A stretch of 64,000 nt of DNA from Chaetoceros tenuissimus. Its lineage: Eukaryota; Bacillariophyta; Thalassiosirophyceae; Chaetocerotales; Chaetocerotaceae. The stretch is from positions 868,001 to 932,000 of the forward strand of contig BLLK01000045.1 of assembly GCA_021927905.1 (NCBI GenBank). The letters run 5' to 3'. The position numbers and the translations under genes are program-made. Shown piece by piece: positions 1 to 64,000 of the stretch (position 1 is the first letter of the stretch; every line of letters begins with the position of its first letter). A model generated the notes under the pieces. It was not told the origin of the DNA, searched no databases, and was given only the letters and a program-made list of their open reading frames with translations.

Positions 1-279
1 AAGAAGGGAAAGAGTAAAGGCAAAGATCCATATATGATTAGAAATGTGACTGCTGAGGATAATAATGAATATGTTCCTGTTGCTGCATTTGAAACTAGAG
101 GAATAGAGCCATATGCGTTTCATCCCATGGGAGGAGAATTTATTGTAGAAAGTGAAGCTGGAATGCAGTTTGATGCAGAAGATGTTGATCTCAGCGATGA
201 TTGGGCAGATTACGATACTGAAAATGACATTGCAGTCAGTATCACTGAGTTTCAATCGAAGTTTGATGGGACAAGTTGA
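1..279 (+). CDS. CZIB: CZIB-like (DUF866/UPF0587) protein, C-terminal part
   Basis: The frame is open from base 1, so this is the 3' end of a gene that begins upstream of the window. The visible 92 residues start with a lysine/glycine-rich stretch. They then carry the pattern of the C-terminal half of CXXC motif-containing zinc-binding protein (human C1orf123/CZIB): an E-x-R-G-x-E-P segment, a region on an F-P-G-F-like theme, and a terminal D-W-x-D-Y-D motif followed by V-x-I-x-E. The zinc-binding CXXC pairs of the family would lie upstream and are not seen. CZIB proteins are small, soluble and widely conserved; their role is poorly defined. The assignment rests on remembered similarity to the human C-terminus. 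Confidence 0.7.
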   Translation, partial: KKGKSKGKDPYMIRNVTAEDNNEYVPVAAFETRGIEPYAFHPMGGEFIVESEAGMQFDAEDVDLSDDWADYDTENDIAVSITEFQSKFDGTS

Positions 280-532
280 GATAAACCTAACCAAATGAAA
301 AAAAAACATGTTATTATATAATTTAATAATATTTCATTATAATATATAGGTACCTTACCTTAATTCTCAACAAATTAATTAAGTGGAAGTGCTCACCTTT
401 TCATTATTTTGTGATAACGGTATTTTAACTGTCACGTATCTTCCTTTCTCTTTGAGTTTGGCTTTTGTAGTTCACATGTTCTATGATTCTTTGATAGTTG
501 ATAGTCGTGCTACCCAATCACAACATACAAAT

Positions 533-1531
533 ATGAATAAATCCAACTTCCTGATCAGATTTATTTGCCTCTTTTGGTGGTTTTCGGCTGCCAATGGTTT
601 TTCTTCTCAAAACTCTTCAAAAGCAAGGAATAATGTGAGTGTGACTCAGGTCAATTCATCCGACAAAGAATGTAATCGACGAAGCATCATTAATCAATTA
701 TTTGTGGCGTCATCCGACAAAGAATGTAATCGACGAAGCATTATTAATCAATTATTTGTGGCATCTTCTGTGGCATCAACCCTTCTATCTTCACCTACTC
801 CATCAAATGCAGCTCAGACAGCAGGAGAAGCAGTTCGTCGTGGTGCTGCAAATATTCCAGGGTATGGATCCCCTGATGTGTACTACCCATCTTCATTTCT
901 TGGTAAATGGAAAGCAACTAGAACAATTGCGGCCAGTGATGATCCTATGATTTTAAATATGTTGTTCAAGCAAGGAGGAGAGTTAATTCCGATAAATATT
1001 TCCTACGATGTTAGATTCATCACTGTAGATGGAGACGAAGGACTGGACAAATCAAAAACCATTGACAAAGTGATTGCAGATCGACAGTTCAATGAACTTA
1101 GTTATTATAATGCCTTGAAGGCCAAAATGGAAGAAATGGACTTGCCTTCACCACCATCGATTCAAAACATTTCTTGGTCTCCATTCAATCCAAATGTCTG
1201 TACCAGCACCTACAATGATGGATCAACCAATGAAATCAAGGTGACAAAACGTGCTGCTGAGTTGGATGCAAATGCAGGACTTGTTTCATCTTCAGAGTAT
1301 AGAAGAGTCACGACAACAAAGGGGGCAATGGGAATTCCATCTATTTCGGCATCCAGAGTTTTGACAAAATGGAAAACTGAAGGAAGTGGACCAAGTCAAG
1401 TAGTTGATGCTATTGAAATAGTGTACAGTGACGGGCCGATGGGTGGTGATCCTATGATGATGGGTACATCATCAGCTGCAAAACCACAACTGAGCTCCAA
1501 GTCAAGACTTCGGCTTGAAAGGCCACAGTAG
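533..1531 (+). CDS. Thylakoid-lumen DUF6816-like protein with duplicated transit signal
   Basis: 332 residues from the ATG at 533; an in-frame GTG at 383 is an unlikely start. The N-terminus is an ER signal peptide (hydrophobic to about residue 21) with the cleavage context AANG|F, an ASAFAP-like plastid signal. A second signal follows: twin arginine (NRR), a modest hydrophobic stretch and SNA|A, typical of Tat-type lumenal transit. The mature part contains YYPSSFLGKW and ends in a low-complexity methionine/glycine stretch. The YYPS..LGKW core recalls plant and algal DUF6816 lumen proteins; function is unknown. A 54-bp in-frame tandem duplication at 656-763 doubles the segment with the twin arginine. 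The gene ends 95 bp from the convergent TIM14 gene. Confidence 0.65.
   Translation: MNKSNFLIRFICLFWWFSAANGFSSQNSSKARNNVSVTQVNSSDKECNRRSIINQLFVASSDKECNRRSIINQLFVASSVASTLLSSPTPSNAAQTAGEAVRRGAANIPGYGSPDVYYPSSFLGKWKATRTIAASDDPMILNMLFKQGGELIPINISYDVRFITVDGDEGLDKSKTIDKVIADRQFNELSYYNALKAKMEEMDLPSPPSIQNISWSPFNPNVCTSTYNDGSTNEIKVTKRAAELDANAGLVSSSEYRRVTTTKGAMGIPSISASRVLTKWKTEGSGPSQVVDAIEIVYSDGPMGGDPMMMGTSSAAKPQLSSKSRLRLERPQ
656..763 (+). repeat. 54-bp tandem duplication in a coding region
   Basis: Two head-to-tail copies of 54 bp lie at 656-709 and 710-763 and differ at only two positions. The unit encodes 18 residues beginning SSDKECNRRS and keeps the frame, so the protein has two NRR motifs ahead of the lumenal cleavage site. 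Confidence 0.95.
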
Positions 1532-1626
1532 ATGAGTGCAAGAGTGGTGAAAACCACCATCTAGCTAGCATATGTTAATATCTCTACTTGATTTTATCTA
1601 TCGTCAATGTTGAGAGTAGTATTTAC

Positions 1627-2343
1627 TTATTTAGCTTTACCTTTTAATAACAACTCTTTTGCTTCGTTCACTTTTCCACTTAGATATTTACTTCCGCCAC
1701 GGTCAGGATGGTTCAAAATTAACAGCTTACGATGAGCCTCCTTGATTCGTTTTTCAGTGGATGATGCTCGAACTCCTAGAATAAGCGCTGCTTCTCTCTT
1801 GGTCATTTTCTCTTCAAATCCACCTTCATAGTAATTAGTTCCTACATCAAAGAAACTACTGAAAATATTCTCTCTTTTTCCCTTTGTCTCTTTTTTCTTA
1901 GTCTCAGTCTGTTCAGAGGAAGCTTGATCTTGAGTTTCTTCTTTCTTCTCTGGCTCTTCCGGTTGACTTGCCTTCCATTCTTTAAATGCTGTCACTGTCA
2001 ATTGTCCTGCTTTCGCAGTAAGTGCCACTGCTCCCAATCCAAGTGCAAGTGTAGGCATTCCACGTTCAGTTTTGGTGGTGAGTGTATATTGTCTCGATTG
2101 TGAGAGTTGGTGTCTGTTATTACTTGATTCTTCTTCTCGTTTAGTGAACGGAGTAACTACATCAATACTTGATGAAAATGCCGATTGGGAGAAATTACGT
2201 TGTTGATTTGATCTATATTGGTTGTGATTAGAGTGCTCATTTGAGATGAATGTATCAGCTGTGGCAAGTGGACATTTCGTCGCTCGTCGAATCGCAGATG
2301 CTTTGATAATTCGAGATGGTACAATCGCTGCCGACTTCAACAT
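1627..2343 (-). CDS. TIM14: TIM14/PAM18 J-protein, mitochondrial import motor
   Basis: 238 residues, single exon. TIM14 (PAM18, human DNAJC19) is the J-domain subunit of the presequence translocase motor; it stimulates mitochondrial Hsp70 at the inner membrane. The C-terminal 75 residues match the family closely: [20 protein letters not shown], then the J-domain with [10 protein letters not shown], including the invariant HPD. A hydrophobic alanine/leucine stretch near residues 98-112 is the likely membrane anchor, and the arginine-rich N-terminus (residues 1-50) looks like a mitochondrial presequence. The linker between them is long, lysine/glutamate-rich and polar, longer than in yeast or human. 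It is divergent from the WW-galactosyltransferase gene across a 422-bp promoter. Confidence 0.9.
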
Positions 2344-2765
2344 TTTCTTGGTATCAATTATCTAAGGGTATGTGACCTTGGTTTCTCTATTTTCAGATCA
2401 AGTAAATAGAACTAATATGAATATTTTGTTGATAAGTAGGGTAGGCGGTAGGTCAATTTTAAATTGTTGTTTCTCAGTTTTCTGTGGACTTCGGAAGAAG
2501 AAGAAGCAAAATGCTTTTGGTGGCTAGTATGAAAGGGGGTAGACATAACATAATGGGGGTTAATCTATATCCTTTATTCAAATTGTGAAAAAGATATCGG
2601 AGATCATGTACGTACGTAGTTGGATGGTTGGAACAAGGAACAAGTTGGAAATCGCGCTGAGAGATGTGATAGTTTCAGTTTTTCAACTTACCTTCGATCG
2701 GACGGAGTCTCATTACACTGTTCACACAAATCCAAACCATCAAGTCTCCCTGATAAAGTACAAAT
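2344..2765. promoter_or_regulatory. Divergent promoter region, TIM14 / WW-GT7
   Basis: This 422-bp stretch separates the start codons of two divergent genes. It must hold both promoters. Short open frames in it lack protein character. I see no strong TATA box or repeated motif. Confidence 0.45.
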
Positions 2766-3956
2766 ATGAGTGGCAAACGGAAAGTAGAGGACTCAGACCC
2801 TCCACTGCCCCCTGGGTGGACGAAAGGATTCAGTAGATCGCAACAAAAAACGTATTACTGTCACCCTGCATCAAAACACACTCAATGGCACTTTCCCACA
2901 GCATCTGAAGCTCAAGACCCGCGTATGGCAAAGAAGAGGCTTGAGCAGAATAATAAAATTGCTACAAACACCAAGGTACATGAGGAGGCACCAGCATTAG
3001 GAGATATTTTAGGATCGGGCAAGATTCAAATCCAAGCTAAGCAAAATGCACCAAAGAGACAGCGAACAAATACTGACCCTTCTAGAAAGATTGACTCGGA
3101 TGCAACTTGTGTCGCAATCATTGTGCCATATAGAGACATACATCCTACACAAAATAGAGCTAGACATTTGCAGCAATTCATTCCGTACATGCACAAGTTT
3201 TTACAGAAACAATTGGACAAGGGAGCTTTGCTCGACTATCATATCTACATAGTCGAGCAGTCCAATGATAATCGCAAATTTAATCGTGGAAAGCTATTGA
3301 ATATTGGATTTGATATTGCTAGAAAGAATAAATGTCGACCTAGTATCCAAGGAAAGGCGCAGGCAAAGCATGATGTATTTATTTTTCATGATGTAGATTT
3401 GTTACCTGGAGATAATCTCGGCACCTCTTACACGCAACTTCCAACTGTCCCGATTCATATTGCTAGAGTTTGGGATAGATATTCCAACAACCCGAAATAT
3501 TTTGGAGGGATTGTTTCATTTAGCGAAGTGGATATGAAAAGAATCAATGGCTACCCTAATACCTTCTGGGGTTGGGGAGGTGAAGATGACGAGATGCAAA
3601 AGCGTTGTGAGAAATTAGGAATCCGTTGGACATCTCCAAGGCAAGGTGGAACAATCACTGATTTGGAAGATATGAACTTGCAAGAGAAGCTCTCATTTTT
3701 GAAACAAAACAAAAATTGGAAATGTATGGTAAAATGGGAAGCTCTTGAAGAACATGACAAGACTTGGAGATCCAATGGTCTTGCTGATTTAAGCTATAAG
3801 GTTGAAAAACTTGTAAATTATGATGAAAATGGTAACGAAATTGGGATGAATCCAAAAGAAAAGAGGAGGGCTACCAAGATTACAGTTGATGTCAAGCTAA
3901 ATGGAGATCACTGGAGCAATGAAAGGGCTGGTATGGATTACGTTTGGAAAGGATAG
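2766..3956 (+). CDS. WW domain fused to a GT7 beta-1,4-galactosyltransferase-like domain
   Basis: 396 residues, no intron. Residues about 13-45 form a WW domain: PLPPGW, a central aromatic pair (TYY), and the second tryptophan followed by a phenylalanine-proline (WHFP). After a lysine-rich linker, residues about 118-330 match glycosyltransferase family 7 (beta-1,4-galactosyltransferase, including xylosylprotein type). Seen are the VPYRD start, N-R-x-K-x-L-N-I-G-F, the metal-binding D-x-D in FHDVDLLP, and the acceptor-loop motif WGWGGEDDEM. GT7 enzymes are normally Golgi type II membrane proteins, but no signal anchor is visible: the N-terminus is charged (MSGKRKVED). The protein may be cytosolic, or an upstream exon may be missing. 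Donor and acceptor sugars cannot be told from the sequence. Confidence 0.85.
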   Translation: MSGKRKVEDSDPPLPPGWTKGFSRSQQKTYYCHPASKHTQWHFPTASEAQDPRMAKKRLEQNNKIATNTKVHEEAPALGDILGSGKIQIQAKQNAPKRQRTNTDPSRKIDSDATCVAIIVPYRDIHPTQNRARHLQQFIPYMHKFLQKQLDKGALLDYHIYIVEQSNDNRKFNRGKLLNIGFDIARKNKCRPSIQGKAQAKHDVFIFHDVDLLPGDNLGTSYTQLPTVPIHIARVWDRYSNNPKYFGGIVSFSEVDMKRINGYPNTFWGWGGEDDEMQKRCEKLGIRWTSPRQGGTITDLEDMNLQEKLSFLKQNKNWKCMVKWEALEEHDKTWRSNGLADLSYKVEKLVNYDENGNEIGMNPKEKRRATKITVDVKLNGDHWSNERAGMDYVWKG

Positions 3957-4566
3957 AAATTATGATAAAAAATATATTTATTAAATCATAAATTATCAAA
4001 CATATGAAGCGTATATACTCCTCATAGCAATTCTCCAAAGATCTGTTGAAGAAAGAAATGCAAGGATAAAAATGTCGGAATGTGAGTATGAACAAATTTT
4101 AGTTTTTACCCAACACTTCTTCATTCTAATTTTCAGCATGCAGCATGAAGAATAATCCATTTCGCATTCCTTCTATGCGGACGAGTCAATCTTTCTCTTC
4201 TAATGACACACTTTTGCATCTTCTTTTCTCTCTTGCTATTATCAAAATTCATTGATGATCCAGTTTAAATGTTTAAATTAATGGATTTTAGTTTTTTCGC
4301 GCGAACCCAATTCTACAAGACTGGACTTTAGACTTGAGTTTGTGCTTTTTGGCAGCACCCTGAACCCCTCGACAATACCTGACTGGACACATACAATATA
4401 CATATGCATGATTCAAAAAGTGCAGCAACAAGTAAAAGCAACATTGTTATACCTTGAAGTGTAAAGTGATCAATTGGTCAAATCCTCCTCATTGAGAAGT
4501 GAAAATTATAGCCTCAACGATACTTTGCTCAGCTGCCCGTCGTGAGATATAATAATTTCACACAAA
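3957..4566. promoter_or_regulatory. Intergenic region between GT7 and rhomboid-like genes
   Basis: 610 bp containing the GT7 3' end and the promoter of the following plus-strand gene. It is AT-rich with one short CG-rich patch near 4298-4305. I find no gene, RNA or repeat in it. Confidence 0.4.
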
Positions 4567-7332
4567 ATGGAGCAACAAGTATCGACTCCAGATGAATTCC
4601 CTGTCCAATCTTTGAATAGTGAATCCCAACAGATGCCTACGTATGATAAGAATGAAATGGATTCAAACAATAATAATAGAGAAAAAGCAGATACGAAAGA
4701 AGTTCCTATGAGTACAGAGTCTATTCAACTGCTAAGTCAACCTAGAAATGATGATGGTAACATAATCTCACAGACAGAAAAGAATGACGAGGAGGAAAGG
4801 AAACAGGAAGACCAAGTATTGTCACCATCTGAAGGCGAAAAGGAAGACAATGATTTAAACCTGAAATTCCATGTCAATATTGAAAACGATTCAGATGGAA
4901 GTGTAGATGAAGATGATCAGAATACCATGAGTGAAGATGAGATGAGTAATAGCCCACAAGATGCAATAGAAGCACATGAAAATAATGAAAAGCTCTCTAT
5001 TGTTGTAGATGATGAAGACGAAGATAGCACTCCATTGACAAATAGAAAAGAATTGAAACCTTCTCCAATGCCGCCATGGGAGTCGCCCGAGCCAGTGTTT
5101 CATCCGTCGTCTCCAATCCAACTAAATGATACCAGTCTCACCCATGAAAATCTCCATTTACTTGAGCATAATGTCAGTTTAGCACTTACAGAACATGATG
5201 AGAATAATGCACATAGAATACTTGACCCAGATTCCTCCTATGTATCATTTCCAACTTCCTCGAATTCTAGGGCAAACTCAGTAGCATCGTCATCGCTATA
5301 TTCAGCGTCAGCTTCAACTACTGTTGCGAACAATACTACAAGTGGAATTACAACCACACGCAGAAGAAGGCCTAGACCTTGGGACAATTATAATGCCAAG
5401 GAAGAAGCTGTACAACCAAGTGTTGAAACTACACCACTCTTGGAGCAACAAAACGCCGATAGCTATGGGCGGTCTATACATTCAGTGAAAACAGCAAAAA
5501 GAGGAAATGTACATCCCCATAATATTCGTAACCATCTGGCTTCAAACAATGATGATGACATGGATCATAATATTCATGACGAAGAGTCTTCGCCAACGTT
5601 ACAATGGAGAAAAGGTATATTTACAGATCATTACGGTTCCATCTCAAATAACAATGACCATCATACGCCTTACTTTGGAGGAAAATATGCTAAGTCGAAA
5701 TCTTTCTCTCGAGATGACGACGCTCCATCTTCACCGTTTATATCAACAGTAACGTTTTTGACTGTGGGACAATTTGCATTGATGGCATTATATAGTATCT
5801 TTCTTCATTATCAATCACACAGACTTAATCACCAGCCACCATATGCCTTTTGGTTCAGCAAAGCTGGGAGAATATACAATTCTGGGATTGGACCAAATGT
5901 TCCAACACTTATTTTGTTTGGTGTATTCCATCCAATTTTAACTTTGGGTCTTGATTCTTCTTATTGGGGAGAAAGTGACAATGAATATGGGCAGCAAGAT
6001 TATAATCACGGTGAATGGGAACTTTGGAGATTGTTAACTGGATTATTCTGTTGTACAAGTCTGCTTGAGTTTATACCTCATATTTTCTGGCTTACAATTC
6101 TAGGGGGGTTTGAAGAAGATCGTAATCAAAGGCGACGTGATCGTAATGGATCAGGCAGTATCAAAGGAAGTATAGAGATTGGAATCATATTTTTCTTGAG
6201 TGGTGTCATGGGAGCACTCGCTCACATAATCAGCGCAACATCAAAGGGCAATGACCAGTTTGTATTTGTAACTGGACTAAATGGTGCTGGTATTGTTGGT
6301 TGTATGGCTGCGATATTGTGTAGAGATTGGAATACGGCAGCTATCATCAAGGGACTCAAGAGTAATGATGGTGCCCAAACTCATTTTCAAAAGTCTGTTT
6401 ACCCAAAAGCATGTATACTTCTTGAATTGCTGTTTGGTTTTTTCTTGCCATATACGAGTCTCGTTGGGCTGATTTATGGAGGTATCATGGGATTCTGTTG
6501 TGGGATGTTCTTTCTCTCTCATGATGATTACGAATATTACAATGATTATGACTCTTACTCTGGAACTTCATCGTCAATGGCATCAGAAGTTGAGGATATG
6601 TTTCATGTAAATACTCCACCAAGATTTCCATACGAAGACTCGCCACCACCACCACCAAGCTCGTCTTCAAAGGGCCTTGATACACCAGTTATGAGGAGGT
6701 CCATACTCACAAGCCCAGATGACGATGATGAGTACGAAGTTGTCCATTGTTTAAATGAATCGGGTAGTAAGGGGTTAAAGCAAAGGAACGTAAAGTCTGC
6801 ACACAAGGAAAACCATCACGATAGAGACATGAATATGTACGACTCAAAAAAAACAATGCGTCAAACTACATCTTACATTTGTTCGCAAGCCAGATTGCGT
6901 TTCATCGGGATGACCGTTGGATTCCTAATGGTTCTGCTTTCTGTTTTATACATTGGATTTGGTGCATCAATACCAAATTATCAGTTGCTTTCAGATAGTT
7001 TTTATGGATGTAAAACTATGTACGGGATTTATGAATACACTAATGATGCAAGTGAAGGTGATGATGGAATAAATAAGCAATCTCAACAAAACAAAGATGT
7101 TCAAAATGGGTACTCACCAACCGAAGGTGATAATATATGTGCTGAAATTTGCATTCCAATTGGAATATATGAAAAAGTCATCAGTAAGAAAAGTGATGAA
7201 ACATCAGCTTTATCCTCTGGTAATTGTAGAAGGAAAGGATTCCAGTGCCAATACGACAGTTCTCAGTTCGATGCTGGTTTTATTGAAATTGAACAAGACT
7301 TGTTCTCGAAAAGAGGTTGTGCTAGCGAATGA
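4567..7332 (+). CDS. Rhomboid-like membrane protein, probably inactive
   Basis: 921 residues, single exon. The first 385 residues are acidic, serine- and asparagine-rich and probably disordered. About seven hydrophobic segments follow from residue 389. The segment ELWRLLTGLFCCTSLLEFIPH...GGFEED corresponds to the rhomboid WR motif and loop-1/TM2 region. The segment VTGLNGAGIVG (residues about 568-578) aligns with the rhomboid GxSG helix, with asparagine 572 in place of the catalytic serine. The later helix ending GLIYGGIMGF lacks the catalytic histidine. The combination of a long acidic N-terminus, seven helices and lost catalytic residues resembles iRhoms, which handle client membrane proteins in the ER; that parallel is inference. 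Residues 675-760 between helices six and seven are a proline-rich acidic loop. It converges on the desaturase gene with 38 bp between stops. Confidence 0.65.
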   Translation: MEQQVSTPDEFPVQSLNSESQQMPTYDKNEMDSNNNNREKADTKEVPMSTESIQLLSQPRNDDGNIISQTEKNDEEERKQEDQVLSPSEGEKEDNDLNLKFHVNIENDSDGSVDEDDQNTMSEDEMSNSPQDAIEAHENNEKLSIVVDDEDEDSTPLTNRKELKPSPMPPWESPEPVFHPSSPIQLNDTSLTHENLHLLEHNVSLALTEHDENNAHRILDPDSSYVSFPTSSNSRANSVASSSLYSASASTTVANNTTSGITTTRRRRPRPWDNYNAKEEAVQPSVETTPLLEQQNADSYGRSIHSVKTAKRGNVHPHNIRNHLASNNDDDMDHNIHDEESSPTLQWRKGIFTDHYGSISNNNDHHTPYFGGKYAKSKSFSRDDDAPSSPFISTVTFLTVGQFALMALYSIFLHYQSHRLNHQPPYAFWFSKAGRIYNSGIGPNVPTLILFGVFHPILTLGLDSSYWGESDNEYGQQDYNHGEWELWRLLTGLFCCTSLLEFIPHIFWLTILGGFEEDRNQRRRDRNGSGSIKGSIEIGIIFFLSGVMGALAHIISATSKGNDQFVFVTGLNGAGIVGCMAAILCRDWNTAAIIKGLKSNDGAQTHFQKSVYPKACILLELLFGFFLPYTSLVGLIYGGIMGFCCGMFFLSHDDYEYYNDYDSYSGTSSSMASEVEDMFHVNTPPRFPYEDSPPPPPSSSSKGLDTPVMRRSILTSPDDDDEYEVVHCLNESGSKGLKQRNVKSAHKENHHDRDMNMYDSKKTMRQTTSYICSQARLRFIGMTVGFLMVLLSVLYIGFGASIPNYQLLSDSFYGCKTMYGIYEYTNDASEGDDGINKQSQQNKDVQNGYSPTEGDNICAEICIPIGIYEKVISKKSDETSALSSGNCRRKGFQCQYDSSQFDAGFIEIEQDLFSKRGCASE

Positions 7333-7370
7333 TTTTTGACAGGGATGTATAGTTAAATATGTTTAAGATT

Positions 7371-8627
7371 CTATTTTCTCACGACTTGATTCTCATTAAT
7401 AAAGAACCAGTTCTCATCAAATTGCTTCACAATTTCTTGAGTGAAATTAGGAGTATCGATTTGTTTGTACAAATGGCCTTGACCTCTTTCCTCTAGAGCC
7501 GCCACTAAAGCTTTGGTCGCCTTTTCCAATCTATAGTGAGGAACTCTTTCAAAGAAAAGATGATGTACAACATGTCCATCCATCATGTGATGAGACATAC
7601 GGTTAACCCATTTACCGTAATTTCTATCAACAGTCTCAAAAGCCCCTCTCTCAAATGTGAAAGTATCATCAGTGTACAACTTTCCATCTTCACTATGATG
7701 TTGGAGGTATGTTACCATGAACAACCAAAATGACATCACACACCATGGTACCATACATACAACAGTAAAGTCAGCAAACCCCATGTTGAGCCACAGTGCA
7801 GCTGCTGTTGCTACGGATACAGCTACAGAGATTGCACCATCTATTTTTTCTTTCAAAGGTTCATTTTCCCACATTCTCCCATAGAAAAGAACGTGTCCGC
7901 CATCTGGAACACCAAGAAAAAGGTAAACAAAGTAAAGGATTGGTAGTTGCAAGTTGCGAGTAAAGTGACTTGCTTTGATAAGTGGGTGTAGACTATCTCT
8001 CTCTTCGCGAATAAACCATTGATGAGAGTAGTCTCTTTCCAAGTGATTGTGACCAAGGTGGTGTTTTTTATGACTCTTTGCCCAAGGAACAAATGGAGTT
8101 AAGCAAATCATTGAATGAGCAATCTCCCCTACAATTCTATTGACTTTCTTTGATTTGGATACTGTAGAATGGCCAGCGTCGTGACCAATACACCACATGC
8201 ACCACATGGCAAAACCAGTTAGAACTTGTAGTGGAAGCACCATCGAGGCTTGCAACCAAAATGGCGCTGCATTGTACATTTCAGAGTGTACTACAGTATT
8301 GAGGAAAGTCATAGTGGCAGCTACTGCAGCAAAATCAACTCCAAAGTAAAACAAAGATGTCTTTGTGTCGATATCCCATGTTTCTGTAGGAAGCATCTTC
8401 ATTATTGTTCCAAGCTTTGGTGGTTCATCAAGAGGATCTGGGAGATATAAGTCATTTTCGTCAAGTTCTGGTTGAACATTTCTACCGTTTTGCTGATTTG
8501 TGATGGGCAGAACAGAGCTCTGAATGGTAGTATCAAGACGCATTGGTCTTGTGTGAACAAACGCATTGCATTGCTGAATAGTCCCAGCAGTCAACACAAA
8601 GAAGGAGATCCCTGAGTTAAGTTTCAT
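7371..8627 (-). CDS. Plastid omega-type fatty acid desaturase
   Basis: 418 residues. Membrane fatty acid desaturase with all three di-iron histidine boxes: HDAGH (149-153), HKKHH (186-190) and HVVHH (352-356). The last, with HHLF..VPHY, is typical of delta-12/omega-3 acyl-lipid desaturases. Such enzymes insert a double bond near the methyl end of a lipid-bound acyl chain. Membrane helices flank the boxes (about 95-145 and 225-305). The N-terminus is a signal peptide with site QQCNA|F, an ASAFAP-type plastid signal, so plastid targeting is likely. The first box is HDAGH, not the usual HECGH/HDCGH, so substrate and regiospecificity remain open. Divergent from the Rsa3-like gene across a region with a perfect CRE palindrome. 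Confidence 0.85.
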   Translation of the reverse strand: MKLNSGISFFVLTAGTIQQCNAFVHTRPMRLDTTIQSSVLPITNQQNGRNVQPELDENDLYLPDPLDEPPKLGTIMKMLPTETWDIDTKTSLFYFGVDFAAVAATMTFLNTVVHSEMYNAAPFWLQASMVLPLQVLTGFAMWCMWCIGHDAGHSTVSKSKKVNRIVGEIAHSMICLTPFVPWAKSHKKHHLGHNHLERDYSHQWFIREERDSLHPLIKASHFTRNLQLPILYFVYLFLGVPDGGHVLFYGRMWENEPLKEKIDGAISVAVSVATAAALWLNMGFADFTVVCMVPWCVMSFWLFMVTYLQHHSEDGKLYTDDTFTFERGAFETVDRNYGKWVNRMSHHMMDGHVVHHLFFERVPHYRLEKATKALVAALEERGQGHLYKQIDTPNFTQEIVKQFDENWFFINENQVVRK

Positions 8628-9142
8628 GTTTTCTTCAAGCTATAATTATGTACAGTCTGAAAATCAATGACGAGAAAGCAAGCTTGCAAGCGTGCGTAGA
8701 ACCAATGCAATGATACGTACTTGCATAGAATTTGAGTGAACATAAAATTGTTCTGTGACGTGTTTTAGAAAAGTGAAAGATAGTTTTTCCAAATTGAATG
8801 TGTTGGCTAGGAGAGAACCGTTTAGACTGTCTATACGTCGTCCGACGTGACGTCACATCAATTTGACAAAGGAAGGCCATTTTCGACGTCTTAAATTTTA
8901 GTATTTTATTTCAGTATTTTAAGTACATACGTAGCCTTTTGCTCAACACACCATTCTGACCATTCAATTTCTCGCATATCACAATCTGAAATCGAAATGA
9001 ATACATCAAAACCTTTTGCTTGTCATTAGGCTGAGCGAGAAGAAATCATTTTGCTTCATTACTTTTCACCCTAATTTAAAAACGTTGTGAAGAGAATACT
9101 GTTTACTTGCTTGACACTTCTACAATCCTAATAGACCCAACT
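8628..9142. promoter_or_regulatory. Divergent promoter region with CRE-type palindrome
   Basis: 515 bp between the divergent desaturase and Rsa3-like start codons. It contains the palindrome TGACGTCA at 8848-8855 and further CGACGT-like words nearby. An 81-codon open frame on the minus strand (8635-8880) has no protein character and is not called. Confidence 0.5.
8848..8855. promoter_or_regulatory. CRE/bZIP palindrome TGACGTCA
   Basis: A perfect 8-bp palindrome, 221 bp upstream of the desaturase start and 288 bp upstream of the Rsa3-like start. The same core words (TGACGT, ACGTCA) are the CO2/cAMP-responsive elements described in Phaeodactylum tricornutum carbonic anhydrase promoters. Function here is inferred only. 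Confidence 0.45.
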
Positions 9143-9862
9143 ATGAAAATGGAAATGGACCATATCGACGAGTCGTCATCCGATTCGGATTCTTCCATGA
9201 CAGAGGAACAACAAGAAATAGAGGATGTGCGCACAAACTTGAACGAATACAATTTTAATGAAGAGATATTAACTGCGAAAAAGAACACTGCGGAGGAACT
9301 ATGTCAAATTGGGAAAAAAGCCTTGACTATTTTTGAAAAGTATACAAAAGACAATTCAAAGAAATTTCGAGAGGATCCTAGCTCCGCTCTTGATGAAATA
9401 AGTAATGTCACCGACTCTATGAGAGCTTCTTGGAAAAATTACTCTACAACTAAAAGTAAAATTGAAGAGCAGAAGGCACAGCATGATGCAGTACAAGACG
9501 AAAAATTTCGAGAGGTGTATATGAATCTCGTCACTGAGGCATTTGGGGATGAATTGGATGATTTAAGGAGTGGTAAAGTTAGGGTTGAACAAGTGAGCAA
9601 AAAGAAGAAGTCAAAGAATCTGGGAGTTGAGTCGGATGTTTTAATGCAAGATAATATCATCATGCCTACAGATGATAGTGCAGATGTAGTAGACATGCAA
9701 ATCTTGGCAAATATGCTTGAAAGTGGAATGAATAGTTGGACTAGGGAAGAAAGAGATTTATTGATTTTAGACAATGAGCAATTAAGCAGTAAAGACCAAG
9801 GAAAGAAAAATATCAACAAACTAACACCGCATGAACGAAGGCGACGGGAATTGTTTGGATAG
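9143..9862 (+). CDS. RSA3: Rsa3-like ribosome assembly protein
   Basis: 239 residues from the ATG at 9143 (a TTG 36 bp upstream is in frame but unlikely). The N-terminus is acidic and serine-rich; the middle is helical and charged. The C-terminal half has the pattern of the Rsa3 ribosome-assembly domain: KFREVYMNLVTEAFGDELDDLR, then after a lysine-rich linker MQILANMLESG with a following W, and a basic tail (HERRRRELFG). In yeast, Rsa3 acts in early 60S subunit maturation in the nucleolus with the Dbp6 complex. The assignment rests on motif recall from a small, weakly conserved domain. An unrelated acidic nuclear protein is the alternative. Confidence 0.5.
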   Translation: MKMEMDHIDESSSDSDSSMTEEQQEIEDVRTNLNEYNFNEEILTAKKNTAEELCQIGKKALTIFEKYTKDNSKKFREDPSSALDEISNVTDSMRASWKNYSTTKSKIEEQKAQHDAVQDEKFREVYMNLVTEAFGDELDDLRSGKVRVEQVSKKKKSKNLGVESDVLMQDNIIMPTDDSADVVDMQILANMLESGMNSWTREERDLLILDNEQLSSKDQGKKNINKLTPHERRRRELFG

Positions 9863-10120
9863 TGGAGATTATTTCCAAATTATAAGCTAGGCTACATTTC
9901 TGTATGATTTGAATTTCTGTACATATAACTTTGAATGAGTTTGAATTTTCCTTTTCGGTATGAAATGAATGATAAGCGAAAGCTTTGTAATATCAATAGG
10001 CTGTGTGCCATGAAACATGTTGACTAGAAGAGAAAGGGACCTACAGCTTACTTTACAATGTACATTATGATTGTTCATCTCTATGATTTCAAACTATAAA
10101 AGCCTTACTTGTAAGGTTTT

Positions 10121-13100
10121 CTACTCCCAGTCAGTAGGAGGACTTAGCTTTGCAGCAGTTCTAGCTAGAAAAACGATGTCGTCGTCAACGGTGATGTCGT
10201 TTTTCTCGTAATAGTTCACAAAGTCCATGCAACATTCTACTGCATTGTTGGTTGATAAATACATGAGTCCCTGAAGAAGCATGGAGCTCTCTAATTCATG
10301 ACCTGATCCACAGATCCTGATCAATGCTTTTGTGACAAGATCAGAAATGTCTTGATCATTTGATTCTATAAATGTGTCATCATTGGCAAGCGAAATTATT
10401 GCGGCAAGTGGTTCAATGTGACAAGCTTTATTCTCTCTTTCTGATTTGTCAAGATGTTGTACTGCTAGTCTGAATTCTTGTTGCTGAGTTTCACGAGGAT
10501 CATTCCACCACATCAGTAATCGTGCATGATGGTAACCAACATTCTCCTTGATACTCCAATAGTTCTCAGCAATCCACGTTCCTGATTTAATTCCCTTTTG
10601 GGCAGATATATCATCTGCAATACTTCGAAGTAATTTGACTTTGTTATCAATATTGCTATTTGATATAGCTTTCATAGTGACATAACACATGGCTTCAGAG
10701 ATAAGAAAATCTTTTTTAGCCAGTTGGTAAAGTGAAGAGACTTTATTCCATTGTCCAGTTTGAACGAAACCCTGAGCCATCGTATAATATGTCTCTGGAG
10801 TCCTACTCTCTCTGTCAGTGGCCTCGAACAACTGAAACGCTTTGCTGATATCTCCTTGCTTGACAAGAATTTCCAGTGCTGCATTATTGCTTTGGATGTA
10901 CACCTCACCACTAAATTTTCCATCCTTTTTCAGCGCCTTTATACCGTCAAAGTAAAAGCTCAAAGCTTCCATATTACCATATTTTGATCCATATGCCTTT
11001 ATCATTACTGAAAACAACATATCTGAGCTAAGGTAGAAATTAAAGTTGCTGCGGTCATTCATTTCTTTATCCAGGCCTAGAAATGTAATCATTGCATCTT
11101 TTACACTCTTTCTAGGTCTCTTTAAATTGCCGATGCGCGAGTTAATTATCGAAGCCACTTCAAGGCCTGCGTTGACTTGACCTGCATCTATTGCATTTTG
11201 CATCATCAAAGCCGTTCCCGTTGATAGATAGTATTCATCTATCTTCCTTAGCTTTTGCCTTGAAGAGGCGATATCATCCAAAGCCAACAGTAATCTATCT
11301 ATATGACGGTATGCTTCTATCCATGATATATTGCTGTGATTGGTATTTGGTGAAGTCTCGTAGGGCTTACCACATATAGCATTAAGTTGATGTGCTTCAT
11401 TTGGACAACCAATGCCAAGAAGAGCCAGAGCTGTTGCATTCAATAGTCTTTCACTTTCCAATAACAGTGGTTGTTGATCCAGAAGTTGCGGAATCATATC
11501 ACCACTTGTTTTTATTGAGGTCAAATCCAAATCATTCACAAGGCGCTCATCACCAATTACCGGAGCAAAACGCAGACAAAGCAGTGCAAGACCAAATTCC
11601 TTGGCTGCACAGCAAGTTTCCATCACAGTCGCAATAATATCGTCATCAATCCCTTTTAGCATGACCAAATTGTCATTGCTGTGGTCACTCTCAAGGAAAC
11701 TAGATTTTTCTTCGGGTATGATAGTCCAGTCACACTCTTCTTTATTCTCAGAGTATTTTTGCAAGGACTTTAGTACCTGCAATGCAAGTCCAAAATCTGC
11801 ATCATTTTTACAAGTTTGTAGCACACCTTTGATTGCGCTTAGGGATATTCTGCCTCCTTCTTCTAAAATCTGATTAAATATTAAAATCATCGCATCTGAG
11901 TATCCCTGCCCTTCCTCACTCAAAATAGCTTTCATACCTACACTTCGTAAAAGTAAGTCAATAGCTAGGGGATGCGACCTTGAGTATTCACCTTCCCACT
12001 GCCAGTCACTTGCATCATTTGACGTTTGAACATTGTAATATACGTCGAGTACATCGTCATATCGCCCACATATAAAACATGCATCCATCACCGCTGCTAC
12101 CAGATTGTGTCCAAAATCTGAATTAGGATTACTCATAAGGAATTCAATACAACTCTTCCATTCCCCTGCTCTTCCAAGTGCAGACCCAGCTGCTAGAACA
12201 TCTACAATGCGATTTCAAGACGTTATGTTAGATCTAACAATGGAATCAAAGATGGTAGAGAAGAACGTGCGTACTCACATTTTTCTCTGTCTGTGGGTGA
12301 TACCATACACATATCGGATACTGCATCAAAGACACCATTTGCTACATCAATATCAGTATTTTTCGTTTGCTTTATACTCATAGCTAGACCATAGAGACCC
12401 ATTTCAACATATCGATCCCAACCGAGTTTGGAATCAATTGGTACTAAACCAAACATATCAGGATCTATTTGATTCAAGAATAAATTAGACGCCAGCTTCC
12501 AATGATGTTCTTGATTTGCAGCTCGTATTGTACAAAAGTTGTGAAAGTTTTGAATGTCCAAATTCAGTTCTTCGAGTAAAGATAGTACTTTTTTACACAT
12601 CTCCGAAGTACTTGGCAATTCTTCAATACCAGTCAATCGTTTAGGTGGAGACTCGGAGCATATAAGTAAAATATTACCCAACAATGCTGAAAGTTCACGA
12701 ATATCGCGTGTGGACGATGCTTGGATGCGTTTCGACCTTATTGAGAGCTCAAGAGCTTTAGTCAATGATATAATATCTTTGTACAAATTTATCCGGAATT
12801 CATAATCATCAATGTCAACTTTTGATTCTGTTGCCAGTATCCATTCTATTGGAGGTGCATCAATCTGTTTTCTTCTTTGTAATAATTTCACCATTATATC
12901 ATTGCATTTCGATAGAGTAGAATCTCCAAGATGTCTCTCTTTTTGCTGCTTTTTCAGACTTTCAGACTGTATTTTATTTACATTGTTTGACTTTCTTTCA
13001 CGTCGAAAATCATTTGAATATGACGCCTTTCCCTTTTTGTTTGGATTAGGCCTCCGCTTCTTTGTTTGAGTTTCTGTAATATTGGACGTATTGCTGAAAT

Positions 13101-13185
13101 ACTGACAAGAGATGGTTGGGTTGAATCTTCGTCCATTTTTCACGATCAAATCGGCTATCCTTCTACCATTCGTCAGAGAGTTCAT
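10121..13185 (-). CDS. PPR-like helical repeat protein, probably mitochondrial
   Basis: Two exons on the minus strand: 13185-12279 and 12201-10121. They are joined by a 77-bp intron with GTGAGT donor and TTGTAG acceptor; the phases fit exactly, giving 995 residues. The N-terminus (residues 1-35) is arginine-rich and lacks acidic residues, as in a mitochondrial presequence, and is followed by a basic low-complexity stretch. Much of the rest consists of roughly 35-residue helical pairs of PPR type, clearest near residues 700-790 (for example ALEILVKQGDISKAFQLFE followed by YTMAQGFVQTGQWNKVSSLY). PPR proteins bind organellar RNA in processing, editing or translation. The RNA target cannot be inferred. 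Confidence 0.65.
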
Positions 13186-13421
13186 TGTGAGCTATCTTTT
13201 CATGCACTTGTATCTTTGGAATTTCAATTTTGTTACTTCTTTGTTCGATGAAGTAATGGGTAAACAAGGTTTTGATTTTGATAGATGATGGTATGGTGTT
13301 AGAACTTTCCCAAATGTGGGATGTGAGCTGGTCAAATACCAACATGAAAAGGTTGAAGTCTTATCTCCATGTCATTGGATGTCTCTCTGTCATTAGCATC
13401 TGTTAGAATCAATCATGTCGC

Positions 13422-14685
13422 ATGGTGGAGAGAAGAGAGGAATGCAAAATGGTCACATATTTTCATTTTATAATAATAGCAATGAACAAAGCGTTATTAA
13501 AGGAAAGTCTTTTCCTTGCAGTTGTAATCATATCATTTTCTACCTCCTGGTTTTTCATTAATTTGAAGGGACCACGAAATGGTGGATATGTTGCAGAAAA
13601 GGGGCATAGAAAGAAATATTTTCCAGCACCATGGCTGAATAGTTCCAAACGCAAAGTTTTGTTTGTCGAATTGTATACTTGGGGCAAATACTATGGTAAA
13701 GGCAAGTATAAAACTGGAGAGTATTACATCAGCTCAACTTGGGATTTGGCATTGCAATCAATGAACTTCGAAGTTCATCGTGTCAGTACAAAAGAATATT
13801 ATGAGCGAATGTCGAAGGAAGATCTCGCCCCCTATCATCGAATTTTTGTTCGTGATCCTAAATTTCATCATTTATACGAGGATAATCATGATATACTATG
13901 CCGAGTTAGACCACTCTTTTTCTATGGCGAATGGGAACATCAAAAGAATGACTTCAATTATCGCTATCAATTTCCTTTTCATGAAAAACAGATTGTTACT
14001 GCTCACAAAGATGATGTAAATTCATTTCTTGGATATTTTCCTCATAATCTACTGGAAGATTCAAAGGTACAAAATAAAAAGAAGTCTGGTCTCCTGTATG
14101 GCAAGAAGGCTGAGTATTTTCAAGGTTTCGAAGAGGTATTCCAAAGGCTTCTCGATGCAGGCTTTGAATTGCATTCAACTTGCCAAGATACTGAAGATCA
14201 ACAATGTCCATTTCCAGAAGACGTTGTAAAACACGGACCAATGAAACCTGAAGCTTTCGCAAAGTTAATGACAGAATTTTCGTTTGTCATTGGATTTCGC
14301 AAACCAGAGGTAAGATATATACATGTAACTTCCATAGATCGATCGTGTTAGTAAGTTTGAATAATCTCAAATTACTTGGTTTCATAAGGGATCACCGTCA
14401 CCTCTTGTAGCATTGAGCTTGGGAGTGGCTTTTCTAAACCCACTCAGAGAAAAGACGAAGAGCTGGACACAGCATAAAGCATTGTCAAAAGTTGGATATC
14501 CTTATTCTTATGTTGTAGACCTTGAAAATACCACCAACATAGTCGAAGCAGCACTTCATTCTTATAAACATAGATTTGAGTCGTATGTCCCACCAGCACA
14601 TCGAATAAACTCATTGGTTGAGAGATTAGCTATGTTATTAGAAGATGATTCATTTTGTGCTTATCCAACTCATCTTACGCAGTAG
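13422..14685 (+). CDS. GT18 family N-acetylglucosaminyltransferase (MGAT5-like)
   Basis: Two exons, 13422-14309 and 14389-14685, with a 79-bp GTAAGA...AAG intron in phase 0; 394 residues. A single hydrophobic segment near the N-terminus (about residues 28-46) makes it a type II Golgi-style membrane protein; ATGs at 13449 and 13482 are alternative starts, and the third gives the most classical signal anchor. The C-terminal exon matches GT18 (alpha-1,6-mannosylglycoprotein 6-beta-N-acetylglucosaminyltransferase V): GSPSPLVALSLGVAFLNP, then YSYVVDLEN, a Y-V-P-P segment and a last cysteine before the end. MGAT5 adds a branching GlcNAc to N-glycans. At under 400 residues it is shorter than animal enzymes and mostly catalytic. 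Its last 11 bases overlap the end of the convergent neighbour. Confidence 0.75.
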
Positions 14686-15793
14686 GCTTTTCATCGCAAG
14701 CAACTGCGTACTCAATAGACCAGCCATCTGGTAGAAATCGTGGATGGATTGTATTTACGAAAAAACGACGCCAACTTCTAATAAAGTCTGCCATTTTTTC
14801 TTGATCATTTACAATAGAATTGACAACTAACACCGGACCTGGAATATAGTTTGGATTTTCAATTCTATAATCAACGTCTATAATTCTCTGTAATGTTTCA
14901 TTTGTCAATAAATCATTCTCTGGAATAGGCGTTTTCTCTTCTGTCAAGTATTGTCTCACAGTAGCTTCATGAACAGAGATTTTTTGCTCTGGAATTTTAT
15001 GTCTCCAATTTAGGAGTGCTAAAGCCGCACTCCTCACTTTATACTGTCTTTGATTGGTAGCAAACCTCTGCTGTGGGTTGAATTCGTCCTCGATTTCATT
15101 CATACGATTATTGGCAGCAGTCCCCATTTTTAAATGGCAATCTGCACACAGCAGTACAACATCATGACTCATATGCGTTTTATATCTTTTCGGAAAAAGA
15201 GTCCGGTAGACATGTGGCACTATATAGAACCGCATTTGATACTTTTCACCGTCACCACACGCAATGCAAATGTTCTGTTTTAAACTTCTCCCATAATCAC
15301 CTTCGTCCGATCTTGCTTTCGGTTCAAATGTAAGCTTAATCGCTTTATTGTCCTCCCCAATCCATGTCGCTAGTTGTTTTTGAACGTACCACTTCGCCTT
15401 TTTGGATGATATCTGACTTAGTTGTCTTCCTTCTGGACAGAACATCGTGATATTATCATACATTTGTGATTTCATTGCCAACATGGGTAACTTTTCTTTT
15501 CTTCGGCGTTCTTTATATTGCTCTCGAAGAATGTGTCCAGGCAAGTGTTCAGACCATTCACTTTTGTAATTGGATTCTTCTTGTTCCGTAACTTCAGTTT
15601 CTTCTTCCTTTGATTTCGCTCGCATGGCGATTTCAGCAGCCTTTTTAGATACAATATCAACTTGCCTATCCCGTTGCTTTTGGTCTTTCTTTTTACGTGA
15701 GGTGCTTTTCTTCTTACTCTCTCGTCTCATCATCCAGACGGAGAGCATCATAGCCCCTGCAGCTATAAACACAATACTCTGTTTTCCAGACAT
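14675..15793 (-). CDS. EXD2-type C-terminal zinc/HNH-like domain protein, membrane anchored
   Basis: 372 residues, single exon. An N-terminal hydrophobic segment (residues 7-22) is followed by a very basic stretch, as in an outer-membrane tail or signal anchor. From residue 110 the sequence follows the C-terminal region of EXD2 (exonuclease 3'-5' domain-containing 2). Landmarks are MYDN at the start, KKAKWYV, F-E-P-x-A-R, a CIAC pair (176-179), FYIVPHVYR, and SHDVVLLCADCH (209-220). The cysteine and histidine spacing looks like a zinc-stabilised HNH-like fold. The DEDDy exonuclease domain that precedes this region in animal EXD2 is absent. In animals EXD2 localises to mitochondria or DNA breaks. 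The activity of the isolated C-terminal part is unknown. Confidence 0.65.
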   Translation of the reverse strand: MSGKQSIVFIAAGAMMLSVWMMRRESKKKSTSRKKKDQKQRDRQVDIVSKKAAEIAMRAKSKEEETEVTEQEESNYKSEWSEHLPGHILREQYKERRRKEKLPMLAMKSQMYDNITMFCPEGRQLSQISSKKAKWYVQKQLATWIGEDNKAIKLTFEPKARSDEGDYGRSLKQNICIACGDGEKYQMRFYIVPHVYRTLFPKRYKTHMSHDVVLLCADCHLKMGTAANNRMNEIEDEFNPQQRFATNQRQYKVRSAALALLNWRHKIPEQKISVHEATVRQYLTEEKTPIPENDLLTNETLQRIIDVDYRIENPNYIPGPVLVVNSIVNDQEKMADFIRSWRRFFVNTIHPRFLPDGWSIEYAVACDEKPTA

Positions 15794-16150
15794 ATTTAAA
15801 ACAAAAAGTAATACAAAGTTTGTTTCACAACGAAAGGTACCTAAATATCTTATACTCTTTATTATTTATTTGTGTTTTGATGAATGAAGATGGAGTAAAT
15901 ACGGTAGACGGACAGACAAAAAGACCCACTTGAACTTACAAAAAATAGCCATATAATGAAAAATCAAAATAGCTACGTATGCTTCATTGATGATGATGAT
16001 GACATCGCACCCTGCTTGCATCCAACACGTAGTACGTAGGTTTGCTCCTACGGTATCCTGGTATCCTTCATCAACGCACACACATTTTTCTTCAGAATCC
16101 TTCTTCTTATTCTCATTTCTCAATTAGCAGTAGCTGTTGTAAGAGTGAAT
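15794..16150. promoter_or_regulatory. Divergent promoter region, EXD2-like / KRE6-like
   Basis: 357 bp between divergent start codons. It holds a short GAT repeat near 15990-16003 and no convincing gene. A minus-strand frame of 85 codons (15866-16123) looks like chance. Confidence 0.4.
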
Positions 16151-18276
16151 ATGAAGTTGAGCAATGTTGCAATAGGTCTCTTTCTAGTCCATTTTGAGAT
16201 CGTTTCTGGTGGATGGGTTGACCCTGATACGAAAAATATCTTCAAGACAACTCGAGCTTTCACAGAGACTGATGATCGAGAATACAAATTGGTAAGAAGA
16301 AATCGGGTTTTTCAGATGCGGATTTGTTCAGCTTTGGCCTTTACTAACATTCATGTAGGTTTTCTCAGATGAGTTTGAAACAGAAGGAAGAAATTTTGAA
16401 GATGGTGAGGATTCAAGATGGACAGCATTAGATAAAAACGATTGTAAGTACTCTTCTTTCCATGGACTACCTACACTATAATTCTTATCGATTGCTCATG
16501 TAATATACTTTTAAATAACGCCAAAATATAGATACAAATGATGCCCTTCATTATTATAAAAGTCAAAATGTAAGGACAACAAATGGTGTCCTTAATATTA
16601 CAACCACTCTCCAGGATAACAATTACAAAGCATTCAATGAAAAGACGAAGAAATATTACGTAGATACTAAACATGTTCAATCAGGAATGGTTCAGGGATG
16701 GAACAAATTTTGTATGACTGGTGGCATTGTAGAGTTCTCAGCAAAATTACCAGGCAAGGGATCAGTAGGTGGTTTATGGCCGGCTCTTTGGATGCTTGGA
16801 AATCTTGCAAGAGCTACATTTGTTGGATCATCAGATTGGATGTGGCCGTTCAGTTATGATGTATGTGACCCATCCAAAGTAGATCAACAAGAGATTAATG
16901 CTTGTAGAAAAGTAGGCCATTATGGCATGAAAGCTGGAGTTGGAAGAGGTGCTCCTGAGATTGATATCCTGGAAACTATGGGGGGAGATCCAGGGCCGCT
17001 ACCTAATACACCAGTACAGAGACCATATTTTTCAACTTCTCTGCAGGTAAGAAGCAGAAATCAGAGCTTGTGTGATTTTGTAAAATCTGTGTCACTTCTA
17101 ACATTGCTTCAAAATGCAGATTGCACCAGGGGTATCAAAAAATAGACCTATTCTTTCTCATCAACCAAAAAAGGGACATTGGTATGAAGGTCTAGAATAC
17201 GGTAATTCTACAACTACAGGGTTGAATCCATTCTTCTATGGCGTCACGTTACTTCATGAACCAAAGCAATATACATATCAATCCGATGCAATATCCGCAA
17301 ATACTCAAATTGATGAATCATTTTTCGAGCAGATGAATAAGTATAGAGTTGAATGGGAGCCACCTTCTGAAGGAGGAAGAGATGGATATATTAAGTGGTA
17401 TCTCAATGGGAAATTTCTCTATGGAATCTCTGGTCAAAGCCTAAACTTTACGGGTGCAAGTATACCCAGTGAACCAATGTATTTAATCATGAACACTGCT
17501 TCAGCTAGCTCTTGGGGGTTTCCTTTGCCTTGTCCTGAGGGATGTGATTGTGAATGTTATGAATGTGGCAACCCAGATTGCGACTGTGCTCTTCCTGTAG
17601 GATATTGTGATAACTTTCCGGCTAATTTCGAAATTGACTACGTTCGTGTGTGGCAAGCTGTGGATGATCCTCGACATCAACTTGGATGTTCGACTGAAGA
17701 TAGGCCAACTCAGCTCTTCATCGAAGGTCACAAAGAGAGATACATGGAAGATGACCAAACTGAACCATTGCAGCCACTTCGAATTGGCGGCGCAGCATGT
17801 ACATCAGATTTAGAATGTGGAGGCGAAAGTCATGGTCTTTGTAGCTCTGAGGGTATGTGCGTCTGTAATGATGGATTTGCAGGATCTTCATGTCTTTCGC
17901 ATCTTGGATTTGACGACAATCCTTATAATGAACATGACGATGTTTTGGAAGGTAAGTTTTGATGTTTGTTTCTGAGATTTGTAATCGTTTCAAAGAGTCT
18001 CCTATCTCAACATTGATTTGTACATTCCCACTAGTTTCGTTTTTGCTTTTGCCAAATCATTTTATGATCATTTTTTGTTTATTCGTAATTGGGTTTCTGG
18101 CCTTTTACGTTTTCACTGTCATGAAAAAGAACAAAGAGGCAAAGTCTGCAGAGTATGAGAGACTGAGTTTTGATGTAAATCCATACTATAACAGCATGGC
18201 TGTGAATGAATCTGGATCACCTTTTCAACAAAAGAATGTCTCGTATTGTATGATTGATGGTAGAATGGTAGATTAA
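16151..18276 (+). CDS. KRE6/SKN1-type GH16 beta-glucan transglycosylase with EGF-like domain
   Basis: Five exons: 16151-16291, 16359-16443, 16532-17046, 17120-17951 and 18035-18276. All junctions are GT-AG and in phase; 604 residues. Signal peptide (residues 1-22), then a GH16 domain of the SKN1/KRE6 family with VFSDEFE near the start, GLWPALWMLGN, and the catalytic EIDILE (ExDxxE). The cysteine-rich insert (CPEGCDCECYECG) and FEIDYVRVWQ close the domain. An EGF-like module follows (C-x-C-N-D-G-F-x-G-x-x-C), then one membrane helix near the C-terminus and a short cytosolic tail. In diatoms such proteins are implicated in beta-1,6 branching of chrysolaminarin; in yeast they serve beta-1,6-glucan synthesis. 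The topology (signal peptide plus C-terminal helix) is opposite to the type II yeast proteins. Confidence 0.88.
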
Positions 18277-18374
18277 GCTAATGTATATAGGAAAATAAAT
18301 TATTATGCAATATAAAATAATCTACGGTACTACATGATCTTGCTTAATCTACCAAGGTCCTTTTCGTATTTATA

Positions 18375-19309
18375 TCAAAGGGAATCCAAATAATTTTGTG
18401 TTTCAGATGACTTTGTATCATTCCACTCTGCCCGTAGCTGATCACGAATAATATCCTTAATTGCGTCAAGATCAGTCTTCAGGTTTTCTTCCTTCTCTTT
18501 TAGTGCTTCTATCTTCTTCTTGACATCAAAATCTTGAATGAGATACTCGCGTTCTTCGATCATAGCTTCGGTCTTTAGTCTGTTCTCTGCCTGCTCCTCT
18601 ATTTCTCCTACATGGAATCTGTTTAATTCTCTTTTTCTTTCGTCGATCTCATAATTGTCATTAAAATCATCGATGAGACTGAGGTCCTTACTTGCGGAAT
18701 TTTCAAGAGTTCTGGCCTGTGCTGCCTTTGCTTCTGCGATTTCTTCCCTTTCTAGTGCCTCATTAAATGCATGGATGAAGTACTGCTCCTCGCGTTCAAG
18801 GTCGAGCATTTCTTCAGCAGTGTCGGCAATTACAGCCTCAAGCATTTCTAAAGCTAGAGCACTTTGTTCCTTCCCTTTCGATGCGAAATCCTTACGAAAT
18901 GAAGTTGGCTGAAAAAATTGAAATGTGAGAATTATATCAATAATAATGATTATGAAGATGATATGCGAATTGTACTCACATCTTTTTGGTATTGGGCATA
19001 GAGTTCGGTAAGATCTATAGAAGCCTTTTTAAGCATTACATATTGTTTTTGGACATGTTCTGTAGTCTCATTTTGTAGCTCAGTTTTCTTCTTTTTCAAT
19101 AGCTTATCAGCAATTCTGACAGCACTTGCCATAGCAGCTACTTCAACAGCAGGATCTGAAAGATCGCTAGCATCAAATGTAGTTGATTCTTCGGAATCGT
19201 AAAAATCTTTCTGAGATTGAACTTTCAATGCAAACTTTGCGCGACGAGGAGCATGAGGTACAAAAGCATTTGCCGTGCAGAGTACGAAAAGGTAAATTAC
19301 TATCTTCAT
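18375..19309 (-). CDS. Plastid-targeted coiled-coil protein of unknown function
   Basis: Two exons on the minus strand, 19309-18980 and 18908-18375, with a 71-bp intron (GTGAGT...TTTTTTCAG, phase 0); 287 residues. The first 15 residues are a signal peptide cut at CTANA|FVP, a textbook ASAFAP motif, so the protein should enter the plastid. Almost all of the mature protein is charged and helical with heptad-like spacing, rich in E, K, A and L. I recognise no domain. A stromal or membrane-peripheral structural role is possible but unsupported. It ends 98 bp from the convergent glucan-enzyme gene. Confidence 0.7.
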
Positions 19310-19769
19310 CTTGTGTTAGTGGAAAACTAGGTTGTGATTTTTTTCAATAGTGCTGAGAGTGGTTGTATTCTTTTATGTACTGTGTAGGAATGGAAAACCA
19401 GAAGCCTATAGAATATTGAAATGAATTATGGCATGGAGATTCCCACAGATGATGAGGATGGAGGAGTTCTCAAAAAGAAAAAAGAACACAAATCTTGACA
19501 TGTCAAAAAGGCCTATTGAAAGCACCGTCATAAAATATCATCCTCCTCATCTATCACCACATCCATCCATTCCACAATCAACAATAGTAGCAAGTAGCAA
19601 GTAGCAAGCACAGACGTGAGATATTGGAAAGGTGCTTACCATAGAGAAAAACCAAGTATTAGATTTTATCGCACGTCTTTGTACTCCTTAGATGTAATCT
19701 GACGAGTTCATATTCAATACACATTTAGGTCTGCTCAAATCCTGTAACAATAATCGCATCTTTTTGTCA
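19310..19769. promoter_or_regulatory. Divergent promoter region, coiled-coil protein / Mini-RNase III
   Basis: 460 bp between two divergent genes for plastid proteins. A short tandem repeat of AGTAGCA-type words lies at about 19585-19606. No gene or RNA is evident. Confidence 0.4.
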
Positions 19770-20402
19770 ATGCGTTTCCAAACATTTTTCCTTATCATTT
19801 CAGTGTCTTCGTTTCTTCGAGCACAAGCGTGGATTGCTTCATATCAAACACCGAGGGTACAAACTTTGCTTCAAAGCAATAATGAAGCAAACGAAATTGA
19901 CGATCCGCTGGAGTCGTTGAGCATACTACTAAGTCCAAATGAAAAATGTAATCCTACGCAATTATCACCCACTAGCCTTGCATATATCGGTGACTCTGTT
20001 TTTGAGCTTTTTGTTCGAAGCAGATATGTTTGGCCAAATAGAAGAACAACAGACTTGCAAAACTTGGTTGTTGGTCGTGTGCGGGCAGAAGCACAATCTA
20101 AAATGTTTCGGGAGCTTTTATCATCCGAGAGTTTTACCCTCACACAAGAAGAACAAAACATTGTGAAAAGAGGTCGCAATGCAGGAAGTTCAAGTGGAGG
20201 AAGAAAAAGAGGTCCAAAACGATTATATTCAAGTAATGATGGGAAAAATGGAGGAGGACCTGAAGTTTATCAAGATTCCACAGCTATCGAAGCATTAATA
20301 GGCTACATGTATTTGACGAGCAAAGATAGATGTGTTGAGTTGTTAGAATACTTCAACTCTGAGCTTGATAAACTGGATGATGCTGAAGGTGTAGTGCGAT
20401 AA
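19770..20402 (+). CDS. mrnC: Plastid Mini-ribonuclease 3
   Basis: 210 residues from the ATG at 19770. Mini-RNase III is an RNase III catalytic domain without a double-stranded RNA-binding domain; in bacteria and plant plastids it matures 23S rRNA and acts on structured or intronic RNA. Visible are LAYIGDSVFELFVRSRY with the catalytic glycine-aspartate, RAEAQSKMF, RGRNAGS, and the second acidic helix STAIEALIGYMYL. The N-terminal 20 residues form a signal peptide ending AQA|W, consistent with a plastid bipartite signal. A glycine/lysine-rich loop of about 25 residues is inserted before the last helix and is longer than in bacterial homologues. Confidence 0.88.
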   Translation: MRFQTFFLIISVSSFLRAQAWIASYQTPRVQTLLQSNNEANEIDDPLESLSILLSPNEKCNPTQLSPTSLAYIGDSVFELFVRSRYVWPNRRTTDLQNLVVGRVRAEAQSKMFRELLSSESFTLTQEEQNIVKRGRNAGSSSGGRKRGPKRLYSSNDGKNGGGPEVYQDSTAIEALIGYMYLTSKDRCVELLEYFNSELDKLDDAEGVVR

Positions 20403-20727
20403 TAGGACAGCGTTCAAACGTAAATCTTTTACTGATGCAGTTCATCATAAAGTCGCGGGATTCGTGATTAACAGTTTCAGTTACAAATGTTTAGTCTATA
20501 CCTATTCCTATCGATCTTGTCCAATTCTTAAGTCAGTTTCCTCTGTATAACAGTCACTGTAAAGTTGAGAATAGTGGAAAGGACAAATCAGGTTTTAGTG
20601 ATTTGCTCGATAGATCGACGTATCGCAAGAACTAGATCATACTTGCAAAGACTGTTCATGAAAGTTGGTGATAGTAGTGCTACTAAGAATCTACGCAGTA
20701 TAGTTCTCTCTAACGTCTGAACTATCC

Positions 20728-20771
20728 CCTACTCTCGCATGTAGTGAGTACATCCATAAATGAATCACAAA
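20728..20771 (+). repeat. Dispersed 44-bp repeat, copy 1
   Basis: Shares the run AGTGAGTACATCCATAAAT and flanking bases, including GAATCACAAA, with 39462-39511. The second copy has six extra bases (CGAATC) and lies upstream of the ZNFX1-like fragment. Confidence 0.7.
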
Positions 20772-20869
20772 AATTTTAATTTTTCCTATGTTGGATGTGC
20801 CAGCAATTTGAAGACTAGAAAATTGCATTTGCAACGCAGGATTGGAAAAAAATATTTGTTTTACTTCTT

Positions 20870-21235
20870 ATGATTATTCTCACATCATTCTTCAAGGATG
20901 GTGCTTCGGATGTAAGATTATTAGCATTGTTATCGCTATTAGGTTCTAGTGCTGGAGCAACAACAGTCAAAATTTTGCAACTTCTTGATATTAATTTATC
21001 TCGCCCTGCCAAGGAAGCTATCCCCAAGTGATACCTTGTGCTATAATATTAATTCAATTGTGAGATATCTACGCTTCTGGATTCTATTGAGTTTAGAACT
21101 CTCGTTGAACAGATCCTTTCCAGTATTGAGTATTTCAGACAAGCAAATAATAAGGAACTTCATCTTGGATGTTTTACCATGATGTGAATTGAAAATATTG
21201 ATTGGACGGATGTTTTGATAGAGTGGTTTTTTGTC
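20870..21235 (+). pseudogene. Possible gene fragment, unknown family
   Basis: A 53-codon frame starts at an ATG at 20870 and reads FFKDGASDVRLLALLSLLG and then ATTVKILQLLD, which looks like amphipathic helical repeat protein. After its stop, a second frame continues with similar character (LLDSIEFRTLVEQILSSIEYF). Neither piece is long enough to name. The frame change between them suggests decay, but a short two-exon gene cannot be excluded. Confidence 0.3.
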
Positions 21236-22615
21236 CTATAATTGAGAAGCACTTTCTGTCCCTGATATGAAATTCAAAATTTCAAGGCAAGGAGGAGAAT
21301 AAGAACTAAAATCAGAAGGCTGTGTGAAGACTGAAAGATATTTGAGAGTTTAGGCTTTGAATGTATCACGTGTAATCACATGTAGTGGCATCTCTACACA
21401 TTTTTCTACTATTTGGAAAGCTGTAAACGGATCTGCCCAATATTGAGGGAGTAAAGCTCTAAGCTGCCAAGTTACGTGAAGCGCAGGGCAAAATGAAATT
21501 AAAAAAATACAATCCATGGTTGCAAGCTTTTCTAGCATCCATTCAAAGACACATCTGTTCCGACGACTTCAGAAATTAATTCAGGTCTTGCTTTCTGTGA
21601 CTTTGAATGTGTTGGTTTTCTCTTTGTTGAATGGAACGGTGTATGAAGTAACCCTTCGAAGAAAAATAGTACACCTAACTAGCACTGTATAGAGAAGAAG
21701 TAATCCTTTTGAGAAGGAGCATCACTCGTGAACAAATACGCTCCTCCACCTGTTCAGCAATGTTGAAAGTATTATGTTTCCGCCTGCAGCTGCCGCAATA
21801 TCTGCTCCTAGTGATATACTGATGACCGCAACGACTAAAGTAAAAGAGGAAACGTAGGAGTAATGGGATTCTTCGTGGAATTTTCAAAATCTACATTTGT
21901 TCGGTTAGAAAGAATGCAACAGATATCCTTTTGTAAAGCATTTCACTGAAAACACTTTGTGCTTGTACTTTTGATCTAGAAGCTAATTGCTAGCAACTTC
22001 GGTATCCATGTTTCTTGCTAATATCAGTAGCTGCTATTGGAATGCCTTATCAACATCTGGCAAACAGGATGACTGAATCCTTGAAACTACAAATATCCAT
22101 CCTACAATAAGATATATGCAGCACGCAATAGAGTCGAAGACATTTAGAACTCAGCGGTTTGGGGGGAGGATAAGATTTGTCTTCATTTGAGTGAGTCGAG
22201 TCGCTTGTTTCTCAGGTGAACAGACCTAAAGTCATAGGAATCTTAACAAGCTCTTAACCCTAAACCAATAATTCTTTAGGATCAGTTTCTTTTTGGCTGT
22301 TATAAAAAACAACAGCGAGAATGAACACCAAATAGGAGATACCAAACAGTAATTACCACGAAACACGAAAGAAGAAACTTACAACGCGGTGAGGTTTTGT
22401 AGCGATTTCAACGGAAATAAAATGTCAGAGAAAGACTCAACGGAAAAGGGGCTTAAATAAAATCGTCACAAGCGATTGAATCGTGATTTCCATGGAAAGT
22501 TTCTTCACCGAATAAACATACAGTTAGTAGAGCTACCTATGATGAGTATGTTCATAAAAAAAGCATACTTTGAAAAGTTTTCCGAAGAAAGAAATTTATT
22601 ATCGTAAAAAATACC

Positions 22616-25600
22616 ATGATTTCCATGCCATCCGTCAAGGTTAGAGCTTTGTATGTTGGCTTATTAGTAGCTGGACTGCATTTAGGTGCAAGTGCCAAGG
22701 TGACTAAACACCAACACCAAACTTCACAAAACAAGAACATGCTTGATGTGGATTTCTCTCGACCTGTCGAGAAATCTGGAAACTTTTCAAGTGATGCCTT
22801 GTTCTCCAGCCATGTTTCATCTATGGATGAAATTGTGCCTCCTCCTTTGGACCCTGACGAGTCTAAAACTCTCGTCGGAAAAAATACTTCTCATTCTGAT
22901 GTTTCACCACCAAATGAGGGGCCATCCCGTTCTACTCTTGACAAAGGCAGCTTGTCTCTTGGTCATGCCATTTCCAAGAGTATTTCGAAAGTCAAGGAGA
23001 ATTATATCCATGGATCCAACACTACTACTACTACCCACCGTGACTCTGTAACTGCTGTTGATTCCGTCTCTACCACCATGCTTTCTGATAGTACCGAGTC
23101 TTCTGCTACTGGAACCAAAGAAGCAGTTGATGACAGATCTACCACTACTACTACCCGCCGTGACTCTGTAACTGCTGATGATTCCATCTCTACCACCATG
23201 CTTTCTGATAGTTCCATGTCTGCTTTTACTTCTTCTAAATCTTCTGAATTGGTTGCAAGAGAGATGCAAATGCAGTTGTCTTCTTTCAGAATCATGACCA
23301 GCTATTTCGGTGAATCTATACCACGCTGCGTGAGAGCAAACTCTTTGAGTGCTGGATCCAAATTGGTAATGAGACGTTGTGATGGAAATCTAAGAAACTA
23401 TTTCCACTTTGACCAATCAGGACTTTTAAGACTTAGTGCGAAACCAGAGCTTTGTCTACGTTGGAAACTTGAAAAGGCTCAACTTGAGGTGGACAACTGC
23501 GTGAATGGTATTGACAATGCTTACTTTGCAATGGGAGTCGGAAGAATTAGAGCTGTAGGATTTGGAAATGATGCTTCACAGCAGTGGCTTGTTGGATTGA
23601 ACCCTAATAATCCGACTGAGAAAGTACGTCTATATAAGATGAGTGCTCATAGAGATAACAAGTCTCTTTTCCTTTGGTTCAAAGACTTTGCGTCAGAGGC
23701 TCCGTCAAATGTACCAACTTCTACCCCCTCAGTGTCACCTACCTCTATCCCTTCTTCAAAACCTTCTTCTGAACCATCAGTAAAACCAAGCCCAAGTCCG
23801 TCCGTAAAACCGAGTCCTTCTCCAACATCAATGCCGTCGAGTGAACCGTCTCAAGTACCGTCGACCGTACCTTCTGATGAACCTTCTCAGGTCCCTTCAG
23901 TCAAGCCCAGCATGGAACCATCATTGTTGCCTTCTTCTGAACCATCTCTGAATCCCAGCTCCGAGCCATCCTTGTTGCCTTCTTCTGAACCATCTCTGAA
24001 TCCCAGCTCCGAGCCATCTTTGTTGCCTTCTTCAGAACCTAGTATGGAACCATCTCGTGATCCCAGCTCGGAACCTTCTTTGCTTCCGTCGAGCGAACCT
24101 TCGGATCAACCGTCTTTACTTCCTTCTGATGAGCCCAGCATGGAACCTTCTCGTGATCCAAGTTCTGAACCGTCTCTTCTTCCAAGTTCAGAGCCATCTA
24201 GTTTTCCTACTGAGTGTGCTGATGAAGAAGGATGGATTGTTGGTGGGGGTTCTCTCTACGCCGGGATGACTTGTACTCGACTAAACTCCACATACAATGA
24301 TTGGTGTAGTGCTGTTAGTCAAGTACCTGACCATTCTTATAATGGAAAAAGTATAAGCGAGGCATGTTGTGCTTGTGGTGGATCTCGTTACCAATCCACC
24401 TTCCCTTCAAGTACACCATCCTCGAAACCATCAATCTCATCTGTGCCCACGACTGATAGCGAGGTACCTTCTGCTGCCCCTTCTTCGGAACCATCAGTAT
24501 GTGAAGATACTCCAGGTTGGGAGTTTGAGCAAAATGGCGCTATCCTTGGATGTAGTGCCATTGCAGAATATCCGAATCATTGTGAAAGATTTAAAGATAT
24601 TTATCATTTGGACAAGAATACATACTCTGCATGCTGTTCATGTGGAGGAGGAATTCATCATTCTGTATCTCCTAGTTCTATTCCTACTAGCCGTCCAAGT
24701 ATGGTACCCAGCTCGAATCCTACTTTGTCTCAAGAACCATCTGTAGCTGAAACATCCTCACCGAGTGGATCTCCTTCAGTATCTCAAGAACCATCCCAAG
24801 CTCCTGTGAGGTCACCAGGAACAGTTTACGATGATAAAGAATGTAATAACTCCTCTGAATGCAAGAATGTAGGAGTCAGCTTCTGTTTGCAAAACAACGA
24901 CAACACTATATTCACCAGCACTGGAAAGATTTGTAGGGCAAGCACGGTAAGCTTTATTGTAATAAATTTATTGCTTTGGTACGTATAATCCATCTAATGG
25001 TTTTGAAATAGGACTCCGATTCTGATAGGCTTTTAGAAATCAATGAATTGCTGAAAAATACTCAGGAAGACAGTGCTATAGGTTTAAGATTGAGAAGAAG
25101 AGATGTAAGTTTTGGAGAGTATATTTCTATGTTAAGCATTTACATTTTTGCCTTCTCCATCTCATGTAACATTCTCTTTACTACCCTTGATGATTATAGA
25201 CATCTGTAGTATATGATACCATGTCATCACTTTTAAGCGGTATTTCTAGAGCATATTCACCAATCGACAATACTTATGGAGGAGGAATATTGAAGAATGC
25301 AAATGATGGACTGATTGATCTTGATGGGAATACTTGGACTGCTGTAAAATTGAGCCATGTTGATCAAACCGAGAATCCTTATCACATCACACAGCATACA
25401 TGGATGCGTTTCACTTTCACGTTAAAGACTGAAACCAATGCACATGCATTGTGTCTAGATTTTGATGCCATTGCAAGTGATGCTAGAAAATGTTTCTACC
25501 TCGCTGGTACCGACGTTGATCCAACCAAGCACTTTTCGCCAAAGACTTCAATTGATATGCAAAGAGCAAAACTTTTGAACTTGGCCTCTGGAAAGGTTGC

Positions 25601-28600
25601 TAGTCAAATTTCTACAGATATTGATGATGTCACTGACGCGTATAAAGCCATAGATGGGTACATTGATCCGAAGGATAAACATCTATCTGTTCCTGAAAAG
25701 AATTCCATTACCAAGACAAAGCATGAGAGCAACCCATGGTGGGAGGTTGACTTGCAGAGTACTGTATCCATCAACAGAATTGTCGTCCACAAAGCTGATG
25801 GCTACGCCCTTGATGAATTTGATTTGAAAATCTGTTTAGGAAATGATTGTACTGTCCATGTCGATAGAGTAGTAAGTCAGAATGCAATCATTGACCACAG
25901 ACTAAGTACTCCAATATCTGGAGACAAAGTTAGAATTGAGATGGTAGGATCAGGAGTATTGGCTCTAGCTGAAGTACTTGTCTTTGGTCCTGATGAATCT
26001 AATGCTGAAGGTAACATTATCAAAACCTTCGAAATCCCCGTAGGGAGGATGCTTATGGAAGGCATCAGCTTTGGATATCCTATCTGGAACGGTATTAAAA
26101 GCCAACTCGAATCTTCAAACAGCGCCACCGTAGTTCTTGACACAGGGAACCATCTTGTTAGTGACGTTATGGTAAAATTTTCATCCTCGATCACTACTTT
26201 TCATGCGGAACTTAAGAAGAATGAAGAATTGGAGTGCTCAGTGGAATTGGATAATCTAACTACCGATACTGTACATGTTACTCTGCCGCCAAACTGTATC
26301 GGTGATAAGATTGAGTTAGATGGAGATGTAAGTCAAGTTCAGGTTTTCGGGTCAACAGAAGACAATGAGAGTGTTTACGGAAGGCCTTTGATCAATTTTA
26401 TTTCTCTGATTCAAAATGATAGATCTGAAGAGCCCAGTGGGGAGTCATCATTCTCTAACGTTAAGCTTTATGAGAGTACAGTGATTAGCGATGATACAAA
26501 CATGGTAGGTTTATTGGCATGATCTATTTTCTTTGCTTTAATTTCATAGTACTCACAGCATCCATTTTAATCTTGTTACAACAGTTCCTTCCTCTTCAAG
26601 TAAATGGTGATGACACCTCTAGTGCGATATCCTACGGCAATGTAGCAGCCTTTCATCAGGACTTTGGAGGAAAAATTGTTATGAGCAGTGACGAAACTGA
26701 AGCTAAAGCTACCATCTCTGGTAATGCATGGAAAGCCTTCCAATTAGCCACCCCAATTCTTGTCAATCCAAGAACAACATTGACTTTTTCCTTTACATTG
26801 ACTGAGCAAGTAGAAGGTCATGCTATATGCGTTGATAATGATCTTGATCACAATCCTTTCATCGGTAAAGATGTTCGATGTATATTGCTTGCAGGGACCC
26901 AGTTCACTCAATGGAGACATGTTTATAGAGAGAATCTCGCTCTTGGTCGAACAGCATATCAAAATGCAAATTTGAGTAGTAGTACTTCTCTGGGTGCTGC
27001 AGGGAGAGGTAATGACGGGAACCTCAACACATTCACAAACACTGGTTTACCTGATAACGATTCCAATGGCAATGTTGTGGATACTGACTTTTGGGTTCAG
27101 ATTGAGTATGGATGGGTTGTGGAAGAAGTAATTATCCACAACAGAATGGATTCATATGTTGAACGTTTCAATGACTACACTGTCTATGTCAGAAAGCGCG
27201 ATGATACAATATTGGATCAGAAGAGATTCAATACAATTGATGAGAGTGGGATCGTTCGTGTGAGTGGATTCAGGGACTATGAGTCTGAGATGACAGTGAA
27301 TGAACATATTGAGGTTGGAATCAAGCTTCACAATACAGTAACATCAAAATATCCGCATATGATTGGAGAGATCCTTGTACATGGTAGACCAATCATAGGA
27401 CGTGCGACGTCCTTTACAATCAATTTATCTGATTTATTCCCGGATCTAGACTCAGACGAAATTCATTATGTAGCATTGATCCAAGACAATGATGGAAGTC
27501 CACTACAAGGTCAGTCTACCTTCTCGGGAATTCGAATCCACGAAGGAGATCTATCTTCACCGAGAGGATCAACTGCAATGGGTCAAGAGAATGATTCTGA
27601 TCCTGAAGTACCACACGAACACGTTGACTTTGGTAATTTAGTTGCTCCGGAGCTAAATCAATGGTCTGATGTCAATGCTCACTTCCCATCTAGAAATGAT
27701 GGATGGAAAGTTGTTTCGGATGTGACAAAAGATCCAAAGGACGATTGCTACTACTCCAAGTTTTTCACGTATGGATACAATTCCAACAATCATAAGGAGA
27801 CAGTGTATCATAACTATTTGAAGTCTGCATTTGGTAGCGTTACTGAAGCTTTCGGTTTCGCGTTCAGTGCTTATGGTGAAGAAGATTATAAAGATAATCT
27901 CTTTTGTGAAGCTGGCGAGATACAAGAAGTTGATCGGAATGGTTTTCAGGAGTCATATGATGAAATCTATAGTGGTAATGAAAACAAAAGGCTGCAGTAT
28001 CAGGAAGAAATTCAAGGGAAAGCTACTGCTAGTATGTCATCAATTGCAGAGTTTGCTGGGAGAAAGTATGGACCAGAGAAGGCTGTTAACAAAGATACCT
28101 CAACGAACTTGCCTCATTTCCCTGATGATTTTCATTGGTATGATGGACAAGATGGAAGTACTAAACCAGATGGCTACGATTGCATCAGATTTGGACAGAA
28201 ATGGAGTGAACATTCTTATGACAATCAGTTGTGCTGGAATGGCAATTTTGATAGTCCTGAGATCGAATTTTATAGTTCTGAAGACCATATTCAACAAAAT
28301 TTGAATAGAGAAACTGAGGAATGGAGAGACAGAAACAGAGAAATTTTTAATAGTGGACGTTGTTCAGAATTTCCGAGCGAAAGGAATGGTCATGAAGCAC
28401 AAGTGTGTACATCCAAAGACAGTCCATACTTTCTGTATTATGAGAAACATACAGACTCTGCCTACCCTATGTTTAAGAAATCTGCTCTGAGTGATAATAA
28501 ATCATTCATATGCATGGATGTGACAGATAACGGGAAATTTGGTGACGATAAACTTTGTAACACAGGGAGTGGTCAGTTGAAAGGTTCTGTGACAAGTCTC

Positions 28601-31600
28601 ACTGCAAAGAGGTGAGTCCTATGATAGTCTATACTAAAATTTCGAAATCTCTTGCAAATGCTAACATTTCTTCATTACAGAGGTATGCCATGGTACAAAT
28701 TGAAATGGGAAAAAGTGTATAGAATGACATCCCTGGAGATTTGGACATCAAGTAACCCTTATTTCCGCTACCAGATGAAAAACTTTAAAGTTGTGTTTCT
28801 GAAAAAAGGAGAAGAAGTCCATAAATACGATCATGACGGAATACCACCGCCTACTTCTGTTACCATTACTGCCGATCCACCTCTTGACATTGATGAGATA
28901 AAGATCGAATTGAACCCTATGAGTTTTGACTATTACCCATTTCCTGATGAACGAAATCCAGTTCTTGCGATAGAAGGGATTGAAGTCAAGGGAAATCTAA
29001 GTGTTGAATCGCTGATGGAGTCCTTTCAGTATAATCCTCCAGCGCTCCCATTTTCAGGCAAAGTCAAGTGCGATGATGACATTGAGAAGATGGCATTCCA
29101 AGCATTGGTCTGCGACATTCCAGATACTTTTGAATCGTCTGAAATTCCTAGTACAGTGCAACCGAATTTCTATTTTGAAAGCAGTACTCAGCACTGGTGG
29201 TTTCCACATTTGCTAGTTACTCCCAGCGCATTCCAAGATCAAATTGAAGCATTTTTGAAATCCCAATACACTGACGATGAGGATCTTGTTAACTGGATGG
29301 AAGATAGTAAGAGGTACGGTGAAGAAGATTGGACCAAGCTCGCAGAGGAACTAGGAAAAGAGTATAAAGATCGATTCAATGAGCAAACGAACAATACCCT
29401 TTCCACTCCATCTTTCACCGAGTACCAAAAGAGTACAGAATGTAATCCACAGAGTTACAATACCCCAACTCCATTCTATTTTTGCTTCGAATCATCTGCT
29501 GAAAGTATAGGAACAACGTTCACATATACAAGTTCTGCGGCGACTGAAGGATCAAAGTACAAGATTCTAAGTGAAGATGTAGGAGATCAAGACAATTTCG
29601 GACTGGTGGCTGTTGGAGATATTGCAGCAGCTACAAGTTCAGCTGAGATGTCTCCAATCTTTATCAAACCAGGTGATGACAACAGCAAGAGTATTTCATT
29701 TAAGAAAGGCTGCTACAATGCATTCGTTGAGTTGGTTAATTTCGATTCTAAAACCTCTATGCCTAGTATCGATGGTATGGGTAAACTCCCTGACAAATGC
29801 ACGCGAACAGGGGCATGTGTGGTACACTGGTGTGGTAGCGATAAGATTGTGTTGAGTGCAACTACAAGGAAAAGTGCAACAAACTTCAAAATATCAACAT
29901 ATATCGGAGGAGAGAAGACAGCAATGAAAGATGTGCCGTTAGATACTGAATATTGCCTTCAACAAGCACAGCCATCAAATAGCAGTTGTAAGAAGAGTAG
30001 ATCCTTCACTGTACCTGTTTCGGATTTTGAAGCAGCAAATATTCCAAGTAAAAATGAAAAGAGAGGATCCATCATGATTGAAAAGAGAGATGATACTACG
30101 AAAACATTAGAATGCTTTGACCTGCCTTATGACTGGAACTTTGATGGCTTTCAGAATAGAATGACTGGAAATAGTGCAGTATCTAAATTCTATACTCCTC
30201 AATTTGCAGTACCTGCCAATCTTGTGAAGCAGACGCAATTGCAGCTAGTTGATGTAGCAAATGATATTGGAGGTGCTTTGGCTGTATATTATACTGGTGA
30301 TGGTTCTCAAAGTGTGATGATCAAGGCTCAAGTTTGCACAAGTGAAAAAAAGAGTGTTGAATTGCCCTTTGAAGTTGAAGCGAATATCGGAAATTGGGGT
30401 GATCCGATAACGAAAACTGCTGCTATTTCGGATAGTGGTACAGTTGTGGTGATCGAAGATGGCGGTGAGTTGAAGATATTCAACCTCAACGCGATGGATG
30501 ACATTTGGGAAAATATTGATGATGCGACGATTACTGATGTACCTGGTACAATAATTCAAGTAGCTCTCATTTTCTTGCAGTATTATTTGAAGAACAACAA
30601 CAAAAGAAAGCTCTTTTATATCAAAAGAATAAACTGGGATTGACATACAGTAGATCAGAGAATGATCCTCTTGTAATTGGCGATTCTTCCGCAGATCAGG
30701 TGTCGGTTTATGCATCTGAATCAGGTCTAGTTTCATTGGCAGTGAGATCGAAAGAAAGCGATAAGGTTTTGCAAACAATTGAGGTAAGTCGAAGTGGTAC
30801 ATGGATTCAGTATTTACAATATAAAAACAGTATAGATCTCTCATCTCTGCTCTTTGCTTGTGATAGATTCATTTTGTGTGTTCAGATTCAAAATCTCGCT
30901 TTCTCGAAGGAGGTTGTCAGTGTCGTGATGGTTACGTCATGAAAAGTTCATCTTATGGATTGAAGAAGTATTTAGAAGATGGCGATTACTGCATCCCTCA
31001 AGTGCATTCAACTATGTTACATATAACGGAAGATTCCGCTGAAATCCCTCTACATGAAGAGACGTTCTCTGGTTTAACTCTTGATAATCAGAAGGTTACG
31101 GATGGTATCAAACTTGAAGTAAGGGACGATTCACGCGTTTTTGCAGATGTTCAAATCAATGATGAAGCCACAGTAGTAGCTGCAGAAGGTCAAGCAGGGG
31201 TTAAGAAGAAACTGCAGTTGACTAGCCTCAAGCCTGGAAAAATGTACGCTTTGACAATGAAATATTATGAAACATTTGTAAGGGTTAGATTTGTGACTCG
31301 CTGTACATGTGATGGAGACGAAGCAGAGAAAGAGAAGACAGGTGCACCTTTGAACATGGCCATCACCGAACAAAAGAAAGGACGGGTTTACTTTTCCTTT
31401 GTGGATAACTCTCTATGTGAAAATATATTTTCATTCACAAGATACGCAGCCTACGAAGAGTTTTCTGAGTCTATGGATTCTGCAATCTCTTTTGGGACAA
31501 TGAGTAGATCTTCCGATACAACATGTGATCATGAGACTATTTTACCAAATGAAGAAGTCTTTGATAATTTGAGTCTGTCCAAACTTATTGTGGGAAAGAC

Positions 31601-34600
31601 CTATGTGTACTGCGTGCAAGCTGGTTCTAGTGGAAGAGCATACATGCCCTCTCCTTATGATGCTTCTGAGTTAAGTAAAGATCTTGGACATTCTGATGCA
31701 AGCTGTAGTCCCCATGTAATTCAATGGGAAGCTTCGATCAATGGTGTTGTTACGACAGAGCCACATAGTGGTTCATTACCTATTGAAGGTGTGACTGTCT
31801 CTTACCAACTTCTTTCAATGGATTATGAAGATCTTTCTTGTCAAGGGTGTAGTGGAAGTATCGAGACAAGTACTGGAGGAGGTTTTGAGATAGATTTTCT
31901 TGTCGCACATCCATATCTTGAAGGGGTGACCCATCTCGATGAAATTCCTGTGAAACTGAAGTTTAGAAAAACAACCAGAGGTACAAATGAAATTCCCCAT
32001 ACATTCCTTTGTAACATTGGGGAAGAAGTATGCAATGATGACGGTCACATTATGTTTTTGAAGCACCTTGAATTCAGCAAGAAAGTGGAAGTGTACGACG
32101 CAACCCAAGTGATGTTTTCAGGTAATGTATTCATTTTGGACACAATATTTGCTGGATCAGTTGGTTGTCCTATATTGGATGCTGAAGTCAAGATCTACCA
32201 TAAAGTGCCTGGAAGTGAGTTTCCAGAGCTTCTAACAGAAACAACAACAGACAGCCAAGGACGATACGAAGGTGAGCACCGAAACTAATTCCTTGAATTG
32301 AATATTTTTTCCTCTTCGGAGATTTATCATCTCATCATACTCTCTATAGCTCCTGTTGTTATTGGGTCTGTCATCAATCTTGTAGAAATTTCATACCTGG
32401 ATCACAAGTTCATGGCTGCAGCCAGCAATAACTACGACTATGATGGTGGTGTTCTCATTTCTGCTGATGGTCTGTACAAAGGAAATGACTTTGTTGATAT
32501 TAGTAGGGCATCAATGACTCTTGAAGGTGAGTAGAGAATAGTGTAGAAACTTTTTATATTTAATCTTTCTCACAAAATATTTTTCTAGTTGCCGGAGGGG
32601 ATTGTAATAGACCACTAGGAAAGAGCACTGCAAAGATTTCTATACTTGGTTGTGATTGGCCAGGAAAGACTATCATCCATGATACTTACAATGGCGACGA
32701 GTACAAGAAGAGAGTTGTGAATCTCCCAGCTCCTGTATTAGAAATTGAATTGATCGAGATTCAAGATCAACAAGATGAACGTATTGGTGAAATATGGGAT
32801 GCGTTTCAAAATCCGGTAGACTTTCGGGTTATTGATTTGCGGGAAACTGCAGAAATTGAAGATTTGCTCCAAGATGAAGAAGATAAGGAAGTTCATACAA
32901 ATACTGGTACGGCTGAAGACGAGGCTGGTGACCTTCTTGCAGACAAAGACGAAGTCATGGAAGAGGAAGAGACTGTTAGGTTTCAATATGATGGGACTTT
33001 GAAGATGAGTGTTTCTATTGAGCATTCTTCTACATATGAGGTAGAGAATGTGAGATACGATCAATTATCAACGACGGTAGGGTTTGATTCTTTCCATGTA
33101 ATTGATTATATGTCTTTGTTCAAGTTACGCGTTGATCTTGAGTATGAAATTATCAAAGATGAAGTTTATTGCAACAAAGTAGATGATACACACACAGTCA
33201 ACATACACAGTAATCTCGGAGCAGATAGGTATGTATTAGATTTTTATTTTTCTTTCTACTTTTGTCTGACAATTTGATACTGATCTTACTGATTTTTGAA
33301 ATTGGTAGGATGGACGGTTTCGACGACTTCTACAAAAGTGTAGATTATGTGACACAGAGAGCTTTAACTATGTGCAGTGATGTTGATCTCGCGGGTATAA
33401 TAGACAACGGTAGGCAGGGTACTGGGTAAGTATTCGTTTTTTTATAAACTTTATGATTTCAATGGACACTCTCACATTATGATATTGCTTACGTTTTACC
33501 AGCTTATGTAACGTTACAGTAAGCCAGACACAGGATGAAGGAAATAACACTTTTTCAGGTATAGATTAGTAAGTATTTTATCATGTTGCTGAACTCGTCA
33601 TCGCTCGATTATTTCACATAAAATACACCTCAACCAAATATGTACGTGTTCACTCACAATAACATCTACTACAGCACATTGATAACAGGTCGTCCAAATC
33701 CGTTTGGAGACTTTACAAGAAATCTCTTTCTCTCAGTAACATCTTCAGCAAAAGCTATCGATGTTAAACATACGGCAAAGTTTTTCATACAAGGTGAGCA
33801 TTGCTTTTGACCATGCAAATAGAATATCTTATATTCACCATAACTGAACTGAACACACATGTATTTAAATTTTTCTTCAGGAAATTATGGGAAAGGTAAC
33901 GGGAACATGTTTGCTCTTCCAACACACAACCCAATCATGATTCTGAGAGATCCACCGTAAGTTCATCTTGTCCTCTTGATGTCTTTTCTTCTCTCTGTAG
34001 TTACTGATTGAAGATATCACTTAATTTTAAAACAGTGGAGGATCATCATACGCATCGTATGAAAATGTGGTTACAAAGTCGAAAATTGTTGCATCAGAGA
34101 CAGTTGTCAATATTGCATCCTCCATAGATCTCACAATAACTGCTGGAGCATCTTTTGATGGAGATTTATGTTCAGGAGGTGGTATGGGAGCCATTGTATT
34201 GTTTTGTACAGTAAGTAACTTCGCATCACAAATTTTCCAAGGATTAGTAAGAAGTATTGAAGTCAATTTTTACTTTCTAAAACAGGGAGTAACTGATGCT
34301 GAATTCGAGGGAGAGATACCACTTGGGGGAGGCATAAGTGCTGATATGATGAGCAACTCTGATGAAAGAAGTAATGAAATCTCTACAACATGGTCTTTTA
34401 CAACTAGTGAAGAACCTGCTCGTGCAGGAGAAGAGTCTGATGTGTTCGTTGGTAAGTGGCTAGGAGACTTTGAATTGGATTGCGTAGTCAATCGCAACGA
34501 TATGGAATACGTACTCACATGTATTTCAATTTATACAGTTCCAAATTTGTCTGTAATGTATGAAGAGATCTTTCTGGTAAAATGGAATAGAGAAAATAAA

Positions 34601-37600
34601 ATGCCGAAACTTGTGACTAGAAACAGTAAAACAGAGTTTGAATCATCAGTTGCATTTGACCTGCAAGCAGATTCAAGCAAGCCAGCTCTATCTTTCTACA
34701 GCCTTTACCACCTGAGTAAGTGAAAGTGATATCAAAGTGAGGTATGATTATTTTAAGTTCCACTCAGTTTAGTGTACTAACATTATTTGTTTTCATTCAG
34801 ATTTGCTCAAGATTCCTGAATTAGAATCAGCTATTGCTTCTCAGAAAGATACAATCACGGAAATGTCATCATCTATTATATGTTGTCCATCTCCTCAAAA
34901 GGGAAGTTGTCTGGGGAAAATCACCGCAACTCTTCCTGGACGAAGCTGTAATGACTCAGATAAAGACTATGAAAATCTAAAATTGAGTACCCTACAAATG
35001 GCTCTCGATGGATGGAAAAATGCAATAAAGTCCAATGAAGATGCTAAGAAAGCTGCAAAAGATAAGAATAAGAGGATTTCTAATTGGTTTCAGGGCAACG
35101 GTGGCAATGATGAGGATACACAGATTACTGGCATTGAGACACCACTCGTACCGGAGGAACTGATATCAAGCGCAACAATGATGGATGGGACTTCTCAGCT
35201 TTTGAATGGTCAAGAGGGAGCTGGTTCTGATAATAACAGAGATTCAATACGCAAAGCAATGAGGGTACAGATATCAGGTGACGCAGGCATGCTCGAGATG
35301 ACCATCAGCAAAGGTTCAACCGTAGCATATACCAAACAAAACTGCAATCGTATTGTTCCAGGAGTACTAAGTGGAGTGATAGGTAAGTCCATTTTAGACT
35401 TCAATCACAAATTCACCATACTATGTAGAAAGTACACTTATTTCATTAATCTGTAAAGGTTATGCTGGAGCATATGCCGGTTTAGCAGCTGCTGGTGCTG
35501 GTGCTGGTAAGTACAATTATAAATATTTCTAGTACTTTCTTTTGATCCTCATTAATCCTCACTATTTTATAGGTTTGGCTTCTGCTGCAGTTTTACCAAT
35601 TGCTGGAGGTGCAGTTGCACTCGGAACGGCTATCGCTGGATGTAACTATTCACTAGATTTGAGTTCTGGAGTCGGCGGTCTATCAACAGATGTTAAATTA
35701 CCTGGAGTTAGTTTAGGTGTTGAAGGAGGCATGAATTTTGAATTTCATGTAGAGCACTCTAGCTCTATAACAAATGAACAAGGCATTGAAACATCCATTT
35801 CTTTTGGGCTTGGCGATCCGTAAGTGCAAGATGTGTATGAATGTAAAAATCTCTATTTTTTCTTCCTTCTCATAATACCCTTGTTTTGAAGTGATGATGG
35901 AGATGAAATAGTGCTTGATATATACCACGACGAGATCTTTGGAAGCTTTATTTTTGATACAGTTGGGGTAAGTCAAATCTACGAGAGATTTGTTTTCAAT
36001 TTGATGTATATAAAAACACGAGCTATGTTCTAAAACAGTTATCAAATAGGGGATCACAAAATGCAGATGGGAGAAAGGTACAATCAAGGGTGAAGACCCG
36101 AGAGTGAGAATCCTATCCCAGCCTAGTCAGTTTATTTTCCCTGATAAGGAAATCATTTTTGATATAGAGTTCCTGAATATAGGAGAGCATGTATATTCCT
36201 ACTTTCTCATAGCACAGGATAATGATTCTGAAACTTCAGCCCTTGGTAAGTATTTCAATTCTAATGTGATCTTCCCTTAAAGAAACAATGGCACTAACGT
36301 ACAATTTCATTTTCATTTCAGAGTTGCGTCTGGACAATTATCAAAATCTTGACTATGAAGGTGTTGCGATCAAACTAAGTGAGTTGTTTGAAAGTTATTG
36401 TTATACTTTTTATGCAACATGAATTATCAAATAGAATTACTAACATTAGCATAGATAAGGAAATTCCTGAGGTCAGATCTATTAGAATTACCCGAGGTCC
36501 ACAAGGATATGATTTTCTTCCTGCAAAGCTCGCATTACGAAGTGCTTGCGAATTTGCCATGGATTATGAAACAGTAAGTATATCTTCGAAAAACTAATTA
36601 CTTCAGGATTTTTGCTAAAAATATCCATTATAGGTACCCGTATCTGAGTATTTATACAACTACGTCAAACCTGGAACCAATGAGAAGAGACTGAAATGGA
36701 TTGAACCCTGCCCAACAGTACAATGGGCTGGGGAACTTAAACGAGATCAAGGTTTTCTTATTAACAGTTCATCATCAAACAAAGATTCATTGACTGTAAC
36801 AGTATTCAATCCAAAGCACAGTCAAAAAGATTCCACTTTTGCTGAAAAACTCGTACCCAAGGGAAGACTTGAGAAGATATCCTTTCTCTACCGTAAGAAG
36901 GGGACTACAATATGGAGAAATGGCAAGATGCAAAGTGAGAATGGGTTGGTAGATATGGATTTTGCTCAATCTGAAGAAAGTGATTACGGTTTCATTAGTT
37001 TAGATTGGTTTATCGGAGATGGATTACTACAAGATGCATCTTACGAAGTCATGATTGAAGCAAAATGTGATAAAATTGCAGGTAAGCTTCACTTTTGGAT
37101 TGGTACATTTTTCTCGGCTCATAAATATTCATCCAACCTCTATTGTAACGTCTAGGACCTCTTGAGTTTCAGTATTCAAGAGATGACATTATCACTGGTG
37201 TTATCGATTTCAATCCACCAGAGCCTTACGGATATCCGCAACCTCTTGAAGAAGAGGTATTGCTTGGACAAGAAATGTATGTTGAGTTCACAGAGGATCT
37301 GGATTGCCGTACACCTTTTAGCTTTGATATTGAGATGACAATCGCTGGACCAACTACAAGTCCTAGCTTAAGTCTAAGTCCGAGCTCAAGTCCAAGTGGA
37401 ATGCCAAGTACTTCTGCGTCACCATCATATTTGCCTAGCTCAGTTCCGTCTTCTACACCTTCTGATATTCCAAGTTCAGTTCCTTCAATATTACCTAGTG
37501 GTGAGTAGAAATAGGAGAGACTTGATGATATTAATGTGAAGACCATTCACTCCGTTTAGGCTATTCACATATTATTTCAATTGATTTCACAATCATACCA

Positions 37601-39006
37601 TCATGTCTTCACTTTATATTTCATTTCATTTCATTAATTCAATTATTTTTTTTCTTTATCCCATCTCAACAGATATACCTTCAAGTGCACCAAGCTCGAT
37701 GCCGTCATCAGTACCAAGTGACGTTCCGTCCTTTAGCCCTTCTGAGTCGCCGTCAGACTTGCCTAGCTCAAATCCTTCCTTAATTCCAAGTGATTTACCT
37801 TCAGACGTTCCGAGTAACATACCGAATGGAAGCTCGTCACTAACCCGAAATTTGAACGACGTAGGATCGTCTCATAGGAGGTTGTCCCAAAACTCTGACT
37901 TTGTCCTAAGGAATGGTGATGGGCTACATGTTCTTTGTGAAGGAAGAAAGATTAAATTTCAAGTCGATTACACAAGCGGTCTTAGTGTATCTCAAATCAA
38001 TGGACAAGAATTCACCGTCGAAATAGGAAGAATTGGTGGCGAAAGTTTATCCTACATTGAAGATAAGAACGAAAACCCAATAGACCATCAGACAAAGGGT
38101 AATGTTCGCTTCACAAAGAGGTTTGCTGCGATGGATCTATCAAGAGCCTCAACTCGTTTTAGATTTTTGAAACGAAGTAAAGATATTTCATGCTCTGTTG
38201 ATGGAGAAAGGCAGTTGCGCTCCGAACTATCTCAGTTCTCATCAATACAGATTGACGATAGACTCAATATTTCAGATGTCTTTTGTGACGAAAAAACTTC
38301 TGTGCTTTCAGCTGAAGTAGAGATTGCGTCAAAAACTAATAGTAGAAGACTACTGAAGGGTTCTAACAGGTCTACTTCAGCTGATATATTTGAAAGTTTG
38401 AAGGGTGCTTTGAACAACGATGAAAGTGTTGGTACGGAACATCGACTTCTCCGCGAAGGTGTATCTTATAGTATCCAGGATGTTCGCATCATTCCATGCA
38501 AGGAAGATTTTGAAATGTACTCTACTGATGTAAATTCTGAGTCGGATTATGGTGATCATGTAGAGGAAGATGTAGATACTGATGTGAGAAATGGTGGCAA
38601 TCGGGAGCTGAAGCAAATTGAGAACGAATATAAACTCGAGTCAATTGAAGGGGCACTGTTGGAAATGAAAGAGATGGAGAGTATGAGAGAGATGAAGTTG
38701 AAAGAGCACGATCAAAAGTTGTTGGATGAGATGGAAAAGAAAAGAGAGTTGGAGATGAAGAAACAGGAGCAAACGCTGTTGGATGACATGGAACAGAAGA
38801 GAGAGTTGGAGATGGCGGAAATGAAAGAGATGGAACAGAAAAGAGAGTTGGAGATGAAGAAACACGAGCAAATGTTGTTGGATGAGATGCAAAGGATGAA
38901 AGAATCAGAGGCATCTATGATGAAGTATCAGATGGCAATGTTGTTTGGTGGATGTTTGTTTGCAAGTTTTGCAACTATTCAAATGATGAGACGCCAGAAC
39001 AATTAA
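22616..39006 (+). CDS. Giant secreted multi-domain surface protein, single C-terminal membrane helix
   Basis: Exons: 22616-24946, 25012-25104, 25200-26504, 26585-28611, 28681-30545, 30581-30783, 30867-32271, 32350-32526, 32589-33228, 33309-33425, 33503-33568, 33675-33793, 33881-33956, 34036-34210, 34286-34451, 34539-34715, 34801-35382, 35459-35506, 35573-35819, 35892-35967, 36050-36245, 36322-36378, 36455-36573, 36634-37081, 37156-37500, 37673-39006. Phases agree throughout: about 4,797 residues. Only the exon 5/6 junction is uncertain. Order: signal peptide (1-27), ricin-B-like segment (about 223-360), PSxxPS repeats (362-530), two cysteine modules ending CCACGG/CCSCGG, three F5/8C (discoidin)-like modules (exons 3-5), beta-sandwich modules like carboxypeptidase-regulatory domains (exons 7-8), glycine/alanine-rich segments (exons 18-19), a motif KCRWEKGT (exon 21), more PS repeats (exons 25-26), a charged coiled coil, one membrane helix and a basic tail. 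Likely a cell-surface or frustule-associated protein; function unknown. Confidence 0.8.
23022..23215 (+). repeat. Pair of 120-bp-spaced repeats in the giant gene
   Basis: Two near-identical stretches of about 70 bp, encoding TTTxRDSVTAxDSxSTTMLS, start exactly 120 bp apart (the word TGACTCTGTA is at 23041 and 23161). They lie in the serine/threonine-rich region before the lectin-like module. Confidence 0.85.
23700..24210 (+). repeat. PSxxPS-coding repeat array, N-terminal
   Basis: About 170 codons of S/P/E-rich repeats, with units such as [10 protein letters not shown] and [10 protein letters not shown]. Part of it is built from 48-bp near-identical units around 23925-24025. The composition is typical of extracellular linker regions in diatom surface proteins. 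Confidence 0.9.
30465..30658 (+). other. Uncertain intron, exon 5/6 boundary of the giant gene
   Basis: Three in-phase solutions exist. (a) 30546-30580, only 35 bp but with a strong TTTCTTGCAG acceptor. (b) 30546-30658, 113 bp, with acceptor GATCAG. (c) 30465-30580, 116 bp, with a perfect GTGAGT donor. All preserve the downstream frame; protein character in 30466-30545 favours (a) or (b), while the usual intron size favours (b) or (c). Confidence 0.6.
37350..37835 (+). repeat. PSxxPS-coding repeat array, C-terminal, split by an intron
   Basis: A second run of SPS/PSSxPS repeats encoded by the ends of exons 25 and 26, interrupted by the 172-bp intron 37501-37672. It mirrors the N-terminal array, so the large globular part of the protein is flanked by PS-rich linkers. 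Confidence 0.85.
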
Positions 39007-39455
39007 GCTTTGTCAAATGCTTAGTGAAAAGTGAATTTAAAGATATTATGTGTGACAAAAGAAAGAAAAAACATTGTGTGTGAAAATAAGAAAGAAAAAG
39101 TATTATGTGTGAAAGAGTAGATGAGATAAGATTAGAAAAAGTATTATTTGTGAAAGATAAGATAAATATAAACATGGATCATTCGAAAAACATGACTTGG
39201 TTCGTTGAAGATTTATATATTAGCCAAGAAGTCAAGTGTCTTAACGGTTGACTTTTACAAGCATCCGCACGATTGAAAATAATCAAAAATGAGAGTGATA
39301 GTGAGCATCTCAGTGTAATTTTATTGCAAGTGAAATATGTTTCTATCCAAACTTTCCCCACTAGAATTTTAGAAATGAATGTAAAAATCATCATTCAAAA
39401 CAAATGAAATGGCTATTCGCATTGCTATTAAAGTCCTAAAATGATTAAGGGATCA
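38382..39455 (+). repeat. Direct repeat copy A: 3' end of the giant gene
   Basis: About 1.07 kb covering the coiled coil, membrane helix, stop and 3' flank of the giant gene. It recurs at 45232-46190 with high identity. It contains the functional 3' end. The downstream part (about 39040-39165) holds degenerate tandem words of the type TATTATGTGTGAAAG. Confidence 0.9.
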
Positions 39456-39734
39456 TATAGGCCTACTTTCGATTGCAGTGAGTACATCCATAAATCGAAT
39501 CGAATCACAAACGTTTCCATTGTCATCGTGGAATTTTGCAGTCTGAATTCATTCCCACTTTCTATTCCTACGCCTATTCCTGTTTCAGTCCATAAGAATC
39601 ATCAAAAAATCTTATCGCTTCCGATAACGAAAAGAGTTTCCACACTGAGTTCTCATAACTACAAGGAGATTTGCAACTTGCATATCATTTATACATGCTC
39701 GAAACTTAGCTTCGAGGTGAAAACAATTATAACA
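39007..39734. other. Gene-free stretch: 3' flank of the giant gene and upstream region of the ZNFX1-like fragment
   Basis: To about 39455 this is the 3' flank shared with copy B. From 39456 the sequence is unique to this side and includes the second copy of the dispersed repeat at 39462-39511. An ORF can be extended upstream to 39441, but codons before the ATG at 39735 lack protein character. Confidence 0.5.
39462..39511 (+). repeat. Dispersed repeat, copy 2
   Basis: Homologous to 20728-20771, with a six-base insertion. It sits about 220 bp upstream of the ZNFX1-like start codon and just inside the left end of the inserted block. Confidence 0.7.
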
Positions 39735-41345
39735 ATGGGTAAAAAGAAACAAAAGAAAGGCGCTACTGGCAAGAGCAAAAGAGGCGGAAATCCCGATAAA
39801 AGTAAAAAAGAGAATTTTCTGTGGAATGTACCATCTCCAGTGCCGAAGTCTAGTCGTCGCAATACTTCGTATCTTGATAAGCTCAAAGCTGGCGAGAAGA
39901 AATTGAATAGTATTCGGGATGCACAGCAACTCTTCAGAATTCTGGCTAGGGATTACGGTAACTGCGTGCAACTTGTTCTAAAATTTGATGAGTCCATGCA
40001 AAGTGTTTTATCGCATGCAACGAATCTTTTACATCCTGATTTAACCGAGCCATTGAAACTTTTGAGTGCATTCGGAGAGGAGGAAAGTCTCACGCAAGGA
40101 ATTTACAAGGAAAGGATGATTTCTTGCTTTGAATCTTTCTTTGATGCAGAGGCATTCATGTTGAAGCTTACAGAATTGCTGACATCTGGTAGATTAGATT
40201 CGAGCGACCATTCTACCATTGCTTGGTTTCTCCTACAATTAGGGAAAACTGGGAACGAAAAATTCTTAAATGATTCGTTGATTAAGGACATGATTACTTT
40301 TCTTCGAACAAGCACAGGGCAAGGTTTTCCAGCTTTATATGAACAGCTAGAAGTGATATTTCAAGTGAGTGATGAAAAGGATAAAGAATCTTCACAAAAA
40401 GATCTCTTGGAGAAAGTTCCTGTATCTCTAGAAGCAGCAAGACAAATCATGAGGCCACCAGGTAAGATGTAGAAGAAGGTCTTCCAGACGTTTACATGAC
40501 TATATTAAATCACTAACAAAGACTTTGTTGATATTCGCAACAGGAACTCGAGAACATGATAATGACAAAGCAAATTTTCGCGCGATTTCAATTGTGCCAA
40601 CATCTAGCGAGCTTCGTTGTAAAGAAAGTCCTTTTCTCCCTTCAGCTTTTAACCCTGAACATATAGACAACAAAGAAGCAGCTGCTCTAGATAGGCAATT
40701 CAGGTTAATGCGGCAGGATCTTATCGGAGTTGTGAAGGAGGAACTGAGGGCAGAACTCAAATTGCACCAGAAGGATTTTGTCTGATCCTACTTTAGTTGA
40801 TTTTGGTATGAAGCCAGAACCTCACATTGTAGTCCGCATGTCGTTACCAATGCGTTTAAGTAAAAGAATCCAAGCAATGAATAACAAGGATGCCAAAGAT
40901 TTCTTTGAGACTGGTCCGGGAAATCGAGTGCTAAAGAGAGGAACTTTAGTACTGCTAGTTCATGATTCAGCAGACAACAGCACTGATATTTCTGCAGTAG
41001 GCACTAGTTGCGCGTAGAGATTCCTTGAAGATTGTGAACATTCCAGGTAGCGATAAGCGAAAAAGAGTATTAGAGGTAGGAATCAGTTTCAATGAAGAGA
41101 GCATGAGGAAAATCACTCCACTTTTACAAAATCTAGAGAGCAAAACTGAAGGTGTACCTATGAGTGGTTACATATTCAACGCTTCAGCTGGACTATTCTC
41201 TCTTCAGCCTATATGCAAAGCTTTGAAAAATATGGACAGCTATCCAATGAATACGCAGTTTTTGGATTGTATGGGACACGACTACCTTAGTTGGGCATTA
41301 TATCAAAGGGCAATGATTCCGCTAGAAGGTGACTACTCTCCAAAA
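39735..41345 (+). pseudogene. 5' fragment of a ZNFX1-like (NFX1-type zinc finger) helicase gene
   Basis: The ATG at 39735 opens a lysine-rich start (MGKKKQKKG) and a helical region. An in-phase intron, 40462-40543, precedes the ZNFX1-type conserved segment: DNDKANFRAISIVPTSSEL, then LDRQFRLMRQDLIGVVKEEL. The reading frame then changes twice without splice signals, near 40785 and near 41000. Recognisable ZNFX1-type sequence resumes after each (MKPEPHIVV; ALVARRDSLKIVN). After about 41300 the homology ends and reverse-transcriptase sequence begins. The helicase core and zinc fingers are missing. The two frameshifts and the lost 3' part mark a dead gene. ZNFX1-like proteins act in RNA surveillance and small-RNA pathways elsewhere. 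The right-hand end is approximate. Confidence 0.7.
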
Positions 41346-44300
41346 AGGCATAGAACAAATACCAATCTCTGTATAAAAAAGAAGAAAGAAAGTGCATTTG
41401 CAGACGAGCAAAGATTCATCAACATCTTAGACGCAGAAAAAAATCAACAGAATAAAATTATGCAGAAAGAAGCGATGAATAAAGCTCTTCAATACGGAGA
41501 AATAGCCACTGAACAATATAGTAGACCTGGTAGAAATAGCCTTGATCATGCCCTGAACAGGAGATTGGTGATGGATCACCGACAATATCAAAGAAAGCCA
41601 TATGCAATAGGAATGTCAGACCTCAAAGGTTGCTATGATAGAGTGATACATAATGCTGCAGCCCTGGCGCTCTTACGAATCAGAGTATCACATAAGAAGA
41701 TCCATTCGATGTTTAGATCTATTCAAAACATGGTCCATCAAGTTCGAACAGTTTTCGGAGATTCAGAAGCCACAGTAGGAGGTGAAACGGAGGAAGACCC
41801 AAGATGGGAGAATGAACCTCAAGGTATGCTTCAAGGTAATGCAGCAGGACCAGTAATATGGTCAGTCCTTAGCTCGGTTATATTTAAAATTCTGAGAAAG
41901 AAAGGATACAGTGATGAATTTTGCTCCTGTCTATCTCGTCAATTATTCCAATTAGTAGGATTCGCATATGTGGACGATTGTGATCTCATCCAATCCGGAA
42001 ATTCACCAGAAGAAGTGAAAGAGTCTATGCAAAAGGTTATGGACGAATGGGCAGATCTAATGCAAGTAACAGGAGGAGCTCTGGAATCGAAAAAGAGTTA
42101 CTGGTATTTAATAGATTTTGAGTATTCTAGAGGTAAATGGATAGCGTCGGACCCAATCATTGAGGATGATACTCTAACAGCCAAAACTCCAGAAGGTAGG
42201 AAAGCATTACAAAGACTATCTGTCCAAATGGAAGCAGAAATGTTAGGGATATGGATGTCGCCTTCAGGGAACAGGACCATACAACTAGCGAAGCTAAAAG
42301 AAAAAGCTAGAGAATGGGCAGCAAACCTAAAAAGATGCAACCTTAGCCAAGAAGATACAATGCATGCTCTCCAAACAACGATATTAAAGGTCCTGCAATA
42401 TCCAATGTTACCTCACTCATTCACAGATGAAGAATGCAGAAACATAATGTTCCAAGCGCTGAAAATAGCTTTACCCAAAACAGGATTTTCTAGAAGACTC
42501 CCTTCAGAGATCCGACAAGCATCAAATAAAAGTTTAGGACTTGGGATTCCTAATTTGTACATTCACGCAGGAACAGCTAAGGTGACAGCATTGGTGGATC
42601 ATTTGTGGCACGATACTCCAACAGCAAAACTGATTCACGTATGTATAGAAGATTTCTTATTGGAGGCAGGGGTATTTGGGAATATCGGGGAGTTAGATTT
42701 CAAGAATATACAAAGATGGATAAGCAAACATTCATGGATATATGACTGTATCAAATTTATTAACGAGCATGACATCCAAGTATCCATCAAACATGAGGTA
42801 CTCAAACCGAAGAGAATAGGAGATAGATCTATTATGGAGGTAGCATCTAAGATGCCAGGAATCAATGTGAAGGCAATAAACAGAGTCAGAATGTTTCATG
42901 AGGTTATTTCGATAAGTGATATTACCACAGCAGATGGAAAAAGCATTGATGAAGTATTCCTAAAAATGTCGAAATTCCAAGGCACACGCAATTCATTCTT
43001 ATGGCCCAAAAAACATCGAGTTCTTCCTGCAGACTTCAGACAATGGAAAATCATGTGTAACCAGTTATACATATCAGAAGGCCAATTAGCTACTCCATTA
43101 TACAATTGGATTTCTAGAAATAGAAACGATTGGATTGCAGAATGGAATTGGTTTAGTAACATCCAAGGTCAGCTTTATAAAAGAGAAGGGTCCGTGTGGT
43201 ACATGTATAGAAGAGCAGGAAGATCGTTCCGTAGCTACACAAAAATTAGAAGTACATGCCCAGCACCACCGGTCCATTCACTCAGCAGAGCATCTGTCAG
43301 TATTAGTAGGTCCAGAGTCATAGTGAATAATTCATGCCCAATTACTAGAAACGACAGACAAGTTGACGAGAGGAAGACATTCCAATTAGCAGATAGAATT
43401 GTTCCGGAATTCAAACTCCCTTGGGTGATGGATAATTTAGAACATTCCCCAAAAATTGGACGATTACTCAAAGATGTTTCGGAAGGAAAAGCAACTTGCG
43501 TTACAGACGGCTCATACTTCGAGAGTCATAATACCATGGCAGCATCATTTATAGTGATATCAGAAGATAAGACGGAATATGTAATGGGAGGAGGAATTAT
43601 ACCAGGAGAACCAGAAGATGGTAACTCTTACAGAGCAGAACTGGGAGGTTTACTAGGCATAAGTGTTATTGTGGAAAGTTTGAGTTACGGAGCATCAGAA
43701 AGCAACGCTTCAATAACAGTGGCATGTGACAATGAGAAGGCTATCCAGAAAGTGGGTCTAGAAAAACATAAATTGAAAAAGAACATGGCATGTATAGACC
43801 TGATCTCAGAAATAGAAGCATTATGGTCCACCGCTAAAGTGAAGCCGAAACCTACTCACGTTTATGGACACCTGGATGAAAAGAAGAAAAACCTAACATG
43901 GATAGAAACTCTTAATGTTCTCATGGATAAGAGAGCCAAAACAATTGCAATCGACCACTTCACCAATAATAGAGATACTCCAGATATACAGCTTTCTCAA
44001 GGAATAGGAACTATAAAAGTGTCCGATTACCTTATTACCTCGAATATTCAAAGATCTATGGAACAAGCGATTACACATAGCCAAGTCATCAAATACTTAG
44101 GAAACCAACTCTCTACAGATCCCACTGCGTTAGGACAACAAACAAATTGGATCAGTATAGCAAGAGCAAGATTTCCGAAGAAACAGTCGTATGCAAGACG
44201 GAAATTTCTTACTAAAGTGATAAGTGGAGACCTTCCCACAGGAGAGATCATGAAAGAAAGAAAACATAAGCAGTCAGCCCAATGCCCATTTTGCACAGAA

Positions 44301-44990
44301 GACGAAGATTTGGTCCATATATTCACATGTTCCAGCCGAAAAGTGTCTAAGAAAAGAGAGGAATTACTTTTGGGACTAAAACGGAAAATAGCACAAGCTA
44401 GGACTGAACCGAATCTTTACTCTTTCTTAACTAAAGGCATTGAAACATGGCTGCTCAATCCACTTCACACAAGCTTTCACATCCCCCCACCACTACAAAA
44501 CTCCAATATTTTACAAGAAATTGAAAACATTGGGTGGTACGGAGTCTTGATAGGACTCATCCCGAAATCTCTCACGAGACATCAACACCAATATTACCAG
44601 AATAAACAACTTCGATATACAGGAAACGGGTGGACCACAAAAATCTGTATAATGATGTGGGATTTCCTTCTACAAATGTGGCTTCATCGGAATGAACAAT
44701 ATCATTCAGATGACATAGCATTCACACGACAAGGAGGAGAACTCTTGGACGCTGCACTTCTTGCAGAACACTATAAAGGCATAGAAAATCTGAACACAAA
44801 GCTTCGACCATTCTTTAAAAAATCTAGATCAGCAGTGCTTAAGATGCACCAAAACCAAAAATTAGACTGGCTACGTTTACTTCGCATTGCTCGCGAGCGA
44901 ACAAACACTAGTATTATCGATGAGTTTTCATCCGACAACTCATTGCGAGCATGGGTAGGATTACCCCGTGTTGTTCCTTCACGCAATTAG
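41025..44990 (+). CDS. Open frame joining ZNFX1-like residues to LINE reverse transcriptase-RNase H
   Basis: 1,321 codons without a stop. About the first 105 residues are ZNFX1-like host sequence; the rest is retroelement. The RT region shows EQYSRPGRNSLDHALNRRL, DLKGCYDRVIHNAAALALL, GMLQGNAAGP and the catalytic YVDD (41967-41978). RNase H follows with CVTDGSY (about 43497-43517), YRAELGG, VACDNEKA and VYGHLDE. A CX2CX7HX3C zinc motif lies near 44283-44330 and a W-x-x-R-N-E-x-x-H segment near 44680-44707, both usual in this diatom RT lineage. The in-frame joining of host and element is probably accidental. No start codon context of its own is evident, and expression is unknown. Confidence 0.7.
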   Translation: MKIVNIPGSDKRKRVLEVGISFNEESMRKITPLLQNLESKTEGVPMSGYIFNASAGLFSLQPICKALKNMDSYPMNTQFLDCMGHDYLSWALYQRAMIPLEGDYSPKRHRTNTNLCIKKKKESAFADEQRFINILDAEKNQQNKIMQKEAMNKALQYGEIATEQYSRPGRNSLDHALNRRLVMDHRQYQRKPYAIGMSDLKGCYDRVIHNAAALALLRIRVSHKKIHSMFRSIQNMVHQVRTVFGDSEATVGGETEEDPRWENEPQGMLQGNAAGPVIWSVLSSVIFKILRKKGYSDEFCSCLSRQLFQLVGFAYVDDCDLIQSGNSPEEVKESMQKVMDEWADLMQVTGGALESKKSYWYLIDFEYSRGKWIASDPIIEDDTLTAKTPEGRKALQRLSVQMEAEMLGIWMSPSGNRTIQLAKLKEKAREWAANLKRCNLSQEDTMHALQTTILKVLQYPMLPHSFTDEECRNIMFQALKIALPKTGFSRRLPSEIRQASNKSLGLGIPNLYIHAGTAKVTALVDHLWHDTPTAKLIHVCIEDFLLEAGVFGNIGELDFKNIQRWISKHSWIYDCIKFINEHDIQVSIKHEVLKPKRIGDRSIMEVASKMPGINVKAINRVRMFHEVISISDITTADGKSIDEVFLKMSKFQGTRNSFLWPKKHRVLPADFRQWKIMCNQLYISEGQLATPLYNWISRNRNDWIAEWNWFSNIQGQLYKREGSVWYMYRRAGRSFRSYTKIRSTCPAPPVHSLSRASVSISRSRVIVNNSCPITRNDRQVDERKTFQLADRIVPEFKLPWVMDNLEHSPKIGRLLKDVSEGKATCVTDGSYFESHNTMAASFIVISEDKTEYVMGGGIIPGEPEDGNSYRAELGGLLGISVIVESLSYGASESNASITVACDNEKAIQKVGLEKHKLKKNMACIDLISEIEALWSTAKVKPKPTHVYGHLDEKKKNLTWIETLNVLMDKRAKTIAIDHFTNNRDTPDIQLSQGIGTIKVSDYLITSNIQRSMEQAITHSQVIKYLGNQLSTDPTALGQQTNWISIARARFPKKQSYARRKFLTKVISGDLPTGEIMKERKHKQSAQCPFCTEDEDLVHIFTCSSRKVSKKREELLLGLKRKIAQARTEPNLYSFLTKGIETWLLNPLHTSFHIPPPLQNSNILQEIENIGWYGVLIGLIPKSLTRHQHQYYQNKQLRYTGNGWTTKICIMMWDFLLQMWLHRNEQYHSDDIAFTRQGGELLDAALLAEHYKGIENLNTKLRPFFKKSRSAVLKMHQNQKLDWLRLLRIARERTNTSIIDEFSSDNSLRAWVGLPRVVPSRN

Positions 44991-45231
44991 GAGCCTTTTT
45001 TTTTTTTAGAAAAATTACATGTTATTAAGGAAAGAGAATCAATACCGGATGAGCCCAAGGCTCATTCGGTCATTGATTCTATCTTGATGTCGACTCTTAG
45101 ACGACGACCACGGTTTTCGATGAGGGTATTTCCCTTACCTTAGGAGCGACTTAAAAAGTACTTTGTACTGGTCATTCTACATATTCCCATTTTAGAATTT
45201 AGGGTAATGACTATAATCAATGAGTTATATA
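41346..45231 (+). mobile_element. 5'-truncated LINE (non-LTR retrotransposon) with RNase H
   Basis: A non-LTR retrotransposon body lies within the rearranged block. It lacks a 5' region and any visible endonuclease, and the RT fingers start abruptly. The 3' part is long and open to the stop at 44990. A 12-base T run (44996-45007) and a structured tail with two hairpins follow, up to the join with repeat copy B at 45232. No long terminal repeats, integrase, protease or capsid domain is seen, which argues against an LTR element. The uninterrupted frame suggests a fairly young insertion. The 5' boundary is approximate (41330-41410). Confidence 0.75.
45036..45079 (+). other. Stem-loop in the LINE 3' tail
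   Basis: An imperfect inverted repeat of about 20 bases per arm, with arms starting GAATCAAT and ending CATTGATTC and a few-base apex (CCCAAGG). A smaller hairpin (AGTAC-TTT-GTACT) follows at 45157-45169. LINE reverse transcriptases often recognise such 3' structures. Confidence 0.7.
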
Positions 45232-46190
45232 TGATATATTTGAAAGTTTGAAGGGTGCTTTGAACAACGATGGAAGTATTGGTACGGAACATCGACTTCT
45301 CCGCGAAGGTGTATCTTATAGTATCCAGGATGTTCGCATCATTCCATGCACGGAAGATTTTGAAATGTACTCTACTGATGTAAATTCTGAGTCAAATTAT
45401 GGTGATCATGTAGAGGAAGATGTAGATACTGATGTGAGAAATGGTGGCAATCGGGAGCTGAAGCAAATTGAGAACAAATATAAACTCGAGTCAATTGAAG
45501 GGGCACTGTTGGAAATGAAACAGATGGAGAGTATGAGAGAGATGAAGTTGAAAGAGCACAATCAAAAGTTGTTGGATGAGATGGAAAAGAAAAGAGAGTT
45601 GGAGATGAAGAAACATGAGCAAATGTTGTTGGATGAGATGCAAAGGATGAAAGAATCAGAGGCATCTATGATGAAGTATCAGATGGCAATGTTGTTTGGT
45701 GGATGTTTGTTTGCAAGTTTTGCAACTATTCAAATGATGAGACGCCAGAACAATTAAGCTTTGATCAAATGCTTAGTGAATAGTGAATTTAAAGATATTA
45801 TGTGTGACAAAAGAAAGAAAAAACATTGTGTGTGAATATAAGAAAGAAAAGGTATTATGTGTGAAAGAGTAGATGAGATAAGATTAGAAAAATTATTATG
45901 TGTGAAAGATAAGATAAATATAAACATGGATCATTCCAAAAGCAATGACGATTGATATTAGCCAAGAAGTCAAGTGTCTTAACGGTTGACTTTTTACAAG
46001 CATTCGCACGATTGAAAATAACCAAAGCGAATGAGAGTGATAGTGAGCATCTCAGTGTCATTTGATTGCAAGTGAAATATGTTTCATCCAAACTTTCCCC
46101 ACTGGAATTTTAGAAATGAAATGCAAATTCAAAACAAATGAAATGGCTATTCGCATTGCTACTAAAGTCCTAAAATGATTAAAAGGATCT
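45232..46190 (+). repeat. Direct repeat copy B: truncated duplicate of the giant gene's 3' end
   Basis: A near-identical copy of 38382-39455, starting inside the coiled-coil exon and ending 77 bp before the next gene. Its frame (45248-45757) still ends in the same membrane helix and stop, but it has no start or upstream exons, so it is a gene fragment. Relative to copy A it lacks 99 bp (33 codons) of coiled-coil repeat and has small indels in the 3' flank. Confidence 0.9.
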
Positions 46191-46267
46191 AATCAGGACC
46201 CCTCCTATCTTCACACAATTCTCACACTTTTACCACTCACTTCATTATTCATTATACAATTTCATCA

Positions 46268-47524
46268 ATGCTACATCTAATGAAATCATATGAATATACA
46301 GTGTTCATTACGGCAATACTACTGTACATTACTACTCTGACAGCTGCAATAGGTAGTGAAAGGATAGAAACCAGAAAATCTTTTCAAGTTAGAAACCCAT
46401 TGACTGGCCGATACATCAAGCAGACGAATTTTGATAAAAGAGGCAAATGGCACGATTTTGTAAACAAACAGGGTGGTTGGTTGGCTTATAAGGAAGAACT
46501 GCGTCCCATCAATAGCGACAAGCTTGTTCAGTGGGAACAAGAAGAAGAGAATGCATCTACAACTATAATAGAAACACAGCAGCTACGGGATGAGATTGCT
46601 TATTCTCCAGATTTGAATTGGAACGTTCTTACACCCACTATCGACGCATCAGAGATTGTAAATGAAAGTGAAATATCTTTACCATGTCTTGATCAACTAT
46701 TGTTTGTTCACAAGCCATCTGATTTGCTAACATTACCGGGAATAGGCGAGTTAAAACAAACATGCCTGGCTAGCACCGTCAATGATTGGCTTAATGATCA
46801 GACCTCGGATGGGAATATACTACTGAAGAATGCAAAAACGAGTGCAAAGAAAAATCCAACAAGTAAAAAGAGGAAAAAGATAAAGAAAAAGAAGGAGTAT
46901 GTTCCTCGTCCTTGCCATCGACTTGATCTCGATACAAGTGGTATAGTAGCAATTGGACTTACTCCGGATGCTCTCAGTCTAACATCAACATTATTCGAAG
47001 ATAAAATCATACAAAAGACATATATAGCTCTATGTGCAGGTCATATTGAAAAGGACAATGGGTTTATAGAGTATCCGATAGGGAAAGTGGCAAGTTGCAA
47101 CGGCGATTTTAACGAGTTCTTCTGTCATGTTGATAACAAGTCGATACTTAAAAATGGAAGTCCCTCTATAAAGAAAGTGGTAATATCAGATAGTAGTAAA
47201 TTCATTGAAAAGAGCCTGCGAGAATCGAAAACTGAATTTCGAGTTTCGAAAAGGTTCACAATAGAGACGGAATCTGGAGATGTAGCAAAATACACTCGTG
47301 TTGAATTAATACCATACACAGGCCGTGGCCATCAACTCAGATTGCATATGGCTTCCATCGGACATCCTTTACTTGGAGACAATCTACACGCGCCAATATC
47401 TGTGGCAGAAGCATCACCAAGACTATGTTTGCATGCAGAAAGGTTGGAATTAAATTGTCTCGTGCACAAAGATGGATCTTTTGTGAAGAGCAAGGTAAAT
47501 GTTTCGTCACCATCTCCATTTTAA
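46268..47524 (+). CDS. RluA-family pseudouridine synthase
   Basis: 418 residues, one exon. Pseudouridine synthases of the RluA/RluD family isomerise specific uridines in rRNA or tRNA. The active-site signature HRLDLDTSG, with the catalytic aspartate, is at about residues 218-226. LFVHKPSDLLTLPG marks the domain start, and GRGHQLRLHMASIGHPLLGD with LHAERLEL marks the C-terminal half; the protein ends SPSPF as many family members do. A lysine-rich low-complexity insert lies just before the active site. The N-terminus is hydrophobic (residues 13-29) and may be a signal peptide, so an organellar location is possible. Its promoter must lie within 77 bp or inside repeat copy B. Confidence 0.88.
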   Translation: MLHLMKSYEYTVFITAILLYITTLTAAIGSERIETRKSFQVRNPLTGRYIKQTNFDKRGKWHDFVNKQGGWLAYKEELRPINSDKLVQWEQEEENASTTIIETQQLRDEIAYSPDLNWNVLTPTIDASEIVNESEISLPCLDQLLFVHKPSDLLTLPGIGELKQTCLASTVNDWLNDQTSDGNILLKNAKTSAKKNPTSKKRKKIKKKKEYVPRPCHRLDLDTSGIVAIGLTPDALSLTSTLFEDKIIQKTYIALCAGHIEKDNGFIEYPIGKVASCNGDFNEFFCHVDNKSILKNGSPSIKKVVISDSSKFIEKSLRESKTEFRVSKRFTIETESGDVAKYTRVELIPYTGRGHQLRLHMASIGHPLLGDNLHAPISVAEASPRLCLHAERLELNCLVHKDGSFVKSKVNVSSPSPF

Positions 47525-47900
47525 TTTGGAGAATTTTTCTAATCAGTTCCAGTATAAGTACTACAGTAACGCGATCTCTTGATAACATGTACAATTTGCT
47601 TATTATATTCGTATATATCATATCTGTAAAAAGAGAGAATGTAAGTGTGCATTATCACCAACAAAAAAGCCAACGAAATGGAATTTATAAAAAAAGGAAA
47701 GAGAAGAAATGTGGGTCGTCAAAGGCTATTTTAGTAGAAAGACAACTGTCTCCTCAGTTCTTTGACTTCCTTGCCAGATACGTACGTCATTTTCATAGGT
47801 TTTGGATGAGAGGGTTGTTGAACACAAGATCTTCTTTTGGATTCGAATAGAACATTCTTTTTATGTTAGTTCCGTCGACATCACCGAAGCTAATGCATGC
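47525..47900. promoter_or_regulatory. Intergenic region upstream of phosphoglucomutase
   Basis: 376 bp between two plus-strand genes. It holds an ACGTCA half-site at 47784-47789, 112 bp before the phosphoglucomutase start. Open frames through it have no protein character. Confidence 0.4.
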
Positions 47901-49969
47901 ATGAAGACCAACTTCCAATTTCTACTAATTATTTTATTCAAAATCGAAGCTGTTGAGAGTTTCATCAATTTGATTGCAGGGAAAAGCAATAGTTACTATC
48001 CAAAAACATATCTTTTCGTGACACCAGGAACCATGACGACACAATCTTTTGAAGCATCACTACAACGTGCCAAAGAGTGGATTCAATTTGATCCAAATCA
48101 AAAAACTAGAAACCATATCTCCGCCTTGATTGAGACGTCTAACTCAGATCCAAAGGCAAAAGAAGAGATTGAAAAGCTATTTCCATCCGATGGATCTCGT
48201 ATTGGATTCGGAACAGCAGGCCTCCGTTCGGCAATGAAGTGTGGGCCAAAACATATGAACGACTTGGTGATTATTCAAACTACGCAAGGGATAGCCCGTT
48301 ATTGTCAACAAGAATTTGCTGAAAAAGCGAAGGATAAAAAATTGCTTGCAGTCATTGGATATGATCATCGTGCAAATCCTGATTTGGATCTTTCCTCGAA
48401 ATCATTTGCAATTTTGGCAAAAATGGCATTTCTTGAAGCAGGTTTTGATTGTGTGTTGCTAGATGGATACATTGCGACACCAATACTTGCCTATGCAATT
48501 ACTAAATTGGATGCAGTTTGTGGCGTGATGGTGACTGCCTCGCACAATCCGAAAGATGATGCTGGGTTTAAAGTTTATTGGTCCAATGGATGCCAGATAA
48601 CATCACCAACTGATAGTAATATAGCAGATTCAATTGAAAAGCAAGAGAACTTAAAACCATGGGTTGACTATGGATCGATTTTGTCGAGTAGAATGAGAGA
48701 TGCTTCATCTTACACAGACTCTTGCTTTGGTTATGGTGATACTGAACAAACAGAAATCATTGTCGAAGATTATTACGCAGCCGTGGTAGGGAGTGGCTTA
48801 GTTTCAAATCAATCGGCCAAGTATGGACAAAATTTCAAGATTTGTTACAGTAAGTAGATTGAATGACTTTTGTTTTCTCATTTGTGCAATGGACCTCTGA
48901 TTATACACTTTTTGCGAAAGCTGCAATGCACGGTATCGGGCATAAATTTGCTGTGAAATCTAGCGAAGTATTCAATGTTGCACCATTTTACTCGGTACCA
49001 GAACAGCAAGAACCGAATTATAGTTTTCCAACAGTATCTTTCCCAAATCCCGAAGAAGACGGGGCATTGGACCTTGCCATGAAATTTGCAGATGAGAATG
49101 GATGTACTTTGATTTTAGCAAATGACCCAGATGCTGACCGTCTTGCTGTTGCAGAAAAGAGCGATGGTGAATGGACAACTTTTCATGGGGATCAGATTGG
49201 GGTAATGTTAGGACTTTGGATTTGGGACACTATTGGCAAAGATTGTGGCAAGAAAGTGGCAATGTGCGCATCTACAGTGTCTTCGAAAATGCTTGCTACA
49301 ATAGCAGAAGCTGAAGGGTTCTATTTTGAAGATACTCTCACCGGATTCAAATGGATTGGTTCTAGATTAGTGGAACTTCGAAATGAAGGATATCGTAGTC
49401 TTTTTGGTTATGAAGAGGCTATTGGATTTTGTTGTGGAGATGTTGTTTCTGATAAAGATGGGCTTACTGCTTTAGGTACAATGTCCGAACTCGCAATCAA
49501 TGTGTATGGAAATGGTGGTACATTAAAAGGGCACATGCAATCACTCTATGATAAGTATGGAGAATTTTGTTCCAACAATGGATACTACCTATGCTACGAT
49601 TCAAAAATTGTCGACAAAATATTTGTAGATATTCGGAACGGCGGACAATACATGGAAACTGTGGGACCATACGAAATAGAATCAATCCGTGATTTAGGTT
49701 ATCCAGGGTTCGACTCGACCACTGCAGATAAGAAACCAACTTTACCAGTATCAAAATCATCTCCAATGTTGACAATCCGTTTTAAGAATGGAACTGTTGC
49801 GCAATTCCGAGCTAGTGGAACTGAACCAAAATTCAAATACTATATTGAGATGAGAGGACAACCCGGTGTAGCAAGAGAAGTTGTGAAAAAGGATCTGGAA
49901 GAAATGTCAAAGATTATTCTTGAGAAACTTTTGCATCCAAAAGAAAATGGGTTGCAAAGTAAACTCTAG
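47901..49969 (+). CDS. Phosphoglucomutase/phosphohexomutase (PGM2-like), probably plastid-targeted
   Basis: Two exons, 47901-48849 and 48921-49969, joined by a 71-bp GTAAGT...AAG intron that restores KICYT-AMHGIGH; 665 residues. The enzyme interconverts glucose-1- and glucose-6-phosphate (or pentose/hexose bisphosphate forms in PGM2), feeding storage glucan synthesis and breakdown. All four alpha-D-phosphohexomutase motifs are present: the phosphoserine loop TASHNP, the metal loop NDPDADR, the sugar loop GYEEAIGF and the phosphate site FRASGTEPK. The first ATG gives a signal peptide with VES|F, an ASAFAP-like plastid signal. A second in-frame ATG at 48033 (MTTQSFEAS) would give a normal cytosolic protein, so one gene could serve two compartments. 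Confidence 0.88.
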
Positions 49970-49995
49970 ATGGTCCAATAGATAATGTTAAATTA

Positions 49996-51219
49996 TCACT
50001 TCTCTATCTTCTGTTTCTTCTGATCATGGCAATTCAGGCTTTCATCACTTTTGATATCTTCTCCTTTTAACAACTCGATAGGTGGCACTCTTCCCTCATG
50101 CTGCTTCCATTTGATTTCTATATTGCCACCTTTCTGTAGTTCGTTTTGTATCGATGCCAATGGCAACTCCATTTTGATATATTCATTTGATTCGGTCCCA
50201 CCCATTGACCATTTGAAGCCCGTAACAGAGTCATCGACTTTTACTGTTTCCACTTTCTTCTCATTGATATTCTTGTTCCTTGGGTCAAGAAGAATAGCTG
50301 GCATGGTATCTTCACTGATCTTTGTCATTTTGTCCATCATAGATTCTGGGAAAGGCTCAACATTGAAAGGTTTGTAGTTTAACCAAACATTGACGAGAAA
50401 TGTGACCCTTCTTTGTCTTCTCATTTGTTTCTTTCTTTCATCTTCGTCAACCAAATCGTCACTAACTTTGGTTTGCTTTTCAAATTCTCCTGGTGGCATT
50501 AAATTCGATGGCGCTGCATGAAGATATCTCCCATCGAAACTGAGATGCTTTCCTTTCTTTGGCCAACTGATGAAGCACTCTGTATCATCTATAGGTGTAT
50601 CAATATAATCCCCATTCAACGGATTCACCCTATAATTGATTGTCATAGTTGGAGCCCCAATAGAATTGAGATAAGTGACAGTTGATATATGTGGATGAAC
50701 ATACACTTGACCTCCCATCATGAGCCTTAAATCTTCATCTTTGTCCCAATGAAAACATATACCTGTAGATTCCAAATCAATATCGTCCTCTTTTGAGGAA
50801 GTGTTCTTTTTCTTATCATCTTCACTCAATAGATTGTACCTTCCGGCTGGAGGAGAAGGTCTGATTTGTACCCAAAATTCAGCACCAGATGTTGCTGGAT
50901 CATAAACTGCATCACCGACATGGTGCTTAAAGACTTCTAAAGCCATTCTCTCCAATACGCACCTAGGTTTACTATCACTGCTGCACCAGAATGTCCGTGG
51001 CAACAGAGCACAGTCTGTAATCTCACAATCAAAGAGAATATCGTCTAATAGCTTGGCGTCTGTCTCTTCATTAATAAGTGTGTCAAGAGTTTTAGATTTG
51101 TAGTCTAGCTTGACATCGTTATTAGGGTTATTACTTTCACCATTTTTTGAATAGAATTCTTCAGATGCTATGGTTCTTCCATCTGGATCGAACCTAAGTT
51201 GTAGCTCTATCTCTGACAT
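49996..51219 (-). CDS. 2-oxoglutarate/Fe(II) oxygenase-like protein
   Basis: 407 residues, one exon, without signal peptide. The middle shows a double-stranded beta-helix pattern. FHWDKDE supplies H-x-D, a strand VHPHISTVTYLNSIGAP follows, then LSFDGRYLHAAP with the distal histidine. RRVTFLVNVWLN is next, whose arginine would bind 2-oxoglutarate. This H-x-D...H...R order is that of prolyl hydroxylase-type oxygenases; the substrate is unknown. Lysine- and glutamate-rich insertions are likely surface loops. The gene ends 26 bp from the convergent phosphoglucomutase gene. Confidence 0.6.
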   Translation of the reverse strand: MSEIELQLRFDPDGRTIASEEFYSKNGESNNPNNDVKLDYKSKTLDTLINEETDAKLLDDILFDCEITDCALLPRTFWCSSDSKPRCVLERMALEVFKHHVGDAVYDPATSGAEFWVQIRPSPPAGRYNLLSEDDKKKNTSSKEDDIDLESTGICFHWDKDEDLRLMMGGQVYVHPHISTVTYLNSIGAPTMTINYRVNPLNGDYIDTPIDDTECFISWPKKGKHLSFDGRYLHAAPSNLMPPGEFEKQTKVSDDLVDEDERKKQMRRQRRVTFLVNVWLNYKPFNVEPFPESMMDKMTKISEDTMPAILLDPRNKNINEKKVETVKVDDSVTGFKWSMGGTESNEYIKMELPLASIQNELQKGGNIEIKWKQHEGRVPPIELLKGEDIKSDESLNCHDQKKQKIEK

Positions 51220-51617
51220 TGGTAGTATAAGGTATATGAGATAGCTCTTATGTATCGATAGCTATCAATAATCAGAAACTGAATGGTGAGCTCAATGAAT
51301 TGATCAATCAACCATCGTGTGTGTGGCCATAAAAAAAGTAAAAGTGCTCGTCATTGTTTCACCCTCATTAATTTAGCTAAATTAAACTTTTCATGACGTC
51401 ACGTTTTCAGTGAAAATGAGTGGCTGGAAGAAGACCAAAAATTTTGAAGCATGCGGTGGCAAGAGGAAAATGAAAAAATATAACCAAAGTGGAAGAAGGT
51501 AAATTAACGAAGTCCACCGTCTGACCAGAGGACAAACTGCTCTTCATGCATTTAAGCTCAGCAGCAACAATTGGACAAATCGAGGAAATTTATGTAAGAG
51601 ACAAGTGAGCATCTATA
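51220..51617. promoter_or_regulatory. Divergent promoter region with second CRE palindrome
   Basis: 398 bp between the oxygenase-like and prenyl synthase start codons. It includes TGACGTCA at 51394-51401 and is otherwise AT-rich. Confidence 0.5.
51394..51401. promoter_or_regulatory. CRE/bZIP palindrome TGACGTCA
   Basis: Second perfect copy of the octamer in this window, again in a divergent promoter, 224 bp upstream of the prenyl synthase start and 175 bp from the oxygenase-like start. Confidence 0.45.
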
Positions 51618-52997
51618 ATGAAGGCTATTAGTACGCAAACTGGTAAAAGATTGCTTCAACATGGGCTGAGAAAGCAAATACAGAGCAGGTCACACTATCA
51701 TCCGAGGAACTTTGCATCGATGGCAAGTTTTGTTACAGATTCAGTAAAGGATGCTGTAAAGTCTTCTCTACTTAATGAAGCAGCTAAACCAGATTCGAAA
51801 CTATGGAGCGATGATAGATCTACTTCTGCAAGCACTACAACAGCTAACGGCTCTTACAACAATGGTCAACATGAGAATGTAAATGATCCTATTTCACCTG
51901 CCAGACTACAAATGCTTCATGATCCTCTTGATGAGTGGTATCTTGAACAAAAACCTCAAGGATTTTCTGCTCCAGAGATTTCAGATCGAAATGATCCTTT
52001 TATTTTATCAAAAGAGGACATGAAAACATTATCCCAAAGCATAAGAGCTGATCTAATTGGAAGTGATCATCCTGTTCTCTCAAAAGCAGCATCTTACTTT
52101 TTTGAAGAAGGGCAAGATGGTGGGAAAAAAGTTCGCCCAATGATGGTTCTACTCTTATCACGCGCAATGCAACTAAATGCAGAAAAAAGTGAGATGGCTC
52201 GTCCTGATTTGTTTCAAGCACAGAGACGCCTTGCAGAAATTTCAGAAATGATTCATACTGCTTCCTTATTTCACGATGATGTTATTGATGGAGCAGATAC
52301 TAGACGGGGAGCACCTGCTGTTCACAAGGTTTTTGGAAATAAAATGGCAATTTTAGCAGGTGATTATCTTCTTGCCCGTGCCTCTATTTTCCTGGCTAGG
52401 TTAAGGAATGTTGAGGTTGTAGAAACCATGTCCACTATTATTGAGCATCTTGTAAGAGGTGAAGTTATGCAGATGAAGGGATCTGATGTTGGCGATAGCG
52501 ATCGCGTTCGTATGGTGCAGTATCTTCGAAAGAACTTTTACAAAACTGCATCACTCATGGCAAACTCATGCAAGAGTGCAGCCATTTTAGGTGGGTATAA
52601 TGATGAAGTTGTTGCTGCAGCATACCAATATGGAAAACATCTTGGTATTGCTTTCCAACTGGTCGATGATGTGTTGGACTATGACGGCAGCGCGAGTGCT
52701 ATGGGCAAGCCAGCTCTATCTGATCTTAACGCAGGCCTGGCGACAGCTCCAGTGCTTTTCGCTGCAGAAATGTACCCAAATGATTTAAATAAATTGATAG
52801 ATAGGAAATTCAAGGAAGACGGTGATGTTGATACAGCAGTAGACTTTGTAAGAAAGTCAGATGGTATTCAGAGAACGAAGGATCTCGCGCAAGTTCATGT
52901 TGAGATCGCAATTGAGGCTATAGAAGAACTCGAGCAAAGTGACTACAGAGATTCTCTCATTCATTTGGCACACAAGGTCATTGATCGAACAAGATGA
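51618..52997 (+). CDS. COQ1: Long-chain polyprenyl diphosphate synthase (COQ1-like)
   Basis: 459 residues, one exon. Trans-prenyltransferase that builds the all-trans polyprenyl diphosphate side chain of ubiquinone (or plastoquinone) from isopentenyl diphosphate. Both aspartate-rich motifs are intact: LFHDDVIDGAD (first) and FQLVDDVLDYDG (second). GKKVRPMM and VHKVFGNKMAILAGDYLLARAS are also typical. The N-terminal 35 residues are basic with serine and lack acidic residues, a mitochondrial-type presequence, which favours the ubiquinone branch. A polar region (residues 55-100) precedes the catalytic fold. Chain length cannot be read off with certainty; the residues before the first motif (TAS) are small, consistent with long products. 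Confidence 0.9.
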   Translation: MKAISTQTGKRLLQHGLRKQIQSRSHYHPRNFASMASFVTDSVKDAVKSSLLNEAAKPDSKLWSDDRSTSASTTTANGSYNNGQHENVNDPISPARLQMLHDPLDEWYLEQKPQGFSAPEISDRNDPFILSKEDMKTLSQSIRADLIGSDHPVLSKAASYFFEEGQDGGKKVRPMMVLLLSRAMQLNAEKSEMARPDLFQAQRRLAEISEMIHTASLFHDDVIDGADTRRGAPAVHKVFGNKMAILAGDYLLARASIFLARLRNVEVVETMSTIIEHLVRGEVMQMKGSDVGDSDRVRMVQYLRKNFYKTASLMANSCKSAAILGGYNDEVVAAAYQYGKHLGIAFQLVDDVLDYDGSASAMGKPALSDLNAGLATAPVLFAAEMYPNDLNKLIDRKFKEDGDVDTAVDFVRKSDGIQRTKDLAQVHVEIAIEAIEELEQSDYRDSLIHLAHKVIDRTR

Positions 52998-53212
52998 TTT
53001 TCTGTGTTAAAATATTTGAACTACAAAATAAACTGAAATTTCAATTAACGAAAAGATTACTCGTTTTTCCCTAATCTAAATGACTCTGAATACGACGTAT
53101 TTAGATAGTCGCAATAAAGCCGCGTCATTCTCATCTTTCTTTTTTGGAGAGATGAAAGAGGGAAAACCACAAAACAACTGACTAAGATGTGCTTCACCTG
53201 ACTAATGATACA

Positions 53213-54178
53213 ATGCATGCCCGTAACACTTTGAATATGAGAGCATCAATTGGTTCCAAGTTATTATTGCTCATATTTGCAGCTCCAGGTCCTGTACTTC
53301 CGTTTACTTCTCGACTATTGAGTCATCGAACAGCATCAAACACAAGAATTATGGCTTCTGGAAAAGAATACTATAGAGCTGATGGAGTCAAGATTGACTT
53401 CGACCCTTATGCTCCTGGAATGGCAGAGAAGTATGGCCTACCTGGAAATACAGATCCAGAAGGTTAGTATGTATTCAACATTGATATCTTTAAACTTGAC
53501 TGTTCCACTTATTCTCACATTTTTTCGAAAGGCTTCGATCCATATGCCGACACTGTAGGCGCAGGCATCTATGGAGGTGGTGTCAAAAGAGATGGAAATG
53601 GGAATATTTTGATTGGTGAGCAATATCAATCTCACAATAGTAGACCAGGACCAATCTATGACGGATCGGGTTACTCATTAATGAGCAAAGCAATTCACCA
53701 AGGACCTGAGAAAGTAAAAGAGATCCTTGCTGACTTTCCGTTCTTGAAAGGTAAGAAAGCTGAAGAAGAAGTAGATGATGGGCATGGATTCACTATTCAA
53801 AAGTTGCAAATTGAAACAGAACGATAGCAATTTGAAATTATTGTTTTACTCACAATTGTTTTTACTGTCGTAGATGAGATATCAACTGGAGGAGCAAGAC
53901 CATTGCATGTTTGTGGTATGTCTCGAAAGGGCCAACTTGCAACACAAGTTTTAATCGACGCTGGAGCAGACATGCATGCGCTTGATACATATAACTACAA
54001 TGCACTCCATAGGATGGCTTCAAACGATTTGGAAATTGGAGCAGAAGCTTTGGTGAAGGCGGGCATGGATCCAAATTACAAACCACCATCTTCTGACTCT
54101 TCTCCTATTGATATAGCAAGAAGATCGAGAGCCCTGAAATTTCTCATGAAGATGCAGGAACTTGGACATTATGATTAA
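53213..54178 (+). CDS. Ankyrin-repeat protein with N-terminal signal, possibly plastid
   Basis: Three exons, 53213-53462, 53532-53750 and 53874-54178, with 69- and 123-bp GT-AG introns in phase 1; 257 residues from the ATG at 53213 (53237 is an alternative). The N-terminus is hydrophobic and ends PVLP|F, resembling a plastid bipartite signal. A conserved-looking block with FDPYAPGMAEKYG and GFDPYADTVGAG repeats the FDPYA theme on both sides of intron 1. The C-terminal exon has two or three ankyrin-type repeats (RPLHVCGMSRKGQLATQVLIDAGAD; NYNALHRMASNDLE). Ankyrin repeats bind proteins; the partner is unknown. Confidence 0.7.
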
Positions 54179-54807
54179 ATTTAGATGGATAAATTTATAT
54201 AATGCTGTGCATAATTTAATGAATGATATATATCACGACTTTTCTCTGAGCCAACATAATTCTACGTAAGATAGCTTTTGAATAAAATCTTCATTCGACA
54301 CCTCTCAAATCTGGGACAGCCTTCGTGAAATTATTTGTACTACTGTAGACCTCACTTTTCTGTTATTAATTGTTGGAAAGATAGTTCAACTTGTACAGAC
54401 GTCAAAATTTTTAATTCAAAGAATCAAAAGTTGTTGTTTTGGAAGTTCCTTGATTCCAATGACAGGCATAATGGTAAGAGGCTATCATGGCATTGGTAGG
54501 CTTTGCATGAAAAGGACAACCCCAAGTCAAAGATTAACTCTAACCAATTTCCAAAATAATAGCTTAATTGATATGAACCTACCAGGAGCCGACCAATGGC
54601 CCCTAGCTAGGCGGCCTCTCCTCCATCCTACTCATAGTTTTGATAGTCATTGGCATGTCCCACTCCTTGTTCTCTCCAGTCAAACATCAGAAAGGAGTAG
54701 ATAAGCATCTTTTCCTAAATCATAGCACATTATCGCTGAATTTGCAACTTCTTTTTATCCTTGCAACCGTTTAAAATATCAGCAAATTCATTTCAATAGT
54801 AGTGAAA
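54179..54807. promoter_or_regulatory. Intergenic region before the VAT-1-like gene
   Basis: 629 bp with an ACGTCA half-site at 54399-54404. An 84-codon frame at 54450-54704 has no recognisable features and an unusual composition; I do not call it a gene. Nothing else is seen. Confidence 0.4.
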
Positions 54808-56136
54808 ATGCTCAAGAAGGGATCATTGATCAATTTCGCAGCATGCTTGCTGTTGTTAGAATCTGTCAATTCCTTCCTTCATTGTAGTAAAAATAAAATA
54901 GCTACTAGGCTATCAGTAACACAAGAAGACGCTCTCGAAGAAGTAAAACCCATGAGTTGGATGGTACCAAAGGGAGTAAAATTTGGAAGGCTTGATCGTT
55001 TGCAATTTTTACCAGAAGACAATAGTATGGATGATGATGGCGATGATGATCAGAAGGTTATAGTTGTCACGAAGGCAATTGGCCTCAATTTTGCCGATAT
55101 TTTTACTGTTCTTGGTTTATACTCTGCAGCAAACAAAATTAGAAATGGAAAGAATTTCGTGCCTGGGTTAGAATTTTCTGGGATTGTAAAAAATGACCTA
55201 CACCCATTTGTAAAAAATGACAGAGTTTTGGGTTTCACAAGATTTGGTGCATATTCAGATTGCGTCAAAGTTCCTCCTGTATTCTTGAAAAAGTTACCAG
55301 CGTCATGGTCGTTTGAACAAGGTGCAAGTTTTATAGTTCAAGCTTTAACTGCATGGCACGGACTTGTTGAAATCGGAGGAATGCCTTTAGTTCATAAGAA
55401 TGAAGACAGGACTAAACCTTATGTTGTGGTAGTTCACAGTGCATCTGGCGGCGTAGGTCTTTGGGCAAGTGAGATTGCAGCTCGCAGGGGAGCAACAGTA
55501 CTTGGTATAGTAGGAAGTGAAGAAAAATTCAAGGTATTCAATGAGCGCATACTCGATTTGTCTCCAATTTCAAGAGTCATGCTACGTGGTAATGAAAAGG
55601 ACTTTGCAAAAAGGCTAGCATCGGAGTTGAAAAATATACGCTCTCTTGGAGAAGAGCACAAAGATACTGATTTATCTTATTTGGCTGAGACGCAAAGAGG
55701 TGCAGATATTGTAATGGAGTCATTAGGTGGGAAGTACTTCAAGGCATCCTATGAGTCATTGAATAGCAACGGTGCTTTGGTCACATTTGGATCAACTTCA
55801 TACGTCTCTCCCGGTCTTGGTCTAGATTTTATACGTTTGATTTATCGGTACATAACAAGGCCCCGAATAGATCCAGGTGAATTACCGTCTCGAAATTTAA
55901 GGATATGTGGATTCAATCTGATATATTTGACAGAAAATACTAACGAACTGGAAAGAGAATTAAACGAGTGCATTAAATGTTTAGGTAACAGTGATTACCC
56001 TGATCTAGAGAAAGTTACGCCTCCAGTCATTGGTGAAGTCTTTGATTTCAAAACACAGGCAGTGACTGCCATGGAAAAACTAAAGTCAGGCAAAACTGTT
56101 GGGAAGATCGTTTTAAGTAATGCTGACAACAACTAG
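54808..56136 (+). CDS. Zinc-independent MDR oxidoreductase, VAT-1/quinone reductase-like, plastid-targeted
   Basis: 442 residues from the ATG at 54808. Medium-chain dehydrogenase/reductase of the quinone oxidoreductase/VAT-1 branch: GLNFADIFTVLGLYSAAN near residues 90-107, FVPGLEFSGIV, and the nucleotide-binding loop VHSASGGVGLWASEIAARRG. GADIVMESLGGKYF and SNGALVTFGS follow. No structural zinc cysteine cluster is seen. Such enzymes reduce quinones or enones with NADPH. The N-terminus is a signal peptide ending SVNS|F, an ASAFAP-like plastid signal. The protein ends with the usual SGKTVGKIVL. It converges with the GlmS-like chimera, 60 bp between stops. Confidence 0.82.
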   Translation: MLKKGSLINFAACLLLLESVNSFLHCSKNKIATRLSVTQEDALEEVKPMSWMVPKGVKFGRLDRLQFLPEDNSMDDDGDDDQKVIVVTKAIGLNFADIFTVLGLYSAANKIRNGKNFVPGLEFSGIVKNDLHPFVKNDRVLGFTRFGAYSDCVKVPPVFLKKLPASWSFEQGASFIVQALTAWHGLVEIGGMPLVHKNEDRTKPYVVVVHSASGGVGLWASEIAARRGATVLGIVGSEEKFKVFNERILDLSPISRVMLRGNEKDFAKRLASELKNIRSLGEEHKDTDLSYLAETQRGADIVMESLGGKYFKASYESLNSNGALVTFGSTSYVSPGLGLDFIRLIYRYITRPRIDPGELPSRNLRICGFNLIYLTENTNELERELNECIKCLGNSDYPDLEKVTPPVIGEVFDFKTQAVTAMEKLKSGKTVGKIVLSNADNN

Positions 56137-56196
56137 ACTACCTTCGACTTTAACAATTGATATGAATCGTTTCCTAGTTTATCTTGTATAGTTTAT

Positions 56197-59100
56197 CTAT
56201 TCTTTCTTTTCTTCAATATCTTTCTTTGCTTTGTAACCTAACCATGCATTTTCAATAGTTTCTACTGAACGGTGAATTCTTCTCATGTAAAAGATTGCTC
56301 GTTTTCTATCTCGGACATCAGCTCCACTGACAGGGCTAGCTGTAGTCGCAATGCGCATAATGCTGTGAGTGCGATCAATGCGGTAAGATAGAAGTCCAAA
56401 TGAAATTAATCTGAAGAATCTCTCTACTTTTGATCCCATTTGATGAAACATTACAGACATTGCCAGAAATCTCTGTAATGACGCAATTCGAGACTCGTAT
56501 AGCTCCTGCAAAAAGTGTTAATTAGAAACGCGCTTGAATCCGTTCGACAAATATAAGCAAAAGATATGCTTACCTGAGCAAAGTTTTGCGACTTGAGTGC
56601 TCCTGTTGCAATCTGCTTCCTCCCATTCCGAGTCTTTTTAACTAGCTTTTCTCCAAAGAAGTTTTCACGTGTGTCAGGCAACACTTGAATCAAGCCTCTT
56701 CGGTCTCTAATAGGCGGCTTAGTGTATTCTTCGATTTCGAGCTCATTGCTCTTCATAATCTTAAAGAAATCATCAATGCTTAGTGTACCATTGTCATTCT
56801 TCACACTACAAGTTCAAATCTCAGCGAGTTAGCCGTGCAATCATCACTAAAGTAGAACATTTTCATCAGGTGTGATTTACTTACAATTTTTCGAAGACAA
56901 GAAGCAATGCTTCCCTACTCATACCACACTCAATATTTTGTAAGCCAGTCACAAACTCTTCCTTACTTAGCAATCCGTTGCCATCCAAATCAATCATTTG
57001 AAATACTCTCAGAGCTGCAGAGTTCCATTTCTTCTCTTTGATGGCAACATCGATCATTTGTGACAATGGAAATTGGCTCGAGTCATCGATACAATTTTCG
57101 TTCTGCATATTAGCTACAGTGGTACTTTCGAGTGATTTATACTGTCCAAGAAGAGCTGCACTACTTTTACCTTTCGTGAGAGCAGCACGGCGTCTATCTG
57201 GTTTCTCTGAACTATTTTCTTCATCCTTAAAGGTAACTTTGCCCTTTTTCAACGTGTTATCGAGAAGATTATTTTCGTGGGCCTGTATCATTTTATTTCT
57301 AGTAAGACTGTCGTCAAGTGCCATATTAGTACGTGTATGAGATTTACGAAGACTGACGCTGACATCTAGACCAAGGTCGTCACCTTCCTTGTACCCGAGT
57401 AAATATTCACAAAGGAATAGTGGACGAAATCTCTTTAAAACTATTGCACGCTCAGTGAGTGGAAGTTTGAACGGGTTGTGACCGATTGTAATACTCTCAC
57501 AGGTACTCCCAAGACTTTGAATTGAACTTGCTTGATTAATAGAGAGACTTGCTGCTTGCTCTGATGCAGTTAGTGCTGAAAGCCTCCCGTCTGGTCTCCC
57601 ACATATAAGCAAGGATCCTCTGACGACACGATGTGTCATGCGATGTACTAAGTGATCGCTAGGATTCGCGGAGAAAACCGTTAGACCAGCAATGGAATAA
57701 GAACATGCAAATATCTTGCTTAAAAATGCCTCCGACGCCTGAGCTACCCAAGGAATATCCGCGATCACAACAGTTCGACCAACCATCCTGTGCAACAAAT
57801 GTCTTCTCTCTAGGACGCGTAGGATTATAATATTGATCTGTGGAAGAAATATGTATATCAAAGCATCTAAAAAGCGAAGGAAGTAGAACACTTTTGAATC
57901 CGCGGCTAATCCAGATCCTGTTGCAATTCCACTAGCCAAAGGATACCCACTAACGACCGTACCAATGATGTATATAATTGTCATAATATAGGCCTTTACA
58001 TTCTCTAATATATGCTGTGCCCAAACATTCCCTGCTTCACGCAGAGACTGTTCGGTACTTCCACCATCATTGAAAACCTTCAGTCCAGCTACATCATATC
58101 CAGCAATATCTTCAAGCGCCTGTATATTCTCTCTGTTACAGCACTCAAGAATTTGGAGATCTTTGAGTGTAACTACGGCACCTGTCACTTTTTTGTACCT
58201 ATCATCACTAAGAATGACTACAGAAATGAATTCGAAGATATTCGTAAGCAATTGATGAGTTGCTGCAACTGAGACCAAGCAAGGCTCAGCAGGCCTCATA
58301 CTGAAAAAAAGAAGGAATCAATTAGTAAATATTTCAAAGTAATATAGCGCATATCTAAAAGTGAAACTTACCCACACCCAGTCACAAAAATCCTAGAGTT
58401 AAATACAAGTTGAAAGCCTATACCTTCATTATTATCAAATGACCTCAACTGCTTCCCAATTTGTGTATCCCATTCCGAAGTAACAACGAATATACTATCG
58501 GTCTTGCTTTGGAACAAACTTGAACATCCTAATGGTGAAAATGTGCCGCCACTATGCGAAACAATTATCTATTTTTAAAAGAATATGACAGAAAGTTAGT
58601 AAAGTCAACCGAAAATGTGGTCAAAAGAAAGAATTAGAAATATTTGACAGGAAAAAGGATTAGAAGTGACAGACTTACAGTAATAGCATCATCTAAATTC
58701 AGAGATTGCTCGGAGATCGAGTGTCCAATAGTCGGAATGTTGATTTCTTCTTGTCCATAGAGACCAAGTAATTTGTTCGAACTGACAGCAACAATGCGTA
58801 ATTTGGGAAATGATTTCTGTAGGTCAGATGCAAACTGCTCAGCAAGCCACAAAGAAACTTCACATCCCGTAACTAAAATATCAACCCTATTGGGACATGT
58901 GTGGAGCTCTTTGTTTGCATATTTTTCCAAACGAGATTTCAAGCATCGACCTAAGTTCCAAGCTGTTAGTCTGTTTAGACTGAACATTGAATCATTTCCT
59001 ACACCAAGCCAGTCATCTTGGATAGATGCACATATTCCGGGTGTATCCCTGATATCGTTTGCAATGAGATCTGGAGAATCTGGCTGTAAGTCTGTGATCA

Positions 59101-61093
59101 AACGATTCTTTGTTAACTTTGTCATGCGGTGGTAAAGTAGAGTACCTTCTTTATGGTGATGATGTCCTTCTTCTGAAATTATGTAAAGTCGAGCTTGATT
59201 GTGCATTACAGACTCAGCTTTGATATCACGATTTGGGACAGAAACAGGACTAGTCTCGTATATGTCTTGAGCGTAATCAACAAGACAAATCTCTCCTCCA
59301 AGGTCGTCAAGATCCAAACGTAGGACATCCTCTTTCAGATTTAAAATTGATGTATCGAGTGAGTTTCCTGAAGGAAACATTTCTGGGCTATCCATGTTAA
59401 GTCCTGCCTTTACTGCAGCTTGTTCACTGCCCCATAAAATTAGCTGCTTTCTTGGATAAAACGCCAAAGACATAGTTTGCCCTCTAGCGGCAAGGCATAC
59501 TTGGCGATGAGCGTCTAGAGAAGACATTGCACAGAGCCCAAAACTGCCTTTAGCATTTGACATGAAAATACGAACGGTTTGTAGCAGGTCATTATCGAAG
59601 AATGCATTTACCACGGCGACAGCAAAATTGTAAAGTCCTGCACCTGTTTCTTCGCTCCTAACAAATTTCTTCAATGATTCACTGATGGCTGTGTCCTCTG
59701 TAAGATTGCATGCACATTTTCGAGCGAGATCCATTCTTTTCCCTTCATCCTCGGCCATGATATGTAAAGGGTAAGGTGTTGTTGTCTGAAATTCATGCAA
59801 GGAATCTTCAAATACTTTAGCTATGACATCGTACTCGCGATGAGAAGGCAAATCGATGTCGGCATCAATTCTACTTGTCGGAAGACCGAGACACACGACA
59901 TATCTCACAGATAGCATAAATGAGCCTTTGGAACGGATGAGATCAATTACTCCGGCAATAGCTGCACTATCAACTGATGAAGGTCTAGGTGTCTCCAGAG
60001 CTTTTTCGAGCCACTCCTGAATAGTTTCAAATTCATAGGTCTCCCCATTAAGAGAGTAATACTCAAAATCACCGTTGTGAGAAATAAAATTCTCTACTCT
60101 TGTCTTAGTAGGAGTTGCTATTTCTCTCACACCAGACTTTGTGAGTCTCTTCATGATGGCGGTCCCTTTCACTGCATTACCAAGACTCAAATCTTCAAGA
60201 TCATTGTCCTTTAGTTTCTCCATATTGTAGACATTCAACGTTTTTGGTTTTGACCATTGGTGAGGATGTGTACCATCAAAAGTAGCTTTAGAAGTTGTTG
60301 CAAATCTCGTATGACCAGCAAAGAAAACACGCTCACGAATTGTATCCAAATAATTAGGATTCTTATTCAGGGATGGAAACGACCAATTTTTCATCTTCGC
60401 ACGTAGCATTTTGCTCAAATCACCTCTTTTGCTCTTCACAACCCTGGTCCTTGATCCATGCATATCAAATGTCGGGTGGCCATCTGTTGTATCACCCTTT
60501 GTCTCTTTGCACCTAAATGTGACTATACCTCCACTTTGAGCTCCTCTCATCATTGTAATCTGGATCATTTTCTCAATGATATCATATATCAAATTTCCTC
60601 CTTTTTCAAACCATGCCCGATGCAAAATAATAGCACCAAAGTTTCCACAGAAAACAGTAAGAACATTTGGGGCAATAGCAGCTCTTTCAAGCGTAAACAA
60701 CTGTCGAAATCCTAATGCATCAGTTGCAAATGCATCAACAACAACTAAATATGAAGCAAACAAATATAGAGGTTTCTTATCTGCGAATCCTTTTGCTCCA
60801 TTTCTATGGAGAAAGTGAAGAATAATAGCTATGGCAGTACTTGCGAACCACCCAGAAGCTTTTAACAACTCCACTTTCCATGATTCCTCAGGATATGGTA
60901 CAGAAACTCGGCGGAAGAAAGTTGCCTCCAACAAGAAAGTTTTCCAAAGTCCGTTTTGGCATAGTTCGGAAAGTGTCACAAGTCCTAGTAATAACGCACA
61001 AACCAAATGTGCAAGCTCATGTAGAACAGCGAATCCTTGGTAATAAAGGATTGAGTTCAGGTAGTATCTCCAACCCTCACCACTGATAATCAT
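56197..61093 (-). CDS. Membrane GlmS-like chimera: HExxH segment, class-II amidotransferase, SIS domains, EF-hand
   Basis: Five minus-strand exons: 61093-58679, 58568-58372, 58300-56885, 56805-56574 and 56505-56197; introns of 110, 71, 79 and 68 bp are GT-AG and in phase; 1,522 residues. Residues 17-130 are hydrophobic helices carrying HELAH (25-29) in the style of M50 site-2 proteases, with aspartates D120/D125 as a possible third ligand. From FCGNFGAII (Cys149) to about 600 the order follows the GlmS glutaminase domain: RGAQSGG (183-189), GHTRFAT (260-266), SHNGDF (338-343), GSFGLC and GSEQAAV. A SIS domain follows (ILVTGCEVSLWLAEQF; IIVSHSGGTFSPL in exon 2; EPCLVSVAATHQLLTNIF in exon 3). 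Exon 3 also has two membrane helices and a second, weaker SIS-like part. A canonical EF-hand (DLDGNGLLSKEE), a degenerate one (NDNGTLS) and a basic helical tail end it. GlmS makes glucosamine-6-phosphate; catalysis here is unproven. Confidence 0.8.
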
Positions 61094-61840
61094 TATGGGG
61101 ATTGTTCTCCACTGTTCTTGTCTTTGTGAAACAAGATATTTGTGAAAGGAATTTGTTTGAGCTTATTCCTTCCACTAGTCTAATTATAAAAGCGGTGGGA
61201 AATTACAATAGATTGATGGAGGCAGATTTATGATGAAACTCTTTAGAAATCTATTTGCCTTCAATGGTGTGATGTAGATAATATTGGATAGTAGGAGTAG
61301 GGCTTCTCGTTCCTCGTTCCTCGTTCCTCCTCCTGCACCTCTCATTGATTGTCTAAAGAGTGGAATCAAATCTCCATAAATAATATAATTTCATTGAATC
61401 TTTTGCAAAAATCAATGAAAATGGCATCAATTTCATTCTTATGACTTCAATTTAGCTAGGCACGTGCTTATTTGGCTCTATTGAATCTTCAACCTTCGCG
61501 GCTAGAGAGTGCAACTTCTTGGGTATCGCCTAAAAGTGCAGGCACCATGAAAATTGCCAGATGATCCTCGGGTGGTCGGTGCCAGGCACCGCCGGCACCC
61601 AGAGCCAATGACGTCTATTAAGTTTTACATAATAGTAATATAGCTGGGTAATGTATACTCCTTCACTTCTTTTGAGACCCCATCATCAATAGGAGGGGTT
61701 GTAAGTAATGTATACTAGACATAGAAAATGGTATATATAAAAGGTATTGAGCCTTGTCACCGAAGATGGCAAATGGCAAAGCGAAAACTTTTACAGTCCA
61801 ACACAAACGAATGAAGTATGGATCAAGGTAGTTCACTACG
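61094..61840. promoter_or_regulatory. Divergent promoter region, GlmS-like chimera / TGS1-like
   Basis: 747 bp. It contains three tandem TCGTTCC units (61307-61327), a GC-rich inverted-repeat patch (61570-61600), a TGACGT half-site (61609-61614), and a 22-codon upstream ORF (61765-61831) that ends nine bases before the TGS1-like start. No gene is called. Confidence 0.5.
61570..61600. promoter_or_regulatory. GC-rich inverted-repeat island
   Basis: The palindrome GGTGCC-A-GGCACC (61578-61590) is nested in GGGTG...GCACCC, in otherwise AT-rich DNA. It could be a protein-binding site, or form a hairpin in RNA. It is located about 250 bp upstream of the TGS1-like gene. Confidence 0.4.
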
Positions 61841-63274
61841 ATGACAGTACCGGAATTCAAAAACGAAATAGATGAGACTCTATCTAATGTACTGATAGGA
61901 GAGATTACAAAAGATGGAGGGAAAGTACTTGTTAGAGATTTGAAAGACTACAATCTAAGGATCAAGTCTCTTTTACGAAAAGCTTCCACCAATAAACTTT
62001 TATCCTTTTTAGAAACATATCCTGAGGTATTTTCGGTAGATAGATCAAATGAGCCTCATACAGTTTATTTGGAAATACTGCTACGACCTACGAATGCCTC
62101 TGATAAATTGCAAATGAAAATGAAGCAACTTTTGTTGGAAAGAATCATTTATATTTTGAAAAAGGAGGAAAGTAAAGCTAGTAGAAGAAACAATGGTAAT
62201 ACTACAAAAGGTGTCAATGTTAGATGGCTCCTTCAACAATGCAAAAAAGATAGTCATTTATATCTGCGCGAAATAGGTTACTATGCGAAAGTATATGAGT
62301 CTCCAAGTTCTGTAAATATAGTAGGATCATCAGAATGGGTTGACATTGTTCTAGATGCATTCCAATCAATAGCAGAGGAAGTATGTGATATACAACATGG
62401 CCGCGCAACCATCAAGAATAGCATAGGTCAAGCTAGTATTGATTCAAAACTGATAACAGAGAGCATAGTTAAAGCTGTCAACGATGATGGCGGCACGCAT
62501 ATATCATTGGCACTATTGCTTTGCCGATATCCACATTTACGCAGTATAATTGGAAGTGTGGACTTGATTGAATTTAAGAAACAGCATTGTGAAATGCTAG
62601 ATGGAATAGAAATCTTTCGACAAGATAATGATATTATACTAGAGACGACAATTATGCGAAAGGGCAGAATGCTATGTGACGAAACTGGGCTATTTTCTGT
62701 TGCAAATTCCAAGTGCGGAAAGAAATTCGCCACAATAATGGCAAATGCGTGTGCTCTTCATTTGAAACAAAATGTAAGAGACACAGTAGCAATTGATCTC
62801 ACTGCTTCTGTAGGTGGAGTGACACTAGGCCTTTCTAGAAAGAAATTTGTAAAAGTTGCAGCTATTGAGATTGATGAAAATCGAGCTGAAATGTGTCGGC
62901 AAAATATGAAGGCATATGACTGCAGCAATGTCCAAGTGTATTGTCAAGATGCTATTGAATGTTTACCCATCATCGCTCAAGAATATCGCGGTTTTCCTTG
63001 TGTTGTAATTTGCGATCCGCCCTGGGGAGGAAAATACTACAAGAAGCAAGCAGATAGAGTTTTGAAAATGGGTCCATGGACAATGTTAGATGTTGTCTCA
63101 AAAGTGTCTCAACACTTTGCACCTACTTTACTTGGTTTTCGAATGCCAACTGATTTCGACAACGATATTTTCTGCGAAAAACTGAAATCTGCCGGATTGA
63201 TATTTGAAGTTGTAAAGAAGCAAATCATAGGTCCTCAACTATTTTTAGTCTTTCATTTGAGAGATAAGCCCTGA
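61841..63274 (+). CDS. TGS1: TGS1-like RNA cap guanine-N2 methyltransferase with novel N-terminal region
   Basis: 477 residues, one exon. The C-terminal 190 residues are a class I SAM methyltransferase of the trimethylguanosine synthase type: AIDLTASVGGVTLGL (motif I), AAIEIDENRAEMCRQNMKAYDC, and the catalytic VVICDPPWGGKYY (motif IV with the PPWGG of TGS1). TGS1 converts the 7-methylguanosine cap of snRNAs and snoRNAs to trimethylguanosine. Motif I reads DLTASVGG where DxFxGxGG is usual. The N-terminal 280 residues contain two stretches that look like small winged-helix units (ITESIVKAVNDDGGTHISLA is the clearest part), possibly RNA-binding; I do not recognise them with certainty. An upstream ORF at 61765-61831 may reduce translation. 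Confidence 0.75.
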   Translation: MTVPEFKNEIDETLSNVLIGEITKDGGKVLVRDLKDYNLRIKSLLRKASTNKLLSFLETYPEVFSVDRSNEPHTVYLEILLRPTNASDKLQMKMKQLLLERIIYILKKEESKASRRNNGNTTKGVNVRWLLQQCKKDSHLYLREIGYYAKVYESPSSVNIVGSSEWVDIVLDAFQSIAEEVCDIQHGRATIKNSIGQASIDSKLITESIVKAVNDDGGTHISLALLLCRYPHLRSIIGSVDLIEFKKQHCEMLDGIEIFRQDNDIILETTIMRKGRMLCDETGLFSVANSKCGKKFATIMANACALHLKQNVRDTVAIDLTASVGGVTLGLSRKKFVKVAAIEIDENRAEMCRQNMKAYDCSNVQVYCQDAIECLPIIAQEYRGFPCVVICDPPWGGKYYKKQADRVLKMGPWTMLDVVSKVSQHFAPTLLGFRMPTDFDNDIFCEKLKSAGLIFEVVKKQIIGPQLFLVFHLRDKP

Positions 63275-63632
63275 AATAATCTAAATTATGAAATTTTTTA
63301 AAACATCTTTTTTTCAAGACCTCCCTTTTCGTGTATCATGGTACGTAGTAGCCAATGACGAGTTTGGGCAAGTACAATACATCATGGTTCACAGTTTAAT
63401 AGGATCGTGGTGTTGGTGGTTTTGGGAGATGCGTTGGTTAGCTGTAAAGGAAGCTGAAGTATGAAGTGGTATGTTTTGTCTGTAGAAGATATACTCGAGT
63501 TGGAATACAAAATCATGGAAGAGGGTAAATAGTATCATACCTCGGAAGCACGACGGTGGGTGTTGGTTTGGGTTTGTTTATTCGATAATGATAGAAAGAT
63601 GTATTGCAATAGGGCCTCCAGTGTCAACATCA
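63275..63632. other. Intergenic region before tRNA-Gly
   Basis: 358 bp with the TGS1-like 3' end and the tRNA 5' flank. A T-rich run sits at about 63306-63315. No gene is seen. Confidence 0.4.
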
Positions 63633-63703
63633 GCACCTTTGGTGTAGTGGTAACATAAATGCCTTCCAAGCATTTGCCATGGGTTCGATTCCCGTAAGGT
63701 GCA
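63633..63703 (+). tRNA. trnG-UCC: tRNA-Gly (anticodon TCC)
   Basis: 71 nt folding into a full cloverleaf. The acceptor stem is GCACCTT with AAGGTGC and discriminator A. The D-arm has GTGT/ACAT. The anticodon stem AATGC/GCATT encloses loop CTTCCAA (anticodon TCC). The T-arm is ATGGG-TTCGATT-CCCGT. No intron and no encoded CCA. TTCGATT is the B box, and TGGTGTAGTGG lies in the A-box position. Confidence 0.95.
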
Positions 63704-64000
63704 GAAAATATCTTTTGCATTTTGCATGTCTTTCTTTTGTTTCCTTGCATTGTCAACAAGATAAAGTCTACGTAGGTAGGGGTAGTTCTATTCCTGTCTT
63801 GAACTGTATTAGTAAGAGAGTGATGTTTCTTTTGTCGCTATCATGTTTACTGCATCATCTTCATTCCATCTTGATCTTGATGATGTCGTATTGTAACATT
63901 TTCCAACATTTGGAATTGCCTCGGGATTCCAATACGTTACTTCTGGGGATCTTTGAAAAGAGAAAGCAGCAAGCGCGAGGGACTGTTCGTGTCAGTGAAT

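Follow-up and report, generated by a model that had tools for sequence, protein, structure and literature searches.

The window, which is the whole stretch of 64,000 nucleotides of Chaetoceros tenuissimus DNA that was analysed, carries on its minus strand a spliced gene for a protein with a hydrophobic N-terminal region, a class-II glutamine amidotransferase homology that begins at an internal cysteine, a hydrophobic hairpin and a pair of EF-hands. The gene is referred to below as copy A, and its residue numbering is used throughout. The features, all on the minus strand, are listed here.

56197..61093, minus strand: whole gene, five exons, 1,522 amino acids (spliced model with its stop at 56197; a second copy is collinear)
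60650..61093, minus strand: N-terminal hydrophobic region, residues 1-148 (hydropathy; 27% identical to copy B over 133 aligned residues)
61007..61021, minus strand: HELAH, residues 25-29, HELIH in copy B (spliced model of A and alignment with copy B)
60719..60736, minus strand: DAFATD, residues 120-125, candidate third metal ligand (ASYLxxxDAxxTD kept in A and B)
59264..60649, minus strand: class-II glutamine amidotransferase domain, Cys149 to about residue 610 (hhalign and aligned active-site positions)
58198..58888, minus strand, introns inside: SIS1-like region, residues 736-905 (SHSGGT resembles SxSGxT; weak hhalign)
57814..57987, minus strand: hydrophobic hairpin, residues 976-1033 approximately (hydropathy in A and B)
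57373..57792, minus strand: residues 1041-1180, at the position of SIS2, no known family (82% identical to B; no Pfam match)
56751..57015, minus strand, intron 56806-56884 inside: EF-hand pair, residues 1300-1361 (Pfam)
56197..56591, minus strand: C-terminal region, residues 1415-1522, no known family (67% identical to B; no Pfam match in A)

Gene model and second copy

The exons lie, in the order of the minus strand, at 61093-58679, 58568-58372, 58300-56885, 56805-56574 and 56505-56197, and the four introns between them (110, 71, 79 and 68 nt) all have GT-AG borders. The gene and its 1,522-residue model, proposed in the first-pass annotation, were thus rebuilt as one minus-strand gene. The genome (41.0 Mb, 68 contigs) has 11 matches to the silicon-transporter family, which indicates a diatom, although some other silicified protists also carry such transporters; a sequence pattern for 18S rRNA had no match in it. 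Searches of the genome revealed a second copy, B, on another contig (G000:C50), which is collinear with A from the N-terminus to the C-terminal region and 53% identical to it over 1,374 aligned codons. Copy B keeps the HELxH, FCGNFG, GHTRFAT and HNGD motifs, the hydrophobic hairpin and the EF-hand; an intron within the EF-hand region has the same position and phase in both copies, and the remaining introns differ. In each region tested, nonsynonymous differences (pN 0.15-0.52) are well below synonymous ones (pS 0.72-1.0, at or near saturation), and for this reason both copies look to be under maintaining selection. The possibility that the gene model falsely fuses two genes is very improbable, given that HELAH (HELIH in B) and the catalytic cysteine, 372 nt apart in A, share a single exon in A and in B, and that B is collinear throughout.

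A Pfam search with the whole copy A protein returned EF-hand families only. AlphaFold modelling from single sequences, with no alignment, gave mean pLDDT values of 34 and 46, and the models were unusable.

Amidotransferase domain and the regions downstream of it

The comparison of a two-copy profile with a GlmS/PurF-type reference profile (seven sequences) using hhalign gave a probability of 84% (P 7.4e-6) and placed C149 on Cys1 of GlmS. None of 60 column shuffles reached the score of this match (best 24.4 vs 46.8 for the real alignment), the reversed alignment scored 13.7 vs 46.8, and comparisons of the same domain with the SIS, M50B, M50A and RseP profiles gave P values of at least 0.19. 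In the alignment of nine rows (the two copies and the seven references), C149, R183-G184, the H, R and T of GHTRFAT, H339-N340-G341 and D375 are aligned in 9/9 rows; these positions (Cys, H-R-T, NG and Asp) we take to be those of the class-II amidotransferase active site. The HPH of both copies matches the GlmS-type rows only. Either copy alone reached a probability of only 42-44%, on the GHTR-HPH segment. None of the curated amidotransferase models passes its own cut-off in A or B: the excised domain of A scored 13.9 bits with Pfam GATase_6, below the cut-off of 27, the same domain of B gave no Pfam match, and the NCBIfam GlmS model scored 9.9 bits on the protein vs a cut-off of 381. A class-II amidotransferase around Cys149 had been suggested from the sequence at first pass; the profile comparison and the motifs aligned in both copies support homology that starts exactly at Cys149, with Pfam sub-threshold in A and silent in B. 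We take the domain as established, and its enzyme activity as likely.

The protein described here is not the housekeeping GlmS; the genome contains a separate canonical GFAT gene on contig C16, with GATase_6 and two SIS domains. The resemblance to GlmS/GFAT includes the class-II motifs, which follow in the same order from the cysteine, and the later SHSGGT, which aligns with the SIS motif SQSGET; unlike GlmS/GFAT, the protein has its cysteine behind 148 residues, large insertions, a hairpin and an EF-hand, and its second SIS is not recognisable. The first-pass annotation spoke of SIS domains in the plural; of these, SIS1 is weakly indicated and SIS2 gave no signal. The best of several cuts of SIS1, residues 681-905, matched a SIS profile of seven sequences in register with P 0.018, the remaining cuts, and profiles of SIS1 or of whole SIS, yielded P values from 0.03 to 0.48, and the score of an earlier SIS1 cut was reached by 10 of 60 shuffles. 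For SIS2 (residues 1041-1180) no profile signal was found, 33 of 60 shuffles reaching the score; this stretch is the best conserved between A and B (82%) among the regions tested. Neither Pfam nor NCBIfam returned a SIS match.

Hydropathy in both copies bears out the inserted hydrophobic helices reported earlier, in the form of the hairpin at about residues 976-1033, which is probably membrane-inserted; lesser hydropathy peaks of A lie at 882-900 and 1062-1080. An NCBIfam RseP match was found in exon 3 of A, at residues 995-1044 (E 9.9e-5, 21.6 bits vs a cut-off of 477), and hhalign of RseP over the hairpin gave P 0.00025 for A alone and 0.0035 for the pair, the score of the pair being reached by 0 of 60 shuffles. 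This match is probably due to chance or composition: copy B, which is 62% identical there, has no match (P 0.25), and the position of the Asp of the RseP LDG motif is occupied, by eye, by Glu in A and Gln in B. The RseP reading was set aside. A sub-threshold match to DUF4347 was seen in B (13.1 vs 24.6 bits).

The EF-hand predicted at first pass was recovered with Pfam in both copies. Copy A passes three Pfam EF-hand cut-offs (EF-hand_7 at 40.4 bits vs 30) and copy B passes one (EF-hand_6 at 29.1 vs 25; EF-hand_7 reaches 27.7 vs 30); inspection of the loops by eye indicated one canonical and one degenerate loop in each copy. The EF-hand region is only 30% identical between A and B.

N-terminal HExxH region

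Residues 1-148 have the lowest A/B conservation among the regions tested. Hydropathy peaks of A are found at about residues 21-39, 74-92 and 109-127, and a fourth, at 139-157, includes Cys149. The peak values in B are 1.54 for the HELIH segment, just 0.83 for the middle segment, 1.21 for the third and 1.30 for the segment around the cysteine, and B has an additional peak at 7-25. HELAH sits in the first hydrophobic segment of A, so that the HExxH lies within a membrane segment as judged by hydropathy alone, and the two Asp residues of DAFATD (D120 and D125) sit in the third. Of the aligned charged residues of the region (His included), 7/22 are kept, including H25, E26, H29, D120 and D125, the two Asp residues having been picked after the fact. 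The number of HExxH motifs expected by chance in 1,522 residues of the same composition is 0.054.

The spacing from His to Asp is 95 or 100 residues in A and 92 or 97 in B. The ligands of SpoIVFB are H43, H47 and D137, with a spacing of 94 between H43 and D137, as given in an excerpt of PMC11486902; among the M50 genes of the genome itself, the spacing is 92 in the gene on contig C19 and 143-152 in three others, and so the spacing varies within the M50 family. The LDG motif, counted as part of the site-2 protease core in an excerpt of PMC10202637, is absent from the N-terminal region, where the Asp occurs as DAxxTD instead. Pfam searches with the N-terminal pieces of A and B gave no match at E<=10, M50 included, and genome profile scans with PF13398 and PF02163 at E<=1 returned other loci only, not the gene at 56197-61093.

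Comparison of the N-terminal region with the M50B profile using hhalign gave P 0.0018 for the pair, 0.0052 for A alone and 0.13 for B alone; the comparison of the pair with RseP gave P 0.085. The strength of the M50B match of the pair equals that of the positive control, M50B vs M50A, which also gave P 0.0018 only; RseP vs M50A gave P 4.3e-5. The method is weak for the M50 question, and the profile support for the N-terminal region is marginal. Full shuffles did not reach the M50B score of the pair (0/60); when the HExxH block was held fixed, 1 of 80 shuffles reached the M50B score and 19 of 60 the M50A score, the similarity to M50A arising from the HExxH block alone. The region resembles site-2 proteases and other M50 proteins (SpoIVFB, RseP, M50B) in having an HExxH in a hydrophobic segment and a later Asp at about the SpoIVFB spacing, and differs from them in having no LDG, no family-model match and marginal profile similarity. 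The M50-style character ascribed to this region at first pass has the motif, hydropathy and spacing in its favour and is not borne out by the Pfam models or the LDG motif.

Proposed exposure of Cys149 and the alternatives to it

The internal amidotransferase cysteine behind a hydrophobic N-terminal region, noticed at first pass, is real and is kept in the diverged copy B. In A it is encoded at residue 149, in FCGNFGAII, and no start codon lies near it: residue 1 is the sole Met ahead of Cys149, which can therefore become N-terminal through proteolysis only. In B, several Met residues are found upstream of the cysteine, the closest being 57 residues off. The residues preceding the cysteine are APNVLTVF in A and TTNPVTFF in B; Asn, Thr and the final Phe are common to both. 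The canonical GFAT encoded on contig C16 also has its cysteine (CGIAG) at an internal position, at residue 92 if counting starts at the first Met of the frame, behind a presequence, and the precursor of amidophosphoribosyltransferase (PurF, MEROPS C44.001) cuts itself and thereby exposes its Cys, according to an excerpt of PMC4756867. Since class-II amidotransferases can free their own cysteine and that of the canonical GFAT is internal too, a buried cysteine alone does not require an HExxH protease. The protein shares the class-II amidotransferase domain with PurF; unlike PurF, it has no phosphoribosyltransferase domain by Pfam, and its pro-region would comprise 148 residues of hydrophobic type.

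We favour, with a probability of roughly 45%, a membrane-anchored class-II amidotransferase precursor, the Cys149 of which is freed by proteolysis, over a sensor that is never cut or an M50-like self-maturation. Residues 1-148 would then be the membrane anchor and pro-region, and the core would consist of a class-II (Ntn-type) amidotransferase, a possible SIS-like partner region, the hairpin and a Ca2+-binding EF-hand. A cut before Cys149, for which the domain itself, acting as PurF does, or a protease of the cell would be the simplest agent, would free the nucleophile; the freed domain would hydrolyse glutamine, and the binding of Ca2+ would probably modulate the glutaminase. Against this precursor stand the failure of every curated amidotransferase model to reach its cut-off, the low probability obtained with either copy alone, the lack of an established cleavage site and the presence of Phe before the cysteine in both copies. 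Were a regulated cut to expose the cysteine, diatoms would possess an enzyme that uses glutamine, can be switched and is linked to Ca2+ and a membrane.

The lack of a known cleavage site would also suit a more doubtful arrangement, in which the amidotransferase fold is never cut and acts as a membrane sensor of glutamine or of a sugar phosphate, its EF-hand providing a further input through Ca2+; the extra EF-hand and hydrophobic hairpin are in line with such a role, as is the separate canonical GFAT, which handles the metabolic work, but the cysteine and the active-site positions are kept across a 47% residue difference, and this would be needless for a pure sensor. Another question is what the HExxH contributes. 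It may be incidental, the N-terminal region being a plain membrane anchor with neither metal nor protease activity, and this view, which is compatible with the precursor reading and has chances somewhat short of even, agrees with the occurrence of the motif in two sequences only, the marginal profile evidence and the weak conservation of the region; it has to contend with the retention of the motif and both Asp residues at 27% regional identity and with the low number of such motifs expected by chance.

The opposite view, proposed at first pass, is improbable; it takes the N-terminal region for the minimal core of a site-2 protease, which would mature the amidotransferase by a cut in cis in front of Cys149. 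HELAH in the first segment and DAFATD in the third, both kept in B at distances close to those of SpoIVFB and the M50 gene on contig C19, the kept ligand-type residues and an M50B match as strong as that between M50B and M50A all speak for it, and SpoIVFB itself takes off a pro-sequence (excerpt of PMC11486902). On the other side are the failure of both copies to match an M50 model, the absent LDG, the modest middle and third hydrophobic segments of B, the lack of a signal in B alone, the shuffles keeping the HExxH block that reach the M50 scores, the lowest regional conservation and the wider spacing in three of the genomic M50 genes. Less probable still is a single chain that combines an intramembrane metalloprotease core with an Ntn glutaminase, cuts itself or a partner chain before Cys149 and receives a Ca2+ input. 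If the HExxH segment does the cutting, two unrelated protease-like chemistries would be joined in one chain; if the metalloprotease-core reading is true, the product of regulated intramembrane proteolysis would be the nucleophile of an enzyme, an amidotransferase switched on at the membrane.

Searches for relatives in prokaryotic and viral contigs with two short peptide patterns gave none that was confirmed by tblastn, one DNA pattern had no match in viral contigs, and tblastn of residues 149-805 against plasmids returned two chance-level matches only (E 3 and 7); as these collections hold prokaryotes, viruses and plasmids, the negative outcome tells little about other diatoms. The PDB searched by sequence contained nothing credible. 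Among the papers listed in the literature searches, no membrane-bound class-II amidotransferases bearing an EF-hand were found, and the newness of the architecture is not established.

C-termini of the two copies

Window 56197-56300, minus strand: C-terminal end of copy A, the 1,522-residue gene product (residues about 1495-1522), reading TIENAWLGYKAKK

By eye, this terminus and the C-terminal part of copy B, the collinear copy on contig C50, resemble an IQ-type calmodulin-binding helix, for which they are candidates; the Pfam search of the whole protein A returned no CaMBD match, and the C-terminal part of copy B gave a sub-threshold CaMBD match (14.2 of 25 bits, E 0.045).

Surroundings of copy B

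Contig C50:52306-52536 of the source diatom genome (G000; 807-1037 of stretch L011), plus strand: short stretch resembling the membrane-hairpin part
C50:28915-29085: partial GATase_6 match (33 bits)

Roughly 1.7 kb separate copy B from the hairpin-like stretch upstream of it, which reads NAKAYDMSFAYIIGT...SGIAIAFGL and has the appearance of a decayed remnant. Copy B shares its contig with the partial GATase_6 match, at a distance of 25 kb.

Canonical GFAT and other genes of the genome

C16:2634761-2636427 (L025), minus strand: canonical GFAT
C14:185024-232068: three M50 genes inside 47 kb
C32:3305121-3305666 and C34:2284539-2285156: two proteins with strong M50B scores (115 and 114 bits, respectively)
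C17:442278-446357, minus strand: three silicon-transporter units, head to tail

The catalytic cysteine of the canonical GFAT is residue 92, counting from the first methionine of the frame; the arginine-rich presequence and the hydrophobic segment ahead of it suggest import into an organelle with processing. The C14 trio combines HExxH with long N-terminal regions, DGGR being found in two of the three in the frames read; the M50B proteins on C32 and C34 carry an SDA motif. The C17 locus, a putative multi-unit transporter, has an open frame reported as 1,459 residues, and one match contains stops.
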